This document shows, piece by piece, positions 1-64,000 of a stretch of DNA of 64,000 nucleotides. Numbering within the stretch: position 1 is the first letter of the stretch; every line of letters begins with the position of its first letter. Under the pieces are notes generated by a model that ran no database searches, had not been told where the DNA came from, and saw only the letters and a program-made list of their open reading frames with translations. The position numbers were made by a program, and so were the translations under genes. Location of the stretch: NCBI RefSeq assembly GCF_007856155.1, contig NZ_CP042266.1, positions 5,642,001 through 5,706,000 on the forward strand, given 5' to 3'. The stretch is from Streptomyces qinzhouensis. Its GTDB lineage: Bacteria; Actinomycetota; Actinomycetes; Streptomycetales; Streptomycetaceae.

Positions 1-1
1 C

Positions 2-814
2 AAGCGGGTACTGCCCGAGGGCGCGCTGGCCGAGATGACCCGGATCTCCCACGCCATCGCCGAGGTCGTCAACCTCACCCCCTCCACCCACCAGCCCTAT
101 GTGGGCGTCTCGGCCTTCGCCCACAAGGCCGGACTGCACGCCTCCGCGATCAAGGTCGACCCGGACCTCTATCAGCACATCGACCCCGAGCAGGTCGGCA
201 ACACCATGCGGATGCTGGTCTCCGACATGGCGGGCCGCGCCTCCATCGAGCTCAAGGGCAAGGAGCTCGGGATCGATCTCGGCGGGGACCGGGAGCTCGT
301 CGGCCGGGTCGTGGAGCGGGTCAAGGAGCGCGAGCTCCAGGGCTACACCTACGAGGCCGCCGACGCCTCCTTCGAGCTCCTGCTGCGCACCGAGGCCGAC
401 GGTCGGGCCCCGCGCTACTTCCGTACGGAGTCCTGGCGGGCCATCGCCGAGGACCGGCCGGACGGCAGCCACGCCAACGAGGCCACCGTGAAGCTCTGGG
501 CCAAGGGGGAGCGGATCGTCGCCACGGCCGAGGGCAACGGCCCGGTGAACGCCCTGGACCGGGCCATGCGGGTCGGTCTGGAGCGCATCTACCCCCAGCT
601 CGCGAAGCTGGAGCTGGTGGACTACAAGGTCCGCATCCTGGAGGGCCGGCACGGCACCGAGTCCACCACCCGGGTCCTGATCACGACCGGCGACGGCAAG
701 GGCGAGTGGGCCACGGTCGGCGTCGCGGAGAACGTGATCGCCGCGTCGTGGCAGGCGCTGGAGGACGCGTACACCTACGGACTGCTGCGCGCGGGCGTCG
801 AACCGGCCGAGTAG
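2..814 (+). CDS. cimA: Citramalate synthase (CimA), C-terminal part; 5' end outside window
   Basis: An open frame enters from the left edge (reading frame starts at base 2) and stops with TAG at 812-814, so only about the last 270 residues are present. CimA condenses pyruvate with acetyl-CoA to citramalate, a precursor of 2-oxobutyrate and isoleucine. Visible parts are the end of the catalytic region (the helical linker with VSAFAHKAGLHASA near the start) and a LeuA-type dimerisation/allosteric domain over roughly the last 100 residues. The closing stretch VGVAENVIAASWQALEDAY is typical of CimA rather than 2-isopropylmalate synthase. It could be annotated leuA2 in older genomes. The TIM-barrel active site lies outside the window. 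Confidence 0.88.
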   Translation, partial: KRVLPEGALAEMTRISHAIAEVVNLTPSTHQPYVGVSAFAHKAGLHASAIKVDPDLYQHIDPEQVGNTMRMLVSDMAGRASIELKGKELGIDLGGDRELVGRVVERVKERELQGYTYEAADASFELLLRTEADGRAPRYFRTESWRAIAEDRPDGSHANEATVKLWAKGERIVATAEGNGPVNALDRAMRVGLERIYPQLAKLELVDYKVRILEGRHGTESTTRVLITTGDGKGEWATVGVAENVIAASWQALEDAYTYGLLRAGVEPAE

Positions 815-822
815 TCCCCGTG

Positions 823-853
823 GGGCCCGGGCGCCGCCTCGGCGCCCGGGCCC
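823..853 (+). terminator. Rho-independent-type hairpin after cimA
   Basis: A perfect 14-bp GC stem (823-836 with 840-853, arms GGGCCCGGGCGCCG/CGGCGCCCGGGCCC) with a 3-nt loop begins 9 bases after the cimA stop. There is no U-tract, as is usual for Streptomyces terminators. Confidence 0.8.
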
Positions 854-993
854 ACCGATGAAAGTCGGCCAATGTGCGGGCGGACGGAGTGGGACGGGAG
901 GGCGCGGGGATACGCTCCCCGGCTGTCCCACCGTGATCGTTCCGGCGGTTCCGGAACCGACCCCGGCCCCGGTATGAACAAAGGCGTCCCCGT

Positions 994-1575
994 ATGCGAG
1001 TCCTCGGCCCCGTCTCTTTCGAGCACGTCCTGACCACCTTCACCCGGGAGCATCCCTATATTCCGGATGAGGTGGGCAATACGAACGACGAAGCCGAGGA
1101 GAACCTCTGCCATGCCCAGCTCGAATTGGGCCACTGGCACCATGTGCTGCTCGACCGCGCCGAGGTGCTCGAGGTGGTGCTGCCGTGGCATACGGGGGAG
1201 TACGGCGAGACCGAGCTGATCGCCCCGGAGGGGACCACGGTCGCGGCGGCCGTGGACCGGCTCCGCTCATTGGGGGAGTCGTACCGGAGCGGCAATCCGG
1301 ACTGCGCGGCCAGGCTGGCGCACCATGCGAAGGCGCCGATGACCCCGGTCTATCTGTCGGCCCGGGCCGTGCCGGGGCCGGACTATGAGCGGCTGGCGGT
1401 ACGGGAGGGCCTGATCCATCTGGACGGGCTGCACCGGCTGCTGGCCTGGGAGCTGTACGGGCGGCTCGCCGGGGGCGTGACGGTGGAGGCGTATATGGCG
1501 AGCGCCGCCCGGAGCCATGTCGGCCAGGTCCGGACGGCGCTGGGCACCAAGGGGGAGGGCGTCAGCGGGCGCTGA
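994..1575 (+). CDS. Hypothetical protein with a DGLHRLLA motif
   Basis: 193 residues; I do not recognise a named family with confidence. Codon use is typical of the genome. No signal peptide or membrane segment is seen. The segment LIHLDGLHRLLAWELYGR near residue 150 resembles the DGxHRLxA motif of ParB/sulfiredoxin-type folds, which could mean nucleotide binding, but this is only a motif resemblance. His- and acid-rich stretches lie around residues 30-60. The ATG at 994 has no clear ribosome binding site. It converges with, and overlaps by 14 bases, the DUF397 gene on the other strand, so the two 3' ends are tightly packed. It belongs to the accessory stretch between cimA and pccB. Confidence 0.6.
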   Translation: MRVLGPVSFEHVLTTFTREHPYIPDEVGNTNDEAEENLCHAQLELGHWHHVLLDRAEVLEVVLPWHTGEYGETELIAPEGTTVAAAVDRLRSLGESYRSGNPDCAARLAHHAKAPMTPVYLSARAVPGPDYERLAVREGLIHLDGLHRLLAWELYGRLAGGVTVEAYMASAARSHVGQVRTALGTKGEGVSGR

Positions 1576-1843
1576 GGAACGCTTCCCAGGCGGCGGGGGC
1601 GACGGTCAGCATCGGCCCGTCCACGACCTTGGAGTCCCGGATGTGCACGGCGGCGGAGTGGGCCGCGATTTCGACGCAATTCCCGCCTTGGTCGCTGCTG
1701 TAGCTCGACTTGTACCAGTCGTACGCCACCTCGACACAGGCACCGCCTTGGTCGCTGCTGTAGCTCGACTTGCGCCACTCATAGGCGACCTCGACGCAGT
1801 CGCCGCCTTCGCTGCCGCTGTAGCTCGACTTGAACCAGATCAT
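1562..1843 (-). CDS. DUF397 protein with a triplicated N-terminal motif
   Basis: 93 residues. DUF397 proteins are small actinobacterial proteins usually encoded beside an XRE/DUF5753 regulator. Such pairs act in differentiation and have been likened to toxin-antitoxin modules; the biochemical role is unsettled. The family pattern (W-x-KSSYS...GG-x-CVEVA, then VHIRDSK...GP-x-L, then AAWEAFL) is clear, but the first motif occurs three times in 20-residue units (residues 3-22, 23-42, 43-62) where a normal family member has one. Its ATG overlaps the TGA of the upstream XRE gene (ATGA), so the two are translationally coupled. Downstream it overlaps the convergent unknown gene by 14 bases. Confidence 0.9.
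   Translation of the reverse strand: MIWFKSSYSGSEGGDCVEVAYEWRKSSYSSDQGGACVEVAYDWYKSSYSSDQGGNCVEIAAHSAAVHIRDSKVVDGPMLTVAPAAWEAFLSAR
1658..1837 (-). repeat. Three tandem 60-bp repeats inside the DUF397 gene
   Basis: Three consecutive 60-base units keep the reading frame (20 codons each). The two units nearest the 3' end are the most similar: a core GCTGCTGTAGCTCGACTTG (plus strand) recurs at the same phase, and the third has diverged. This looks like unequal crossing-over or slippage that lengthened the protein without breaking it. Confidence 0.85.
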
Positions 1844-2661
1844 GTCTCTCCTAGCAACGCGTCCAGCAAGTCCATGCTCTTCCCGGGGGAGAGGGCCTGT
1901 GAACGCAGCATCCCATATTTCGCCTGGAGCACACTGGCTTCATCGGGATCATCGGCCAGGAAGCTGACCCGCTGCCCTTCCACATAGGCGAGTTGGTCGT
2001 GGTCCGGGGTCTCCAGGAGCACCATGGGGCCGGCCAGTCCGGCATGACGCTTGACCTGGGTCGGCATGATCTGGAGCCCCAGAAAGGGGAGTTCGGCGCA
2101 CTGCCGCAGATGCTGGTTCTGGGCCCGGAGCACCTCCTCGCCACCGACCGGGCGGTGCAGGATGGACTCCTCCAGCAGGAAGTTGAGCATGGGTCGGGGC
2201 TTCCGCCGGAGGACTTCCTGTCGCTCCAGCCGGGCCAGGACCCACTCCTCCAGCTCGTCCCCGTCCAGCGGGGGATAGAGATTGGAGAAGACCGCCCGCA
2301 TGTAGTCGGCGGTCTGGAGCAGCCCCGGGACCACTTGGTTCTCGTACGAGAGCAGTGTCAGGGCCTCCTGCTCGTAGTCCACGAACTCCTGGGCGAAGAG
2401 GGGGAAGCGCTCCCGCTGGGGGACGTTCTTCACTCCGGCAGCCAGGGCCCCCTTCGTATCGAGGAGTTCGTCCAGCACCTCCGCGAAATTCAGTTTCAGG
2501 GCCCTGCGCCCCTGCTCGATGGAGGCGATGGTTTCGATGTCGAGTTCGAGTACCTCGGCCAATTGGGCCTGGGTGTACCCCGCCGCCTTGCGCAGGGCGG
2601 CCAGTTGAGCGCCGATGACATGCCATGAGGTGCCCCGCTTGGGGCGTTTCGCCGTTTGCAT
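1840..2661 (-). CDS. XRE-family regulator with DUF5753 (Scr1-type) domain
   Basis: 273 residues from ATG at 2661, which has a GAAG purine stretch upstream. A GTG at 2703 would add 14 residues and is less likely. An N-terminal helix-turn-helix (about residues 12-70: LAALRKAAGYTQAQLAEVL...IASIEQGRRAL) is followed by a DUF5753 domain (about 90-270, including LLQTADYMRAV and the LERQEVL helix). This is the standard layout of streptomycete regulators paired with DUF397 proteins, known from families such as BldB/WhiJ-associated regulators. It is coupled by a 4-base ATGA overlap to the DUF397 gene, so they form one operon. A near-palindrome 60-75 bases upstream may be its own operator. Confidence 0.88.
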   Translation of the reverse strand: MQTAKRPKRGTSWHVIGAQLAALRKAAGYTQAQLAEVLELDIETIASIEQGRRALKLNFAEVLDELLDTKGALAAGVKNVPQRERFPLFAQEFVDYEQEALTLLSYENQVVPGLLQTADYMRAVFSNLYPPLDGDELEEWVLARLERQEVLRRKPRPMLNFLLEESILHRPVGGEEVLRAQNQHLRQCAELPFLGLQIMPTQVKRHAGLAGPMVLLETPDHDQLAYVEGQRVSFLADDPDEASVLQAKYGMLRSQALSPGKSMDLLDALLGET

Positions 2662-2721
2662 GCTTGCTTCTTTTCCCACCACGGCACGCGATCGACCGGA
2701 CACTGCGCGTACAAAAAAACT

Positions 2722-2736
2722 GTACGAGTGCCGTAC
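2722..2736. promoter_or_regulatory. Inverted repeat upstream of the XRE gene
   Basis: GTACG-AGTGC-CGTAC is a perfect 5-bp inverted repeat, with a further GTAC at 2709-2712 separated by an A7 run. Its place between the yceI 3' hairpin and the XRE start suits an autoregulatory operator. This is inference from position and symmetry only. Confidence 0.45.
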
Positions 2737-2750
2737 GTGTCCCGGACACG

Positions 2751-2792
2751 ACAGAGCGCGCCCACCCGGCCGGGGTAAGGACGCGCTTCTGT
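2751..2792 (-). terminator. Hairpin after the yceI-like gene
   Basis: ACAGAGCGCG (2751-2760) pairs with CGCGCTTCTGT (2782-2792) with one bulged base, around a GC-rich loop. It sits about 20 bases beyond the stop of the minus-strand YceI gene. Confidence 0.6.
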
Positions 2793-2812
2793 CGGTACTG
2801 AACGAAGGCCGG

Positions 2813-3412
2813 TCAGACCTTCTTGATGGCGGAGATGTCCAGCGTCAGCTTCACCTTGTCGCTGACCATCACGCCACCGGTCTCCAGGGCCGCGTTCCAG
2901 GTCAGGCCCCACTCGGAGCGCAGGATCGTCGCGGAGCCCTCGAAGCCGACCCGGTGGTTGCCGTAGACGTCGGTCGCGGCGCCGTTGAACTCCAGGTCGA
3001 TGGTGAGCGGACGGGTCACGTCCTTGATGGTGAGATCGCCGAAGATCCGGTAGTCGTCGCCGCCGGCCGCCTCGGCGCGGGTGGAGCGGAAGGTCATCAG
3101 CGGGAACTGCTCGGCGTCGAAGAAGTCGGCGCTGCGCAGGTGGGCGTCACGGTCCGCGATACCGGTGTCGATGCTGGTGATCCGGACATCGATGGCGGCG
3201 CTGGAGTCGGCCGGGTCGGCGCCGTTCAGGACCAGCGTGCCCTCGTAGTCGTCGAAACCGCCACGGACATTGGTGACCATGGCATGCCGAACGGTGAAGC
3301 CGATCCGGCTGTGCGCCGGGTCGATGACGTACTCACCGGACACGGCGGCCAGGGCGGGGTCCACGGGAGCGGCGGACTCGGCGGCGTCGGACTTGCGGTT
3401 GAAGATGCCCAT
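2813..3412 (-). CDS. YceI-family protein
   Basis: 199 residues. YceI proteins form a lipocalin-like beta barrel that binds polyisoprenoid chains; Streptomyces members are usually cytoplasmic and stress-linked, with unknown ligands. Visible family features are YVIDPAHSRIGFTVRHAMVTNV near residue 28, the DxHLRSxDFFD segment near residue 105, and the closing repeats of beta strands. No signal peptide is seen: the start MGIFNRKSD is hydrophilic, unlike the periplasmic E. coli protein. Two copies of a MarR-like inverted repeat lie 44-94 bases upstream of the ATG, so it is probably a repressor-controlled single gene. No marR gene is present in the immediate neighbourhood. Confidence 0.92.
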   Translation of the reverse strand: MGIFNRKSDAAESAAPVDPALAAVSGEYVIDPAHSRIGFTVRHAMVTNVRGGFDDYEGTLVLNGADPADSSAAIDVRITSIDTGIADRDAHLRSADFFDAEQFPLMTFRSTRAEAAGGDDYRIFGDLTIKDVTRPLTIDLEFNGAATDVYGNHRVGFEGSATILRSEWGLTWNAALETGGVMVSDKVKLTLDISAIKKV

Positions 3413-3455
3413 GACGAACTCCTGAGGGGGGTCTGAGGGGGGTGGGGACGAGGTT

Positions 3456-3506
3456 GTTTAAGCTTCAACGAGAACGACTGTAGCGAAATTCCGTTTAATC
3501 TTCAAC
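3456..3506. promoter_or_regulatory. Paired MarR-like operator sites upstream of yceI
   Basis: GTTTAAGCTTCAAC (3456-3469) and GTTTAATCTTCAAC (3493-3506) are near-identical 14-mers, each close to a palindrome (TTnAAGCTTnAA core), 37 bases apart start to start. They are strikingly AT-rich for this genome. The shape and pairing fit a MarR-family operator; the regulator is not in the window. Confidence 0.6.
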
Positions 3507-3651
3507 ATCTTCGATGAGATTCACCCGGATGGCCCTCCGCTACGGGCTCCGGGCAGGGGGCAAGCGCTTTCAGTATCGGCGCCGGACCCGTTGTCGGCCC
3601 GGCGACACCCTGTTAGGGGTAAAGGCGTCCGCTACGACTCCGGAGGTCCCC

Positions 3652-6039
3652 GTGCCCCACTGGTCCCGCAGGTCCTTCGTCGCGGCCGCCGGGGCGCTCG
3701 CCGCTCTCCCGCCGCGCGCTGTCGCGAACCCGGCGCCATCCGACCCGTACGACCGACTCCGGCACCGCTGGCTGGAGATCGCACTCGGCAGCGGCTACGA
3801 CCCCGCCGCCGAGCCGTACGCCTCCCGGCTCGCCGAGACCGCCCGCCTCGCCGCCGCCTACCGCGCCGCCATGGACCCCCGCCCCGGCTCCCTCTGGCCC
3901 GATCTGCCGTTACTCCCGCCCGCGCCGCCCGCCCACATCACCCGCAGCCTCGCCCGCCTCTGGACCATGGCCCAGGCGTACACGTACACGACCGGTGCCG
4001 GGCTGCTCGCCGCCACCCTCCACGGCCTCGACCACCTCACCACCCTCACCTACCACCCCGGCATCGAACCCCACGGCAACTGGTGGGAGTGGCGCATCGG
4101 TAGCCCCCGCCTGCTGATGGACCTGGTCGCCGTCCTCCACGACCACCTCGGCGCCCGTACGATCGCCACCGCCTGCACCGCCGTCGACCACTTCGTCCCG
4201 GACGCCCTCCTCACCGACTACTCCGGCGTCTCCACCGGCGCCAACCGCGTCGACCTCTGCCGCTCCACCGCACTCCGGGGCATCCTCGGCCGGGCCCCCG
4301 ACCGGATCGCCCGCGCCCGCTCCGCGCTGTCGCCGGTCTTCCCGTACGTCACCGAGGGCGACGGCCTCTACGCCGACGGATCGTTCGTCCAGCACACCCG
4401 CGTCCCCTACACCGGCACCTACGGACAGGTCCTGCTCGACGGGCTCGCCCGGCTCTTCGCCCTGCTCGACGGCTCCCCCTGGGAGATCACCGACCCGGCC
4501 CGCCGGAATGTCCTCGACAGCGTCGACCGCGCCTTCACCCCGCTGATCCACAACGGGCTGATCATGGACAGCGTCAACGGCCGGGCGGTCAGCCGGGGAC
4601 TCGCCCGCGACGACGACCGCCGGATCCTGCGCGGCGACCACAGCCATGGACACGCCGTGATCGCCGCGATCGCGCTCCTCGCCCGGGGCGCCCCGGCCGC
4701 CGACCGGGACCGCTGGCACGCCCGGGTCAAAGGCTGGGCCGCCCGTGACACCACCGACTCCCTCCTCACCTCGCCCCGGCACGGCATCGCCGATCTGGCC
4801 CGACTCGCCGCCGTCGCCGCGACCCCCGTCCCGGCCGCCGCCCCGCCCGTCGGCCACACCCTCTTCGCCGCCATGGACCGGGCCGTGCACCGCCGCCCGG
4901 GCTGGACCGTGAACATCGCCATGGCCTCGGACCGCACCACGTACTACGAATGCGGAAACGGCGAGCACCCGCGCGGCTGGCACACCGGCGCCGGGATGGT
5001 CCTGTGGTGGCCCGAGCACACCCTCGGCGACCAGTACACGGACTGGTTCTGGCCCACCGTCGACCCCTACCGGATGCCGGGCACTACCGTCTCCACGCGC
5101 CGACTCGCCGACAACGCGGGTGGCGAATGGGGCGAACCACGGCCCGCCGCGCGCTGGGCCGGGGGCGCCACCGACGGCGAGTACGCGGCCGTCGGCCAGG
5201 ACCTGCGGGGGCTCGGCTCCACCCTCCGGGCCCGTAAATCCTGGTTCTGCGCCGACGACGCCGTCGTCTGTCTGGGCGCGGGCATCAGCTGCGCCGACGG
5301 CGTCCCGGTCGAGACCGTGATCGACAACCGCAATCTCGGCGCCTCCGGCCGCGCCCGTTTCCGGTACGGCGACCGCTGGGCGCATCTGGAGGGCCACGGC
5401 GGCTGGGTCCTGCCCGACGGGATCCGTCCCCTGCGTACCCTGGCCGAGGACCGCACCGGGGCCTGGGCCGATATCAATATCAACGGCAGCCCGGAGCGGG
5501 CCGGCCGCCGCTACCGCACCCTCTGGCTGGACCATGGCACCGACCCCGTAGACGCCTCGTACAGCTATCTCCTGATGCCCGGAGCGAGCGCCGCCCGGGT
5601 CGCCGCCCGGGCCGCCGACCCCCACTGGGCGGTCCCGCTCGCCAACGGTCCGCGCTGTCAGGCGGTGGCCATCCCCTCCCTCGGGCTGATCGCCGCCAAC
5701 TTCTTCGCGGCCGGTACGGCGGGCCCGCTGACCGCCACGGGACCGGTCAGCGTCCTGATCCGGGAGCGGGAACGGGAGCGGGAACGGGAACGGGAACGGG
5801 AACGGGAACGGGAACGGGAACGGGAACGGGGCCGGGGCCGGGGTCGCGCAGCCCGGCTCGTGCTGGCGGATCCGGAACGCTCGACAGGGCCCGTGGAGGT
5901 CCTCTGGCGGCGGCCGGTACGCCGGGTAGACACCCGGGACCCCGCGATCGAGGTCCTCGCCACCGGCAGGGCCGTTCGGCTGAGACTCCAGGCAGGCACG
6001 GCGGGCACCAGCCGGGGGTGCCGAGTGACACTCGGCTGA
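3652..6039 (+). CDS. Secreted polysaccharide lyase family 8 (hyaluronate/chondroitin/xanthan lyase-like)
   Basis: 795 residues from GTG at 3652, preceded by GGAGG with 5-base spacing; an upstream ATG at 3514 lacks such a site. PL8 enzymes cleave uronic-acid glycans by beta-elimination. A Tat signal (RRSFVAAAGALAAL near residues 6-20) indicates folded export. The three catalytic residues of the family are visible: Asn198 in TGANRVD, His248 in DGSFVQHT and Tyr257 in PYTGTYG, followed by the beta-sandwich domains. Two oddities are a TTA leucine codon at 3910-3912 (rare in Streptomyces, read by the bldA tRNA) and an (Arg-Glu)11 (Arg-Gly)3 tract at about residues 704-731 encoded by a hexanucleotide repeat. 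The gene stands alone. The precise substrate cannot be told from sequence. Confidence 0.9.
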   Translation: MPHWSRRSFVAAAGALAALPPRAVANPAPSDPYDRLRHRWLEIALGSGYDPAAEPYASRLAETARLAAAYRAAMDPRPGSLWPDLPLLPPAPPAHITRSLARLWTMAQAYTYTTGAGLLAATLHGLDHLTTLTYHPGIEPHGNWWEWRIGSPRLLMDLVAVLHDHLGARTIATACTAVDHFVPDALLTDYSGVSTGANRVDLCRSTALRGILGRAPDRIARARSALSPVFPYVTEGDGLYADGSFVQHTRVPYTGTYGQVLLDGLARLFALLDGSPWEITDPARRNVLDSVDRAFTPLIHNGLIMDSVNGRAVSRGLARDDDRRILRGDHSHGHAVIAAIALLARGAPAADRDRWHARVKGWAARDTTDSLLTSPRHGIADLARLAAVAATPVPAAAPPVGHTLFAAMDRAVHRRPGWTVNIAMASDRTTYYECGNGEHPRGWHTGAGMVLWWPEHTLGDQYTDWFWPTVDPYRMPGTTVSTRRLADNAGGEWGEPRPAARWAGGATDGEYAAVGQDLRGLGSTLRARKSWFCADDAVVCLGAGISCADGVPVETVIDNRNLGASGRARFRYGDRWAHLEGHGGWVLPDGIRPLRTLAEDRTGAWADININGSPERAGRRYRTLWLDHGTDPVDASYSYLLMPGASAARVAARAADPHWAVPLANGPRCQAVAIPSLGLIAANFFAAGTAGPLTATGPVSVLIRERERERERERERERERERERERGRGRGRAARLVLADPERSTGPVEVLWRRPVRRVDTRDPAIEVLATGRAVRLRLQAGTAGTSRGCRVTLG
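5761..5844 (+). repeat. In-frame hexanucleotide microsatellite (CGGGAA)n in the lyase gene
   Basis: Eleven consecutive CGGGAA/CGGGAG hexamers (5761-5826) encode Arg-Glu, then three CGGGGC/CGGGGT hexamers encode Arg-Gly. Because the unit is six bases, slippage changes the length by two residues and never the frame. Confidence 0.97.
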
Positions 6040-6193
6040 ACGGATTATGGGATTCCTACAACCAACAGTGGGCCTTGGCTGGCGACTGGGGCGGTGTGGC
6101 CGAAGGATCTGTACGAGACTCACAGGAGAATCGGCCCGAGACTGTACGGATTCAACGGCAGAGAATTTGCGGCACGGTCCGTAGGGTCGATAC

Positions 6194-7777
6194 ATGACCC
6201 TTGTCGACGAGACCCCCAGCGAGCCCACCGACGCACGCGGGCGCGTGGCCGAGCTGCACGACCTCCGGGAGCAGGCGGTACGCGGACCGAGCGACCGCGC
6301 CACCGAGGCGCAGCACGCCAAGGGGAAGCTGACCGCGCGCGAGCGGATCGCGCTGCTGCTGGACGAGGGCTCCTTCCACGAGGTCGAGCAGCTCCGGCGG
6401 CACCGGGCCACCGGCTTCGGCCTGGAGGCGAAGAAGCCGCACACCGACGGTGTGGTCACCGGCTGGGGCACGGTCGAAGGGCGGACGGTCTTCGTCTACG
6501 CCCATGACTTCCGGATCTTCGGCGGTGCGCTGGGCGAGGCCCACGCCACCAAGATCCACAAGATTATGGACATGGCGATCTCGGCCGGTGCGCCGCTGGT
6601 ATCGCTGAACGACGGCGCGGGCGCCCGGATCCAGGAGGGCGTCTCGGCGCTCGCCGGATACGGCGGCATCTTCCAGCGCAACACCCGGGCCAGCGGTGTC
6701 ATCCCGCAGATCTCCGTGATGCTGGGCCCGTGCGCCGGCGGCGCCGCCTACTCGCCCGCCCTCACCGACTTCGTCTTCATGGTCCGCGAGACCTCCCAGA
6801 TGTTCATCACCGGCCCGGACGTGGTGAAGGCCGTGACGGGCGAGGAGATCACCCAGAACGGCCTCGGCGGAGCCGATGTCCACGCGGAGACCTCGGGCGT
6901 CGCCCACTTCGCGTACGACGACGAGGAGACCTGCATCGCCGAGGTGCGGTACCTCCTCTCGATGCTGCCGCAGAACAACCGGGAGAACCCGCCGCACGTC
7001 GCCGCGACCGACCCGGTCGACCGGCGCTCCGACGTCCTCCTCGACCTGGTGCCCGCCGACGGCAACCGCCCGTACGACATGCACAAGGTCATCGAGGAGC
7101 TCGTCGACGACGGCGACTTCCTGGAGATCCACGAGCGCTGGGCCCGTAACATCGTCTGCGCGCTGGCCCGTCTCGACGGCCAGGTCATCGGCATCGTGGC
7201 GAACCAGCCGCAGACCCTCGCCGGGGTCCTGGACATCGAGGCCTCCGAGAAGGCCGCCCGCTTCGTCCAGATGTGCGACGCCTTCAATATCCCGATCGTG
7301 ACCCTGCTGGACGTGCCCGGCTTCCTCCCGGGCGTGGACCAGGAGCACGGCGGGATCATCCGCCACGGCGCCAAGCTGCTCTACGCCTACTGCAACGCCA
7401 CCGTGCCCCGGATCTCCCTCATCCTGCGCAAGGCCTACGGCGGCGCGTACATCGTCATGGACTCGCAGTCCATCGGCGCCGACCTCACCTACGCCTGGCC
7501 GACCAACGAGATCGCGGTCATGGGTGCCGAGGGCGCCGCCAATGTGATCTTCCGGCGGCAGATCGCCGACGCGGAGGACCCCGAGGCGATGCGGACCCGG
7601 ATGGTCAAGGAGTACAAGTCCGAGCTGATGCATCCCTACTACGCCGCCGAGCGCGGTCTGGTCGACGATGTCATCGACCCGGCCGAGACCCGGGCCGTGC
7701 TCGCCGCGTCCCTGGCGATGCTCCGCACCAAGCACGCCGATCTGCCGTCCCGCAAGCACGGCAACCCGCCCCAGTAA
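6194..7777 (+). CDS. pccB: Acyl-CoA carboxylase carboxyltransferase (beta) subunit
   Basis: 527 residues, the usual length for actinobacterial beta subunits. It transfers carboxyl from biotin to acetyl-CoA or propionyl-CoA, giving malonyl-CoA or methylmalonyl-CoA for fatty acids and polyketides. Both carboxyltransferase halves are seen, with glycine-rich oxyanion motifs: GPCAGGAAYSPALTDF (about residue 180) and RKAYGGAYIVMDSQSIGADL (about 410). The position in the second half that sets acetyl- versus propionyl-CoA preference could not be assigned with certainty by eye. The ATG at 6194 follows GTAGGG. The epsilon subunit gene follows 65 bases downstream, so both are probably co-transcribed; the biotinylated alpha subunit is encoded elsewhere. 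Confidence 0.93.
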   Translation: MTLVDETPSEPTDARGRVAELHDLREQAVRGPSDRATEAQHAKGKLTARERIALLLDEGSFHEVEQLRRHRATGFGLEAKKPHTDGVVTGWGTVEGRTVFVYAHDFRIFGGALGEAHATKIHKIMDMAISAGAPLVSLNDGAGARIQEGVSALAGYGGIFQRNTRASGVIPQISVMLGPCAGGAAYSPALTDFVFMVRETSQMFITGPDVVKAVTGEEITQNGLGGADVHAETSGVAHFAYDDEETCIAEVRYLLSMLPQNNRENPPHVAATDPVDRRSDVLLDLVPADGNRPYDMHKVIEELVDDGDFLEIHERWARNIVCALARLDGQVIGIVANQPQTLAGVLDIEASEKAARFVQMCDAFNIPIVTLLDVPGFLPGVDQEHGGIIRHGAKLLYAYCNATVPRISLILRKAYGGAYIVMDSQSIGADLTYAWPTNEIAVMGAEGAANVIFRRQIADAEDPEAMRTRMVKEYKSELMHPYYAAERGLVDDVIDPAETRAVLAASLAMLRTKHADLPSRKHGNPPQ

Positions 7778-7842
7778 CCCGGGCCCGGGCAGTAACCCGC
7801 CGCCGATATCCAACGGACCACCGCGAGACCGGAGCACACACG

Positions 7843-8061
7843 ATGAGTACCCAGGCCGTCCGAGCGACGGACCCGTCCGTCCTGCGGGTCGAGAAGGGCC
7901 ACTGCGAGCCCGAGGAGCTGGCCGCGATCACCGCGGTGCTGCTGGCCCGTGCCGCCGCCGCGCCGCGGATCGCCGAGGGCGCCCACGGCCGTACCGCCGC
8001 CCCCTGGAGCCGCCCGGAGCGGCAGCGGGCCTTCCAGGTCTCCCACAGCTGGCAGGGCTGA
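7843..8061 (+). CDS. Acyl-CoA carboxylase epsilon subunit
   Basis: 72 residues from ATG at 7843 with GGAG 9 bases upstream. Actinobacterial acyl-CoA carboxylases carry this small epsilon subunit, which stimulates the alpha-beta complex. Family features are RVEKGHCEPEELAAITAVLL near the start, a short Ala-rich helix, and a C-terminal tryptophan-containing tail (RPERQRAFQVSHSWQG). Its place directly after pccB is the standard arrangement (AccE/PccE), and which name applies depends on the beta subunit's substrate. It is followed by a strong hairpin that ends the operon. Confidence 0.9.
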   Translation: MSTQAVRATDPSVLRVEKGHCEPEELAAITAVLLARAAAAPRIAEGAHGRTAAPWSRPERQRAFQVSHSWQG

Positions 8062-8089
8062 CCGCTCGTACAGCGCGAACGCCGTCGAA

Positions 8090-8124
8090 CGCCCCGGCCC
8101 CGGATCCGTCCGGGGGCCGGGGCG
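8090..8124 (+). terminator. Hairpin after the carboxylase epsilon gene
   Basis: CGCCCCGGCCCCGG (8090-8103) pairs with CCGGGGGCCGGGGCG (8110-8124) around a 6-base loop, 28 bases after the stop codon. Confidence 0.8.
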
Positions 8125-8165
8125 TTCGCGTACCCGGGACCGGTCCCGGCGGGGAAAAACACTGA

Positions 8166-8199
8166 GCCCCCGTACCCCTGCGGCGAGGGGGACGGGGGC
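8166..8199. terminator. Second hairpin between convergent operons
   Basis: GCCCCCGTACCCCT (8166-8179) pairs with AGGGGGACGGGGGC (8186-8199) with one mismatch. It lies between the plus-strand carboxylase operon and the 3' end of the minus-strand conservon, so it may work in both directions. Confidence 0.65.
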
Positions 8200-8236
8200 C
8201 GCGTACGTACGTCTTCACGGGCCGACTGCGGGCCGA

Positions 8237-8310
8237 CTGAGAACCGGCTGAGAACCGGCTGAGAACCGGCTGAGAACCGGCTGAGGACCGCTGCGGGCCG
8301 CTGCGGGCCG
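8237..8310. repeat. Tandem 11-bp repeats downstream of cvnD
   Basis: CTGAGAACCGG occurs four times head to tail (8237-8280), followed by decayed 10-bp versions CTGAGGACCG and CTGCGGGCCG twice. It is non-coding and lies just beyond the cvnD stop codon. Function unknown; probably a slippage-prone minisatellite. Confidence 0.9.
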
Positions 8311-8321
8311 GGAACCTGCTC

Positions 8322-8903
8322 CTACCGAAGCCGTGCCATGAGGGCGTGCTCGACGAGCGTGATGAGGGCGCTCTTCGCGTCCGCGCGGTGGCGTGCGTCG
8401 GTGGTGATGATGGGGGTGTCGGGTCCGATCTGGAGGGCTTCGCGGACTTCTTCGGGGGTGTAGGGCTGGTGTCCGTCGAAGCCGTTGAGGGCGATGACGA
8501 AGGGGAGGCCGCTGTTTTCGAAGTAGTCGACGGCGGGGAAGCAGTCGGCGAGGCGGCGGGTGTCGACGAGGACGACGGCGCCGATGGCGCCGCGGACGAG
8601 GTCGTCCCACATGAACCAGAAGCGGTCCTGTCCGGGGGTGCCGAACAGGTAGAGGATGAGGTCCTGGTCGAGGGTGATGCGGCCGAAGTCCATGGCGACG
8701 GTGGTGGTGGTCTTGTCGCCGGTGTGGGTGAGGTCGTCGATGCCGGCGGAGGCGCTGGTCATGACGGCTTCGGTACGCAGCGGGTTGATCTCCGAGACGG
8801 CGCCGACGAACGTGGTCTTACCCACGCCGAAGCCGCCCGCCACCACGATCTTCGCGCTGGTGGTTGAGCGAGGCGCGCCGCCGCTAGAGCTTGCGAAGTC
8901 CAC
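8322..8903 (-). CDS. cvnD: Conservon small GTPase-like protein CvnD (first conservon)
   Basis: 193 residues from GTG at 8903. CvnD is the Ras-like GTP-binding component of conservons, the membrane-linked signalling units of actinomycetes often compared to G-protein relays. Visible nucleotide-binding motifs are the P-loop GGFGVGKTTFVG (about residue 23), a switch region around TTVAMDFGRI, and FGTPGQDRFWFMW (G3-like, about 88). The usual NKxD G4 motif is replaced by ALNGFD. The start lies 20 bases inside the 3' end of cvnC, so translation is coupled. A 481-bp stretch is identical to the cvnD of the neighbouring conservon. By recalled synteny this conservon corresponds to S. coelicolor cvn2. Confidence 0.93.
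   Translation of the reverse strand: MDFASSSGGAPRSTTSAKIVVAGGFGVGKTTFVGAVSEINPLRTEAVMTSASAGIDDLTHTGDKTTTTVAMDFGRITLDQDLILYLFGTPGQDRFWFMWDDLVRGAIGAVVLVDTRRLADCFPAVDYFENSGLPFVIALNGFDGHQPYTPEEVREALQIGPDTPIITTDARHRADAKSALITLVEHALMARLR
8384..8864. repeat. 481-bp block identical to 14059-14539
   Basis: Reading both cvnD genes base by base gave no differences between 8384-8864 and 14059-14539, while the bases just outside differ. The copies lie in the same orientation, about 5.7 kb apart. Confidence 0.9.
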
Positions 8904-9675
8904 TGAGCACCCTTTCGAGCAGTGTCACGTCTGGCTGACCGCCGGCGGTGTCGTCCCCGCCGGGCTGGTGGATGGCGACGAGTCCGGCCTCTGCCAGGTC
9001 GGCGACGAGGATCCGGGCAACGCCGAGGGGAATGGAGAGCAGTGCCGAGATCTCGGCGACCGACTTGATCTCGAAGCACAACCGGCAGATCCGCTGATGC
9101 TCGGGCAACTGGCCCTGAAGCCTCGACGGATCCGCCACGGTACTGACCAGCGCCTCGATGGCGAGCTGGTAGCGCGGCCGGGTCCGGCCGCCCGTCATGG
9201 CGTACGGCCGGACCAGCGGACTGGGCCCGCCCTGTCCGGCCGTGGGCTCCGGCCGCCGGCGGCCCGGGGGCCGCTGCTGGTAGGGCCGGGGCTGGTAGGG
9301 CTGCTGGGCCGGGCCGGGCACACCCGGCCGCGGACCCGGCGGGCCGTAGCCGCCCTGCCGGTCGTGCTGATCATGCGGTTGGTGCGGCGGTTGGTGCGGT
9401 TGCTGGGGCTGTTGGGGCTGCTGCGGATCGTACGGCCCGGGACCACCCGCCTGCCGCGCACCGTACCGGGCATCGTGCGAAGGGTCGTACGAAGAGTTGT
9501 AGGAAGGGGGGTACGGCTGCCCGTACTGCTGCTGCTGCGGCTCGGGTGCGGACCACGAAGGACGGCCGTCCGCTCTGCCCGGTGCCGGGGGAAAGGGGTA
9601 GCCGTGGTGGGAGTGCTCGCCTTCAGGCTGCTGCGCACCGCCGTCATAAGGGCGTTCGCCCGGTGGTGTTGCCAC
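8884..9675 (-). CDS. cvnC: Conservon DUF742 protein CvnC (first conservon)
   Basis: 263 residues from GTG at 9675, which has GGAGGA 4 bases upstream; a start at 9732 would add 19 residues without such a site. CvnC proteins carry a DUF742 winged-helix-like domain and link the sensor ATPase to the GTPase. The conserved domain fills about the last 115 residues (LVRPYAMTGGRTRP, EHQRICRLC, LLSIPLGVARILVADLAEAG). In front of it is an unusually long tail of about 145 residues rich in Pro, Gln, Tyr and Gly, with QQPQQPHQPPHQP-type repeats. The paralogue at 14562-14963 has only about 20 such residues. It overlaps cvnD by 20 bases. Confidence 0.9.
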   Translation of the reverse strand: MATPPGERPYDGGAQQPEGEHSHHGYPFPPAPGRADGRPSWSAPEPQQQQYGQPYPPSYNSSYDPSHDARYGARQAGGPGPYDPQQPQQPQQPHQPPHQPHDQHDRQGGYGPPGPRPGVPGPAQQPYQPRPYQQRPPGRRRPEPTAGQGGPSPLVRPYAMTGGRTRPRYQLAIEALVSTVADPSRLQGQLPEHQRICRLCFEIKSVAEISALLSIPLGVARILVADLAEAGLVAIHQPGGDDTAGGQPDVTLLERVLSGLRKL

Positions 9676-9787
9676 GTTTCCTCCTCCGACTGCGCGTGCC
9701 GTTCGCTGTCCCTGTGGAGCCACTACTGCCACCGCACCCTAATGGTGCGGTGGCACAAGGGGCCCTGTCGGCCGGTCGGCTGACCGG

Positions 9788-10210
9788 TCAGTTGAGCAGA
9801 CTGCCCTGGAGTTCCGCCCGCAGGTCGGGGGTGAGCACATTGCCCGCCCGGTCCACCAGCAGGGCCATCTCGTAGCCCACCAGACCGATATCGGCCTCCG
9901 GGTGGGCCAGCACGGCCAGCGACGAACCGTCGGAAATGGACATGATGAAGAGGAAACCCCGCTCCATCTCGACGACCGTCTGGTTGACGGCACCGCCCTC
10001 GAAGATGCGGGAGGCACCCGCGGTCAGCGAGGTCAGTCCGGAAGCGACGGCCGCCAACTGGTCGGCACGGTCACGGGGGAAGCCGTCGGACATGGCCAGC
10101 AGGAGTCCGTCGGCGGAGACCACCACGGTGTGGGACACCCCGGGGGTGTTGTCCACGAAGTTGGTGATCAACCAGTTCAGATTCTGCGCCGCCTGGCTCA
10201 TCGGGCTCAC
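9788..10210 (-). CDS. cvnB: Conservon roadblock/LC7 protein CvnB (first conservon)
   Basis: 140 residues from GTG at 10210, one base after the cvnA stop and 6 bases from GGAG; an ATG at 10201 is the alternative. Roadblock/LC7 proteins act on small Ras-like GTPases, so CvnB is the expected partner or regulator of CvnD. The domain covers nearly the whole chain: NLNWLITNFVDNTPGVSHTV, VVSADGLLLAMSDGF, LTSLTAGASRIF, and the C-terminal strand pair ending LRAELQGSLLN. Parts of the coding sequence (for example around 9830-9895) are identical in the second conservon. It is the second gene of the cvnA-B-C-D operon. Confidence 0.93.
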   Translation of the reverse strand: MSPMSQAAQNLNWLITNFVDNTPGVSHTVVVSADGLLLAMSDGFPRDRADQLAAVASGLTSLTAGASRIFEGGAVNQTVVEMERGFLFIMSISDGSSLAVLAHPEADIGLVGYEMALLVDRAGNVLTPDLRAELQGSLLN

Positions 10211-10211
10211 A

Positions 10212-13200
10212 CTAACGCTCCTGGTTGTAGGTACTGCCCGGACCACCCTGGTGATCGTGGGTGGCCGGTCCGTTCGTGTCCGTTCCCGCGCTGCGCCCCC
10301 GCTGGACACCGCGGCGCAGATTGCTCAGCCTGCCACGAACGTCCTCCGGGGCGCGCGAGATCTGCGGAAGCCCGTGCTGAGGTGTCTCCTCCGCGGTGCC
10401 CTCGACGAGGTTGGCCTTGGGCACCCGGCGCGGCAGCCCGGACGAGGTGACCCCGCCCGCCTTCGGCTCCCGCAGCTTCTCCGCCCGCTGCCAGCGCTCG
10501 TCGTTGGCCGAGCGCCAGTCCTGCGCACCGCCGTCCGCGGCCCCGTTGCCGCTGTCGGTGACCGCCTCGGGCCCGGCGCCCTGCGGCGCCTGCGGAACCT
10601 GCTCCCCGGACGGCTGCCACTGCTGCGGCCGCTGCACGTCCTGCTCGGACCGCGGACGCGGTGCGCCGCGACGGGGCAGACCGGCGTCGGTCAGCTGGTG
10701 ACCGCTGCTCGGAGAAGGTCCCGGACGCTCGAAGCCTACGCTCTCCGCACCCGTGGTGGGGCCGCTGTGGCCGGATTCCGATTCGCCCCGGTACTCCTGT
10801 TCGTAACCGCCGGAAAGGGCGTTCGGTTCCGGCCAGTCGTCCTGCTGGGCCCGGGTGTTCCACGGGGTTGCCGACGGCTGCTCACCCGTCGCGGAATCCG
10901 GGAAGCCGGATTCCGGATAGCCGCCCGCCGGGTACTGGGGCTCATATGTCCCATGGGGCTGGGGGGACTCCGGCGAGGTTCCGGCTCCGGGGAACGCGGC
11001 GGCCTGATCGGGGGTCTCCCGGTAGACCGGCATCGGCTGGGTGTGGTGTGCCCCGCCGCCCTGGTAGCCGTCGGCCGGATAGCCGTCGTACGTCTGCTGC
11101 CCGGATCCGTAAGGAGCCGTACCGCCGCTCAGGTCGGGGGCCGGGAACGTGCCGGTGCTCCCGCCCTGGGCCGCATACGGGTCCGCGCCCGGGACCTGAC
11201 CCTGTCCCTGGATCTGGCCCTGTCCCTGGACCTGACCCTGGCCCGGGAACCCGCCCTGGGCGTAGCCGTCGAACGGCTGCTCCCCGGCGGGCTGCTGATA
11301 GCCCGGCGGCTGTTCGGCCGGCGGCTGGTGGGCGGACTGGGCCTCCAGCGCCGCGCGCCGTCCGCCGCGGGCCAGGGACCGGCCCACCGGGTCAAGACCG
11401 CGCCCGCCGGACTGCGGCTGCTCGTAACGCGAGTCGTCGAAACCGAGTTCGGCGGCGGTCCGCAGCGGTGCGGACGGGACCTGTGCCCGGTTCGGCCGGC
11501 TCTCCTGCTCGGGGATGATCCCCGAGACCGTGAAGTCGTCCTGGGGCGTCGGCTCGCCACCACCACCATGGGTGATCGCGTCCGGGAGCATCACAAGAGA
11601 CGTGGTGCCCGCCTGCTCGCCCGAGGGGCGCAGCTGGACCCGGATACCGTGCCGGTCCGCGAGCCGGCCGACCACGAACAGACCCATGCGCTGGGAGACC
11701 GAGGCGTCCACGGTCGGCGGGTTCGCCAGCTTGTGGTTGATGTCCGCGAAGTCCTCCGCGGTGAGCCCGATGCCCTTGTCGTGGATCTCGACCATGATCC
11801 GGCCGTCGGGCAGCCGGGTCGCGGTCACCCGGACCTTGGTCTGGGGGGAGGAGAACGTGGTGGCGTTCTCCAGCAGCTCCGCCAGCAGATGGACCAGGTC
11901 GGTGACCGACTGTCCGTGGATCTCGGTCTCCGGTACGCCGGAGAGCTCGATCCGCTCGTACGACTCCACCTCGGACGACGCCGCCCGCAGTACGTCGACC
12001 AGCGGCACCGGCTGGTTCCAGCGGCGGCCGGGCTCCTCGCCTGCGAGGACCAGGAGGTTCTCGCCGTTGCGGCGCATCCGGGTGGCCAGATGATCGAGCC
12101 GGAACAGACTCTCCAGCTGGTCCGGGTCGGCCTCGTTGTTCTCCAGCTCGGTGATCAGCCCGAGCTGACCCTCGATGAGCGACTGGTTGCGGCGGGAGAG
12201 ATTGGTGAAGATCGCGTTGACGTTGCCCCGCAGCATGGCCTGCTCGGCGGCGAGCCGGACGGCCTCGCGGTGGATCTGATCGAAGGCGCGGGCCACCTCG
12301 CCGATCTCGTCACGGGTGTCGATCGGGATCGGTTCGACCCGGGTGTCGACCCGGCCGGGCTCGGTCCTGGAGAGCTGGTCGACCAGGAGCGGCAGCCGCT
12401 GCTCGGCGATGGCGAAGGCGGCGGAGCGCAGTTCCCGCATCGACCGGCTCATCTGCCGGGCCACGGCACCGGCCAGTACGAAGGAGGCGAGCAGGGCGAT
12501 CACGACGATCGCGCCGTTGAGGATCGCGTCCCGGCGGGCGTCGGCGGAGATCGACGACGCCTCGGCCACCGCACGGTCCACCAGCTCGGTCTCGACCTGG
12601 AGATAGCCCTCGAACTTGGCGGTGGCGACGGCCGTCCACGTCCGGGGCGTGATGCCCGCGTTCGCGAGGTCCCGGGGCGCGGCCCCGCTGCCGATCCGCT
12701 GGGCCATTCCGCTGAAGACGGTGCCGTCCGGGCCCGCCGAGACGGCGGAGCCGGACTCCTGGAGCCGCTGGGCGCCCTGCTCGGCGGCCTTCCGCATCAG
12801 GGTCTTCAGCAGCTCGGCATCCGCCGACGTACCGCCGGACTGGAATTCGGCGATCGCTATCTGTTCCAGATAGTTGTACGAGTTGAACGCCGTGACCTGT
12901 TTGTCCCGGACGTTCTCGCGGCTGTTGGGGCGCACCAGGAGATGGATGCCGATGGACCGCTGCAGGGACGCCGCGGCCTTGGCCAGCTGAACCGCGTAAA
13001 CGGTCCTGCCGTAACTGGTGACATTGCCGGTGCCCAGACCCAGCTCATTGGCGAACGCCATCAGCGAGTGCTGGACCTGGACGTAACCCTGCTCGGTGCC
13101 GACCGGATCGGTCGCGGGCCGGTAGGCGTTCTCCCGCAGTTCGGCGAGGTTCTTCTCCTCGCCGCGGAAGATTTCCAGCCGGCGCTCCAGACCGTGCCCC

Positions 13201-13646
13201 TGGGGTATGTCCCGGGTGATGCGGTCGAACTTGGCCTTCGCCGCGTCCGTGGTGGCGCGCACCTTCTGCACGGCCTCGGTGGGTGTGGGCGACTTCAGCA
13301 GCGGCTCGGCGGTCAGATCCCGCTCGTTGAGGAGGGCCGCGCCGTACTCGGACGCGGCCCGCACGATCTTCGCCGTCTTCTCGGCGTCCTTGGCCTCGTC
13401 CCAGGTGTCGATCGACCCGCTCACCTGAATGCCGCCCATGAACAGCCCGACCAGTACGGGCAGCAACAGGATCGCGTTCAGCCGGGTCGGCACGGACCAG
13501 TTGCGCGGGGAGTACCGGCTGGTGCCACCGCCCGGGGCGGGGGAAGCGGGCTCCGGCTCCTCGCCGGGCGTCGCCTCCGCGCGCGACGGCGGGGTGAAAT
13601 TGCCCCGCGCCTGCTGCTCTGCGGAGCCTGTGCTGCTTCGCCTCAC
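10212..13646 (-). CDS. cvnA: Conservon sensor histidine-kinase-like ATPase CvnA (first conservon)
   Basis: 1144 residues, start near 13646. Order: basic cytoplasmic N-terminus, first membrane helix at about residues 57-77 (LNAILLLPVLVGLFMGG), an extracellular sensor domain of about 290 residues of the nitrate/nitrite-sensor type, second membrane helix at about 387-407, a HAMP-like linker, a dimerisation-like helix (RNGENLLVLAGEEPGRRW) and an HATPase_c domain (LLENATTFSSPQTKV N-box, HDKGIGL G-box, MGLFVVGRLA). The last 450 residues or so are disordered: Pro, Gly, Gln and Ser rich, with GQGQVQGQGQIQGQGQ repeats, ending in a conserved basic RGRLSNLRRGVQRGR motif. It heads the operon and would pass a membrane signal to CvnB-D. 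No cognate response regulator is nearby, as usual for conservons. Confidence 0.93.
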   Translation of the reverse strand: MRRSSTGSAEQQARGNFTPPSRAEATPGEEPEPASPAPGGGTSRYSPRNWSVPTRLNAILLLPVLVGLFMGGIQVSGSIDTWDEAKDAEKTAKIVRAASEYGAALLNERDLTAEPLLKSPTPTEAVQKVRATTDAAKAKFDRITRDIPQGHGLERRLEIFRGEEKNLAELRENAYRPATDPVGTEQGYVQVQHSLMAFANELGLGTGNVTSYGRTVYAVQLAKAAASLQRSIGIHLLVRPNSRENVRDKQVTAFNSYNYLEQIAIAEFQSGGTSADAELLKTLMRKAAEQGAQRLQESGSAVSAGPDGTVFSGMAQRIGSGAAPRDLANAGITPRTWTAVATAKFEGYLQVETELVDRAVAEASSISADARRDAILNGAIVVIALLASFVLAGAVARQMSRSMRELRSAAFAIAEQRLPLLVDQLSRTEPGRVDTRVEPIPIDTRDEIGEVARAFDQIHREAVRLAAEQAMLRGNVNAIFTNLSRRNQSLIEGQLGLITELENNEADPDQLESLFRLDHLATRMRRNGENLLVLAGEEPGRRWNQPVPLVDVLRAASSEVESYERIELSGVPETEIHGQSVTDLVHLLAELLENATTFSSPQTKVRVTATRLPDGRIMVEIHDKGIGLTAEDFADINHKLANPPTVDASVSQRMGLFVVGRLADRHGIRVQLRPSGEQAGTTSLVMLPDAITHGGGGEPTPQDDFTVSGIIPEQESRPNRAQVPSAPLRTAAELGFDDSRYEQPQSGGRGLDPVGRSLARGGRRAALEAQSAHQPPAEQPPGYQQPAGEQPFDGYAQGGFPGQGQVQGQGQIQGQGQVPGADPYAAQGGSTGTFPAPDLSGGTAPYGSGQQTYDGYPADGYQGGGAHHTQPMPVYRETPDQAAAFPGAGTSPESPQPHGTYEPQYPAGGYPESGFPDSATGEQPSATPWNTRAQQDDWPEPNALSGGYEQEYRGESESGHSGPTTGAESVGFERPGPSPSSGHQLTDAGLPRRGAPRPRSEQDVQRPQQWQPSGEQVPQAPQGAGPEAVTDSGNGAADGGAQDWRSANDERWQRAEKLREPKAGGVTSSGLPRRVPKANLVEGTAEETPQHGLPQISRAPEDVRGRLSNLRRGVQRGRSAGTDTNGPATHDHQGGPGSTYNQER

Positions 13647-13996
13647 TCGACCAACAACCTCTCGGCGCCGGCACCGGTACTGTGCCGTGTTTCGTTCTGA
13701 GCCGTACTACTGGGAAGTTCGTCGAATTTCAGCATGCGGACCGGGTCCGTTCCAAACAGTTGGAATCAGCCATTCCGGGTCGCCGAGCGGCACGATAAAA
13801 CGGGCATAAAGAGCGAGCCCTTTCAAAAGTTATGGTTTTCGTGAGCGCAGGGGCACCGGGTGACCGCATCGGGTGTCCGCAGGACCGTAATTCCATGTCG
13901 AAACGTTATGAACATGCGGGCGGACCGTGTCAAAGGACACAGCCCGCACCCGCTTGGTCAACCCGCTTGGTTACGACAACTACCGTATCCGGTCGT
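13647..13996. promoter_or_regulatory. 350-bp spacer between the two conservons
   Basis: No gene is seen. It holds the promoter region of the first conservon (reading leftward) and the 3' end of the second. It is clearly less GC-rich than its surroundings around 13680-13900 (runs such as CTTTCAAAAGTTATGGTTTTCG), as expected for a promoter. No inverted repeat strong enough to call a terminator was found by eye. Confidence 0.5.
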
Positions 13997-14581
13997 CTAC
14001 TTGAGCCGTGCCATGAGGGCGTGCTCGACGAGCGTGATGAGGGCGCTCTTCGCATCACCGCGGTGGCGTGCGTCGGTGGTGATGATGGGGGTGTCGGGTC
14101 CGATCTGGAGGGCTTCGCGGACTTCTTCGGGGGTGTAGGGCTGGTGTCCGTCGAAGCCGTTGAGGGCGATGACGAAGGGGAGGCCGCTGTTTTCGAAGTA
14201 GTCGACGGCGGGGAAGCAGTCGGCGAGGCGGCGGGTGTCGACGAGGACGACGGCGCCGATGGCGCCGCGGACGAGGTCGTCCCACATGAACCAGAAGCGG
14301 TCCTGTCCGGGGGTGCCGAACAGGTAGAGGATGAGGTCCTGGTCGAGGGTGATGCGGCCGAAGTCCATGGCGACGGTGGTGGTGGTCTTGTCGCCGGTGT
14401 GGGTGAGGTCGTCGATGCCGGCGGAGGCGCTGGTCATGACGGCTTCGGTACGCAGCGGGTTGATCTCCGAGACGGCGCCGACGAACGTGGTCTTACCCAC
14501 GCCGAAGCCGCCCGCCACCACGATCTTCGCGCTGGTGGTCGATCTCGGAGCCGTACCGCCGCTAGAGCTTGCGAAGTCCAC
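13997..14581 (-). CDS. cvnD: Conservon small GTPase-like protein CvnD (second conservon)
   Basis: 194 residues from GTG at 14581. It has the same domain layout as the other CvnD: P-loop GGFGVGKTTFVG, G3-like FGTPGQDRFWFMW, and no NKxD. The proteins differ at only a handful of positions: near residues 8-14 (TAPRSTT versus APRSTT), RHRGDAK versus RHRADAK, and a Lys instead of Arg at the end. 481 bp of the two genes are identical, far closer than the cvnA, cvnB or cvnC pairs, which suggests gene conversion or very strong selection. It overlaps cvnC by 20 bases. By recalled synteny this conservon corresponds to S. coelicolor cvn1. Confidence 0.93.
   Translation of the reverse strand: MDFASSSGGTAPRSTTSAKIVVAGGFGVGKTTFVGAVSEINPLRTEAVMTSASAGIDDLTHTGDKTTTTVAMDFGRITLDQDLILYLFGTPGQDRFWFMWDDLVRGAIGAVVLVDTRRLADCFPAVDYFENSGLPFVIALNGFDGHQPYTPEEVREALQIGPDTPIITTDARHRGDAKSALITLVEHALMARLK
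14059..14539. repeat. 481-bp block identical to 8384-8864
   Basis: This is the second copy of the shared cvnD block. Boundaries are marked by CATCACCG versus CGTCCG on one side and GGTGGTC versus GGTGGTT on the other. Confidence 0.9.
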
Positions 14582-14963
14582 TGAGCACCCTTTCGAGCAG
14601 TGTCACGTCCGGCGTACCGCCGGCGTCGCCGTTGCCCGGCTGGTGGATCGCCACCATGCCGGCCTCCGCCAGGTCGGCCACCAGGATCCGGGCCACGCCC
14701 AGCGGCATCGACAGCAGCGCCGACACCTCCGCGACCGACTTCACCTCACGGCACAGATGGCAGATCCGCTGGTGCTCGGGGAGCAGCCCCCCCAGCAGCG
14801 CGGGATCGGCGGTGGTGCTGACCAGGGCCTCGATGGCGAGCTGGTAGCGCGGCCGGGTCCGGCCGCCCGTCATGGCGTACGGGCGGACCAGCGGCTGGTC
14901 GCCATCCACTCCGTAGTCGGTTTGGACACCGTACGGATCGTGAGAGGCGGGTGGCGGGGTCAT
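14562..14963 (-). CDS. cvnC: Conservon DUF742 protein CvnC (second conservon)
   Basis: 133 residues from ATG at 14963, preceded by GGAGG with 4-base spacing; an upstream start at 15140 would overlap cvnB and lacks a site. It consists almost only of the DUF742 domain (LVRPYAMTGGRTRP, EHQRICHLC, LLSMPLGVARILVADLAEAG), without the long Pro/Gln tail of its paralogue. As part of cvnA-B-C-D it should connect the sensor kinase-like protein with the GTPase. The 124 bases between cvnB and this gene are wider than elsewhere in the operon and carry no recognisable feature. Confidence 0.92.
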   Translation of the reverse strand: MTPPPASHDPYGVQTDYGVDGDQPLVRPYAMTGGRTRPRYQLAIEALVSTTADPALLGGLLPEHQRICHLCREVKSVAEVSALLSMPLGVARILVADLAEAGMVAIHQPGNGDAGGTPDVTLLERVLSGLRKL

Positions 14964-15087
14964 GAGTCCTCCGGGCGGGACAGCAAGTGGGTGGCGTGCC
15001 GTCGGTGCGGCCGGTGGGGGCGGTGGCGACCGGGGCGGTGGCTGACGGGCGCGATGGCGCGGGCTGGGAGACCAGGAGCCTGGCTGA

Positions 15088-15510
15088 TCAGTGCAAGAGG
15101 CTTCCCTGGAGCTCTGCACGGAGATCCGGGGTGAGCACATTGCCCGCCCGGTCCACCAGCAGGGCCATCTCGTAGCCCACCAGACCGATATCGCACTCGG
15201 GGTGCGCCAGCACGGCCAGCGACGAACCGTCGGAGACGGACATCAGGAAGAGGAAACCCCGCTCCATCTCGACGACCGTCTGGCTGACGGTACCGCCCTC
15301 GAAGATGCGGGAGGCACCCGCGGTCAGCGAGGTCAGTCCGGAAGCGACCGCCGCCAGTTGATCGGCGCGATCACGCGGAAATCCTTCGGACATGGCCAGC
15401 AGAAGACCGTCGGCGGAGACCACCACCGTGTGGGACACCCCGGGGGTGTTGTCCACGAAGTTCGTGATCAACCAGTTCAGATTCTGCGCCGCCTGGCTCA
15501 TCGGGCTCAA
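15088..15510 (-). CDS. cvnB: Conservon roadblock/LC7 protein CvnB (second conservon)
   Basis: 140 residues if the TTG at 15510 is used. This TTG directly follows the cvnA TAG, lies 6 bases from GGAG, and matches the GTG position of the paralogue. The ATG at 15501 is the alternative (137 residues). It carries a full roadblock/LC7 domain with the same motifs as the other CvnB (VVSADGLLLAMSEGF, LTSLTAGASRIF); the two proteins differ at roughly ten positions. It is the expected partner of the CvnD GTPase and is part of the tightly packed cvnA-B-C-D operon. Confidence 0.92.
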   Translation of the reverse strand: MSPMSQAAQNLNWLITNFVDNTPGVSHTVVVSADGLLLAMSEGFPRDRADQLAAVASGLTSLTAGASRIFEGGTVSQTVVEMERGFLFLMSVSDGSSLAVLAHPECDIGLVGYEMALLVDRAGNVLTPDLRAELQGSLLH

Positions 15511-18500
15511 CTAACGCTCCTGCTGGTGTGTGGGGCCGAGGTCGAAGCTGCCGGTCGACGAGCCGTTCTGCTCGCGCCCCTGCTGGATGCCGCGCCGGAG
15601 GTTGGTGAGCCGGCCGCGGACGTCGTCCGGTGCACGCGAGACGGAAGGACCGCCTTGGCTGCCGTGCTGCTGTGCCGTGCCCGCGACCAGATTGGCGCGC
15701 GGGACCCGGCGGGGCAGACCGGACGTGGTGACACCGCCCGAAGCGGGTTTCCTGACCCGTTCGGCCTGGCGCACCAGCTCGTCGTTGGGGGAGGACCGCC
15801 AGCCCGCGTCGCCCGGGCCCGCTTCGGTTCCGCCGGTCGGCGGTACCGGGGCCTGCGGCGCCGGATCGTGCCGGGGTACCGGCACCGGGGCACCGGCCGG
15901 ACCGAACCGGTCGGCCTGGTCGAACCGGCCGGTGTGCCCGGCCGGGCCGGGCTGTCCGCCCTGGTCGTACGGGACCGGCCGGCCGCCCTGGACTCCCTGG
16001 GGGCCAGGACCGCCCTGACCGTTCCGGCCGATCTGCGGAATCGGCTGGGTCTGCTGGACCGCACCGCCCGGGAACGGCTCCCCGGCGCCCGGCCGGTCGG
16101 ACGTCTCGGCCCGGCCGGTCCGGTTCTGACCACCCTGGTTCTGACCGGTGTGGTTCTGGCCGGCGTGGCTCGGGCCGTCCTGGTTCTGACCGCCCGCGTT
16201 CTGGCCGCGGAACCAGTCCGTCTCCAACGTGTCGTACAGCGGCGTACCGCCGTCACCGCGCGCGGGGGGCAGCGCCTCGTGCCGCGGCTGCGGCGGCAGC
16301 GCGTGACGGGCGGCGGTCTGCTCCTCGTACCCGTGGGGCGCGGGCGCCCGGCCCGGCTCGGGCGGCTGCGGCGCACCCGTGCCGGGGCGGGCGAACTGCC
16401 CGCCGGGCGGCGGACCGGCCGGCTCGCCGAAGCGGGGCTCACGGTCCCCGGCGCCCTGCGGCGGAGCGAACCGGTCCGCGGCCGGGGCGGTCCGGGGCGG
16501 CTGAGCCGGTCCGGGGCCCTGGGCGGGCGGCCCGAACACATCGTCGCGGACGTACTGGCCCTGCGGGGCGCTCGGCGCCGCCGGCTGCGGGGCGGCCGGG
16601 GCCTCGAAAGCGCGCGGGGGGAGGCCCGCCCGGTCCTGGCGGTCGGCCGGCGGGCTGCCGAACTCCTGGCGCGGGAACCCCCCCGTCCCGGCGGGGCCCT
16701 GCGGGGTGCCCGGATCGTCGTGACCGCGCACCGTGTCGGCGCCCCGGCCGGCGGGTGCGCCCGGAGCGTTCCGGCCGCCCGCACCATCGTTCGGGCCGCT
16801 GTTCGGACCGCTGTTCGGACCGTTACTGGGACCGCTGTTCGGACCGTTGTACGCGCCGGGGCGCTGGTCGCTGCCCCAGCTCGGGCCCGCGGGCCGGCCG
16901 CGGCCCGCGTCCGGAAGTTCGTTGCGCACCGGGGCGGGACGGCCGTCGGCGCCGAGCCGCGGCAGTGCCGCGGTGTCACCGGAGGCCGGGCCGTTGCCGC
17001 CGCCGCGCTGGGCGCCGCGGTTGCCGAAGGCCCCGGCGAGACCGCCACCGCCCTGCGGCCGTCCGCCGCCCGGGGCACCACCGTCACGGGACGGCAGCGC
17101 CGCCCGGGAACCCGCGCCGTTGCCGGCGCCGACCTGGCCGCGCGGCGCACCCGCGCCGAGCGGTCCGCCTGCCGGGGCGCCCTGGCCGCCGGGGCGGCCG
17201 CCGTTCGCCGCGCCGGGGCCGTTACCGGGTCCGGCGCCGAGGGGCGCGCCGCCGTTCGGCGGGGGCGTCCGGCCCTGGGCACCGGCGGGCGCACCCGGCG
17301 CGGGCTGCGGCTTGCGCCCACCCTGGGCGACATCCACCGGCAGCATGACCAGTGCGGTCGTACCACCGGATTCCGACGGGCGGAGCTGGATGCGGATGCC
17401 GTGCCGCAGGGACAGCCGGCCGACCACGAACAGACCCATGCGGCGGGAGACCGAGACATCCACGGTCGGCGGCGAGGCCAGCCGCTCGTTGATCGCGGCC
17501 AGGTCCTCGGGGGAGAGGCCGATACCCGTGTCGTGGATCTCGACCAGCACCCGGCCGTCGGGCAGGGCGTGACCGGTGACCCGGACCTTGGTCTGGGGGG
17601 AGGAGAACGAGGTGGCGTTCTCCAGCAGCTCGGCGAGCAGGTGCACGAGGTCGTTGACGACCCGGCCGGCGACCTCGGTCGCGGGGACCGCCGCCAGCTC
17701 GATGCGCTCGTACTGCTCCACCTCGGACGCGGCCGCGCGCAGCACGTCGACCAGCGGCACCGGGCGGGTCCAGCGCCGGCCGGGCTCCTCGCCCGCGAGG
17801 ACGAGGAGGTTCTCGCCGTTCCGGCGCATACGGGTCGCCAGGTGGTCCAGCTTGAAGAGGGACGACAACTGGTCCGGGTCGGCCTCGCGGGACTCCAGCT
17901 CGGAGATGAGCGACAGCTGACGCTGAATCAGACCCTGGGAGCGGCGCGACAGGTTGGTGAACATCGCGTTGACGTTGCCTCGCAGCAGCGCCTGCTCGGC
18001 GGCGAGCCGGACCGCCTCGCGGTGCACCTCGTCGAAGGCCGCGGCCACCTTGCCGATCTCGTCACGGGAGTGCACACCCACGGACTCCACCGAGGTGTCG
18101 ACGTCCTCCGGGTCCGACTCGGACAGCTGCTTGACCAGCTCGGGCAGCCGGTCCTGAGCGACCCTGGTGGCGGTGTCCTGGAGGCGGCGCAGCGACCGGA
18201 TCATGGACCGGGCCACGATGAAGGCGCCCACCAGCGAGACACCGAGGACGAAGAAGATCAGCGCACCGTTGATGATCGCGTCGCGCTTCGACTCCTCGCG
18301 CAGTTCGCGGGCCTTGGTCTCCAGGTCGTCCAGGAGGGACGACTCGATGAGCTTCATGGCGTCGATGCGGGCGCTGTAGGCGTCGGTCCAGTCCAGATGC
18401 GACTGCGCACGCGCGTTCTTCAGCCCGTTGGAATCCTTGAAGGCGCGGTCGGCGAGGCTGGCGACCGTCGCGATGTCGGGACGGTTGTGCTCCATGGGCG

Positions 18501-19620
18501 CCAGCACCTCGAGGGCGTTGCCGTCCAGGGACTCGTAGGCGTTGGTGAACTTGTCCAGGGCATTGTCCATGCCGTTCTGGGCGCCCTGGCCGTAGAGACG
18601 GTCGGCCTCGGACAGGCTGGTGCCCTTCTGCCCGCCGCCGCCGGGCAGCGCGGCCGCGATCACCGCCTGCTGGATGGAGGCGTACTCCTTGGCGGCCGCG
18701 AAGGCGGACAGCGCGCGGGCGCGCTTGATCATGTCCTGGTTGTTGGTGGCCTGGGCCATCTCCGAGGAGAGGTCGAGCAGCGAGTTGATGAGCTGGTGGT
18801 ACGCCTCGACCGTGAGGGCGCTGGAGTTCCGGTTGTTGTACGCGGTCTTCCGGATCTCGCTGATCTTGTTGAGCTGCGCGTAGATCTGGCCGAGCGTGGT
18901 GCGGAAGGCGTTGATGGTGTCGTCGCCGTCGACGATGTTGACGCCGACACCCGCTTCGAGGAACGTCTTCGCCGCCCGGTCGGTGGCCTCACGGGGCTCG
19001 ATGACCTTGAAGTCGGAGGCGTTGGGGTTGTTCGCCAGCGGTCCCGCCGTGGTGTCCCGCTCGTACTGCAGCGCGATGGCGAGCTTGCTCGCCTCCTGGG
19101 ACATGTCGGTGAGCAGCTGCATGTGTTCGAGCTGCTTCATCCGGTCCATGGACTCGTTGATCCGCAGCCCGCCGAGCGCCGTCGCGGCGACGACGGGGAG
19201 GGTCAGCAGGGAGACCAGCCGGGTGCTGATGCGCCAGTTGCGCAGGGCCAGGCGGGAGCCGGTGTCCACCGGGGCCGGGGATCCGTCGGACTCGCCGTCG
19301 CCGGACGCCGGGCCGGAGCCGGTGGGGGAGGGGCCGCCGCCCGTGGGGCCCTGGGGGCCGCCGGGACCGCCGGAGGGGCCGGTGGGCCTGCCGCCCTGGG
19401 CGGGGGAGCCGCCGGGGCCGGAGGGCGGTCCGGGCCGGGCGCCGGGACGGCCGGGAGCGCGGTCACCACCGGGTGCCGCCGGACCCTGGCCGGGATTCTG
19501 GGCGTGCTGGGCGTGCGGAATGGGCTGGGGCGAGGAGCCGTGGTCGGCACCCGCGCGCGGCTCTTGTCCCGCCGCGGCTTCCCCTCGGCCCTGGGGGTCC
19601 CTCTTGAAACGTCCCTGCAC
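15511..19620 (-). CDS. cvnA: Conservon sensor histidine-kinase-like ATPase CvnA (second conservon)
   Basis: 1369 residues from GTG at 19620. It has a disordered Gly/Pro-rich cytoplasmic N-terminus of about 115 residues, then a membrane helix (LVSLLTLPVVAATALGGL), an extracellular helical nitrate-sensor-type domain, a second helix (DAIINGALIFFVLGVSLVGAFIV, about residue 440), a HAMP-like linker and an HATPase_c domain (LLENATSFSSPQTKV, HDTGIGLSPEDL, MGLFVVGRLS). A tail of about 610 residues follows, extremely rich in Gly, Pro, Gln and Asn, with NGPNSGPSNGPNSGPNSGPN and GQNxxGQNxxGQN repeats. It ends in the same basic RGRLTNLRRGIQQGR motif as the other CvnA. Both tails look like scaffolds that could self-associate. 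It is first in its operon. Confidence 0.93.
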   Translation of the reverse strand: MQGRFKRDPQGRGEAAAGQEPRAGADHGSSPQPIPHAQHAQNPGQGPAAPGGDRAPGRPGARPGPPSGPGGSPAQGGRPTGPSGGPGGPQGPTGGGPSPTGSGPASGDGESDGSPAPVDTGSRLALRNWRISTRLVSLLTLPVVAATALGGLRINESMDRMKQLEHMQLLTDMSQEASKLAIALQYERDTTAGPLANNPNASDFKVIEPREATDRAAKTFLEAGVGVNIVDGDDTINAFRTTLGQIYAQLNKISEIRKTAYNNRNSSALTVEAYHQLINSLLDLSSEMAQATNNQDMIKRARALSAFAAAKEYASIQQAVIAAALPGGGGQKGTSLSEADRLYGQGAQNGMDNALDKFTNAYESLDGNALEVLAPMEHNRPDIATVASLADRAFKDSNGLKNARAQSHLDWTDAYSARIDAMKLIESSLLDDLETKARELREESKRDAIINGALIFFVLGVSLVGAFIVARSMIRSLRRLQDTATRVAQDRLPELVKQLSESDPEDVDTSVESVGVHSRDEIGKVAAAFDEVHREAVRLAAEQALLRGNVNAMFTNLSRRSQGLIQRQLSLISELESREADPDQLSSLFKLDHLATRMRRNGENLLVLAGEEPGRRWTRPVPLVDVLRAAASEVEQYERIELAAVPATEVAGRVVNDLVHLLAELLENATSFSSPQTKVRVTGHALPDGRVLVEIHDTGIGLSPEDLAAINERLASPPTVDVSVSRRMGLFVVGRLSLRHGIRIQLRPSESGGTTALVMLPVDVAQGGRKPQPAPGAPAGAQGRTPPPNGGAPLGAGPGNGPGAANGGRPGGQGAPAGGPLGAGAPRGQVGAGNGAGSRAALPSRDGGAPGGGRPQGGGGLAGAFGNRGAQRGGGNGPASGDTAALPRLGADGRPAPVRNELPDAGRGRPAGPSWGSDQRPGAYNGPNSGPSNGPNSGPNSGPNDGAGGRNAPGAPAGRGADTVRGHDDPGTPQGPAGTGGFPRQEFGSPPADRQDRAGLPPRAFEAPAAPQPAAPSAPQGQYVRDDVFGPPAQGPGPAQPPRTAPAADRFAPPQGAGDREPRFGEPAGPPPGGQFARPGTGAPQPPEPGRAPAPHGYEEQTAARHALPPQPRHEALPPARGDGGTPLYDTLETDWFRGQNAGGQNQDGPSHAGQNHTGQNQGGQNRTGRAETSDRPGAGEPFPGGAVQQTQPIPQIGRNGQGGPGPQGVQGGRPVPYDQGGQPGPAGHTGRFDQADRFGPAGAPVPVPRHDPAPQAPVPPTGGTEAGPGDAGWRSSPNDELVRQAERVRKPASGGVTTSGLPRRVPRANLVAGTAQQHGSQGGPSVSRAPDDVRGRLTNLRRGIQQGREQNGSSTGSFDLGPTHQQER

Positions 19621-20231
19621 TAGCGTCGCAACCTCTGAACCAGGCGTTCCGCTGCACTACGGCTGTACTGCGACGGAACGGTGTCGGCGTCTGGCGAGGC
19701 ACGGAGCCGCGCCTCTGGTGATGTGGATACCGGCGCTCTCCCCCTTTCCCGCCGCCGCTCGGCGCTGCGTTGCGCCGCTTGCGCGCCGGACGGTGTCTGC
19801 GGCGGTGCGTGGAATTCCAGCACAGTGCCGGATCTCCAACAAGGGCCGCGTACCGTGCTGTGACCTGGGTGACACGGTGTGAGTACCGAGTCACGAACCG
19901 TTGAAAGAATTACGGTATGAATCGGACTTTCTCGGATGAGTCACCACGGCTTGAGGGGTGAGTGGGTCATGCCCAGGTCGTTGCGATCGGGAGCGGAATC
20001 GCCGCTTCAGGTAGACAATGTCCGTTTCGCTGGTTGAATTTGACGGTATGTAATGTCCAAAAACAGCGACTTTGGCTGAAGCTTGGTGAGGAAACTCACA
20101 CCAGCGACACATGTCCTCCACGACTTTGCCGGGAATCGGATGTTTAACCTGTCGCGTTAGGCAAGAGCGCCTCTGTTGTAAAGCGCCGCCCCGAAGAGGC
20201 GGCCCTACGCCGATGGGTCTGAAGACAGCCG
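19621..20231. promoter_or_regulatory. Intergenic region upstream of the second conservon
   Basis: About 610 bases hold the leftward promoter(s) of the second conservon and the rightward leader of the small peptide gene. The segment 19880-20160 is distinctly AT-richer (for example TTGAAAGAATTACGGTATGAATC, split here only for description). GCCGCCCC-GAAGA-GGCGGC near 20187-20206 can form a hairpin just before the peptide gene. Short frames in this interval have atypical composition and are not called. Confidence 0.5.
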
Positions 20232-20405
20232 ATGAAGACGACCATGCTGCTCCGCACGATAGCCAACCCCCGCCGCACCACCCTGATGCACCTCAAGGAC
20301 GCCGGTGAACTGGCGGCTCCGGAGCGGCAGGAGCACTCCCTCGACCTCCCGACGAACACGGCCAACCCGCGCCGCACGATCCTGATGGAGGCCCCGGCCT
20401 CCTGA
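20232..20405 (+). CDS. Unrecognised 57-residue peptide with two ANPRRT-x-LM repeats
   Basis: ATG at 20232 to TGA at 20403-20405; an internal ATG at 20244 is an alternative start (53 residues). 53 of 57 codons end in G or C, strongly suggesting real coding despite the small size. The peptide has a clear internal duplication: residues 9-19 (TIANPRRTTLM) and 43-52 (TANPRRTILM), separated by an acidic linker with ELAAPERQEHSLDLP. No signal peptide, cysteine pair or membrane segment is seen. No convincing ribosome binding site precedes it. It lies between the second conservon (divergent) and the FAH-family gene (same strand, 193 bases downstream). I do not recognise a family; possibilities include a processed peptide precursor or a peptide partner of a regulator. 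Both are speculative. Confidence 0.7.
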   Translation: MKTTMLLRTIANPRRTTLMHLKDAGELAAPERQEHSLDLPTNTANPRRTILMEAPAS

Positions 20406-20598
20406 GGCCGGGCCCGCCGCCCCCGGAGCACGCCCCCGGCGGCCGGCGGGCGGCACCGCGCACTTCCCGAGCCCCGGGGCCCGTCCCGCACGGCCCCCGG
20501 GGCTCGGCCGTGCGCCGGGCGGCGGGGGCCGGTGCCGCGTTAGCCTGGACCGTCAGACTCCAGCAGCGTCACCAGCAACAGAGGGGCAGCGGCATCCC

Positions 20599-21384
20599 GT
20601 GCGCATCGCCAGGTTCTCCATCGACGGCCATGTGGCCTTCGGCGCGGTCGAGGGCGAGGCCCCTGACGGACTCGTCCTCGACATCATCAAGGGAGTTCCG
20701 TTCGCGGACTTCGAGCTGTCCGGCACCAAGGTCCCCCTGAACAAGGTCCGGCTGCTGCCGCCGGTCCTCCCCAGCAAGGTCGTGGCCTTCGGACGCAACT
20801 ACGCGGCGCACGCGGCGGAGCTGGGCAACGAGCCCCCCGCCGAGCCCTTCGCCTTCCTCAAGCCTTCCACCTCGGTCATCGGGCCCGGCGACGCGATCGG
20901 CTACCCCTCCTTCTCCCAGGAGGTGCACTACGAGGCGGAGCTCGCCGTGGTGATCGGCCGGATGTGCCGGGATGTGCCGCGCGACCGGGTCAAGGACGTC
21001 GTCCTCGGCTTCACCTGCGCCAATGACATCACCGCGCGGGACGTCCAGCTCCGGGAGAAGCAGTGGGCCCGGGCCAAGGGCTTCGACGGTGCCTGTCCCC
21101 TCGGCCCCTGGGTGGAGACGGACATCGACCCGGCGGCCGCGGGCGACCTCACCATCCAGTGCACGGTCAACGGCGAACAGCGTCAGCTCGGCTCCACCCG
21201 GGACATGATCCACTCGGTCGAGGACCTGATCGTCAACATCTCCGAGGCCATGACGCTGCTGCCCGGCGATGTGATCCTCACGGGCACCCCGGCCGGAGTC
21301 GGACCGCTCAACGTCGGCGACGAGGTCGCCGTCACCATCCAAGGCATCGGCACTCTCACCAACAAGGTGATCAAGCGTGGCTAA
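20599..21384 (+). CDS. Fumarylacetoacetate hydrolase (FAH) family protein
   Basis: 261 residues from GTG at 20599. FAH-fold enzymes hydrolyse or decarboxylate acyl-pyruvate-type compounds, and many act as oxaloacetate decarboxylase or acylpyruvase. The family core is visible: [17 protein letters not shown] (about residue 57), a metal-binding set in [14 protein letters not shown] (His-x-Glu-x-Glu, about 110), and [14 protein letters not shown] and [15 protein letters not shown] near the end. The real substrate is unknown. It overlaps gltX by 8 bases, so the two are co-transcribed and probably translationally coupled. This pairing appears to be conserved in streptomycetes (recalled). Confidence 0.9.
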
Positions 21385-22864
21385 CGCGAACGTCCGCGTA
21401 CGTTTCTGTCCCTCGCCGACCGGCAACCCCCATGTGGGCCTGGTCCGCACCGCCCTCTTCAACTGGGCCTTCGCCCGCCACCACGGCGGCACCATGGTCT
21501 TCCGCATCGAGGACACCGACGCGGCCCGGGACTCGGAGGAGTCGTACGGGCAGCTGCTCGACTCGCTCCGCTGGCTCGGCCTGGACTGGGACGAGGGCCC
21601 CGAGGTCGGCGGCCCCCACGCGCCGTACCGCCAGTCGCAGCGGATGGACCTCTACGCGGACGTCGCCCACCGGCTGCTGGAGTCCGGGCACGCGTACCAC
21701 TGCTACTGCACCACCGAGGAGCTGGACGCCCGCCGCGAGACGGCCCGGGCCGAGGGCCGCCCCTCCGGTTACGACGGCCACTGCCGCGACCTGACCGCGG
21801 AGCGGAAGGCCGCCTACGAGGCCGAGGGCCGGTCCGCCATCGTCCGCTTCCGGATGCCCGACGAGCCGATCACCTTCACCGACCTGGTCCGCGGCGAGCT
21901 GACCTTCACCCCGGAGAACGTGCCCGACTACGGCATCGTCCGGGCCAACGGCGCCCCGCTGTACACCCTGGTCAACCCGGTCGACGACGCCCTGATGGAG
22001 ATCACCCACGTACTGCGCGGCGAGGACCTGCTCTCCTCCACCCCGCGGCAGATCGCGCTCTACAAGGCGCTGATCGAACTGGGCGTCGCCAAGGAGATCC
22101 CCGCCTTCGGACATCTGCCGTACGTCATGGGCGAGGGCAACAAGAAGCTCTCCAAGCGCGACCCGCAGTCCTCCCTCAACCTCTACCGCGAGCGCGGTTT
22201 CCTCCCCGAGGGCCTGCTGAACTATCTGTCGCTGCTCGGCTGGTCCTTCTCCGCCGACCAGGACGTGTTCTCGGTCGCCGAGCTGGTGGAGAAGTTCGAC
22301 ATCGCGGACGTCAACGCCAACCCGGCCCGCTTCGACCTCAAGAAGGCCGAGGCGATCAACGCCGACCACATCCGCCGCCTGGATGTGAAGGCCTTCGCCG
22401 CGGCCTGCGAGCCCTGGCTGACGGCCCCGTACGCCGACTGGGAGCCGGCGCGGTTCGACCGGGCCGCCTGGGAGGCGATCGCCCCGTACGCCCAGACCCG
22501 GCTGACCGTGCTCTCCGACATCACCGCCAATGTCGACTTCCTCTTCCGCGACGAGCCCGTCGACGACGAGGCCTCGTGGACGAAGGCGATGAAGCCGGGC
22601 GCGGCCGAGCTGCTGGTCACCGCGCGCGAGAAGCTCGCCGCGGCCGACTGGAACAGCCCCGACGCGCTCAAGGAGGCCGTTCTGGCCGCCGGCGAGGCCC
22701 ACGGCCTCAAGCTCGGCAAGGCCCAGGCCCCGGTCCGGGTCGCGGTCACCGGCCGTACGGTCGGACTGCCGCTCTTCGAATCGCTCCAGATCCTGGGCGC
22801 CGAGCGGACCCTGGCCCGGATCGACGCGGCCCTGGCCAAGCTGGCGGCACAGCCCGCCGCGTAA
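21377..22864 (+). CDS. gltX: Glutamyl-tRNA synthetase, probably non-discriminating
   Basis: 495 residues from GTG at 21377, overlapping the preceding gene by 8 bases. It is a class I synthetase: the first signature appears as [18 protein letters not shown] (HIGH variant HVGL) and the second as KKLSKRDPQ, with the anticodon-binding alpha-helical C-terminal domain after about residue 330. Streptomycetes lack a glutaminyl-tRNA synthetase, so this enzyme is expected to charge both tRNA-Glu and tRNA-Gln with glutamate, GatCAB then amidating the latter. Fittingly, two tRNA-Gln and three tRNA-Glu genes lie about 0.9-1.3 kb downstream. Confidence 0.95.
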
Positions 22865-22904
22865 GCCCCACCGCACAGCCCCGCCGCCCGCATACGCTGC
22901 GGAC

Positions 22905-23622
22905 ATGACGATTCGCGCGGTCCTCTGGGACATCGACGACACGATCTTCGACTATCGCGGCGCCGACATCGCGGGAATGCGCGAGCATCTGCGGGCCGAG
23001 GGCCTGCTCCACGGAGAAACCTCCGCGGAGCAGGCCCTTCGCCGTTGGCAGCGGGTCACGGCCCGCCACTGGGCGCGCTTCTCGGCGGGCGAGGTCGACT
23101 TCCCCGGGCAGCGCCGCGACCGGGTCCGCACCTTCACCGGACAGCGGCTGACCGACGCCGAGGCCGACGCCTGGTTCGACCGCTACATCGTCCACTACGA
23201 GGCGGCCTGGTCGCTCTTCCCCGACACCGTGCCCGCCCTCGACCGGCTGACCGGCTACCGGCACGCGGTCCTGTCGAACTCCGCCTCGGAGGTACAGGAG
23301 CACAAACTGCGGACCCTGGGGATACGGGACCGCTTCGAGGCGATGGTCTGCGCGGCCGACCTGGGCATCGCCAAACCCGCTGCGGAGGCCTTCCACACCG
23401 CCTGCGCGGCCGTCGGGCTGGCACCTCGGGAAGTGGCGTACGTGGGGGACGAGCCCGATATCGACGCCCGCGGGGTCCGTCGAGGCGGGACTGCGGGGGA
23501 TCTGGCTGGACCGCACCGGCCGGGGCGGACGGCCGGAGCTGATCAGAATCACCGGTCTCGACCAGCTGCCCGGCCTGTTGGCGGGGGATACCCGTTTTGG
23601 AGCGCCGTCCACCATCGGGTAA
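22905..23622 (+). pseudogene. HAD-family hydrolase with a +1 frameshift in a G run
   Basis: The N-terminal 190 residues are a normal HAD phosphatase: motif I DIDDTIFD (about residue 9), motif II VLSNS, motif III lysine in LGIAKPAAEAF, and motif IV VGDEPDID. At GGGG (23472-23475) the frame changes: the next residues become Arg/Gly-rich, and the frame runs on to 23741 through the tRNA-Gln gene. Dropping one G restores the family ending (ARG-SVEAGLRGIWLDRTGRGG) and a stop TAA at 23620-23622, giving about 238 residues. Either the gene is a fresh pseudogene or the extra G is a sequencing error in a homopolymer. The start ATG 22905 lies 40 bases after gltX. The substrate is unknown. Confidence 0.8.
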
Positions 23623-23710
23623 TGTTCTTCCTGCGCCGCCCGAGCGGGCCGAAAGGCCCGGCAGGACGGCGCGAGCCGAGCAGACCTCCCCGCGGGGGGT
23701 TGCGCTCCGG

Positions 23711-23782
23711 TGGCCTATGGTGTAATTGGCAGCACGACTGATTCTGGTTCAGTTAGTCTAGGTTCGAGTCCTGGTAGGCCAG
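23711..23782 (+). tRNA. tRNA-Gln (anticodon CTG)
   Basis: 72-base cloverleaf: acceptor TGGCCTA/TAGGCCA with discriminator G, anticodon stem ACTGA/TCAGT around loop TTCTGGT, T-loop GGTTCGAGTCC. CCA is not encoded. It is the first tRNA of the cluster. Confidence 0.95.
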
Positions 23783-23803
23783 CTCGCAGAGCTTATCTGC
23801 AAA

Positions 23804-23876
23804 GCCCCCGTTGTGTAGCGGCCTAGCACGCTGCCCTCTCAAGGCAGTAGCGCCGGTTCGAATCCGGTCGGGGGTA
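23804..23876 (+). tRNA. tRNA-Glu (anticodon CTC), copy 1
   Basis: 73 bases: acceptor GCCCCCG/CGGGGGT (first pair G-U), anticodon stem CTGCC/GGCAG with loop CTCTCAA, T-loop GGTTCGAATCC. It differs from copies 2 and 3 by a compensated base pair in the anticodon stem. CCA is not encoded. Confidence 0.95.
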
Positions 23877-23939
23877 CAGATCCTTCCCGCGTACGCATTA
23901 TCGGGTCGCTCCCGGTGCGCACGATGCAGGATCGCTAGG

Positions 23940-24012
23940 GCCCCCGTTGTGTAGCGGCCTAGCACGCCGCCCTCTCAAGGCGGTAGCGCCGGTTCGAATC
24001 CGGTCGGGGGTA
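23940..24012 (+). tRNA. tRNA-Glu (anticodon CTC), copy 2
   Basis: 73 bases, identical to copy 3; anticodon stem CCGCC/GGCGG, loop CTCTCAA. CCA is not encoded. Confidence 0.95.
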
Positions 24013-24028
24013 CTGGTCTAAACCACCA

Positions 24029-24100
24029 TGGGCTATGGTGTAATTGGCAGCACGAGTGATTCTGGTTCATTTAGTCTAGGTTCGAGTCCTGGTAGCCCAG
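24029..24100 (+). tRNA. tRNA-Gln (anticodon CTG), variant copy
   Basis: 72 bases: acceptor TGGGCTA/TAGCCCA, anticodon stem AGTGA/TCATT (contains a G-U pair and differs from the first tRNA-Gln), loop TTCTGGT. Acceptor changes relative to copy 1 are compensated, so both copies should fold. Confidence 0.93.
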
Positions 24101-24124
24101 CACGGTCCCATGGACCTCAGATTT

Positions 24125-24197
24125 GCCCCCGTTGTGTAGCGGCCTAGCACGCCGCCCTCTCAAGGCGGTAGCGCCGGTTCGAATCCGGTCGGGGGTA
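24125..24197 (+). tRNA. tRNA-Glu (anticodon CTC), copy 3
   Basis: 73 bases, identical to copy 2; last gene of the cluster, followed 5 bases later by the terminator stem. Confidence 0.95.
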
Positions 24198-24202
24198 CAG
24201 AG

Positions 24203-24245
24203 GGAGCAGGCCCTCCGCGTCAGCGCGGAGGGCCTGCTCCTTTTT
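24203..24245 (+). terminator. Strong intrinsic terminator of the tRNA cluster
   Basis: A perfect 17-bp stem (24203-24219 with 24224-24240, GGAGCAGGCCCTCCGCG and its complement), a TCAG loop and a TTTTT tract at 24241-24245. This is an unusually classical terminator for this genome. Confidence 0.95.
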
Positions 24246-24410
24246 CACCGCCCGACGGAGCCAGTCGGGGCCGGAACAGGGCCGGAACGGGCCCGGAAAC
24301 GGCGAACTCCCCGCCCGGGCCACCGGATCGCGACGGCGGGCGACCGGGTGCGGGGACGGGGAGTACGGGGAGTTCGGAGGGCGTACTTCGGAGTGCGTAC
24401 GGGGAGCGGC

Positions 24411-25127
24411 TCAGCCGTTGCGGCGCAGTGCCTCGCTCAGCCGGCCCGCCGCGTCGATCACCGCCTGGGCGTGCATCCGCCCCGGGTGCCTGGTGAGCCG
24501 TTCGATCGGTCCGGAGACCGAGACGGCGGCGACCACACGGTTGGACGGGCCGCGGACGGGCGCGGAGACCGAGGCCACTCCCGGCTCCCGCTCGCCGATC
24601 GACTGGGCCCAGCCCCGGCGCCGCACGCCCGACAGGGCGGTCGCGGTGAAACGGGCGCCCTGAAGGCCCCGGTGCAGCCGCTCCGGCTCCTCCCAGGCCA
24701 TCAGGATCTGCGCCGACGATCCGGCCTTCATGGTGAGCGTGGAGCCGACCGGGACGGTGTCCCGCAGTCCGGACAGCCGCTCCGCGGCGGCCACACAGAT
24801 CCGCATATCGCCCTGGCGTCGGTAGAGCTGGGCGCTCTCGCCGGTCACATCCCGCAGATGCGTGAGCACCGGTCCCGCCGTCGCCAGCAGCCGGTCCTCG
24901 CCCGCCGCCGCGGACAGCTCGGAAAGCCGCGGACCGAGAATGAACCGGCCCTGCATGTCCCTCGCCACCATGCGGTGGTGTTCCAGTGCCACGGCCAGCC
25001 GGTGAGCCGTGGGCCGGGCCAGCCCGGTGGCCGCGACCAGTCCGGCGAGGGTGGCCGGACCGGACTCCAGTGCGCTCAGAACCAGAGCCGCCTTGTCGAG
25101 AACGCCGACGCCGCTAGAGTTGTCCAT
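24411..25127 (-). CDS. ndgR: IclR-family regulator NdgR (leucine/amino-acid metabolism)
   Basis: 238 residues from ATG at 25127, the length known for NdgR. An N-terminal winged helix-turn-helix (about residues 8-60: LDKAALVLSALESGPATLAGLVAATGLARPTAHRL, quoted in part) is followed by an IclR effector domain to the C-terminus (VGSTLTMKAGSSAQILMAW, SVSAPVRG). NdgR (AreB) is known in Streptomyces to control leuCD and other amino-acid genes and to affect antibiotic production. It diverges from leuC with 143 bases between the starts. No Shine-Dalgarno sequence is seen, and promoter-like hexamers lie so close to the ATG that the mRNA may be leaderless. Confidence 0.93.
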   Translation of the reverse strand: MDNSSGVGVLDKAALVLSALESGPATLAGLVAATGLARPTAHRLAVALEHHRMVARDMQGRFILGPRLSELSAAAGEDRLLATAGPVLTHLRDVTGESAQLYRRQGDMRICVAAAERLSGLRDTVPVGSTLTMKAGSSAQILMAWEEPERLHRGLQGARFTATALSGVRRRGWAQSIGEREPGVASVSAPVRGPSNRVVAAVSVSGPIERLTRHPGRMHAQAVIDAAGRLSEALRRNG

Positions 25128-25132
25128 GAAAC

Positions 25133-25162
25133 GATATTCGCGTCTCACACTGTGAAACGCAA
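25133..25162 (-). promoter_or_regulatory. Putative ndgR promoter with embedded operator
   Basis: On the minus strand TTGCGT (25162-25157) is followed after 18 bases by AATATC (25138-25133), with the ndgR ATG only 5 bases further. Between them lies GTCTCACACTGTGAAAC (25142-25158), with TCACA-C-TGTGA as a perfect inverted repeat. An IclR-type repressor bound there would block ndgR and could also affect leuC. Confidence 0.6.
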
Positions 25163-25270
25163 GTTCAATTTTCCGGAGAACCCGCCAGTCTGTAGGGGCG
25201 GGCCGGGCAACACCGGGCCCGCACCCGATATCCAGGAAGGCCGGCACCGTGGCCGGGCGGAGGTAAAGCG

Positions 25271-26704
25271 ATGGGTAGGACACTCGCGGAGAAGGTCTGG
25301 GACGACCATGTCGTCCGGCGCGCCGAAGGCGAGCCCGACCTGCTCTACATTGATTTGCACCTGCTGCACGAGGTGACCAGCCCGCAGGCCTTCGACGGCC
25401 TCCGGATGGGCGGCCGCCCCGTGCGCCGGCTCGACCTCACCATCGCCACCGAGGACCACAACACCCCCACCCTCGACATCGACAAGCCGATCGCCGACCC
25501 GGTGTCCCGCGCCCAGCTCGAAACGCTGCGCCGCAACTGCGCCGAATTCGGGGTACGGCTCCATCCGCTCGGCGATATCGAGCAGGGCGTCGTCCATGTG
25601 GTGGGCCCGCAGCTCGGGCTGACCCAGCCCGGCACCACGGTGGTCTGCGGCGACTCGCACACCTCCACCCACGGCGCCTTCGGTGCCCTGGCCTTCGGCA
25701 TCGGCACCTCCCAGGTGGAGCATGTGCTGGCCACCCAGACCCTGCCGATGGCCCGCCCGAAGACCATGGCGATCACCGTCGAGGGCGAGCTGCCCGACGG
25801 CGTCACCGCCAAGGACCTGATCCTGGCGATCATCGCGAAGATCGGCACCGGCGGCGGCCAGGGCTATGTCCTGGAGTACCGCGGCCCCGCCATCGAGAAG
25901 CTCTCGATGGAAGCCCGGATGACCATCTGCAACATGTCCATCGAGGCGGGCGCCCGGGCCGGCATGATCGCCCCCGACCGGACCACCTTCGACTATCTCC
26001 AGGGCCGCCCGCACGCCCCCGAGGGCGCCGACTGGGACGCGGCGGTCGCCTACTGGGAGACCCTGCGCACCGACGACGACGCGGTCTTCGACGCCGAGGT
26101 CGTCATCGACGCCGCCGCGCTCTCCCCGTTCGTCACCTGGGGCACCAACCCCGGCCAGGGCGCGCCGCTCTCCGCCGAGGTCCCCGACCCCGCTTCGTAC
26201 GAGGACGCTTCGGAGCGGTTCGCCGCCGAAAAGGCCCTGGAGTACATGGGGTTGAGCGCCGGCCAGGCGCTGCGCGACATCCATGTCGACACCGTCTTCG
26301 TAGGCTCCTGCACCAATGGCCGGATCGAGGACCTGCGCTCCGCCGCCGCCGTCCTCGACGGCCGGAAGGTCGCCGACGGGGTGCGGATGCTGGTCGTCCC
26401 CGGCTCGGTCCGGGTCGCCCTCCAGGCCGTCGAGGAGGGCCTGGACAAGGTCTTCACCACGGCGGGCGCCGAATGGCGGCACGCGGGCTGCTCCATGTGT
26501 CTGGGGATGAACCCCGACCAACTGGCGCCGGGCGAGCGCTCCGCGTCGACCTCCAACCGTAACTTCGAGGGCAGGCAGGGCAAGGGCGGCCGGACCCATC
26601 TGGTGTCGCCGCAGGTCGCCGCCGCCACCGCGGTCGTGGGCAAGCTGGCCTCCCCGGCCGATCTGTCCGAAGCCGACGCCGCCCGTACGCCCGCTGGAGT
26701 CTGA
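25271..26704 (+). CDS. leuC: 3-isopropylmalate dehydratase large subunit
   Basis: 477 residues from ATG at 25271, with GGAGG 7 bases upstream. With LeuD it isomerises 2- to 3-isopropylmalate in leucine synthesis, using a 4Fe-4S cluster. Aconitase-family features are present: [18 protein letters not shown] (about residue 133) and the cluster cysteines in [13 protein letters not shown] and [14 protein letters not shown] (about 343-411). The ending ([22 protein letters not shown]) is typical. leuD follows after 5 bases. The gene is divergent from ndgR, whose product is known to activate leuCD in S. coelicolor. Confidence 0.97.
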
Positions 26705-26709
26705 TCACC

Positions 26710-27303
26710 ATGGAAGCTTTCACCACCCACACCGGCCGGGCCGTCCCGCTGCGCCGCAGCAATGTCGACACCGACCAGATCATCCCGGCCCACTGGCTGA
26801 AGAAGGTCACCCGCGACGGCTTCGAGGACGGGCTCTTCGAGGCCTGGCGCAAGGACTCCGAGTTCGTCCTCAACCGCCCCGAGCGCCAGGGGGCGACCGT
26901 CCTGGTCGCGGGCCCCGACTTCGGTACCGGCTCCTCCCGTGAGCATGCCGTCTGGGCGCTCCAGAACTACGGCTTCAAGGCCGTGATCTCGGCCCGCTTC
27001 GCCGATATCTTCCGCGGAAACTCGCTGAAGAACGGCCTGCTCACCGTGGTGCTGCCGCAGGAGACCGTCGACGCCCTCTGGCAGCTGACGGAGGACGACC
27101 CCACCGCCGAGGTCACGGTGGACCTGGAGGCCCGCGAGGTCCGGGCCGCCGGGCTGACCGCTCCGTTCGAGCTCGACGAGAACGCCCGCTGGCGGCTGCT
27201 GAACGGGCTGGACGACATCAGTCTCACTCTTCAGAACGAAGCGGACATCGCGGACTACGAGGCCTCCAGGCCCGCCTTCAAACCCAGCACTGTTCAGGTC
27301 TGA
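26710..27303 (+). CDS. leuD: 3-isopropylmalate dehydratase small subunit
   Basis: 197 residues from ATG at 26710, 5 bases after leuC. It provides the swivelling domain of isopropylmalate isomerase. Family motifs are [17 protein letters not shown] (about residue 15) and [20 protein letters not shown] (about 70), and its length is normal. It forms an operon with leuC, closed by a hairpin 25 bases downstream. Confidence 0.96.
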
Positions 27304-27327
27304 TCGGGTCTGATCAGCACTTATCCT

Positions 27328-27365
27328 CGACTGCGCCCCTCACCGTCCGGTGGGGGGCGCAGTCG
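27328..27365 (+). terminator. Terminator hairpin after leuCD
   Basis: CGACTGCGCCCC (27328-27339) pairs perfectly with GGGGCGCAGTCG (27354-27365) around a loop that can itself fold (CACCG...CGGTG). Confidence 0.85.
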
Positions 27366-27417
27366 TCTGTTGAGGGCCCGCCGGGCGACAACTCGCCTCA
27401 GATGGCACAATCGGTGC

Positions 27418-27645
27418 ATGGAACGCGACAATCAACTCGACCTGTACGAGGTGGTCGCGGCCCGATTGAAGGAAGCGCACACCGTAGTGCGCGCACTGCA
27501 AGTCCCGGAGGACGCAAGGATGGCGCTCTCCCGGAAGCTGCTGGTCATCACGGCCGCGGCAAAGCACGATCTCCCGGACGCGGCACGGCGTCTGGACCGT
27601 TTGATGCGGGACATCGGCGAGGGTCGAATCCCCGGCGTCGACTGA
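27418..27645 (+). CDS. Small conserved-looking helical protein of unknown function
   Basis: 75 residues from ATG at 27418; the longer frame from 27370 lies over the leuD terminator. The protein is almost entirely predicted helix (LYEVVAARLKEAHTVVRALQVPEDARMALSRKL), with a charged C-terminal RLDRLMRDIGEGRIPG. No membrane segment, cysteine or known motif is seen. It lies between leuCD and hupS with its own spacing on both sides, and by recalled synteny a small protein occupies this place in other streptomycetes. I cannot assign a function. Confidence 0.75.
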   Translation: MERDNQLDLYEVVAARLKEAHTVVRALQVPEDARMALSRKLLVITAAAKHDLPDAARRLDRLMRDIGEGRIPGVD

Positions 27646-27720
27646 CATCCCGGCTTGCGAAGGAGCGGCATGCTGCGACATCGGCGGTCGACTTCATTGC
27701 GGCACTAGGGTGATTAGCCC

Positions 27721-27744
27721 GTTTCGTGTTTGATTTGCGGTATA
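27721..27744 (+). promoter_or_regulatory. Stress-sigma-type promoter upstream of hupS
   Basis: GTTT (27721-27724), 14 bases, then GGTATA (27739-27744) resembles the SigB/SigH-class consensus GTTT-N14-15-GGGTAT. The start of hupS is 66 bases downstream. hupS is known to respond to stress and sporulation signals, which fits. Confidence 0.55.
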
Positions 27745-27809
27745 TATCTGCCTAACGTGCGAAAAAGCCTGGACAGATTCGGTCCGGCAATGTCTCCGAA
27801 GGGGAAGAC

Positions 27810-28463
27810 GTGAACAAGGCGCAGCTCGTAGAAGCGATTGCCGACAAGCTCGGCGGCCGCCAGCAGGCCGCCGACGCGGTCGACGCGGTGCTTGACGCGA
27901 TCGTCCGCGCGGTCGTCGGCGGAGACCGGGTCTCGGTCACCGGCTTCGGTTCGTTCGAGAAGGTCGAACGCCCGGCCCGCTACGCCCGTAACCCTCAGAC
28001 GGGTGAGCGGGTACGGGTCAAGAAGACCTCGGTTCCGCGCTTCCGCGCGGGCCAGGGCTTCAAGGACCTGGTCAGCGGGGCGAAGAAGCTCCCGCGCGGC
28101 GGCGAGGTCTCCGTCAAGAAGGCACCCAAGGGCAGCCTCTCGGGCGGCGCTTCCACCCGGACGACGGCCAAGGCCGCGGCCAAGAAGGCCACCGCCAAGA
28201 AGGCCGCCGCGAAGAAGACCGTGGCGAAGAAGGCGGCACCCGCCAAGAAGGCGGCGGTGAAGAAGACCGCGGCCAAGAAGGCGACGACCACCAAGAAGGC
28301 CGCGGCGAAGAAGGCCACCACGGCCAAGAAGGCCGCCCCCGCCAAGAAGGCGACCGCCAAGAAGACCGCCCCGGCGAAGAAGGCGACCGCCAAGAAGGCG
28401 CCGGCCAAGAAGGCGACGGCGCGTACCACGGCGGCGAAGAAGACCACCGCGCGCAAGCGGTAG
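27810..28463 (+). CDS. hupS: HU-family nucleoid protein with lysine-rich tail (HupS)
   Basis: 217 residues from GTG at 27810 with GAAGGGG upstream. Residues 1-92 are a complete HU DNA-binding fold ([48 protein letters not shown]). From about residue 105 a long basic tail follows, built of repeated KKA/AKK units like histone H1 or mycobacterial HU. HupS compacts DNA in sporulating hyphae and protects spores. The tail is repetitive at DNA level (GCCAAGAAGGC-type units), so its length may vary between strains. It is a single gene ending in a strong hairpin. Confidence 0.96.
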
Positions 28464-28523
28464 GACCGGTCGGCCCAGGCCGCCACCGGTAAGCGGCACC
28501 CGCCGCGAAGGCCACTCACGCGC

Positions 28524-28555
28524 CGGGCCGGGCTCCCTCTGGGGAGCCCGGCCCG
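28524..28555 (+). terminator. Terminator hairpin after hupS
   Basis: CGGGCCGGGCTCCC (28524-28537) pairs perfectly with GGGAGCCCGGCCCG (28542-28555) around a 4-base loop. Confidence 0.85.
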
Positions 28556-28611
28556 CGGCAGGTCCGGAGTCCCCCGTACGGGCGTTCCCCCACGGAAGCG
28601 GTCCGCGCCCC

Positions 28612-28815
28612 TCAGAGCGTCTGGAGCGTCACCAGGGTGATCCGCAGACCGGCGCCCGTGCCCTCGGTCTCGATGCGGACCCGCTGACCGGGCCGCAGCA
28701 GCCGCAGCCCGCCCGCGTCGAAAGCGGCGGCGTCGAACTCCACGGGCGTGCCGTCGTCCAGCAGCACACTGCCGCGGCGGGTCTCGGAGTCGTATGTGTA
28801 CGAGGTCGCCTGCAT
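28612..28815 (-). CDS. Small OB-fold-like (cold-shock-domain-like) protein
   Basis: 67 residues from ATG at 28815. The pattern of short beta strands ([20 protein letters not shown] ... [13 protein letters not shown]) resembles the first half of a cold-shock OB fold, with G-x-V and a late PGQRV turn. The aromatic RNP motifs of true cold-shock proteins are absent, so nucleic-acid binding is uncertain. It ends 9 bases after the start region of nothing else on its strand and lies just upstream of cofC (same strand order: cofC then this gene). It may be co-transcribed with cofC. Confidence 0.75.
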
Positions 28816-28824
28816 ACCCGAAGC

Positions 28825-29451
28825 CTAACCCTCCGTCCGGGTCCCGGCCCGGGCCAGCCGGGCCGCCGTACGCGGGCCCACGCCCAGGCGCAGTGCGGCC
28901 GCCAGATCGGCGGCCGTATCGACGTCACGGCGGACCGAGTCCACGTCCCGCAGCCGGATCTCCACCGCCCCCGACGCCGTATGACGGCGGCGCGACGCGC
29001 CTCCGAAAGCGGGCCGCAGTCCGGTGCCCGGCGCCGCCGTCAGCAGCGTCGTCCCGATCCCCGCCGCGTCCGGCAGAAAGGACCGCGGGAAACGGCCCGC
29101 CCGGTCCAGCACCCGGGCCAGCTCCCCGGGGCGCAGCGCCGGCAGATCCGCGTTCAGCGTGGCCACCGCCGCGTCCGGGCGCCGCAGCCGTACCGAATGC
29201 GCCCCGTGCGCCAGCGCCGCGTTCAGGCCCGCACCCGGCGGATCGGGCAGGATCCGGGCCCCCAGCGCCGTCAGCTCCGCCCCGGCGAGCTGATCGTCCG
29301 TGACAACGACCACATCCCGTACGGCCGGACAGTCCAGCGCCGCGGCCACCGTGTCCTGGGCGAAGGCGAGCACCACCCCCGGGCGGACGGCCGCGGCGAC
29401 GGCACCGGCGAGACGGCTCTTGGCCACGGCAAGGGGTTTGAGGGGAATCAC
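28825..29451 (-). CDS. cofC: 2-phospho-L-lactate/phosphoenolpyruvate guanylyltransferase (F420 synthesis)
   Basis: About 208 residues. CofC (FbiD) activates 2-phospholactate or phosphoenolpyruvate with GTP for coenzyme F420. Seen are the nucleotidyltransferase start VIPLKPLAVAKSRLAG, DVVVVTDD (about residue 45), LNADLPALRPGEL (metal-binding Asp, about 100) and FGGASRRRH near the end. The start is unclear: the only standard in-frame start near the family's N-terminus is GTG at 29451, which begins exactly at the first strand and leaves no leader. Upstream codons encode WSL-like residues common in the family, but no ATG, GTG or TTG precedes them nearby. Either a rare start (CTG) or a short N-terminus is used. 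Confidence 0.85.
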   Translation of the reverse strand: MIPLKPLAVAKSRLAGAVAAAVRPGVVLAFAQDTVAAALDCPAVRDVVVVTDDQLAGAELTALGARILPDPPGAGLNAALAHGAHSVRLRRPDAAVATLNADLPALRPGELARVLDRAGRFPRSFLPDAAGIGTTLLTAAPGTGLRPAFGGASRRRHTASGAVEIRLRDVDSVRRDVDTAADLAAALRLGVGPRTAARLARAGTRTEG

Positions 29452-29689
29452 CAGGGACCAGTGGGCCCGTGCATCGCTGTCCAGGGCGGCTCTCCGTCCG
29501 TGTGTATTCGGATCCCATTGTCGCCCGGCCCCCGCCCACGGCGGGGCCCGGCCCGGTGACCGGGGCGTACGGTGTGCTCGACATACCGGAGGGCCGGGGC
29601 CACACTTGATCCCCGCCACCGGGCAAAGGCCCGGTGACCGGCGAGTCCGTCCGGGTCTCGTACGCGTCCGCAGAAGAAAGGGTGTCCGT

Positions 29690-30442
29690 GTGTCCCGCCG
29701 AAAAATCGGCTTCTGGTACCGCCTGGCGGCGGTCATCGCCAAACCGCCGCTGCTGGTTCTGTTCAAGCGGGACTGGCGCGGTGCGGAACACATTCCGGTT
29801 GACGGTGGATTCATCACCGCGGTCAATCACAACTCGTATCTCGACCCTCTTTCGTATGCGCACTTCCAGTACAACACCGGACGCGTCCCGCGCTTTCTCG
29901 CAAAGGCCCCGCTGTTCTCGACGCCGTTCGTCGGGATGATGCTCCGCGGCACCCGGCAGATCCCGGTCTACCGCGAGACGACCAATGCCCTCGACGCCTA
30001 CCGGGCCGCCGTGGGCGCCATCGAACGGGGCGACTGCGTCGCCTTCTACCCCGAGGGCACCATCACCCGCGATCCCGGGATGTGGCCCATGGCCGGCAAG
30101 ACCGGCGCCGCCCGGATCGCGCTGGAGACCAAGGTGCCCGTCATCCCGGTCGCCCAGTGGGGCGCGAACCTGGTGATGCCGCCGTACGCCGAGGAGAACA
30201 AGGTCCGGCTCTTCCCCCGTAAAACCCTGATCGTGCAGGCCGGGCCGCCCGTCGACCTGAGCAGGTTCTACGATCGGGAGCCGACGCCCGAGGTGCTGCG
30301 CGAGGCCACGGAGGTCATCATGAGCGCCATCACCGGCCTCCTGGAGGACGTCCGGGGCGAGAAGGCCCCGGACGAACCGTGGGACCACGGCAAGGCACGG
30401 GAAGAACAGCGGCGCAAGGCCGCAGGGGAAGGACACAAGTGA
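29690..30442 (+). CDS. 1-acyl-sn-glycerol-3-phosphate acyltransferase
   Basis: 250 residues from GTG at 29690 with AGAAAGG at 7-8 bases. PlsC-type enzymes acylate lysophosphatidic acid to phosphatidic acid at the membrane. Motifs are NHNSYLDP (H-x4-D, about residue 45), the FYPEGTITRD block (about 120) and VPVIPVAQWGA. The C-terminus is basic. The stop TGA overlaps the GTG start of gpsA (GTGA), so lysophosphatidate acylation is coupled to glycerol-3-phosphate supply in one operon. Confidence 0.93.
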   Translation: MSRRKIGFWYRLAAVIAKPPLLVLFKRDWRGAEHIPVDGGFITAVNHNSYLDPLSYAHFQYNTGRVPRFLAKAPLFSTPFVGMMLRGTRQIPVYRETTNALDAYRAAVGAIERGDCVAFYPEGTITRDPGMWPMAGKTGAARIALETKVPVIPVAQWGANLVMPPYAEENKVRLFPRKTLIVQAGPPVDLSRFYDREPTPEVLREATEVIMSAITGLLEDVRGEKAPDEPWDHGKAREEQRRKAAGEGHK

Positions 30443-31470
30443 CAGACTCGGCCCACCACGCCGACCGGCCCGTGAAGGCAGCCGTCTTCGGAACCGGCTC
30501 CTGGGGGACCGCCTTCGGGACGGTCCTCGCGGACGCGGGCTGCGAGGTCACCCTCTGGGGGCGGCGCCCCGAACTGGCCGAGGCCGTCAACACCACCCGT
30601 ACCAACCCCGACTATCTCCCCGGAATCGAACTCCCCGCCGGGCTGCGGGCCACCACCGACCCCGCCGAGGCGCTGGACGGCGCCGACTTCGCGGTGCTCG
30701 CCGTACCCTCCCAGACGCTGCGCGGCAATCTCGCCGCCTGGGCCCCCCTGCTGTCGGCCGATACGGTCCTGGTCTCCCTGATGAAGGGCGTCGAACTGGG
30801 CACCACCAAGCGGATGAGCCAGGTGATCGAGGAGGTCGCCGGGGTGCCCGCGGAGCGGGTCGCGGTGGTCACCGGACCCAATCTCGCCCGGGAGATCGCC
30901 CAGCGGCTGCCCGCCGCCGCGGTCGTCGCCTGCCGGGACGGGGAGGTGGCGCGGCGCCTCCAGTCCGCCTGCCACACCCAGTACTTCCGCCCGTACACCA
31001 ACACCGACGTCGTGGGCTGTGAACTCGGCGGCGCGGTGAAGAACGTCATCGGTCTCGCGGTCGGCATCGCCGACGGCATGGGCCTCGGGGACAACGCCAA
31101 GGGCTCCCTCATCACCCGCGGTCTCGCCGAAACCACCCGGCTGGGCCTCGCGATGGGCGCCGACCCGCTGACCTTCTCCGGACTCGCCGGGCTCGGCGAC
31201 CTGGTGGCCACCTGCTCGTCCCCGCTCTCGCGCAACCACACCTTCGGGCTCAACCTCGGCAAGGGCATGACGCTGGAGCAGACCATCGCGGTCACCAAGC
31301 AGACCGCCGAGGGCGTCAAATCGTGCGAATCGGTGCTGGACCTGGCCCGCCGCCACGGCGTCGACATGCCCATCACCGAGACCGTCGTCGGCATCGTCCA
31401 CGACGGCAAGCCCCCGGCGGTCGCCCTCAAGGAACTGATGTCGCGCAGCGCCAAGCCCGAACGCCGCTGA
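30439..31470 (+). CDS. gpsA: NAD(P)+-dependent glycerol-3-phosphate dehydrogenase
   Basis: 343 residues from GTG at 30439, overlapping the acyltransferase stop by 4 bases. It reduces dihydroxyacetone phosphate to sn-glycerol-3-phosphate for phospholipids. It has a Rossmann start AVFGTGSWGTAF (about residue 15), VSLMKGVELGT, the catalytic-lysine region ELGGAVKNVIGLAVGIADG (about 198-216) and GLAGLGDLVATCSSPLSRN. Normal length. It is the second gene of the plsC-like/gpsA operon. Confidence 0.97.
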   Translation: MTDSAHHADRPVKAAVFGTGSWGTAFGTVLADAGCEVTLWGRRPELAEAVNTTRTNPDYLPGIELPAGLRATTDPAEALDGADFAVLAVPSQTLRGNLAAWAPLLSADTVLVSLMKGVELGTTKRMSQVIEEVAGVPAERVAVVTGPNLAREIAQRLPAAAVVACRDGEVARRLQSACHTQYFRPYTNTDVVGCELGGAVKNVIGLAVGIADGMGLGDNAKGSLITRGLAETTRLGLAMGADPLTFSGLAGLGDLVATCSSPLSRNHTFGLNLGKGMTLEQTIAVTKQTAEGVKSCESVLDLARRHGVDMPITETVVGIVHDGKPPAVALKELMSRSAKPERR

Positions 31471-31971
31471 CTCGCCGCCGGCGCGGTTGAGCATCCGGGG
31501 GCGTTGGCCCCCGGGCCGGTGCCGCGCCACCGCGGCGCGGCGACTCCCCCGTTCGGCCACCGCCTCCGGCGCCCGGAGGCTGCTTGCGCCTGGTGCGTTT
31601 TGTGCAGGCCGGGCCGGGATACGGTGTCGGCGGTGCCCGCCGGTGCGGTGGGGGCCGACCGGGATGGGACGTTGGTGGTGGCGGGTTCCGCCCGGCCCGT
31701 CTCCGACGCGGTTCACGCCCCCGGACCCGCTACCCGGAGGACACCGGGTTCTCCACCGGTCCGGCACGGGCGGGTTCGCGCGGGGCGCGGTTTTCGCCTC
31801 CGGCACGGATGCCGGACAGGCGCCCCCGGGGTCGCCCCGGCGCCGCGGGCCGTTCCCACCGGCAACGGTGCTCCGGCGGGCGGGTGTCCGTTCCCCGGGA
31901 GCCGTACCGTCCACCCACCCCGGCGGAGCCGCCCTGGCGGATGACGGTTCGCACGGTAGTCTCAGGGCGAT
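31471..31971. other. 501-bp gap between gpsA and ddl, no gene recognised
   Basis: GC-rich throughout. Several open frames overlap here in all plus-strand phases, but their translations are low-complexity Arg/Pro/Gly and none has a credible start, so none is called. It presumably carries the ddl promoter. No strong hairpin or repeat was recognised. Confidence 0.5.
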
Positions 31972-33129
31972 ATGAGCACCGAGAACCTCCCCCAGACCCC
32001 CGATCCGCAGGCCCGTAAGCCGCGGGTGGCCGTCGTCTTCGGCGGGCGCAGCTCCGAGCACGGGATCTCCACGGTCACCGCCGGTGCCGTGCTCCGCGCC
32101 ATCGACCGGACGAAGTACGACGTCATCCCCGTCGGCATCACGGTCGACGGACGCTGGGTGCTGACCGCCGACGAGCCCGACCGGATGGCCATCACCGACC
32201 GGCGCACCCCGAATGTGGCCGAACTGACCGACGGGGCTTCCGGGGCCGTGGTGCTCTCCGCCGACCCGGGCAACCGCGAACTCGTCTACAGCGAGCCCGG
32301 CGCCGTGCCCAAGGCGCTCGGCGAGGTCGACGTCGTCTTCCCGGTGCTGCACGGCGCTTACGGCGAGGACGGCACCCTCCAGGGCCTGCTGGAGCTGGCC
32401 GGAGTGCCGTACGTCGGTTCCGGTGTCCTCGCCTCCGCGGTCGGCCAGGACAAGGAGTACATGAAGCGGATCCTCGTCTCCTACGGGCTGCCCGTCGGAC
32501 CGTACGAGGTCATCCGCCCCCGCGACTGGGAGCGCGACCCCGGCGCCGCCCGCAAGCGGCTCCTCGGCTTCGCCGACGAGCACGGCTGGCCGCTGTTCGT
32601 GAAGCCCGCCCGGGCCGGTTCGTCGATCGGTATCACCAAGGTCGGGTCCGGCGACGGCCTCGACGCGGCGATCGAGGCGGCCCGCCGCCACGACCCGAAG
32701 ATCATCGTCGAGGCGATGGTGCGGGGCCGCGAGATCGAATGCGGGGTGCTGGAGTTCGAGGACGGGCCGCGGGCCAGTGTCCCCGCCGAGATCCTCGTCG
32801 ACCAGGACGGGCAGTTCTACGACTTCGACGCCAAGTACATCGACTCGGCCGACGGAGTGGTGCCCGCCCGCCTCACCGAGGAGGAGACCGCCGAGGTGCG
32901 CCGGCTCGCCGTCGAGGCCTTCGAGGCGACGAGCTGCGAGGGCCTGGTCCGCGCCGACTTCTTCCTCACCGCGGACGGCCGCTTCGTCATCAACGAGATC
33001 AACACCATGCCCGGGTTCACCCCCATCTCGATGTACCCGCGGATGTGGCAGGAGACCGGGGTCGCCTACCCCGAGCTGGTCGACCGGCTCATCGCGGCCG
33101 CGCTGCGCCGCAGCACCGGCCTGCGCTGA
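31972..33129 (+). CDS. ddl: D-alanine--D-alanine ligase
   Basis: 385 residues from ATG at 31972. It makes the D-Ala-D-Ala dipeptide for peptidoglycan by an ATP-grasp mechanism. Motifs are VFGGRSSEHGIS (about residue 21), VLHGAYGEDGTLQGLLE (about 128), VKPARAGSSIGITKV (about 208), and metal ligands in EINTMPGFTP (about 345). The residue after the SSIG loop does not show the Phe/Tyr pattern of D-Ala-D-Lac enzymes clearly, and there is no vanHA context, so a housekeeping Ddl is most likely. Confidence 0.96.
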   Translation: MSTENLPQTPDPQARKPRVAVVFGGRSSEHGISTVTAGAVLRAIDRTKYDVIPVGITVDGRWVLTADEPDRMAITDRRTPNVAELTDGASGAVVLSADPGNRELVYSEPGAVPKALGEVDVVFPVLHGAYGEDGTLQGLLELAGVPYVGSGVLASAVGQDKEYMKRILVSYGLPVGPYEVIRPRDWERDPGAARKRLLGFADEHGWPLFVKPARAGSSIGITKVGSGDGLDAAIEAARRHDPKIIVEAMVRGREIECGVLEFEDGPRASVPAEILVDQDGQFYDFDAKYIDSADGVVPARLTEEETAEVRRLAVEAFEATSCEGLVRADFFLTADGRFVINEINTMPGFTPISMYPRMWQETGVAYPELVDRLIAAALRRSTGLR

Positions 33130-33159
33130 CCGGAGCCGGGGGCGGCCCGCCGGGACCCG

Positions 33160-33675
33160 TCAGGGCAGTTCGAGCGTGGCCGGTACGGTCTCCTTCACCG
33201 CGCCGGCCAGCCGGGCGAGCGGGGTCGCGTCGTTCGCGTACCGCTCGTCCATCGACACCTCGACGTACGTCTCGCGGTACGTCGTCGTGAAGCGGGTACC
33301 GTCCCCGGTCCGCTCCAGCATCCAGTTGACCCCGTCGGCCTCCACGGCCTGCGCCGCCGGATCACTCATCCCCGCGGGCCGGGGGACCCCGCAGCGCAGT
33401 ACGATCGCGGCGTCACCCCAGCTCGCGGTCAGCTTCGACGCGGGCTCGGGGTCGGAGCGGTCCTGTCCGCCGACCGTCTCCGGAAGCTGACCGTCCAGCG
33501 CCTCGCAGAGCGCCGACTCCCCGTCCGGAGGGCGGGGGACGGCGACCTCCGGACGGTCGGCGGAGCATGCGGCGACGGCGAGCAGCACGGCCGCGGACAG
33601 GGCGAGACGCAGGGACGGCGCCGCGGAGCGGGAGCGGGGACGGTCGTGGCGGCGGGACCGGCGGGCGGAAGTCAC
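33160..33675 (-). CDS. DUF3515 lipoprotein
   Basis: 171 residues from ATG at 33675. An N-terminal basic region and a hydrophobic stretch lead into the lipobox LAVAAC (Cys about residue 37), so it should be anchored to the outer face of the membrane. The following domain matches DUF3515, an actinobacterial family of unknown function (WGDAAIVLRCGVPRP, ADGVNWMLERTGDGTRFTTTYR, ATLELP end). It converges with ddl, 30 bases away, which suggests nothing more than packing. Function unknown. Confidence 0.87.
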   Translation of the reverse strand: MTSARRSRRHDRPRSRSAAPSLRLALSAAVLLAVAACSADRPEVAVPRPPDGESALCEALDGQLPETVGGQDRSDPEPASKLTASWGDAAIVLRCGVPRPAGMSDPAAQAVEADGVNWMLERTGDGTRFTTTYRETYVEVSMDERYANDATPLARLAGAVKETVPATLELP

Positions 33676-33743
33676 CGGCCAAGCGTAGACGGGGGCTGGG
33701 GCCTTTCTTTCGGGCGAGCCCGGCAGGATCCGAAAGAGAGGGC

Positions 33744-33977
33744 CTACAGGTGGACGACCGGGCAGGTGAGTGTGCGGGTGATCCCTTCTACCTGCTGGAC
33801 CTTGGCGACCACCAGGCGGCCCAGCTCGTCCACCGTGTCCGCCTGGGCCCGCACGATCACGTCATAGGGGCCGGTGACGTCCTCGGCTTGCATCACTCCC
33901 GGAATCTTGCCGATGGTCTCGGCGACGGCCGACGCCTTGCCGACCTCGGTCTGAATCAGGATGTACGCCTGTACCAC
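33744..33977 (-). CDS. Stand-alone Lrp/AsnC ligand-binding (RAM) domain protein
   Basis: 77 residues from ATG at 33977. It is a complete RAM domain (VQAYILIQTEVGKASAVAE, GPYDVIVRAQADTVDELGRL, ITRTLTCPVV) with no DNA-binding helix-turn-helix. Such single-domain members form rings that bind amino acids and may modulate full-length Lrp proteins. It is transcribed away from thiL. Conserved in position in streptomycetes (recalled). Normal for the single-domain subgroup, so not a truncation. Confidence 0.9.
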   Translation of the reverse strand: MVQAYILIQTEVGKASAVAETIGKIPGVMQAEDVTGPYDVIVRAQADTVDELGRLVVAKVQQVEGITRTLTCPVVHL

Positions 33978-34317
33978 GGAACCTCCAGGGCGGCCCTGGG
34001 TGTGTTTCCCCGATCAATGGTGCCCTCGGCGCCCGCGGCGCTTCGGGTGGGGAAACCCCAGGGGGGAGAAAGAGACGCCACGGTATCGCGTCGCCACGGG
34101 CGACGGGGAGACCCGCGCGCCGGGAGGCGTCCGTAGTGTGGCGTGCGTCGAGCGCACGTTGACGCGTCCCTTGACGGTACCGAGCCCGCCGGCGCCCCGC
34201 GACCGGGGCCGGTACGGCGGCGGAACGGCGCGTCGGGGCGTGGCGCGCGGCGAACGGCACCACAGCACGACAGCCCGGCCGGGTGGTCCGGCGGGACGAC
34301 GGAGAGGTGAGACTCGG
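33978..34317. other. Divergent intergenic region before thiL
   Basis: 340 bases between the RAM-domain gene and thiL, holding promoters for both. I looked for a TPP riboswitch core (CTGAGA plus ACCTGA arms) and did not find one. It contains GC-rich segments and no obvious gene. Confidence 0.5.
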
Positions 34318-35280
34318 GTGAAGGGCACTGTGGGCGAGTTGGGAGAGTTCGGCCTGATCAAAGAGCTCACCTCCCGGCTCACCTCCACCCCCGCGGTCCG
34401 GATCGGACCCGGTGACGACGCGGCCGTGGTCGCCGCCCCCGACCGCAGGGTGGTGGCGAGTACCGACATTCTGCTGGAGGGCCGGCATTTCCGCCGCGAC
34501 TGGTCGACCGCGTACGACGTGGGCCGCAAGGCCGCCGCGCAGAATCTGGCCGACATCGCCGCCATGGGCGCCGTCCCCACCTCCCTCCTCCTCGGCCTGG
34601 TCGTCCCCGCCGACCTCCCTGTCACCTGGGCGACCGAGCTGATGGACGGTATCCGCGACGAATGCCAGGTCGCGGGGGCCGCGGTGGTCGGTGGGGATGT
34701 CGTACGGGGTGAGGTGATCACCCTGGCCATCACCGCGCTCGGCGATCTCCGCGGTCATGAGCCCGTCACCCGCGGCGGGGCCCGTCCCGGGGACGTCGTC
34801 GCCTGTACCGGCTGGCTCGGCTGGTCGGCCGCGGGCTACGCGGTGCTGTCGCGGGGCTTCCGTTCGCCCCGCGCCTTCGTCGAGGCGCACCGGCGGCCCG
34901 AGCCGCCGTATCACGCGGGGCCGGCCGCCGCCGGGCTCGGCGCGACCGCGATGTGCGACGTCAGCGACGGACTGATCGCGGACCTCGGCCATATCGCGGA
35001 GGCGAGCAAGGTCCGGATCGATCTGCGCTCCGGCGCGATCGACATCCCCAGCCAGATGCATGACATCGGACAGGCGGTCGGCGTCGACCCGCTCCAGTGG
35101 GTGCTCACCGGGGGAGAGGATCACGCGATCGTCGCCGCCTTCCCGCCGGACACCAAACTCCCCGCCCGCTGGAAGGTCATCGGGGAGGTCCTGCACCCTT
35201 CGGCGGCCCCCCAGGTCACCGTGGACGGTATCCCCTGGCACGGCGGCAGCGGCTGGGACCACTTCGGGGACGGGTCATGA
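34318..35280 (+). CDS. thiL: Thiamine-monophosphate kinase
   Basis: 320 residues from GTG at 34318, with GGAGAGG upstream. It phosphorylates thiamine monophosphate to the active cofactor thiamine diphosphate. AIR-synthase-like fold motifs are present: [10 protein letters not shown] (about residue 28), [34 protein letters not shown], and [15 protein letters not shown] (about 220). It overlaps thiD by 4 bases (ATGA), so the two thiamine genes are translationally coupled. Confidence 0.95.
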
Positions 35281-36110
35281 CCCCGCCCGCCGCGGCCGGC
35301 CCGCCCCGCGCGCCCTTCGTGCCGCCGAGGGTGCTGACCGTCGCCGGATCCGACTCGGGCGGCGGCGCCGGGATCCAGGCCGATCTGAAGACGATGCTCG
35401 CCCTCGGAACTCATGGCATGAGCGTCATAGCCGCGGTGACCGCGCAGAACTCCGTCGGCGTCCAGGGCTTCTGGGAACTGCCCGCCGACGCGGTACGCGC
35501 CCAGTACCGCAGCGTCGTCGACGATATCGGCGTGCAGGCGGTCAAGACCGGCATGCTGGCCTCCGCCGGACTGGTGGAGACCGTCGCCGGACTGCTCGCG
35601 ACCACCGAAGCGCCCGTCGTCGTCGACCCGGTCGGGGTCTCCAAGCACGGGGACTCCCTGCTCGCGGACTCCGCGCTCGACTCCGTACGCCGGGCCCTGC
35701 TGCCCCTCGCCACCGTCGCCACCCCCAATCTCGACGAGGTCGCCCAGCTGACCGGGGTGGTCGCCGGGGACGAGACGGGGATGCGGCGGGCGGCGGACGC
35801 CGTCCTTCGCTTCGGGCCGCGCTGGGCGCTGATCAAGGGCGGGCATCTCGCGGGGGACGCGGTGGACCTGCTGACCGACGGCACCGCCGAGCACTGGTTC
35901 CGCGCGCCCCGCCTCGACAACCGCCATACCCATGGCACGGGCTGCACCCTGGCCTCCGCGATCGCCGCGGGCCTGGCCAAGGGCCTCGGGGTGCCGGCGG
36001 CGGTGGCGGCGGCCAAGGAGTACGTCACGGGCGCGATCGCGGCGGGCTTTCCGCTGGGCGCCGGGATAGGCCCGGTCCACCACGGCTGGCGCGGGCCCGC
36101 CGGCCACTGA
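35277..36110 (+). CDS. thiD: Hydroxymethylpyrimidine/phosphomethylpyrimidine kinase
   Basis: 277 residues from ATG at 35277, overlapping thiL. It phosphorylates HMP and HMP-P in the pyrimidine branch of thiamine synthesis. Ribokinase-fold motifs are [18 protein letters not shown] (about residue 23), [14 protein letters not shown] (about 122) and [15 protein letters not shown] with the catalytic Asp replaced by the usual Cys of this family (about 222). The 3' end is followed by short GC repeats and the rpmB terminator. Confidence 0.95.
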
Positions 36111-36248
36111 CCGCCGGGCCACTGACCGCCGGCCACTGACCGTCGGCCGTGAGCCCCGGCCGGTCCGGGGCGAACGGCGGAAAGACCGGAACGGCAACGG
36201 GCCGGAACGGCAAAGGACGAGAGCGGCAAAGGGCCGGAACGGCAAAAA

Positions 36249-36286
36249 GACCAGGCGGCCCACCTCGAAAGGTGGGCCGCCTGGTC
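36249..36286 (-). terminator. Terminator of rpmB (with minus-strand U tract)
   Basis: A perfect 17-bp stem (36249-36265 with 36270-36286) with a CGAA loop. Read on the minus strand it is followed by TTTTT (36248-36244), so it ends rpmB, and it may also stop thiLD readthrough. Confidence 0.92.
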
Positions 36287-36326
36287 AGGCAACCGGGGGG
36301 CTGCGCTAGCGACGGGGCGTCCGCTG

Positions 36327-36512
36327 TTAGCGCGAGACCTTGCCGGCCTTGATGCACGAGGTGCAGACGTTGAGCCGCTTCGGCGTCCGACCGACCACGG
36401 CACGCACGCGCTGGATGTTCGGGTTCCAGCGACGAGACGTACGGCGGTGCGAGTGGGAAATGCTGTTGCCGAAGCCCGGCCCCTTGCCACAGACGTCGCA
36501 GTTGGCAGCCAC
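36327..36512 (-). CDS. rpmB: 50S ribosomal protein L28, zinc-binding form
   Basis: 61 residues from ATG at 36512. The basic L28 core is clear ([34 protein letters not shown]). Two Cys pairs, CDVC (residues 5-8) and CTSC (about 50-53), make this the zinc-containing C+ form; Streptomyces also has zinc-free paralogues under Zur control, recalled to lie elsewhere. It is divergent from the FakA-like gene with 259 bases between starts. Confidence 0.95.
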
Positions 36513-36771
36513 GGGTCACTCCAAAGACTTCAGATGCACGTACAGTGAATTTCCGGCGAGCCGGAAATCAGAAGCTGACTCGGTGGCTTTGCCGGGGGAT
36601 GGGCGGCCTGATTTTCATCAGGCAACCGGAGCAGCATACAACGGCTCCGCCCTTTCAACGAAACTACCATGCCTCCTCCGGCTCCCGGACCGGCTCCCGG
36701 CGGGGGCGGCCGGGGCGGAAGCTACCCTGCGGTGCGACCGCGCCCACGCCCGTACCGAGGAGGATCCCCAG

Positions 36772-38421
36772 GTGCCGCAGAAACTCGACGCCGCAGCGGT
36801 ACGGGTCTGGTGCGCGGGGGCGCTGGAGGCGCTGGGCCGGGAGCGCGAGGAGATCGACGCGATCAACGTCTATCCGGTCGCGGACGGTGACACCGGCACC
36901 AATCTCTATCTGACCGTCGAATCCGCGGCCACGGCCGTGGAGGCGGTGTTCGCGGCCCAGGAGTTCGCGGCCCGGGACTTCGCGGCTCATGCGGCGGAGC
37001 CCGGCGGTGCGGAGCCCGAGACCCCCGCGGTGATCCGGGCCATGGCGCACGGCGCCCTGCTGGGGGCCCGCGGGAACTCCGGCACCATCCTCGCCCAGCT
37101 GCTGCGCGGTATCGCGGAGCGCGTCGCGGTCGGCGGCGGCCTCGCCGAGGCCCTGGCCCGGGCGGCCGTCCTGGCCCGGGAGGCCGTGGCGCATCCGGTG
37201 GAGGGCACGGTCCTGACCGTCGCGGACGCGGCCGCCGCCGGTGCCGCGGCGGCCGGACCCGGTGACGCGGCCGCCGCCCGGGCCGCCTACGAGGCCGCCC
37301 GCGAGGCGCTGGCGGCGACCCCGGCCCGGCTCGAGGTGCTGGCGCGCGCCGGGGTCGTCGACGCCGGAGGTATGGGGCTCCTCGCGGTGCTGCGGGCCCT
37401 GGTCGCCGCCGTCACCGGGGAGACACCCGCCGCACCCGCCCGCGTCCCCGGCCATGTGCACGGTCAGGTGCACGGCCCGGTGTCCGCTCCCGCCGGACCG
37501 TGCGACGCCGAAGGCCCCGCCTTCGAGGTGATCTATCTGCTGGAGGCCGACGATCCGGCGGTCGCCGTCCTGCGGGCCCGGCTCGACGCCCTGGGGGAGT
37601 CCCTGGTGGTCGTCGGCGGTGACGGCCTGTGGAACGTGCACGTCCATGCCGACGACGCGGGCGCCGCCGTGGAGGCGGGCGTGGAGGCGGGCCGCCCGCA
37701 CCGGATCCGGATCACCCACCTCACCGGGACCACGGCGCCCGTCCCCGAGCAGGTCCAGCGCGCGGTCGTGGTGGTCGTGCCCGGGGAGGGGCTCGCCGGG
37801 CTGTGCGCGGAGGCGGGCGCGACGACCGTACTGGCGCGCCCCGGGGAACCGCCCGCCAGCGGCGAACTCGTCGACGCCATCCGTCGTGCGCACGCCCGCG
37901 AGGTCGTCCTCCTGCCGAACTCCGCGGAGCTGCGGCACACCGCCGCGGCCGCCGCCGAACAGGCCCGTACCGAAGGGGTACGGGTCGCCCTGATCCCCAC
38001 CCGCGCCGCCGTCCAGGGCATCGCCGCCCTCGCCGTCCACGAGCCGGGTCGCCGATTCGACGAGGACGTCGTGGCGATGACGGCGGCGGCCGGGGCGACC
38101 CGCTACGCCGAGCTGGCGGTCGCCGAGCACCGCTCGTGGACCACCGCCGGCGTCTGCCAGGCCGGTGACGTCCTGGGGCTGATAGACGGCGATGTCGCCG
38201 TCATCGGTACGGATCTCACCGCCACCGCCGTCGCCGTCCTGGACCGGATGCTGGCCGCGGGCGGCGAACTGGTGACCCTGGTCCTCTCCGCCGATCTGCC
38301 CGACGGCGCCGCGACCGCCGCGAAGCTGGAGCGCCATGTGAGGGAGGCGCATCTGGCGGTGGACACGGTGGTCTACGAGAGCGGCCACGGCGCCAGCCCG
38401 CTGCTCATCGGGGTGGAGTGA
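36772..38421 (+). CDS. DAK2-domain kinase, FakA-like (fatty acid kinase type)
   Basis: 549 residues from GTG at 36772, preceded by GAGGAGG at 8-9 bases; this length matches FakA of Firmicutes (about 548). The N-terminal DhaL-like ATP-binding domain shows INVYPVADGDTGTNLYLT (about residue 30) and AHGALLGARGNSGTILAQLL (about 95). A middle linker and a C-terminal domain of the FakA/YloV type follow (VVLLPNSAELRHTA, RTEGVRVALIPTRAAVQGIAA). In Firmicutes it phosphorylates fatty acids bound to FakB; whether Streptomyces uses it so is not shown here. Its place directly before recG is also seen in Firmicutes (yloV-recG order), which supports orthology. Confidence 0.88.
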   Translation: MPQKLDAAAVRVWCAGALEALGREREEIDAINVYPVADGDTGTNLYLTVESAATAVEAVFAAQEFAARDFAAHAAEPGGAEPETPAVIRAMAHGALLGARGNSGTILAQLLRGIAERVAVGGGLAEALARAAVLAREAVAHPVEGTVLTVADAAAAGAAAAGPGDAAAARAAYEAAREALAATPARLEVLARAGVVDAGGMGLLAVLRALVAAVTGETPAAPARVPGHVHGQVHGPVSAPAGPCDAEGPAFEVIYLLEADDPAVAVLRARLDALGESLVVVGGDGLWNVHVHADDAGAAVEAGVEAGRPHRIRITHLTGTTAPVPEQVQRAVVVVVPGEGLAGLCAEAGATTVLARPGEPPASGELVDAIRRAHAREVVLLPNSAELRHTAAAAAEQARTEGVRVALIPTRAAVQGIAALAVHEPGRRFDEDVVAMTAAAGATRYAELAVAEHRSWTTAGVCQAGDVLGLIDGDVAVIGTDLTATAVAVLDRMLAAGGELVTLVLSADLPDGAATAAKLERHVREAHLAVDTVVYESGHGASPLLIGVE

Positions 38422-38470
38422 CACCCCCCGGGAGGGGTGGCGATCCCGATTGTCGGTGGCGTGGTGTGCA

Positions 38471-40690
38471 ATGGATGCCGTGTCCGTCCTGAGTGAACCC
38501 CTCAAGAAGACGCTCGGCCCCGCCACCGCGAAGGTGCTCGGCGAGCAGCTCGGTCTGCACACCGTCGGGGATCTGCTGCACCACTACCCCCGGCGGTACG
38601 AGGAGCGGGGCCGGCTGACCCGGCTCTCCGAGCTGCCGCTGGACGAGGACGTCACGGTGGTCGCCCAGGTCGCGGACGCCCGCGTGCACACCTTCAACGG
38701 CGGCCGGGGCAAGCGGCTGGAGCTGACCATCACGGACGGCAGCGGCCGACTCCAGCTCGTGTTCTTCGGCCGGGGCGTCCACAAACCACAGTCCGAACTG
38801 CCGCCCGGCAGCCGCGCCATGTTCGCCGGGAAGGTGTCGGTCTTCAACCGCAAGCTCCAGCTGGCCCATCCGACCTACGCCAAACTGGGCGGGGACGGCA
38901 CCGCCGAGGCGGACGGGACCGACTCCCCGGCCGTCGAGTCCTGGGCCGGCGCCCTCATCCCGATCTACCCCGCCTGCAAGGGCATGGAGTCGTGGAAGAT
39001 CGCCAAGGCGGTGGACGCGGTGCTGCCGCGGGCCGCCGAGGCTGTCGACCCGCTGCCCCCCGCGCTGCGCGAGGGCCGCGGATTCGTCCCCCTGCCGGAG
39101 GCCCTGGTCAAGGTCCACCGGCCGCAGACCAAGGCCGATATCGAGGACGCCAGGGCCCGGCTCAAGTGGGACGAGGCCTTCGTCCTCCAGGTCGCGCTGG
39201 CCCGGCGGCGGTACGCGGACGCCCAACTGCCCGCGGTCGCCCGCAGACCCGCGCCGGACGGGCTGCTGACCGCCTTCGACGCCCGGCTCCCCTTCACCCT
39301 CACCGACGGCCAGCAGAAGGTCACCGCCGAGATCTTCGGCGATCTGGCGACCGAACACCCGATGCACCGGCTGCTCCAGGGCGAGGTCGGCTCCGGCAAG
39401 ACCCTGGTCGCGCTGCGGGCGATGCTCGCCGTCGTCGACGCGGGCGGACAGGCCGCCATGCTCGCCCCGACCGAGGTACTGGCCCAGCAGCACCATCGGT
39501 CGATCGTGGAGATGATGGGCGACCTGGCCGAGGGCGGCATGCTGGGCGGCGTCGAGCACGCCACCAAGATCGTGCTGCTGACCGGCTCGATGGGCATGCA
39601 GGCCCGGCGGCAGGCCCTGCTGGACCTGGTCACCGGCGAGGCGGGGATCGTGATCGGCACCCATGCCCTGATCGAGGACAAGGTCCGGTTCCACGATCTC
39701 GGTCTGGTCGTCGTCGACGAACAGCACCGCTTCGGAGTGGAGCAGCGGGACGCGCTGCGCTCCAAGGGACAGCAGCCGCCGCATCTGCTGGTGATGACGG
39801 CCACCCCCATTCCGCGGACGGTCGCCATGACGGTCTTCGGCGATCTGGAGACCTCCGTCCTCGACCAGCTGCCGGCCGGGCGGTCCCCGATCGCCAGCCA
39901 TGTGGTGCCCGCCCAGGACAAGCCCCACTTCCTCGCCCGGGCCTGGGAGCGGGTCCGGGAAGAGGTCGGCAAGGGACACCAGGGATATGTGGTCTGCCCC
40001 CGGATCGGTGACGAGGCCGACGAGAAACCGTCGAAGAAGCAGCCGGGACCGGCCGCCGACGAGACCGCCGACAAGCGGCCCCCGCTCGCCGTGCTGGATG
40101 TCGCCGCCGACCTCGCCGCGGGCCCGCTGGCCGGGCTCCGGGTGGCGGTGCTGCACGGCAGGATGCCCCCGGACGACAAGGACGACGTCATGCGCCGCTT
40201 CGCCGCGGGCGAGGTGGATGTCCTGGTCGCGACGACGGTGATCGAAGTCGGCGTGAACGTCCCCAACGCCACCGCGATGGTGATCATGGACGCGGACCGC
40301 TTCGGTGTCTCCCAGCTCCACCAGCTGCGCGGCCGGGTCGGCCGGGGCTCGGCCCCCGGGCTCTGCCTCCTGGTCACCGAGGCACCCGAGGCGAGCCCGG
40401 CCCGGGCCCGGCTCGCCGCGGTCGCCGCCACCCTCGACGGCTTCGAGCTCTCCCGTATCGACCTCGAACAGCGCCGCGAGGGCGATGTCCTCGGACAGGC
40501 GCAGTCGGGCGCCCGCTCCTCGCTGCGGATGCTGGCCGTCATCGACGATGAGGAGATCATCGCGGCCGCCCGTGAGGAAGCCGTCGCCGTCGTCGCCGCC
40601 GACCCCGGCCTGGCGGGGCTCCCCGAGCTGCGGACCGCGCTCGACGCCCTGCTGGACGAGGAGCGCGAGCAGTATCTGGACAAGGGCTGA
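38471..40690 (+). CDS. recG: ATP-dependent DNA helicase RecG
   Basis: 739 residues from ATG at 38471. RecG remodels stalled replication forks and branched DNA. Seen in order: an N-terminal wedge/OB domain (residues 50-160), Walker A GEVGSGKTL (about 310), DEQHRFGVEQR (DEAH-like box, about 424), TATPIPRT, and helicase C motifs TTVIEVGVNVPNA and QLRGRVGRG (about 620). An acidic insertion rich in Lys/Pro/Asp around residues 515-545 (KKQPGPAADETADKRPP) is looser than in other RecG proteins. The gene is part of the fakA-like/recG/rsmD/coaD run. Confidence 0.97.
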   Translation: MDAVSVLSEPLKKTLGPATAKVLGEQLGLHTVGDLLHHYPRRYEERGRLTRLSELPLDEDVTVVAQVADARVHTFNGGRGKRLELTITDGSGRLQLVFFGRGVHKPQSELPPGSRAMFAGKVSVFNRKLQLAHPTYAKLGGDGTAEADGTDSPAVESWAGALIPIYPACKGMESWKIAKAVDAVLPRAAEAVDPLPPALREGRGFVPLPEALVKVHRPQTKADIEDARARLKWDEAFVLQVALARRRYADAQLPAVARRPAPDGLLTAFDARLPFTLTDGQQKVTAEIFGDLATEHPMHRLLQGEVGSGKTLVALRAMLAVVDAGGQAAMLAPTEVLAQQHHRSIVEMMGDLAEGGMLGGVEHATKIVLLTGSMGMQARRQALLDLVTGEAGIVIGTHALIEDKVRFHDLGLVVVDEQHRFGVEQRDALRSKGQQPPHLLVMTATPIPRTVAMTVFGDLETSVLDQLPAGRSPIASHVVPAQDKPHFLARAWERVREEVGKGHQGYVVCPRIGDEADEKPSKKQPGPAADETADKRPPLAVLDVAADLAAGPLAGLRVAVLHGRMPPDDKDDVMRRFAAGEVDVLVATTVIEVGVNVPNATAMVIMDADRFGVSQLHQLRGRVGRGSAPGLCLLVTEAPEASPARARLAAVAATLDGFELSRIDLEQRREGDVLGQAQSGARSSLRMLAVIDDEEIIAAAREEAVAVVAADPGLAGLPELRTALDALLDEEREQYLDKG

Positions 40691-40812
40691 CGACCGCCGC
40701 CCGTCCCGGCCGCGCGCGCCCCGCCGCCGAGCTGAGAGACTGATCACGGCGGCCCGGCCCCCGCGACCACCGCCCGACACCGCCCCCGACCCCACCGACT
40801 CCGAGGACCGAG

Positions 40813-41415
40813 ATGACCCGCGTGATCGCCGGCACGGCCGGCGGACGCCGCCTCGCCGTTCCCCCCGGCACCGGCACCCGCCCCACGTCCGACCGGGCTC
40901 GCGAAGGACTCTTCTCCACCTGGCAGGCCCTGCTGGGCACGGTGGAGGGCATCAGGGTCGCCGATCTGTACGCGGGCTCCGGCGCGGTCGGCCTGGAAGC
41001 GCTGTCCCGGGGCGCGGCCCACGCCCTGCTGGTGGAGGCCGACACCCGGGCCGCCCGGGTGATCCGGGACAACGTCCGCGCCCTCGGGCTGCCCGGGGCG
41101 GAGGTCCGTACCGGCAGGGCCGAGCAGATCGTCACCGGACCGGCCCCTACCGCCCCCTACGACGCCGTTTTCCTCGACCCCCCGTACGCCGTGGCCGACG
41201 ATGATCTACGGGAGATCCTCCTCACACTCGCGGCCCAGGGGTGGCTCACCGAGGACGCGCTCGTCACCGTGGAACGGAGCACCAGGGGCGGAACCTTCCG
41301 TTGGCCGGCCGGCTTCGAACCGCTGCGGTCCCGCCGCTACGGCGAGGGAACGTTTTGGTACGGTCGCGCCGCCTCTGTCTGCGACGAGGCATCCATGGGC
41401 GAAGACGCCTCATGA
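40813..41415 (+). CDS. rsmD: 16S rRNA (guanine-966-N2)-methyltransferase
   Basis: 200 residues from ATG at 40813. It methylates G966 of 16S rRNA. It is a Rossmann methyltransferase: the SAM loop is in [20 protein letters not shown] (about residue 47), and the catalytic D-PPY motif appears as [12 protein letters not shown] (about 120). The N-terminal [15 protein letters not shown] is typical. The coaD gene follows with ATG at 41412 overlapping its stop, although the likelier coaD start is 27 bases later. The rsmD-coaD pairing is a classic conserved neighbourhood. Confidence 0.95.
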
Positions 41416-41441
41416 CCGGACCGGAGAGCGAGGGACTTCCA

Positions 41442-41921
41442 GTGCGCCGCGCAGTCTGTCCGGGGTCGTTCGACCCCATCACCAACGGACACCTCGACAT
41501 CATCGCCCGCGCCGCCAAGCTGTACGACGTCGTCCATGTGGCAGTGATGATCAACAAGTCCAAGAAGGGCCTGTTCACCGTCGAGGAGCGGATGGACCTG
41601 ATCCGCCGGGTGACGAGCGACTACGGGAACGTGGTCGTCGAGTCCCACCACGGACTGCTCGTCGACTTCTGCAAGGACCGGGACATCCCCGCCATCGTGA
41701 AGGGCCTGCGGGCCGTCAGCGACTTCGACTACGAACTGCAGATGGCCCAGATGAACAACGGCCTCTCCGGTGTCGAAACCCTGTTCGTCCCCACCAATCC
41801 CACCTACAGCTTCCTCTCCTCCAGCCTGGTCAAGGAGGTCGCGGCCTGGGGCGGCGACGTCTCCCATCTGCTGCCCCCGCCGGTCCACGAAGCGCTGCGC
41901 GCCCGCCTCGCCGGGAAGTGA
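41442..41921 (+). CDS. coaD: Phosphopantetheine adenylyltransferase
   Basis: 159 residues from GTG at 41442, preceded by GAGGGA; this matches the usual family length. The overlapping ATG at 41412 would add 10 residues. It makes dephospho-CoA from 4'-phosphopantetheine and ATP. Nucleotidyltransferase motifs are [16 protein letters not shown] (T/H-x-G-H at the start), [19 protein letters not shown] (about residue 85) and the ISSS-like [13 protein letters not shown] (about 126). Confidence 0.96.
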
Positions 41922-42008
41922 CGGCACACCGCCGCCCGCGGCCCGTACAGTCGTCTGCGCCAGTCTCGGACAGCGCGCCACGACGCGTGCGGAAAGCGGC
42001 GGACGACG

Positions 42009-42902
42009 GTGGACGTGCAGAAGAAGCTCGACGAGATCACGGCGGTCGTGACCGGCGCCCGGGCCCTGCCCATGTCGGCGTCGTGTGTGGTCAACCGGGC
42101 CGAGCTGCTGGCCCTGCTCGACGAGGCGCGGGCCGCGCTGCCCGGCTCCCTCGGCCGGGCGCGGGAGCTGATCGGCGAGCGGGAGCGGACGGTCGCCCTG
42201 GCCCATGAGGAGGCCCGGAGCATCGTCCGGGACGCCCACGCCGAACGCGGCGCGCTGCTCTCCGGCAGCCGGGTCGCCCTCGACTCCCGGGCCGAGGCGG
42301 ACCGCATCCTCGGCGAAGCGCACCGGGCCGCCGAGGAGATCCGGGCCGAGGCCGACGACTACGTCGACGCCAAGCTCGCGAACTTCGAGGTCGTCCTCGT
42401 CCGGACCATCGGCTCCGTCGGCCGGGGCCGGGAGCGGCTGGCCGGCCGCGCCCCGGACGAGCCGTGGCACGGGGCCGCCCCGGCGCCCGGCGGTGCCGGG
42501 GCCTACGCGGACGCCACGCTCGGTGCCTTCGAGGAGGTGCTCACCCGGACCCTGGACGCGGTCGGGCGCGGCCGGATCACGCTCCAGGGGCGGACGGCCG
42601 ACGGTGTGCCCGGGGAGCGGCTCCCGTTCCCCGACCCGGCGGACCCGGGGCCGGAGCGGGCCACCAGCGACGCCGAGTATCTGGCCGGTCTGGCGGAGCC
42701 GGCCGGAGCGGCGGCGGGATTCGCCGCACCGGAGCCGACCGGTCAGATGTACGGGGACGGAGCCGGGGCCGGGGACGCGACCGGGGCGCCGCCCGTGATC
42801 CCGGCACAGCCGGACCCGTACGAGCCCAGGGACCGGCTCCGGCCGGAGGAAACGTACAAAATTCATGAAATGGGCGAACCATACGGTCCGGGTGGCCGCT
42901 GA
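42009..42902 (+). CDS. Coiled-coil, DivIVA-/ATP-synthase-b-like protein
   Basis: 297 residues from GTG at 42009. The first 130 residues or so are charged helix with heptad character (LVNRAELLALLDEARAALPG is typical only in part; VALAHEEARSIVRDAHAER; RAEADRILGEAHRAAEEIRAEADDYV), resembling DivIVA-type and ATP synthase b coiled coils; related genes are annotated as cell division initiation protein. The second half is Pro/Gly/Glu-rich and probably disordered, ending in a short conserved-looking IHEMGEPYGPGGR. No membrane segment is seen. It lies between coaD and DUF177-rpmF-rnc. A structural or scaffolding role is inferred from composition only. Confidence 0.8.
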   Translation: MDVQKKLDEITAVVTGARALPMSASCVVNRAELLALLDEARAALPGSLGRARELIGERERTVALAHEEARSIVRDAHAERGALLSGSRVALDSRAEADRILGEAHRAAEEIRAEADDYVDAKLANFEVVLVRTIGSVGRGRERLAGRAPDEPWHGAAPAPGGAGAYADATLGAFEEVLTRTLDAVGRGRITLQGRTADGVPGERLPFPDPADPGPERATSDAEYLAGLAEPAGAAAGFAAPEPTGQMYGDGAGAGDATGAPPVIPAQPDPYEPRDRLRPEETYKIHEMGEPYGPGGR

Positions 42903-43063
42903 GGCCGGTCCCGCCGCCCGGGCGCCCCGGGCCCGGGGACCGGATTGGGCCGATGGCGCCCGGTCAAGTATCCTGGCTCTTCGGTCGCGCCTCGTTCGCG
43001 ATCCCGGCTGCCCGCTTACCCCGTCGCTGGGGGCGGCAGTCCCTCCCCCGAAGCATCAGCCCG

Positions 43064-43735
43064 GTGCATCGGCACGACCCGAAAGCAGGAACCGCCCTGA
43101 ACGCCCACCTCGACCACCGCAACCCCCTCGTGTTCGATACGCACGAGCTGGGCCGGCGTCCCGGTGCGCTCCAGCGGCTCTCCCGTACCGTGTCGGCGCC
43201 GAAGGACCTGGGCATCGAGGACGTCGTCGCAGTACCCGAGGGCGACTCCGTCGAGCTGGAGCTCCGTCTGGAGTCGGTCATGGAAGGGGTGCTCGTCACA
43301 GGCACCGCCCGTGCCGCGGCCGAGGGGGAGTGCGTAAGGTGTCTGGAGCCGCTGCGCCTCGATGTCGCTGCGGACTTCCAGGAGATGTTCTCGTACCCCG
43401 ACACCGCCGACCGGATCCGCGGCGCAGCCGCGGCGCCCGGCGACGATGCCGAGGACGAGAGCGTCGTCTATCTCAAGGACGGCCTGTTCGACCTTGAGCC
43501 CGTGCTGCGTGACGCGGTGGTGCTCGCACTGCCGATGCAGCCGGTGTGCCGGGAGGACTGTGCCGGACTCTGCCCTCAGTGCGGAATCCGGCTCGACGAC
43601 GCCCCGGACCACCATCACGACGCCACCGACATTCGTTGGGCGGCATTGCAAGGACTCGCCGGCACCATGAGGGACGGCGAGAAGGACAACATGGGCGGCG
43701 CCGACGCCGGCGTCGACGAGAAGCAGGAGAAGTAG
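43064..43735 (+). CDS. DUF177 (YceD-family) protein, 23S rRNA accumulation type
   Basis: About 212-223 residues. The family member YceD is needed for 23S rRNA accumulation in E. coli and is almost always next to rpmF, as here. Core features are [15 protein letters not shown], a CVRCLEPL pair and a second Cys pair [16 protein letters not shown] near the C-terminus that may bind zinc, followed by a His cluster ([18 protein letters not shown]). The start is uncertain: GTG at 43064 has no visible site, whereas CTG at 43097 follows AGCAGGAA and sits exactly at the conserved N-terminus ([14 protein letters not shown]). rpmF starts 2 bases after its stop. Confidence 0.88.
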
Positions 43736-43737
43736 CC

Positions 43738-43911
43738 GTGGCTGTTCCGAAGCGGAAGATGTCGCGCAGCAACACGCGCCACCGCCGGTCGCAGTGGAAG
43801 GCTGCGGTCCCCACCCTGGTTTCGTGTGAGCGTTGCCAGGAGCCCAAGCAGCAGCACATCGCGTGCCCGAGCTGCGGCACCTACAACAAGCGCCAGGTCC
43901 TCGAGGTCTGA
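43738..43911 (+). CDS. rpmF: 50S ribosomal protein L32, zinc-binding form
   Basis: 57 residues from GTG at 43738, with CAGGAG upstream inside the end of the preceding gene. The sequence [20 protein letters not shown] is classic L32, and CERC...CPSC (about residues 30-46) forms the zinc ribbon of the C+ type. It lies between DUF177 and rnc, an order widely conserved in bacteria. Confidence 0.96.
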
Positions 43912-43930
43912 GCGGCTGGTGAGAGGCCTG

Positions 43931-44779
43931 ATGTCAGAGCTGTCCAACGCCGGTGACGGAAAGCCGGCGGACAACGCCGACGCAGTCAACGCAGCCTCGT
44001 CCCACACGCTTCTGGAAGGGCGGCTCGGCTATCAAGTCGAGTCCGCCCTTCTGGTGCGTGCGCTGACCCACCGCTCGTACGCGTACGAGAACGGGGGGCT
44101 GCCCACCAACGAGCGGCTGGAGTTCCTCGGCGACTCCGTCCTCGGACTGGTGGTCACCGACACCCTTTACCGCCGGCACCCCGATCTGCCCGAGGGGCAG
44201 CTCGCCAAGCTGCGGGCCGCGGTCGTCAACTCCCGGGCCCTGGCCGGGGTGGGCCGCGGGCTCGACCTGGGCTCCTTCATCCGGCTCGGCCGGGGCGAAG
44301 AGGGCACGGGCGGCCGGGACAAGGCGTCCATCCTCGCCGACACCCTCGAAGCGGTGATCGGCGCGGTCTATCTGGACCGGGGACTCGACGCGGCTTCCGA
44401 GCTGGTGCACCGGCTCTTCGACCCGCTGATCGAGAAGTCGTCCAACCTGGGCGCGGGGCTCGACTGGAAGACCAGTCTCCAGGAGCTGACCGCCGCCGAG
44501 GGTCTCGGGGTCCCGGAGTATCTCGTCACGGAGACGGGTCCGGACCACGAGAAGACCTTCACCGCTGCTGCCCGCGTCGGTGGTGTCTCGTACGGCACCG
44601 GTACCGGCCGCAGCAAGAAGGAAGCGGAGCAGCAGGCCGCCGAGTCGGCCTGGCGGGAGATCCGCGCCGCCGCCGACGCACGGGCCGCCGAGTCCGGTAA
44701 GGCCGCGGAAGCGGAAGCCTCCGAAGGCGCCGCCGAAGAGGCCGGGGCGATCGGCGGACCGGGGTCGGCCCAGGCCTGA
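43931..44779 (+). CDS. rnc: Ribonuclease III (AbsB)
   Basis: 282 residues from ATG at 43931, 19 bases after rpmF. It cleaves double-stranded RNA in rRNA processing. In S. coelicolor it is AbsB, which is needed for antibiotic production. The signature [18 protein letters not shown] (about residue 60) holds the catalytic Glu/Asp, the second acidic pair is in [13 protein letters not shown] (about 137), and a double-stranded RNA-binding domain follows (about 178-248, ending [14 protein letters not shown]). A Glu/Ala-rich tail of about 35 residues closes the protein. Confidence 0.96.
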
Positions 44780-44815
44780 TCCCCGGCCGGCTGCCGGTAT
44801 CGCACGGCATGTCGA

Positions 44816-44847
44816 AGCCCCCGTCCGGAATCGTCCGGACGGGGGCT
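44816..44847 (+). terminator. Hairpin between rnc and mutM
   Basis: AGCCCCCGTCCGG (44816-44828) pairs perfectly with CCGGACGGGGGCT (44835-44847) around a 6-base loop, 37 bases after rnc. Confidence 0.85.
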
Positions 44848-44914
44848 CGATGCCGTTCATCGCCCGTTCGGAGGTACCCTGCGGGCGTCGGCAAGAGCGT
44901 ATCCGGAGGACTCC

Positions 44915-45769
44915 GTGCCCGAACTGCCCGAGGTCGAGGTCGTACGCCGCGGACTGCTGCGCTGGGTCACCGGGCGTACGGTCGCCGAGGCACAGGTGTT
45001 GCATCCGCGCGCCGTCCGCCGCCATCCGGCCGGTCCCGTCGATTTCACGGCGCAGCTCACCGGCCAGAGCCTCGGCCTCGCCTGCCGCCGCGGCAAGTAT
45101 CTGTGGTTCTCCCTGGGCCGCACCGGCACCTCCCTCCTCGGCCACCTCGGAATGAGCGGCCAGCTCCTGGTCCAGCCCGAGGGAACCCCCGACGAACGGC
45201 ATCTGCGGATCAGGATCCGCTTCGACGACTCCATCGGTACGGAGCTGCGCTTCGTCGACCAGCGCACCTTCGGCGGGCTCTCGGTGCACGACAACACCCC
45301 CGACGGGCTGCCCGGGGCCATCGCGCACATCGCCCGCGACCCCCTGGACCCGGCCTTCGACGATTCGGCGTTCCTGAACGCGCTGAGGCTGCGCCGCACC
45401 ACGGTCAAGCGGGCGCTGCTGGACCAGTCGCTGATCAGCGGGGTGGGCAATATCTACGCGGACGAGGCGCTGTGGCGGGCGAGGCTCCACTACGACCGCC
45501 CCACGGCGACCCTGACCCGGCCCCGGGCGACCGAGTTGCTCGGTCATGTGCGGGATGTGATGACGGCGGCCCTCGCGGAGGGCGGCACCAGCTTCGACAG
45601 CCTGTATGTGAACGTCAACGGCGAATCGGGATACTTCGACCGGTCGCTGGACGCCTATGGGCGGGAGGACGAACCCTGCCGGCGCTGCGGTGCGCCGATC
45701 CGCCGCCGCCCGTGGATGAACCGGTCCAGCTACTACTGCCCGCGCTGCCAGCGCCCGCCGCGCCCCTAG
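44915..45769 (+). CDS. mutM: Formamidopyrimidine-DNA glycosylase (Fpg)
   Basis: 284 residues from GTG at 44915 with GGAGGA 6 bases upstream. It removes oxidised purines such as 8-oxoguanine and nicks the site. The N-terminus [13 protein letters not shown] carries the catalytic Pro (after Met removal) and Glu. [10 protein letters not shown] contains the conserved Lys, [15 protein letters not shown] is the helix-two-turn-helix, and the C-terminal zinc finger C-x2-C...C-x2-C with [11 protein letters not shown] completes the protein. Confidence 0.96.
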
Positions 45770-45817
45770 AGTCGGCCTCAGGCCCGCCGTAAAGGTTCTC
45801 AGGTCCCGTCGTACGGG

Positions 45818-46690
45818 TCAGTAACCGAAGTTCTGCGTCCACCAGGGGCCGCCGCCGCCCAGATGGACGCCGACGCCGAGGGTCTTGTAGTCGCAGTTGA
45901 GGATGTTCGCACGGTGGCCGTCGCTGTTCATCCAGGCATTCATCACCGCGGCCGCGTCCGCCTGGCCTCGGGCGATGTTCTCGGCGGCCAGGTTCTTCAC
46001 GCCCGACTGCTTCGCCCGGTCCCAGGGCGAGTCGCCGTCCGGGTCGGTGTGGTCGAAGAAGCCGCGGGCCGCCATATCGGCACTGAAGTTCCCGGCGAGG
46101 CGGGCGAGCGCGGAGTCGAACCGCAGCGGGCTGCAGCCGACCTTGGCGCGCTCCTGGTTCACCAGCTCCAGCACCTCCGCCTCCATCGCGGTCTCCTTGG
46201 AGGAGGAGGCGCTCTGCTTGCGCGGGGGCTCCGGGTTCCGGGTGGCGGGGGAGGAGGACGCGGCCCGCTCCGGGGCGCCGGCCCTCGGTTCCTGCGAGCG
46301 GGGCGCGGGGACGGAGGGGCGCCGGGACTCGGTGGCCTTCCCGGCCGTCTGCTCGGTCTTCCGCTCCGGCGGCGCGGCGGACGGCGCTTTGCCGGGGGTG
46401 CCGGTCGGGGAGGTCGAGGGCAGCTGCGGAGCGGTGGGTCCGGTGGGGGTGCCGGAAGCGGAGGCCGTCGGCCGGGCACCGTTGTCGCCCTGGGTGTTCA
46501 GCGTGGCCCGGCCCTCGGCGCGGACCTCACTGCCGGGGGCGCTGTCGCCGCCGGTGACGAAGGTGGAGCCGCCCGGCAGCAGCCCGGAAGCGACGGCCAC
46601 GGCACCCATGGCCACCGCGGCGGAGGCGCCCAGCAGCCCCGTCCGCAGGGGTGCGCCCCCGCGCTTGGCGGTGCTTCGATGACGTCCCAT
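45818..46690 (-). CDS. Secreted CAP-domain (SCP/PR1-like) protein
   Basis: 290 residues from ATG at 46690, with AGGAAGG upstream. The N-terminus is basic with a hydrophobic segment ([22 protein letters not shown], about residues 17-38), so it is exported or membrane-anchored. About 130 residues of Pro/Ser/Thr/Ala-rich linker follow, typical of cell-wall-spanning regions. The C-terminal CAP domain (about 170-290) shows [52 protein letters not shown] and a closing WWTQNFGY. Bacterial CAP proteins have no single known activity. It converges with mutM and diverges from acyP. Confidence 0.9.
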
Positions 46691-46874
46691 CTGGCTGTGC
46701 CTTCCTCTTGCCGTGGAGCCCGGAGTGCGCCGAACACATCGCTTACCGGACCCCATCCGGGCAAAACCGGAAACAGGCTCGCCCGAACGGGTGACGTTCG
46801 TTGCGAGGGGACTGTACGCCATGAGCTCTGTGACGGAAGTGCTCCATGAGCAAACCGGAGACTACGGTGACGCC

Positions 46875-47156
46875 ATGAACGATGCCGCACGACTGACCGC
46901 CTGGGTACGCGGGCGGGTACAAGGAGTGGGCTTCCGCTGGTTCACCAGGGCAAACGCTCTGGAAATCGGGGGGCTCACGGGATTCGCCCTCAATCTCGAC
47001 GACGGCAGGGTGCAGATCGTGGCCGAGGGGCCGCGTGAGAATTGCCACCGTTTGCTGGAATGGCTCCGTTCCGGCGACACACCCGGGCGCGTCGACGGTG
47101 TGACTGAGATCTGGGACACTCCCCGCGGTGGTTACGACGGATTCGCGATCCGCTGA
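46875..47156 (+). CDS. acyP: Acylphosphatase
   Basis: 93 residues from ATG at 46875. It hydrolyses carboxyl-phosphate bonds such as acetyl phosphate. The phosphate-binding loop [14 protein letters not shown] (with the key Arg, about residue 18) and the catalytic Asn in [17 protein letters not shown] (about 39) are intact, and length is normal. It is a single gene between the CAP-protein gene and the small coiled-coil gene. Confidence 0.94.
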
Positions 47157-47562
47157 CGGATCCCCCGGCGGTGGTTCCTCCGGCCACCCGCACGGCGGAC
47201 ACGTTCTGGCGTCCCCGACCCCCCGCTCCGGACGGAAACCTCCTGGTGGTTGCCAATATCGGCGGTTCGTGCCAGGCTGCGGCCCAGTACGGATGATCTC
47301 CACACCCCCGGGCCCCGGAAGGCCGCCCGCGCCGCCTTGTGAGCGGCCGGATGCGCACCGGTTCGGCCGCGCCAGAGGGGCGTGATCGTGTTGACCGTCA
47401 AACTTTTTGGTGAGACTCTGGAAGCCCCGCGCACCCCGACTGTCCGGCAGTAGGAACCGCAGCGAGACCAGAGCAGTCACCGCCACTGCCGAGCACCAGC
47501 GGGTGCGAATCCCACGACCCACACCGCATCGGTCGGTCACTCAGTGTGGAGGACCATCCATC
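47157..47562 (+). promoter_or_regulatory. Long leader region of the small coiled-coil gene
   Basis: 406 bases without a gene. TTGACCGTCAA at 47391-47401 is a perfect 11-base palindrome that also supplies a TTGACC -35-like box; it is followed by CTTTTT and a TGAGAC stretch at roughly -10 distance. A transcript starting there would have a 5' leader of about 140 bases before the GGAGG of the next gene. No riboswitch class recognised. Confidence 0.45.
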
Positions 47563-47781
47563 ATGGCAAAGGCGCTTCTCGGTTACGTCGGCGGTTCCGA
47601 CCCGCGACTTCTCTCCGAGATGCGACGGCTTCAGCAGCGCGTCCAGGACCTCGAATCCGAGCTTGTACGGATCCAGTCCGAGAACGACGCGCTGAGCGCT
47701 GCCGTTGCTCAGCACCCGGGAGAGTCGCTGCTCGACAGCATCGACATCGACGTACCGCAGGCGGAGCCCGCGCTCACCTGA
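47563..47781 (+). CDS. Small coiled-coil protein of unknown function
   Basis: 72 residues from ATG at 47563, preceded by GGAGGACC. The N-terminus MAKALLGYVGGSDPRLLSEM is followed by a clear leucine-heptad coiled coil (MRRLQQRVQDLESELVRIQ, residues 20-45) and an acidic tail. By recall, close homologues occur throughout streptomycetes at this place before smc. The structure suggests a dimeric adaptor; no function is known to me. It ends with its own strong terminator, so it is probably a single-gene transcript with a long leader. Confidence 0.85.
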   Translation: MAKALLGYVGGSDPRLLSEMRRLQQRVQDLESELVRIQSENDALSAAVAQHPGESLLDSIDIDVPQAEPALT

Positions 47782-47819
47782 GCACGGAGCCGCCGGAGAA
47801 ACATCGCGCGAAGATATGC

Positions 47820-47841
47820 AAGGGACGCCTAGGCGTCCCTT
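47820..47841 (+). terminator. Terminator after the coiled-coil gene
   Basis: AAGGGACGCC-TA-GGCGTCCCTT is a perfect 10-bp stem followed by CTTTCTT. Confidence 0.92.
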
Positions 47842-48119
47842 CTTTCTTGCCTTCTCGTCTTTCTTGCCTCTTCGCCGGTGACTGTCTTTTCCCGGTGCCT
47901 TTGTTTTCTCAGCCGGTGTTTCTACCGAGGCCTTTTCGCTGTCCTTACCCCCGCTGTCCGCCCCTGCCGTCCGCCCCTTCGGCCGCCGGGCCCGCACCGC
48001 CCGTCGCCGACGACTCCTCCTTACCCACTGTGTGCCCGGCGCCTCCTACGGTGAAACCGCAGGAGAACCATGGGTGGCCAGCGGTCTCCCGAGCGTTGTG
48101 GAAGGTAGAGTCCGGCTGC
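47842..48119 (+). promoter_or_regulatory. Upstream region of smc
   Basis: 278 bases with an unusually pyrimidine-rich start (47842-47960: many CTT, TTTC and CCTTT runs) before the smc GTG. No gene is called; open frames here are extensions of smc. It presumably holds the smc promoter. Confidence 0.45.
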
Positions 48120-51100
48120 GTGCACCTCAAGGCCATGACCCTGCGCGGGTTCAAATCCTTCGCCTCGGCCACCACTCTGCGGTTCGAGCCGGGCATCACC
48201 TGTGTCGTGGGCCCCAACGGTTCGGGCAAATCCAATGTCGTGGACGCGCTTTCCTGGGTGATGGGCGAACAGGGAGCCAAATCGCTGCGCGGCGGCAAGA
48301 TGGAGGACGTCATCTTCGCCGGCACCACCGGGCGGCCTCCGCTCGGCCGCGCCGAGGTGTCCCTGACCATCGACAACTCCGACGGCGCCCTCCCCATCGA
48401 GTACGCCGAGGTCACCATTACGCGGATCATGTTCCGCAACGGCGGCAGCGAGTACCAGCTCAACGGCGATACCTGCCGGCTGCTCGATATTCAGGAACTG
48501 CTCTCCGATTCCGGTATCGGCCGCGAGATGCATGTCATCGTCGGCCAGGGGCAACTCGATTCCGTACTCCACGCCGATCCGATGGGCCGCCGGGCCTTCA
48601 TCGAAGAGGCCGCGGGTGTGCTGAAGCACCGCAAGCGCAAGGAGAAGGCGCTGCGGAAGCTGGACTCGATGCGGGCGAATCTCGCCCGGGTCCAGGATCT
48701 GACCGATGAACTCCGGCGGCAGCTCAAACCGCTCGGCCGGCAGGCCGCGGTCGCCCGCCGGGCCGCTGTCATCCAGGCCGATCTCCGCGACGCCAGACTG
48801 CGGCTGCTCGCCGACGATCTGGTCCGGCTCCGGGAGGCGCTGCGGTCCGAGATCGCCGACGAGGCCGCGCTGAAACAGCGCAGGGAGAACACCGAGCGGG
48901 AGCTGAAGGAGGCGCTGGCCGGGGAGAGCGCGCTGGAGGACGAGGTGCGCCGGCTCGCGCCCCGGCTGGAGCGGGCCCAGCAGACCTGGTACGAACTCTC
49001 CCGGCTCGCCGAACGTGTCCGCGGCACGGTCTCCCTCGCCGACGCTCGGGTCCGCAGCGCCACCGACCGGCCCGCGGAGGAGCGGCGCGGCCGGGATCCG
49101 GAGGACATGGAGCGCGAGGCCGCCCGGATCCGGGAACAGGAGGCCGAACTGGCGGCCGCGCTGGAGGCCGCCGAGCGGGCCCTGGAGGACACCGTCGCCC
49201 ACCGGGCCGAACTGGAGCGGCAGTGGGCCGCCGAGGAGCGCCGGCTCAAGGACGTGGCCCGGGCGATCGCCGACCGCCGTGAACAGCTGGCCCGGCTCGG
49301 TGCCCAGGTCACCGCCGCGCAGGGCCGGGCCGCCGCGGCCGAGGCGGAGATCGACCGGCTCGTCGCCGCCCGGGACGAGGCGCGGGAACGGGCTGTCGCC
49401 GCCCAGGAGGCCTACGAGGAGCTGCGGGCCGAGGCCGACGGACTCGACGCGGGCGACACCGAACTCGGCGAGTGCCACGACGCCGCCCGCCGGGAGCTGG
49501 CCGGGGCCGAGAACGTACTCACCGCCGCCCGGGACGCCCAGGCCGCCGCCGAACGGGAGCGGGCCGCCGTCGCCGCCCGCCGTGACGCCCTCGCGCTCGG
49601 GCTGCGGCGCAAGGACGGCACCGGTGCGCTGTTGGCCGCCCGGGAGCAGCTGACCGGGCTGCTGGGGCCGGCGTCCGATCTGCTGTCCGTGACCCCCGGC
49701 TATGAGATCCCGGTGGCCGCCGCGCTGGGAGCGGCCGCCGACGCCGTGGCCGTGGCCGGTCCGTCGACCGCGGCCGAGGCTCTGCGGCTGCTGCGGAAGT
49801 CGGATGCCGGCCGGGCCGCGATACTGCTCGGAGACGCCCCGGAGGACCCGGCGGCCGGGCCGGGCCGGACCGCCGACGGGCCGCCGCGCGTGGCGGATCT
49901 CGTGCGCGGCCCCGCCGAACTGATGCCCGCCGTCCGCAGACTCGTCCGGGACACGGTCGTCGTCGGCACCCTGGAGGAGGCCGAGGAACTGGTCTACGCC
50001 CGCCCCGGGCTGACCGCCGTCACCGCCGACGGCGATGTCCTGGGCGCGTACTTCGCCCAGGGCGGTTCGGCGTCCGCGCCCAGCCTGCTGGAGGTCCAGG
50101 CCTCCGTCGACGAGGCCGCGGCCGCCCTCGCCGTACTGGATATCCGCTGCGCCGAGCTGGCCGTTGCCCGGGACCGGGCCGCCGAGGGACGTACCGGCTG
50201 CGCGGCGCTCGTCGAGGAGCTGGGGGAGCGGCGCCGGGCCGCCGAACGGGAGAAGTCCGCGTTCTCCGGCCGCCTCGGCGGGCTCGCGGGCCAGGCCCGG
50301 GCCGCCGCCGGCGAGGCCGAGCGCACCGCCGCGGCCGTCGCCCGGGCCGGGGAGGCGCTGGAGCGGGCCCGTACCGACGCCGAGGAGATCGCCGCACGGC
50401 TGGCGGCGGCCGAGGAGGCCGTCCCCGACGGTACGGAGGTGGCGGAGCCCGACACCCAGGTACGGGACCGGCTCGCGGCCGACGGGGCCAACGCCCGCCA
50501 GACCGAGATGGAGGCCCGCCTCCAGGTCCGTACCCACGAGGAGCGGACGAAGGGGCTCACGGGCCGGGCCGACGCCCTCGACCGGGGGGCGCGGGCCGAG
50601 CGCGAGGCGCGGGTACGGGCCGCGCGGCTCCGTGACCGGCTGCGCCACGAGGCCGCGGTGGCCACGGCCGTCGCCGCCGGGGCCCGGTGTCTGCTGGCGC
50701 ATGTCGAGGTGTCCCTGGGCCGGGCCGTCGAGGAACGTACCGCCGCCGAGGGCGCCCGGGCCGAACGGGAGGCCGGGCTCGGCCGGGCCCGGGCCCGGGG
50801 CCGCGACCTCAAGGGTGTGCTGGACCGGCTGACGGACTCGGTGCACCGGGGCGAGGTCCTCGGCGCCGAGAAACGCCTCCGGATCGAACAGCTCGAGACC
50901 AGGGCGCTGGAGGAGCTGGGCGTCGAGCCCGCGGGCCTGATCGCCGAGTACGGCCCCGATCAGCCCGTACCGCCGTCCCCGCCCGCCGAGGGCGAGGAGC
51001 TGCCGGCGGATCCCGGTCACCCCCGCAATCTGCCCCGGGCCTTCGACCGGGCCGGGCAGGAGAAGCGGCTGAAGGCCGCGGAGCGGGCGTACCAGCAACT

Positions 51101-51692
51101 CGGCAAGGTCAATCCGCTGGCGCTCGAGGAGTTCGCGGCGCTGGAGGAACGGCACCAGTTCCTCTCCGAGCAGTTGGAGGACCTGAAGAAGACCCGGGCC
51201 GATCTTTTGACGGTGGTCAAGGAGGTCGACGAACGGGTCGAGCAGGTGTTCACGGAGGCGTACCGCGATACGGCCCGGGAGTTCGAGGGCGTGTTCGCAC
51301 GGCTCTTCCCGGGCGGCGAGGGGCGGCTCGTGCTCACCGACCCCGGGAACATGCTCACCACCGGTATCGACGTCGAGGCCCGGCCGCCGGGGAAGAAGGT
51401 GAAGCGGCTCTCCCTGCTCTCCGGCGGTGAGCGCTCCCTGACGGCGGTCGCGATGCTGGTCTCCATCTTCAAGGCACGGCCCAGTCCCTTCTATGTGATG
51501 GACGAGGTGGAGGCGGCGCTCGACGACACCAACCTCCAGCGACTGATCCGGATCATGCAGGAGCTCCAGGAGTCCTCGCAGCTCATCGTGATCACCCACC
51601 AGAAACGCACGATGGAGGTCGCGGACGCGCTGTACGGGGTGTCGATGCAGGGCGACGGAGTCTCCAAGGTCATCAGCCAGCGCCTCCGGTAG
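48120..51692 (+). CDS. smc: Chromosome segregation protein SMC
   Basis: 1190 residues from GTG at 48120. SMC dimers with ScpAB load at ParB sites and extrude DNA loops; in Streptomyces they help condense chromosomes in spores. The N-terminal head has Walker A in GPNGSGKSNVVDAL (about residue 33) and a Q-loop in SWVMGEQGAKSLRGG. Coiled-coil arms follow, with a hinge around residues 510-660 (LGAAADAVAV, AEELVYARPGLTAVTADGD). The C-terminal head has the signature LSGGERSLTAVAMLVS (about 1100) and Walker B FYVMDEVEAALDD. The arms are very Ala/Arg/Glu rich. ScpAB genes are not in this window. Confidence 0.97.
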   Translation: MHLKAMTLRGFKSFASATTLRFEPGITCVVGPNGSGKSNVVDALSWVMGEQGAKSLRGGKMEDVIFAGTTGRPPLGRAEVSLTIDNSDGALPIEYAEVTITRIMFRNGGSEYQLNGDTCRLLDIQELLSDSGIGREMHVIVGQGQLDSVLHADPMGRRAFIEEAAGVLKHRKRKEKALRKLDSMRANLARVQDLTDELRRQLKPLGRQAAVARRAAVIQADLRDARLRLLADDLVRLREALRSEIADEAALKQRRENTERELKEALAGESALEDEVRRLAPRLERAQQTWYELSRLAERVRGTVSLADARVRSATDRPAEERRGRDPEDMEREAARIREQEAELAAALEAAERALEDTVAHRAELERQWAAEERRLKDVARAIADRREQLARLGAQVTAAQGRAAAAEAEIDRLVAARDEARERAVAAQEAYEELRAEADGLDAGDTELGECHDAARRELAGAENVLTAARDAQAAAERERAAVAARRDALALGLRRKDGTGALLAAREQLTGLLGPASDLLSVTPGYEIPVAAALGAAADAVAVAGPSTAAEALRLLRKSDAGRAAILLGDAPEDPAAGPGRTADGPPRVADLVRGPAELMPAVRRLVRDTVVVGTLEEAEELVYARPGLTAVTADGDVLGAYFAQGGSASAPSLLEVQASVDEAAAALAVLDIRCAELAVARDRAAEGRTGCAALVEELGERRRAAEREKSAFSGRLGGLAGQARAAAGEAERTAAAVARAGEALERARTDAEEIAARLAAAEEAVPDGTEVAEPDTQVRDRLAADGANARQTEMEARLQVRTHEERTKGLTGRADALDRGARAEREARVRAARLRDRLRHEAAVATAVAAGARCLLAHVEVSLGRAVEERTAAEGARAEREAGLGRARARGRDLKGVLDRLTDSVHRGEVLGAEKRLRIEQLETRALEELGVEPAGLIAEYGPDQPVPPSPPAEGEELPADPGHPRNLPRAFDRAGQEKRLKAAERAYQQLGKVNPLALEEFAALEERHQFLSEQLEDLKKTRADLLTVVKEVDERVEQVFTEAYRDTAREFEGVFARLFPGGEGRLVLTDPGNMLTTGIDVEARPPGKKVKRLSLLSGGERSLTAVAMLVSIFKARPSPFYVMDEVEAALDDTNLQRLIRIMQELQESSQLIVITHQKRTMEVADALYGVSMQGDGVSKVISQRLR

Positions 51693-51924
51693 GCCCGGGC
51701 CGCCGCCGCCGCCCGGCATGTGCCGGCTCCGGTGACGGGCCGGTCCGCGGCCCATGCGCCCCGCCGGGAGCCTGCCGCGGCGGGCGGTCCGTGGTTCGTA
51801 GCCCGACCGCTGTATGCGGTGGACGGCGACTGCCGCCGGGGGCTCGGGCCACGTCCGGCCCCGTCACCGCGCCGGAGGCGTCCCGCCGGCCCGCCGGGCT
51901 GCCCGCGAACACTGAAGCAGCAGC

Positions 51925-51961
51925 TCAAGTGGTGGGCGGGCGTGAGGTGTGCGCCACTTGA
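51925..51961. promoter_or_regulatory. Inverted repeat upstream of the glucose permease gene
   Basis: TCAAGTGG (51925-51932) and CCACTTGA (51954-51961) are perfect reverse complements 21 bases apart, 35-71 bases before the start codon. Spacing of about three helical turns between centres would suit a dimeric or looped regulator. Confidence 0.5.
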
Positions 51962-51995
51962 AGGGCTCCCACCGGAGTCGGCCCCAGGAGTAGAC

Positions 51996-53417
51996 GTGTC
52001 CAGCACCGCGCAGCCAGCACCCCCGCCGGGGTCCGCTTCCGAGCATCCCGAACACCTCGGCCATGTCGTCTTCATCACCGCCGCGGCTGCGATGGGCGGC
52101 TTTCTCTTCGGCTACGACAGCTCGGTCATCAACGGTGCCGTCGAGGCCATCCGCGACCGCTACGCCATCGGCTCCGCCGAACTCGCCCAGGTCATCGCGA
52201 TCGCCCTGATCGGCTGCGCGATCGGTGCCGCCACCGCGGGCCGGATCGCCGACCGCATCGGCCGGATCGCCTGTATGCGGATCGCCTCCGTCCTCTTCAC
52301 CGCCAGCGCGATCGGCTCCGCCCTGCCGTTCGCCCTCTGGGACCTGGCGATGTGGCGCATCATCGGCGGTTTCGCCATCGGCATGGCATCCGTGATCGGG
52401 CCCGCGTACATCGCCGAGGTCTCCCCGCCCGCCTACCGGGGGCGGCTGGCCTCCTTCCAGCAGGCGGCGATCGTCATCGGCATCGCCGTCTCGCAGTTGG
52501 TGAACTTCGGCATCCTGCAGCTCGCCGACGGCGAGCAGCGCGGTGAGATCGGCGGCCTGGAGGCCTGGCAGTGGATGCTCGGTGTGATGGTGGTGCCCGC
52601 CATGCTGTACGGGCTGCTCTCCTTCGCCATCCCCGAATCGCCCCGCTATCTGCTGTCGGCGGGCAAGGTCGAACGGGCCCGAAAGGTTCTCACGGAGGTC
52701 GAGGGCGAGCACATCGACCTGGACCGCCGGGTCGCCGAGATCCAGACGGCGATGCGGCGGGAGCACAAGTCGACGTTCCGGGATCTGCTCGGCAGCCGGT
52801 TCGGGTTCCTGCCGATCGTCTGGGTCGGCATCGGACTCTCCGTCTTCCAGCAACTCGTCGGTATCAATGTGGTGTTCTACTACTCGACGACGCTCTGGCA
52901 GTCGGTCGGTATCGACCCCACCAGTTCCTTCCTCTACTCCTTCACCACGTCCATCGTGAACATCGTCGGTACCGTGATCGCGATGGTGTTCGTCGACCGC
53001 ATCGGCCGCAGGCCGCTCGCGCTCATCGGCTCCGCCGGAATGGCGGTCGCGCTCGCGTTCGAGGCCTGGGCCTTCTCGGCTCCTCTCGTCAACGGGAAGC
53101 TGCCCAGTACGGAGGGGGTGGTGGCGCTGGTCGCCGCCCATGTGTTCGTGCTGTTCTTCGCCCTGTCGTGGGGTGTCGTCGTCTGGGTGCTGCTCGGCGA
53201 GATGTTCCCCAACAAGATCAGGGCGGCGGCCCTCGGCGTCGCCGCGTCCGCGCAGTGGATCGCCAACTGGGCGATCACCGCCAGCTTCCCGAGCCTGGCG
53301 GACTGGAACCTCTCGGCCACGTACATCATCTACGCCTGTTTCGCGACGCTCTCCATCCCCTTCGTCCTGCTCTTCGTCAGGGAGACCAAGGGCAAGCCGC
53401 TGGAGGCGATGGGCTGA
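51996..53417 (+). CDS. glcP: MFS sugar:proton symporter, GlcP-type glucose permease
   Basis: 473 residues from GTG at 51996 with CAGGAG upstream. It has twelve membrane helices of the sugar porter family. Signatures are GGFLFGYDSSVINGA (helix 1), GRIADRIGR (loop 2-3), PESPRYLL (after helix 6), QQLVGINVVFYYSTTLW (helix 7) and VDRIGRRPLALIGS. This matches GlcP, the main glucose permease of S. coelicolor, in length and (recalled) position. Glucose enters here and feeds the glucose kinase that governs carbon repression. A perfect inverted repeat lies in the promoter region. Confidence 0.93.
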   Translation: MSSTAQPAPPPGSASEHPEHLGHVVFITAAAAMGGFLFGYDSSVINGAVEAIRDRYAIGSAELAQVIAIALIGCAIGAATAGRIADRIGRIACMRIASVLFTASAIGSALPFALWDLAMWRIIGGFAIGMASVIGPAYIAEVSPPAYRGRLASFQQAAIVIGIAVSQLVNFGILQLADGEQRGEIGGLEAWQWMLGVMVVPAMLYGLLSFAIPESPRYLLSAGKVERARKVLTEVEGEHIDLDRRVAEIQTAMRREHKSTFRDLLGSRFGFLPIVWVGIGLSVFQQLVGINVVFYYSTTLWQSVGIDPTSSFLYSFTTSIVNIVGTVIAMVFVDRIGRRPLALIGSAGMAVALAFEAWAFSAPLVNGKLPSTEGVVALVAAHVFVLFFALSWGVVVWVLLGEMFPNKIRAAALGVAASAQWIANWAITASFPSLADWNLSATYIIYACFATLSIPFVLLFVRETKGKPLEAMG

Positions 53418-53444
53418 GAGCGCGGTGCCCCGTCCCGTACCCGC

Positions 53445-54419
53445 TCAGCGGAGCCGGGGCAGCACGTCCTCGCAGAACAGTTCCAGCGACCGCCGGCCCT
53501 CCTCCTCCGGCATACCGCCGCAGAGCGGATGCAGTACGAGGGACGGCGCGTCCGCCGCCAGCGCCACGCACTCGCCGGGCGTCAGCACCCGGTACACGCC
53601 TTCGGCGCGCAGCTCCGCCACCGTCGTCGCCCGGGACCGGACGACCGACCGGATATCGGGCGACGACCAGGAGGCATAGGTCCGTGCCTCGTGCAGAAAG
53701 TGCTCACCGTGGACGGCCCAGGTGCGGTCCGGATCGTCGGAGAGATGCAGCAGCGGGGTCACCGGCCCCGGCATCATCGTCCAGCCCTCCGTGCCGTAGC
53801 GGGCCCGCTGTTCATCGTAGTACGCCACCAGGTCCGGCAGATGGGCGCTGGGGAAGAACGGCAGCCCCAGCCGGGCCGCGCGCCGGGCCGCGGCCCGTGA
53901 CGAGCCGCCGACCAGCAGCAGCGGATGGGGACGGGTGTACGGACGCGGGGTGACCCGTACCGTACGGCCGCGGTACGCGAACGGCTCCCCGGTCCAGGCG
54001 GCGAGCAGCGTCTCCAGCACTTCGTCCTGGATCCGGCCGCGGCGGGCCCAGTCCACACCGGAGCGCTCGTACTCCTCGGGCCGGTAGCCGATGCCCAGGA
54101 CGGTGATCAGCCGCCCGGCACTCAGCAGATCGAGGACGGCGAGCTCCTCGGCGAGCCGCAGCGGTTCGTAGAGCGGGCCGACGGCGGCGGAGACGGTGAC
54201 CGTGATCCGGCGGGTCGCCCCCAGGACCGCCCCGGCGAACACGAACGGCGAGGGCAGCCAGTTGTTCTCGGCGCCGTGGTGCTCCTCGGTCTGGACGGTG
54301 GCGATACCGTGCCGGTCGGCGTAGACCGCCAGGTCCAGCGCGGTGCGATAGCGGGCCGCGAGCGCGTCGGGGGACGCGCCGGGGGCGACGAGGTTGACGC
54401 GGACGATCGTGAAGGTCAT
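53445..54419 (-). CDS. LLM-class flavin-dependent oxidoreductase
   Basis: 324 residues from ATG at 54419. A luciferase-like TIM barrel using FMN or F420: ATVQTEEHHGAENNWLPSPF (about residue 43), GRLITVLGIGYRPEEYE (about 105) and PLLLVGGSSRAAARRAARLG (about 172) are typical. Substrate is unknown; F420 use is plausible because cofC is encoded in the same window, but that is weak evidence. Upstream lies a perfect TGACGG-A-CCGTCA palindrome typical of TetR-family operators, although no tetR gene is adjacent. It converges with glcP, 27 bases away. Confidence 0.9.
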   Translation of the reverse strand: MTFTIVRVNLVAPGASPDALAARYRTALDLAVYADRHGIATVQTEEHHGAENNWLPSPFVFAGAVLGATRRITVTVSAAVGPLYEPLRLAEELAVLDLLSAGRLITVLGIGYRPEEYERSGVDWARRGRIQDEVLETLLAAWTGEPFAYRGRTVRVTPRPYTRPHPLLLVGGSSRAAARRAARLGLPFFPSAHLPDLVAYYDEQRARYGTEGWTMMPGPVTPLLHLSDDPDRTWAVHGEHFLHEARTYASWSSPDIRSVVRSRATTVAELRAEGVYRVLTPGECVALAADAPSLVLHPLCGGMPEEEGRRSLELFCEDVLPRLR

Positions 54420-54494
54420 GGCGCGCTCCCTCGCCTGTGCCGGTCGCCGGACCGGAGCCGGGCCGGGCACATGCCCGGCGCGACGCACCGTAAT

Positions 54495-54507
54495 TGACGG
54501 ACCGTCA
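54495..54507. promoter_or_regulatory. TetR-type palindromic operator
   Basis: TGACGG-A-CCGTCA is a perfect 13-base palindrome, extended to TTGACGGACCGTCAG. It lies 76 bases upstream of the LLM oxidoreductase start and 48 bases before the divergent DUF4231 gene, so it could control either or both. Confidence 0.65.
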
Positions 54508-54555
54508 GATGAGAAGGGTGGCGACGCCGGGGAACGGGTGCGGCAGCATAGGCGC

Positions 54556-55080
54556 ATGCCGACGATTCCCCGAGGACCCTCCGGGCCCGAGCAGCCGCCC
54601 GCGCGGCCCGGCGCACCGGACCCGACCGGGCCGGGCGGCACCGGTGCCGACGCGGCCGTAGTGGCCTATGCCGGCGAACAACTCGCCTGGTACGCGCGGA
54701 CGCGCGACCGCAGCCGCCGATGGCACCGGGCCACCGAGCTGACCGCGCTGCTCACCGGGGCGGCCACGGTGGTGGCGGCGGGTATCCAGGCACCCGCGCC
54801 GATCACCGCGTCGCTGGCCGGAGCCGCCGTCTTCATCGGGGGCTTCCGCCAGGTCTTCAACCACAACGAACGGTATGTGCTGGCCGCGGAGGCCTGGTCA
54901 CGGCTCCATCTGGCGATCCGGCGCCACCGTCTCGTACCCGAGGCGGAGCGGGACGACGAGGCGCGCCGCCGACTGCTGGCGGAGATCGAGGGCGCGACCA
55001 CGGCGGAGCTCCAGAACTGGGCGGCGGGACAGCGCGGCGGGGGAGCGGCCCTGCCCCCGGGCACCACTCCGCCCGGATAG
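54556..55080 (+). CDS. DUF4231 / SLATT-like two-helix membrane protein
   Basis: 174 residues from ATG at 54556. A Pro/Gly-rich N-terminus of about 35 residues leads into WYARTRDRSRRWHRATEL, then two membrane helices (about residues 62-80 and 84-98, TALLTGAATVVAAGIQ and SLAGAAVFIGGF), and a charged helix after FRQVFNHNERYVLAAEAWSRL. This layout matches DUF4231/SLATT proteins, proposed pore-forming or signalling membrane proteins, some tied to nucleotide-signal defence systems. No partner effector gene is adjacent here, so a housekeeping role is as likely. It is divergent from the LLM oxidoreductase and shares the TetR-like palindrome. Confidence 0.8.
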   Translation: MPTIPRGPSGPEQPPARPGAPDPTGPGGTGADAAVVAYAGEQLAWYARTRDRSRRWHRATELTALLTGAATVVAAGIQAPAPITASLAGAAVFIGGFRQVFNHNERYVLAAEAWSRLHLAIRRHRLVPEAERDDEARRRLLAEIEGATTAELQNWAAGQRGGGAALPPGTTPPG

Positions 55081-55410
55081 CGGTACGGCTCCCGGGGCCC
55101 GAGACCCCGTTCCGGATACGGGCGCCGAGCGCCGGGCTCCGTACGACTCACGGATCCGCTGTCCGGCCCCTACGGCCTCCGGGCCGGGTCGGGCCGGACC
55201 GGATCCTTCGGGCGGTACGGCTCCGAGCCCGCGGCCCGCCCCGGCCGGGTTCCCCCGCGGTACGGCCCCGCGGGCCGCCTCCCCCGTTCCGTACCGCCCC
55301 TCGCGACCCGCCCGGCACCACGGCCCCGCGGCTACGGGCACCGAGGCCCTTTCCGGTACGGCCTCCCGACCGGGTGGGACGCCCGGCCGACGGCGGGGCG
55401 TCCCACCCCG
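55081..55410. other. 330-bp convergent spacer with terminator
   Basis: No gene. It is rich in GTACGG/CCGTAC words (about eight). A perfect 13-bp stem GGGTGGGACGCCC (55372-55384) with GGGCGTCCCACCC (55396-55408) abuts the stop of the acetyltransferase gene and acts as terminator for it and probably for the DUF4231 gene. Confidence 0.75.
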
Positions 55411-56661
55411 TCAGAACTCGTCCGTCGTATGCGGCAGCAGCTCCGTACGGGAGGCCGCGCCCAGCGCCGCCGCGGCGCCCGCCGTGTGCTCGGTGACCAG
55501 ACCGGCCCGTACCAGTTCGGCCGGATCGAGGTCGCCGAGGTAGCAGGCGGCCAGCTCACGGACGTCGAACGTCAGATCGGGCGCGGCGTCCGTCCGCTCC
55601 ACCCGGGCCGACAGGCCCGTACCGCCCGGCGAAGCGTCCGGCGCGACGACGAGCCGGTACCGGCCCGCGTTCCGCGCCACGCCCGAGTCCGTCACCTCCA
55701 GCACCACATCGACCGGCGCCGACCAGGCACGTCCGGCCAGCGCCCCCGGTACGTCCACCAGCCGCAGCCAGAGCGCGGGAAACTCCTGGACCACCCCGAT
55801 CTGGTCCCGGTCGGCGGAGAACCGCAGCAGCGGATCGTCCAGCGGCCGCCCCCAGGCCCGCACCTGGTCGACCAGGTCGACCGAGGTCACATAGCGCCAC
55901 AGCGCCGCCGCCACCGCGGGCGACTCGGCCTCCAGCTCACCGATGTGCAGCTTGCCCCGGCCCTCGTCGTCGGACTGGGTCCGGTAGATGACATATCCGG
56001 CGGGCGGCTCGTCCGCCTCACCGAGCACCACCACCCGCGGCGGGCTGAGGTCGTCGTCCTCCTCGTCCTCCGGCCGCAGGATCTGGGTACGCCACCAGAA
56101 GTCGTCGCGGGCCACCCGGCCCGCCCGCCCGGCCCGGGCCGCCCCGTGCGCCGCGCCGACGAGCTCCGGCGCCTCGTCCGGCGACACCAGCCGAAGGGGC
56201 CGCTCGTCCGGATCGATCCGCAGCGCCAGCGGACGGTCCGTATCGATCTCCACCGTGTACGAACGGGTCGCCGGCTCGAAGCCGAAACGCCCGTAGATCC
56301 CCGCCTCCGACACCCACAGCGCCGCCAGCGGCACCCCGCGCGCCGTACACCGCTCCATCAGCTCCCCGATCATCCCGCTGAGCACCCCCCGTCTGCGGTG
56401 CGTCGGCGCCACGGAAACGAAGGTCACCCCCGCGCACCTCAGCTCCCCGCCGGGCACCGACAGCATCAGCGGATGCGCCGCCAGCAGCCCCACCAGCTGC
56501 TCGCCCTCGTAGGCCCCGACCAGATCGCAGCGCTCCAGGATCTCCTGGTGGAGCTTCCGCAGCTCCCCTTCCGCGTCCTTCTCCAGAAACACCAGATAGT
56601 GCAGGTCCAGGGCGCGGTCCAGATGCGCCTCCGGAATGGTCCGATATTCCACAACGGTCAT
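55411..56661 (-). CDS. Eis-like GNAT N-acetyltransferase
   Basis: 416 residues from ATG at 56661; Eis-type enzymes are about 400-420 residues with two GNAT regions and a sterol-carrier-like C-terminal domain. The acetyl-CoA loop is VTFVSVAPTHRRRGVLSGMI (about residue 78). The second part shows VARDDFWWRTQIL, and the third LTFDVRELAACYLGDLDPAEL. The protein ends with PHTTDEF; in Eis the free C-terminal Phe carboxylate is the catalytic base, so this ending is diagnostic. Eis acetylates many amines, including aminoglycosides and lysines; the physiological substrate here is unknown. It diverges from ftsY, 165 bases away. Confidence 0.92.
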   Translation of the reverse strand: MTVVEYRTIPEAHLDRALDLHYLVFLEKDAEGELRKLHQEILERCDLVGAYEGEQLVGLLAAHPLMLSVPGGELRCAGVTFVSVAPTHRRRGVLSGMIGELMERCTARGVPLAALWVSEAGIYGRFGFEPATRSYTVEIDTDRPLALRIDPDERPLRLVSPDEAPELVGAAHGAARAGRAGRVARDDFWWRTQILRPEDEEDDDLSPPRVVVLGEADEPPAGYVIYRTQSDDEGRGKLHIGELEAESPAVAAALWRYVTSVDLVDQVRAWGRPLDDPLLRFSADRDQIGVVQEFPALWLRLVDVPGALAGRAWSAPVDVVLEVTDSGVARNAGRYRLVVAPDASPGGTGLSARVERTDAAPDLTFDVRELAACYLGDLDPAELVRAGLVTEHTAGAAAALGAASRTELLPHTTDEF

Positions 56662-56826
56662 GCCGGGGACGCTAGCCCGGCCGTCCCGGGCGGGTCATCC
56701 GGATTTTTCCGCACCGGATCCGGCTCACCGGCCGACCCTCGGGGGAGCTCCGGCCGGCGGGGCCGGCACCGGGCCCCGGGCGTGCCCGGCGACCCCGGCG
56801 GGGGTGTGACCGATACTGGGTGGGTT

Positions 56827-58050
56827 ATGGAAATCGTCATCCTTGCTGTAGTCATCGCCCTGGTCGCGGTCGGCGCCATCAGCGGGCTCGTGATCAGCGG
56901 CCGCCGTAAGAAGCAGTTGCCGCCGTCGGCCCCGCAGAGCACCCCGACCCTCACCGCTCCGCCCGCCGAGCCGCATATCGGCGACGAGGCGGAGACACCC
57001 CGGGAAGAGCCGCGCCGCACCATCGAGGAGGTCGGCCTCCCTGAGGCCGAGGCACCCGCCGAGACCGCCCCCGACGAGGCCGTGGCTCCGGCGCCCGCCG
57101 ACACCGCCCCCGAAATCGAGGTCCCCGAACCCACCGCCGGCCGGCTGATCCGCCTCCGCGCCCGGCTCGCCCGCTCCCAGAACTCCCTCGGCAAGGGGCT
57201 GCTCACCCTGCTGTCCCGGGAGCACCTCGACGAGGACACCTGGGAGGAGATCGAGGAGACCCTCCTCACCGCCGATGTTGGCGTCGCCCCCACCCAGGAG
57301 CTGGTGGAGCGGCTGCGTGAGCGGGTACGGGTCCTCGGCACCCGCACCCCCGACGAGCTGCGCGCCCTGCTCCGTGAGGAGCTGATCACCCTCCTCGGCA
57401 CCGACTTCGACCGCACGGTGAAGACCGAGAGCGGCGTCGACACCCCCGGCGTCGTGATGGTCGTCGGCGTCAACGGCACCGGCAAGACCACGACCACCGG
57501 CAAGCTCGCCCGGGTCCTGGTCGCCGACGGCCGCTCGGTCGTCCTCGGCGCCGCGGACACCTTCCGCGCCGCCGCCGCCGACCAGCTCCAGACCTGGGGC
57601 GAGCGGGTCGGCGCCCGTACCGTACGCGGTCCCGAGGGCGGCGACCCGGCGTCCATCGCCTTCGACGCCGTCAAGGAGGGCATCGCCGAAGGCGCCGACG
57701 TCGTACTCATCGACACCGCCGGACGGCTGCACACCAAGACCGGTCTGATGGACGAGCTGGGCAAGGTCAAGCGCGTCGTGGAGAAGCACGGCCCGCTCGA
57801 CGAGATCCTCCTCGTCCTCGACGCCACCACCGGACAGAACGGACTCGTCCAGGCACGGGTCTTCGCCGAGGTCGTCGACATCACCGGCATCGTGCTGACC
57901 AAGCTCGACGGCACCGCCAAGGGCGGCATCGTCGTCGCCGTCCAGCGCGAGCTGGGCGTGCCCGTGAAGCTCGTCGGACTGGGCGAGGGCCCGGACGATC
58001 TCGCGCCCTTCGAGCCGGAGGCGTTCGTCGACGCCCTCATCGGCGACTGA
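56827..58050 (+). CDS. ftsY: Signal recognition particle receptor FtsY
   Basis: 407 residues from ATG at 56827. It docks ribosome-SRP complexes at the membrane. It has an N-terminal membrane helix (MEIVILAVVIALVAVGAISGL, first 20 or so residues), as in actinobacteria, then an acidic Glu/Pro-rich linker (residues 40-105), the N-domain bundle, and the G-domain: VNGTGKTTTTGKLAR (G1, about residue 218), DTFRAAA, DTAGRL (G3) and TKLDGTAKGG (G4, about 368). In Streptomyces it is recalled to lie between smc/glcP and nsdA, as here. Confidence 0.96.
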   Translation: MEIVILAVVIALVAVGAISGLVISGRRKKQLPPSAPQSTPTLTAPPAEPHIGDEAETPREEPRRTIEEVGLPEAEAPAETAPDEAVAPAPADTAPEIEVPEPTAGRLIRLRARLARSQNSLGKGLLTLLSREHLDEDTWEEIEETLLTADVGVAPTQELVERLRERVRVLGTRTPDELRALLREELITLLGTDFDRTVKTESGVDTPGVVMVVGVNGTGKTTTTGKLARVLVADGRSVVLGAADTFRAAAADQLQTWGERVGARTVRGPEGGDPASIAFDAVKEGIAEGADVVLIDTAGRLHTKTGLMDELGKVKRVVEKHGPLDEILLVLDATTGQNGLVQARVFAEVVDITGIVLTKLDGTAKGGIVVAVQRELGVPVKLVGLGEGPDDLAPFEPEAFVDALIGD

Positions 58051-58115
58051 GACCGCCACCGCCCCGGGCCCGCCGTCCCGCACCGACGGGCGGCCGGGCC
58101 GGGGGCCGGCCGGTC

Positions 58116-58850
58116 TCAGAGAGCCGGGTCCCCCGCGCAGCCCCGCGCCGCGGACCGATGGCAGATATACGCCAGCGTCCCCAGCAGCAGCCGCGCCTCC
58201 GGCGGCGCCGCGGCCGTGTCCAGCGACGGCGGGCGCAGCCAGTCGACCGGGCCGAGACCGGCGAACTCCGACGGCGGGGCGGCGATGTACTCGCCCGGGC
58301 CCGGACAGTGCAGGTCCAGATCCGCGTCGTCCCAGCCCATCCGGTACAGCAGCTCCGGCAGCGCGGACGCGGCACCCGGCGCCACGAAGAACTGACAGCG
58401 CCCGTCCGGCGTCGCGGTGACCGGCCCCAGCGGCAGCCCCATCCGCTCCATCCGCACCAGCGCCCGGCGCCCCGCTCCGGCGGCCACGTCGAGGACGTCG
58501 AAGGAGCGCCCCACCGGCAGCAGCACGGCCGCTCCGGCCACCCCGGACCAGGCCTCGCCCACCTCGTCGAGGGTGGCACCCGCCGGGATCTCCGCGGCGA
58601 AGGGCAGCGGGTGCACGCCCGGGGCCGGGCACTTCGCACCGCCGTCGCCGCACGAGCACCCCCCCGAAGGCGTCCCCGAAGGCGCCGCCGGCGGCGTACC
58701 GGCGCCTGGCATCACCGCCCAGCCCCACAGCCCGGTGTACTCCGCCACCGCCGTTACCGCACGTTCCGCCGCGCGCCCGCGACGCCGAGAGCCGGGCCGG
58801 GCGGACCGGATGTCCCGGATCCCCCGGCTGCCGCCGATCGTGAAGCCCAT
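58116..58850 (-). CDS. Bifunctional primase/polymerase-like protein
   Basis: 244 residues from ATG at 58850, with GGAGGGAG upstream. The pattern AVTAVAEYTGLWGWAVMPGA, CSCGDGGAKCPAPGVHPLPF (a Cys/His cluster that may bind metal) and CQFFVAPGAAS...LDLHCPGPGEYIAAPPSE resembles the bifunctional DNA primase/polymerase N-terminal domain (PriPol fold) found on plasmids and phages. However, the usual acidic metal-binding pair is not clearly seen and no helicase domain follows. It converges with ftsY. By recall this small chromosomal version is conserved in streptomycetes; its function is unknown. Confidence 0.75.
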   Translation of the reverse strand: MGFTIGGSRGIRDIRSARPGSRRRGRAAERAVTAVAEYTGLWGWAVMPGAGTPPAAPSGTPSGGCSCGDGGAKCPAPGVHPLPFAAEIPAGATLDEVGEAWSGVAGAAVLLPVGRSFDVLDVAAGAGRRALVRMERMGLPLGPVTATPDGRCQFFVAPGAASALPELLYRMGWDDADLDLHCPGPGEYIAAPPSEFAGLGPVDWLRPPSLDTAAAPPEARLLLGTLAYICHRSAARGCAGDPAL

Positions 58851-59311
58851 GCTCCCTCCAACGTCTCCTGCTCGCCGGTGGTTACGACCCGAAGTGTCCT
58901 CGTGACGGAGCGTCGCAACCGGTGAAGGTTCGGGGGCGTACCGAGGCGCGAGGGGGAGTGGATTTCGCGCCACACGCCGACGGGTGCACCGATCCGCCGG
59001 CTTCGGCCCGCCCGCTGTCAAGTGAATCGCGCCCGGGGGTGGGGGAGTTCATTCGAAGGGGTGGCGAATGGTGGCGTTTCTGGATTCCGGCTCGCCGAGC
59101 GGTGATCGTAGGATTACTTTCGGTGCCCGAACCCTGAAGCCGTGTGTGCCGTTGGACATGCCGGGGTCACCCCGCTCACCTGTGTGGATTCGGTCGACCT
59201 TTCCGCAAGTTCCGTACATAAGGCCCCCGGTCACGGCATCCTGGCTGCGGTCGGCAGGGCTTTCCGGCTACCGGCTTCGGAATTCAGGCCCGGGACAGCC
59301 CCGAAGGCCTC
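58851..59311. promoter_or_regulatory. Divergent intergenic region before nsdA
   Basis: 461 bases without a gene, holding the leftward promoter of the primase-like gene and the nsdA promoter. Two less GC-rich stretches (about 59040-59130 and 59200-59230) are candidate promoter zones. No strong palindrome was recognised. Confidence 0.45.
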
Positions 59312-60829
59312 ATGAGCTTCATGGATGGGGGCGTACCAGTGGACCGCAGCGGAACCGGTGCGAACACCGGAACCGGCAAGCGCCCGAACGAGATGCTCGG
59401 TTCGTGGTTCGTACGCAGCGGCTGGTCCAAAGGGGAGCTGGCCCGGCAGGTCAACCGCCGGGCCCGGGAGATGGGCGCCCACCACATCAGCACCGACACC
59501 TCCCGGGTGCGCCGCTGGCTCGACGGCGAACAGCCGCGCGAACCGATCCCCCGCATCCTGTCCGAACTGTTCTCCGAACGGTTCGGCACGGTCGTCGCCG
59601 TCGAGAGCCTCGGGCTGCGCACGGCCCACCAGACCCCTTCCACCTCCGGGGTCGACCTGCCGTGGGCGGGTCCGCAGACCGTCTCCCTCCTCAGCGAGTT
59701 CTCCCGCAGTGATCTGATGCTGGCCCGGCGCGGTTTCCTCGGCACGTCGCTGGCGCTGTCCGCCGGGCCCGCCCTCGTCGAGCCGATGCAGCGCTGGCTG
59801 GTGCCGGCCCCCGGCGGCGAGCCGTCCGCCGTGGGCGCCCCGGCCCCCGGGCCCGCCACCGCCCACCGCCCGCTCCGGCTCTCCGGCCCCGAGCTGGAGC
59901 TGCTGGAATCCACGACGGTCATGTTCCGCCAGTGGGACGCCCAGTGCGGCGGCGGACTGCGCCGCAAGGCGGTCGTGGGACAGCTCCACGAGGTCACCGA
60001 CCTCCTCCAGGAACCCCATCCGGAGCCCACCGCGGCCCGGCTGTTCAGCTGCGCCGCCGAACTGGCCCAACTCGCCGGCTGGATGAGCTACGACGTCGGC
60101 CTCCAGCCCACCGCCCAGAAGTACTTCGTCCTCGCCCTGCACGCCGCCAAGGAGGCCGGGGACAAGCCACTGGGCTCGTACATCCTCTCCTCCATGAGCC
60201 GCCAGATGATCCACCTGGGTCGGCCGGACGACGCCCTCGAACTCATCCACCTCGCCCAGTACGGCAGCCGGGACTGCGCCACCGCCCGCACCCAGGCAAT
60301 GCTCTACGCGATGGAGGCCCGCGCCTACGCCAATATGGGCCAGCCCAGCAAGTGCAAGCGGGCCGTCCGGATGGCCGAGGACACCTTCGCGGACGCCGGG
60401 TCCGACGGGGAGCGCGAGCCGGACTGGGTCCGCTTCTTCAACGAGGCCGAGCTGAACGCCGAGAACGCCCACTCCTACCGCGACCTCGCCTATGTCGCCG
60501 GGCGCAGCCCGACGTACGCCTCCCTCGCCGAACCGCTGATGGAGCGCGCGGTCCGGCTCTTCCGCGACGATCCGGTCCACCAGCGGTCCTACGCCCTGAA
60601 CCTGATCGGCATGGCCACGGTCCATCTGCTGAAGCAGGAGCCCGAACAGGCCACCGAACTGGCCGGACAGGCGCTGACCGTCGCCCGCCGGGTCCGCTCC
60701 GAACGAGTGAACAACCGGCTCCGCAAGACCGTCGACACGGCGGCCCGGGATTTCGGCGATGTCGCCGAGGTCCTCGATCTGACGGACAAGCTGACCGCGC
60801 AGCTTCCGGAGACCGTGCGAGCCGTCTGA
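59312..60829 (+). CDS. nsdA: NsdA, negative regulator of sporulation and antibiotic production
   Basis: 505 residues from ATG at 59312; an ATG at 59321 is possible. NsdA lowers sporulation and antibiotic formation in S. coelicolor: disruption gives overproduction. The N-terminus (residues 25-80, LGSWFVRSGWSKGELARQVN, DTSRVRRWLDGEQP) looks like a helix-turn-helix-type DNA-binding region. A Tat-like segment RRGFLGTSLALSAGPALVEP at about 147 is shared with related regulators and is probably not a true signal. From about 190 to 480 are helical TPR-like repeats (AAELAQLAGWMSYDVG, ARAYANMGQPSKCKRAVRMA, EQATELAGQAL). It lies directly upstream of the amtB operon. Confidence 0.93.
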   Translation: MSFMDGGVPVDRSGTGANTGTGKRPNEMLGSWFVRSGWSKGELARQVNRRAREMGAHHISTDTSRVRRWLDGEQPREPIPRILSELFSERFGTVVAVESLGLRTAHQTPSTSGVDLPWAGPQTVSLLSEFSRSDLMLARRGFLGTSLALSAGPALVEPMQRWLVPAPGGEPSAVGAPAPGPATAHRPLRLSGPELELLESTTVMFRQWDAQCGGGLRRKAVVGQLHEVTDLLQEPHPEPTAARLFSCAAELAQLAGWMSYDVGLQPTAQKYFVLALHAAKEAGDKPLGSYILSSMSRQMIHLGRPDDALELIHLAQYGSRDCATARTQAMLYAMEARAYANMGQPSKCKRAVRMAEDTFADAGSDGEREPDWVRFFNEAELNAENAHSYRDLAYVAGRSPTYASLAEPLMERAVRLFRDDPVHQRSYALNLIGMATVHLLKQEPEQATELAGQALTVARRVRSERVNNRLRKTVDTAARDFGDVAEVLDLTDKLTAQLPETVRAV

Positions 60830-62914
<2,085 letters not shown>

Positions 62915-63083
62915 ACCGCCCGCCGCCCCACCGTCCGCGCCGGGCGGTGCCGCCCGCCCGGCGGCGACCGGTTCCGCCGGGACCGGGAAGGGATCACCGG
63001 GACCGGGGCACCGGGACACCGGTCCGGAATCCGGACCGGGCTCGGCCGGCCGCCGGTGGGAACGAACCGAGGAGGTACCAACG

Positions 63084-64000
63084 GTGCGGAGCGACGAGAA
63101 ACCGGCGGCACGGACGGACGGGCCGGGGGCGCCCGGGACGGCCGCGGACGAGGGACCCGCGGCGGCCGGTGACCGGCCGGCCGACGGGTCCGGTACGCCG
63201 GGAGTACGCGCGGTAGACGGGACCGCCGCGCCCGGGGAGCACGCGAAGGGGTACGCCGCCGACCGGCTCCGGCTCCTCAACGACGTACAACAGCTCGGGC
63301 CGCCCCGCCGCGCCGCACTCGCCTCGCTCACCGACCGGTGGCTCGGACATCTGATGCGCGCCGCGCAGCGGGACACCGCGGTGCCCGGCGCCGCACTGGT
63401 CGCCGTCGGCGGGTACGGCCGGGGCGAACTCTCCCCCCGCAGCGACCTCGACCTGCTCCTCCTCCACGACGGCACCGCCGCCCCCCGCGCGGTCGCCGCG
63501 CTCGCCGACCGCATCTGGTACCCGGTCTGGGACCTCGGGCTCGCCCTCGACCACTCCGTACGCACCCCCGCCGAGGCCCGCACCACCGCGGGCGCCGACC
63601 TCAAGGTCCACCTCGGACTCCTCGACGCCCGGCCGGTCGCCGGCGACCCCGGACTCGTCGCCGCCCTGCGCACCGCCGTCCTCACCGACTGGCGCAACCG
63701 CGCCCCCGGCCGGCTGCCCGAACTCGCCGAACTCTGCCGGGAACGCGCCGAACGCCACGGCGATCTGCGCCATCTCCTCGAACCCGACCTCAAGGAAGCC
63801 CGCGGCGGACTGCGGGACGCCGTCGCGCTGCGCGCCGTCGCCGCCTCCTGGCTCGCCGACGCCCCGCGCGACGGGCTCGCCGAGGCCCGCCGTACCCTCC
63901 TCGACACCCGGGACGCCCTCCACCTCTCCACCGGACGGGCCGGCGACCGGCTCGCCCTGGAGGACCAGGACCAGACCGCCGCCCGGCTCGGTGTCCTCGA
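63084..64000 (+). CDS. glnD: PII nucleotidyltransferase GlnD, N-terminal part; 3' end outside window
   Basis: Starts at GTG 63084 with GAGGAGG 9 bases upstream and runs off the right edge; about 305 residues are present. It modifies and demodifies GlnK (adenylylation rather than uridylylation in Streptomyces). A Pro/Gly/Ala-rich leader of about 60 residues precedes the nucleotidyltransferase motif VGGYGRGELSPRSDLDLLLL (about residues 108-127), with the two metal-binding Asp. Further on DPDLKEARGGLRDAVAL-like sequence marks the GlnE/GlnD linker (EPDLKEARGGLRDAV). The HD and ACT domains lie beyond the window. It is third in amtB-glnK-glnD, with a 169-base gap after glnK. Confidence 0.93.
   Translation, partial: MRSDEKPAARTDGPGAPGTAADEGPAAAGDRPADGSGTPGVRAVDGTAAPGEHAKGYAADRLRLLNDVQQLGPPRRAALASLTDRWLGHLMRAAQRDTAVPGAALVAVGGYGRGELSPRSDLDLLLLHDGTAAPRAVAALADRIWYPVWDLGLALDHSVRTPAEARTTAGADLKVHLGLLDARPVAGDPGLVAALRTAVLTDWRNRAPGRLPELAELCRERAERHGDLRHLLEPDLKEARGGLRDAVALRAVAASWLADAPRDGLAEARRTLLDTRDALHLSTGRAGDRLALEDQDQTAARLGVL

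Follow-up and report, generated by a model that had tools for sequence, protein, structure and literature searches.

An uncharacterised small gene paired with cvnA across the Streptomyces family encodes a repeated ANPRRT motif, a candidate bivalent docking peptide

Introduction

Among accessory proteins of conservons, which are G-protein systems of actinobacteria, CvnF and CvnE offer the closest described comparison for the small gene considered here. According to the available part of PMC13343842, CvnF carries a GAF domain and CvnE a P450 domain; both are encoded after the cvnA-D operon and are found with CvnA proteins without a sensory domain. The small gene resembles them in being tied to one conservon and in being a candidate modulator of its components, but it does not share the features that mark the class: its protein has no known domain (no Pfam or NCBIfam match), it is divergent from cvnA, and the CvnA of the window (the whole 64,000-nucleotide stretch of DNA analysed) has NIT and HAMP domains. 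Bivalent short-linear-motif peptides in general are alike in another way, since they combine a repeated short motif, a flexible linker and little else that is conserved; we know of no motif class with ANPRRT.

Other groups have tied the conservon operon beside the small gene to the control of sporulation. In the available excerpts, BldC, BldD and WhiAB are placed at the cvn1 promoter in S. venezuelae (PMC6428758), cvnA1/sven5239 is listed among WhiB targets (PMC4850268), and cvn1 genes are repressed on ppGpp synthesis (PMC2374992) and by cell-wall antibiotics (PMC3123327). Those excerpts of PMC6428758, PMC4850268 and PMC2374992 make no mention of the small gene, and the ones from PMC3123327 and PMC11472566 hold nothing on it. 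Literature searches with S. coelicolor and S. venezuelae locus tags guessed from neighbouring genes, and with the string ANPRRT, returned no paper on the small gene; a report under another name is possible. SCO5546 was considered as the small gene and rejected, as it is listed in 42 of 44 actinomycetes in the part of PMC3224560 available and is probably the FAH-family gene instead.

Results

The frame of the small gene (Table 1) and its translation, MKTTMLLRTIANPRRTTLMHLKDAGELAAPERQEHSLDLPTNTANPRRTILMEAPAS, are exactly as an earlier note on this DNA had claimed, and a recount agrees with the 53 of 57 codons ending in G or C given there. The two ANPRRT-x-LM copies that the earlier note read as a duplication (ANPRRTTLM and ANPRRTILM) form an internal repeat beyond chance: an ungapped self-comparison over 10 residues matches at best 8 of 10, a score reached in 0 of 3000 same-composition shuffles (maximum 7, in 2 shuffles). 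Inspection found the chain between both motifs to be mostly acidic or neutral and revealed no hydrophobic signal sequence. Across the Streptomyces loci read, the protein is 57–77 residues long. It is a member of no known family in Pfam, NCBIfam or PHROGs (0 matches at E ≤ 10) or among PDB sequences (no match). Searching protein sequences at E ≤ 1 yielded 592 relatives; among the 120 listed, many are entered as 'hypothetical protein' in Streptomyces, and most of the name-bearing ones carry that name. The term 'unannotated' is thus right as to function and wrong as to the records, which name these relatives, and the gene is uncharacterised rather than unannotated.

Table 1. Features of the window around the small gene
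Feature	Position	Strand	Remarks
Second CvnA	10212-13646	-	after cvnD-like ORF
ORF placed as cvnD	13997-14581	-	named by gene order and features
ORF placed as cvnC	14562-15140	-	named by gene order and features
ORF placed as cvnB	15088-15510	-	named by gene order and features
cvnA (presumed cvnA1)	15511-19620	-	NIT, HAMP, HATPase sensor kinase; C-terminal tail SGLPRRVPRANLV
Conserved noncoding block	19968-20027	.	relatives hold GTGTCCCAGTCG...GGAATG...AATGTCCGTTT
Conserved palindrome GTGAGGAAACTCAC	20086-20099	.	Crp-site-like (GTGA-N6-TCAC); 105/105 regions
Conserved block GGGAATCGGATGTTTAACCTGTCGCGTTA	20131-20159	.	stringent form in 83/105 regions
Orphan small protein gene	20232-20405	+	57 residues; start ATG, stop TGA
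Motif copy 1, ANPRRT	20262-20279	+	residues 11-16; context TIANPRRTTL; exact in 105/105 genes
Motif copy 2, ANPRRT	20361-20378	+	residues 44-49; context TANPRRTxLM
Strong inverted repeat after stop codon	20467-20507	+	no T run; absent from terminator-scan list
FAH-family hydrolase gene	20599-21384	+	
gltX, glutamyl-tRNA synthetase	21377-22864	+	class I Glu/Gln synthetase domains

Homologous frames exist throughout the Streptomyces family, and the gene is a real one, family-wide in its distribution. In a first search it was found in 35 of 61 genomes (35 of the 37 of the genus and 0 of the 24 others), the terms genus and family here meaning Streptomyces and its family, as judged from the titled loci (79 of 80 Streptomyces, one Kitasatospora). 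A family search matched 287 of 297 genomes at E ≤ 1e-3, the full 297 matching only at the loose E ≤ 1. Among the ten weaker genomes (E > 1e-3), G061, G064, G077 and G090 hold both motifs, G074 and G133 (76% complete) showed no motif on re-examination, and the remaining G079, G088, G097 and G197 are counted at E ≤ 1 only. A profile check of 31 genomes picked by hand, mostly distant or missing ones, matched 27 at E ≤ 0.1 (the misses being G001, G010, G061 and G074), and a wider profile added one more of these 31, with both motifs seen.

Neither the 61-genome search nor a class-wide profile search of 296 genomes gave a convincing relative outside the family. The class search, which scored only the best candidates per genome and left 227 of the 296 without a match, matched strongly in 28 genomes, all of the genus; short partial stretches in 21 other genomes of the class (E between 0.003 and 0.05) were judged to be chance. 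Two genomes, G010 (93% complete) and G074 (98%), keep cvnA and FAH-gltX and have no recognisable small gene, which is therefore not universally required. Frameshifts in relatives had been named earlier as a possible refutation; the 105 Streptomyces genes read are all open to a stop. Several rows of the 297-genome search show one stop within the aligned stretch, and these are probably natural gene ends: the query exceeds the window protein in length, and the row of the window itself likewise shows its natural stop there.

Selection on the two motifs was examined in 105 genes (103 distinct, two contigs occurring twice) that remain from 110 loci. L012 was left out since its contig holds no stop for the gene, and L019, L024, L026 and L054 because they did not fit the required start pattern, [MV]K[TA] and then T, A or M; these four begin MRTT, VKKTT, MRTT and MKST, respectively. 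All five dropped loci keep both motifs (copy 2 is ANPKRT in two), and the invariant KTT start of the 105 genes is partly a product of this selection. The synonymous-versus-nonsynonymous comparison proposed in the earlier note did not refute the gene, substitutions in the motif codons being strongly synonymous: pN/pS, which here pools non-independent pairs, is 0.054 in the twelve ANPRRT codons, 0.515 elsewhere and 0.427 over the whole gene, and the motif columns vary mostly at third positions. Each repeat is conserved, copy 1 being exact throughout and copy 2 reading ANPRRT in 95 genes, ANPKRT in 9 and ANPLRT in 1, so that two exact copies stand in 95 of the 105 genes and at least one in every gene. 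Start-to-start spacing of the motifs is 33 residues in 100 of the 105. Both copies of this one short motif are under purifying selection and the sequence outside them is less constrained, with some parts (TTLxHL after copy 1, the start MKTT) also well kept within Streptomyces. Codon identity of the motif copies is 0.656 within genomes and 0.654 between them; gene conversion is therefore not what keeps the copies alike, and each seems to be separately selected.

This pattern extends beyond the genus. Among 27 aligned proteins of Streptomyces and further family genera, rows chosen for recognisable motifs and so leaning towards invariance, eleven columns do not vary (A11, N12, P13, R14, R15, T43, A44, N45, P46, R48 and T49). 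In other family genera the linker differs in both length and sequence and the N-terminal end diverges, while both motifs usually stay. Both copies are seen in 26 loci (7 of the genus and 19 of other genera), one of which, L163, has NPNRT as its second motif; they are exact in the deep-branching L201, and the deepest branches read STANPRRTQVD...RTANPRRTNLMDAP. The protein of L160 ends soon after the second motif. The clearest natural exception is the genus genome G169 (locus L241), with ANPQRT and ANVRRT; together with ANPQRT as the first motif of P0084 and NPRRS as that of L149 and L151, it shows that the motifs are not absolutely fixed. A degenerate DNA pattern for the motif, which also admits Ser codons, was located 42 times across six genomes, the small gene's own two copies making up 12; 9 of the other 30 were inspected and had ANPRRT in unrelated contexts, and the motif looks particular to the small gene.

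Two further features of the coding region were observed. The Ile codon before motif 1 (window 20259-20261) is ATA, a rare codon in Streptomyces, in 47 of the 105 genes. At L145 a further TANPRRT copy, the third, stands in frame ahead of the presumed start (near position 1453) and may belong to a longer three-motif version.

AlphaFold2 (27-row alignment) proposed no fold for the protein, returning a pLDDT of 62.5, a pTM of 0.16 and one 8-residue helix. A low pLDDT from 27 rows is weak evidence of disorder; the small protein is probably intrinsically disordered.

The small gene lies between the divergent cvnA, which we take to be cvnA1 (SCO5544, sven5239) from gene order, and the FAH-family gene, which starts about 190 nt downstream on the same strand and is followed by gltX. 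The placement 'between a conservon and gltX' given earlier is therefore correct on the cvnA side and passes over the FAH-family gene on the other. A fixed position beside cvn, FAH and gltX was likewise borne out in part: cvnA is adjacent and divergent in 110 of 110 loci, with FAH found in 107 (not in L004, L012 and L087) and gltX in 106 (not in these or in L030). Contig ends account for L012 and L087, and the end of the stretch examined for gltX in L030, which leaves only L004. Four genus genomes keep the small gene and cvnA, with neither FAH nor gltX found within 12–13 kb downstream; they fall into two pairs with similar new neighbours, reflecting one or two events. At these loci (L275-L278) other genes lie downstream of the small gene where FAH-gltX is usual, the first on the opposite strand and, as we take it from its sequence, carboxylase-like. 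Outside the family, FAH is present in five genomes of the order, and there the upstream stretch examined lacks both cvnA and the small gene. As the cvnA pairing is kept in the rearranged genomes, the small gene is linked more closely to cvnA than to gltX. Common promoter DNA can by itself keep a divergent pair together, and G010 and G074, which keep cvnA without the small gene, show that Cvn1 can exist without it.

Conserved regulatory DNA separates the pair. The intergenic region of about 610 bases has several blocks conserved in the 53 Streptomyces regions compared, and a GTGA-N6-TCAC palindrome stands 104–170 bases upstream of the small gene in each of 105 regions, taking the form GTGAG-N4-CTCAC in 103 of them and in 0 of 20 base shuffles of each region. 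With zero mismatches it occurs once in three of four genomes searched, always at the small-gene locus, and in the fourth it stands at that locus with one mismatch; other one-mismatch sites number 9, which does not exceed the 10 found for the control. The palindrome is kept in G010, which lost the small gene, and so may serve cvnA as well. A true Crp site was considered and set aside: the S. coelicolor consensus given in the available text of PMC10033298 is GTG(N)6GNCAC, and the palindrome departs from it at the G, for which reason we call it Crp-like only.

Nearer the small gene, the block at 20131-20159 is a candidate promoter region for it. In the block at 19968-20027 the stringent form of the middle part is present in 93 of the 105 regions, the window's own copy not matching; relatives have GTGTC there, the complement of the published WhiA motif GACAC, where the window reads ATGCC. 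Conservation over the 53 regions averages 0.97 at window 19812-19841, which is noncoding, and 1.00 at 19602-19631, which covers the cvnA start. A scan of 19600-20650 found no sigma-70-type promoter, a terminator scan gave one weak terminator-like site at 20154-20170, and in 19500-20700 the search for known RNAs gave only two chance-level Rfam matches far below the gathering score. The inverted repeat after the stop codon is a possible terminator before FAH.

Two conservons stand in tandem in the window (10212-15510, minus strand), and both of its CvnA tails end with S-G-L-P-R-R-V-P-x-A-N-L-V and S-R-A-P-x-D-V-R-G-R-L-x-N-L-R-R-G. The tail core SGLPRRVP was read in 66 of 76 CvnA sequences from related loci, that is, in all 66 reaching the C-terminal element. 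It is intact in G074, which is without the small gene; the tail motif therefore has its own job, and Cvn1 does not always need the small protein. At L273, the locus of the genus genome G010, the CvnA tail end reads in another frame, through a frameshift or a sequencing error.

Discussion

Two kept motifs, a changing remainder and no predicted fold make up the pattern expected where a flexible chain carries two short linear motifs, and the multivalent docking peptide suggested earlier is well supported by this constraint. We see about an even chance that the product is a soluble, disordered, bivalent docking peptide under developmental control, probably with a dimeric partner, and most likely tuning a cytoplasmic component of Cvn1. 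Each [I/T]ANPRRT-x-L element would be a short linear motif binding one site, and with two of them spaced by about 33 residues along a flexible and largely acidic linker, one chain could hold two sites, either on both protomers of a dimeric partner or on two partner molecules. As two kept motifs on a disordered chain would let one molecule hold two sites, a dimer is the natural target. The Cvn kinase is a dimeric candidate partner, and MfpD, a homologue of the roadblock protein, is a dimer according to an abstract. The small gene would be expressed under developmental control from the regulatory region common with cvnA, and its product would, in whichever direction, most likely tune the kinase, the roadblock protein or the GTPase of Cvn1. 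Modulation of CvnA8 by the accessory protein CvnF8, as described in the accessible portion of PMC13343842, is a precedent. A component of Cvn1 is the leading, if unproven, candidate partner; for a partnership with a nearby regulator, as proposed in the earlier note, the support is circumstantial, namely that the gene stays with cvnA and that a long conserved noncoding region lies between them.

A docking peptide of the same kind might have a partner unrelated to Cvn1, such as a developmental transcription factor, RNA polymerase, or a kinase phosphorylating the invariant Thr after RR, with the adjacency to cvnA following only from common regulatory DNA. The constraint pattern would be identical, the small gene was lost in G074 despite an intact CvnA tail, and several regulators are reported at the cvn1 promoter region in the available part of PMC6428758; yet cvnA is always alongside in the examined loci where the gene is recognised, and we regard this as possible though on the whole unlikely.

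Within the Cvn1 system itself, the small protein could instead be a soluble two-armed mimic of the CvnA SGLPRRVPxANLV tail under BldD, BldC and WhiAB control, occupying the docking surface that normally receives kinase tails and thereby uncoupling or bridging the kinase and the GTPase module. The tail motif, a short conserved element of a low-complexity tail, has S/T-G/A-x-P-R-R-V/T in common with the small protein, but it is a single copy within a kinase and continues as P-x-A-N-L-V. So short a resemblance may be mimicry or chance, and we hold this reading to be quite doubtful.

More doubtful still is a nucleic-acid or nucleotide binder, in which two N-P-R-R turns would bind DNA, RNA or a guanine nucleotide through their paired arginines. 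The twin arginine pairs are almost invariant, and the SPRR minor-groove motif is an analogy; against this, mostly acidic or neutral residues connect the two motifs, constraint on the Thr and Leu that follow RR is about equal to that on the arginines, and no family or solved structure matched.

Processing and leader functions fit less well than a docking peptide. The repeated motif with its RR pairs could recall a processed extracellular peptide or RiPP precursor with two cores cut at dibasic sites, but the absence of a hydrophobic signal sequence by inspection, the lack of any modifying enzyme between cvnA and gltX (the neighbours are cvnA, FAH and gltX, with no adjacent modification or export gene) and a motif nearly invariant across the family, where RiPP cores usually vary, make the processed peptide raised earlier very improbable. 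Least probable is a leader or attenuator peptide for FAH-gltX in which only translation of the frame would matter: FAH does lie close downstream on the same strand, but the gene is kept in the four genomes where its linkage to that operon was not found, a strong hairpin follows its stop in the window, and the constraint falls on the amino acids of two distant motifs and not on a codon run.

In the published accounts, as available in part, ChIP-seq peaks of BldC, BldD and WhiAB are credited to cvnA1, and from that region a family-wide small gene runs the other way. This gene is a small, easily mutated target in well-studied strains, and the ANPRRT motif is usable as bait. The conservon signal path is described as poorly understood in the available part of PMC13343842; an action of the small protein on Cvn1, if it has one, would add a new kind of input to conservon signalling, and mimicry of the kinase tail, if true, would be a novel mode of bacterial G-protein control during sporulation.
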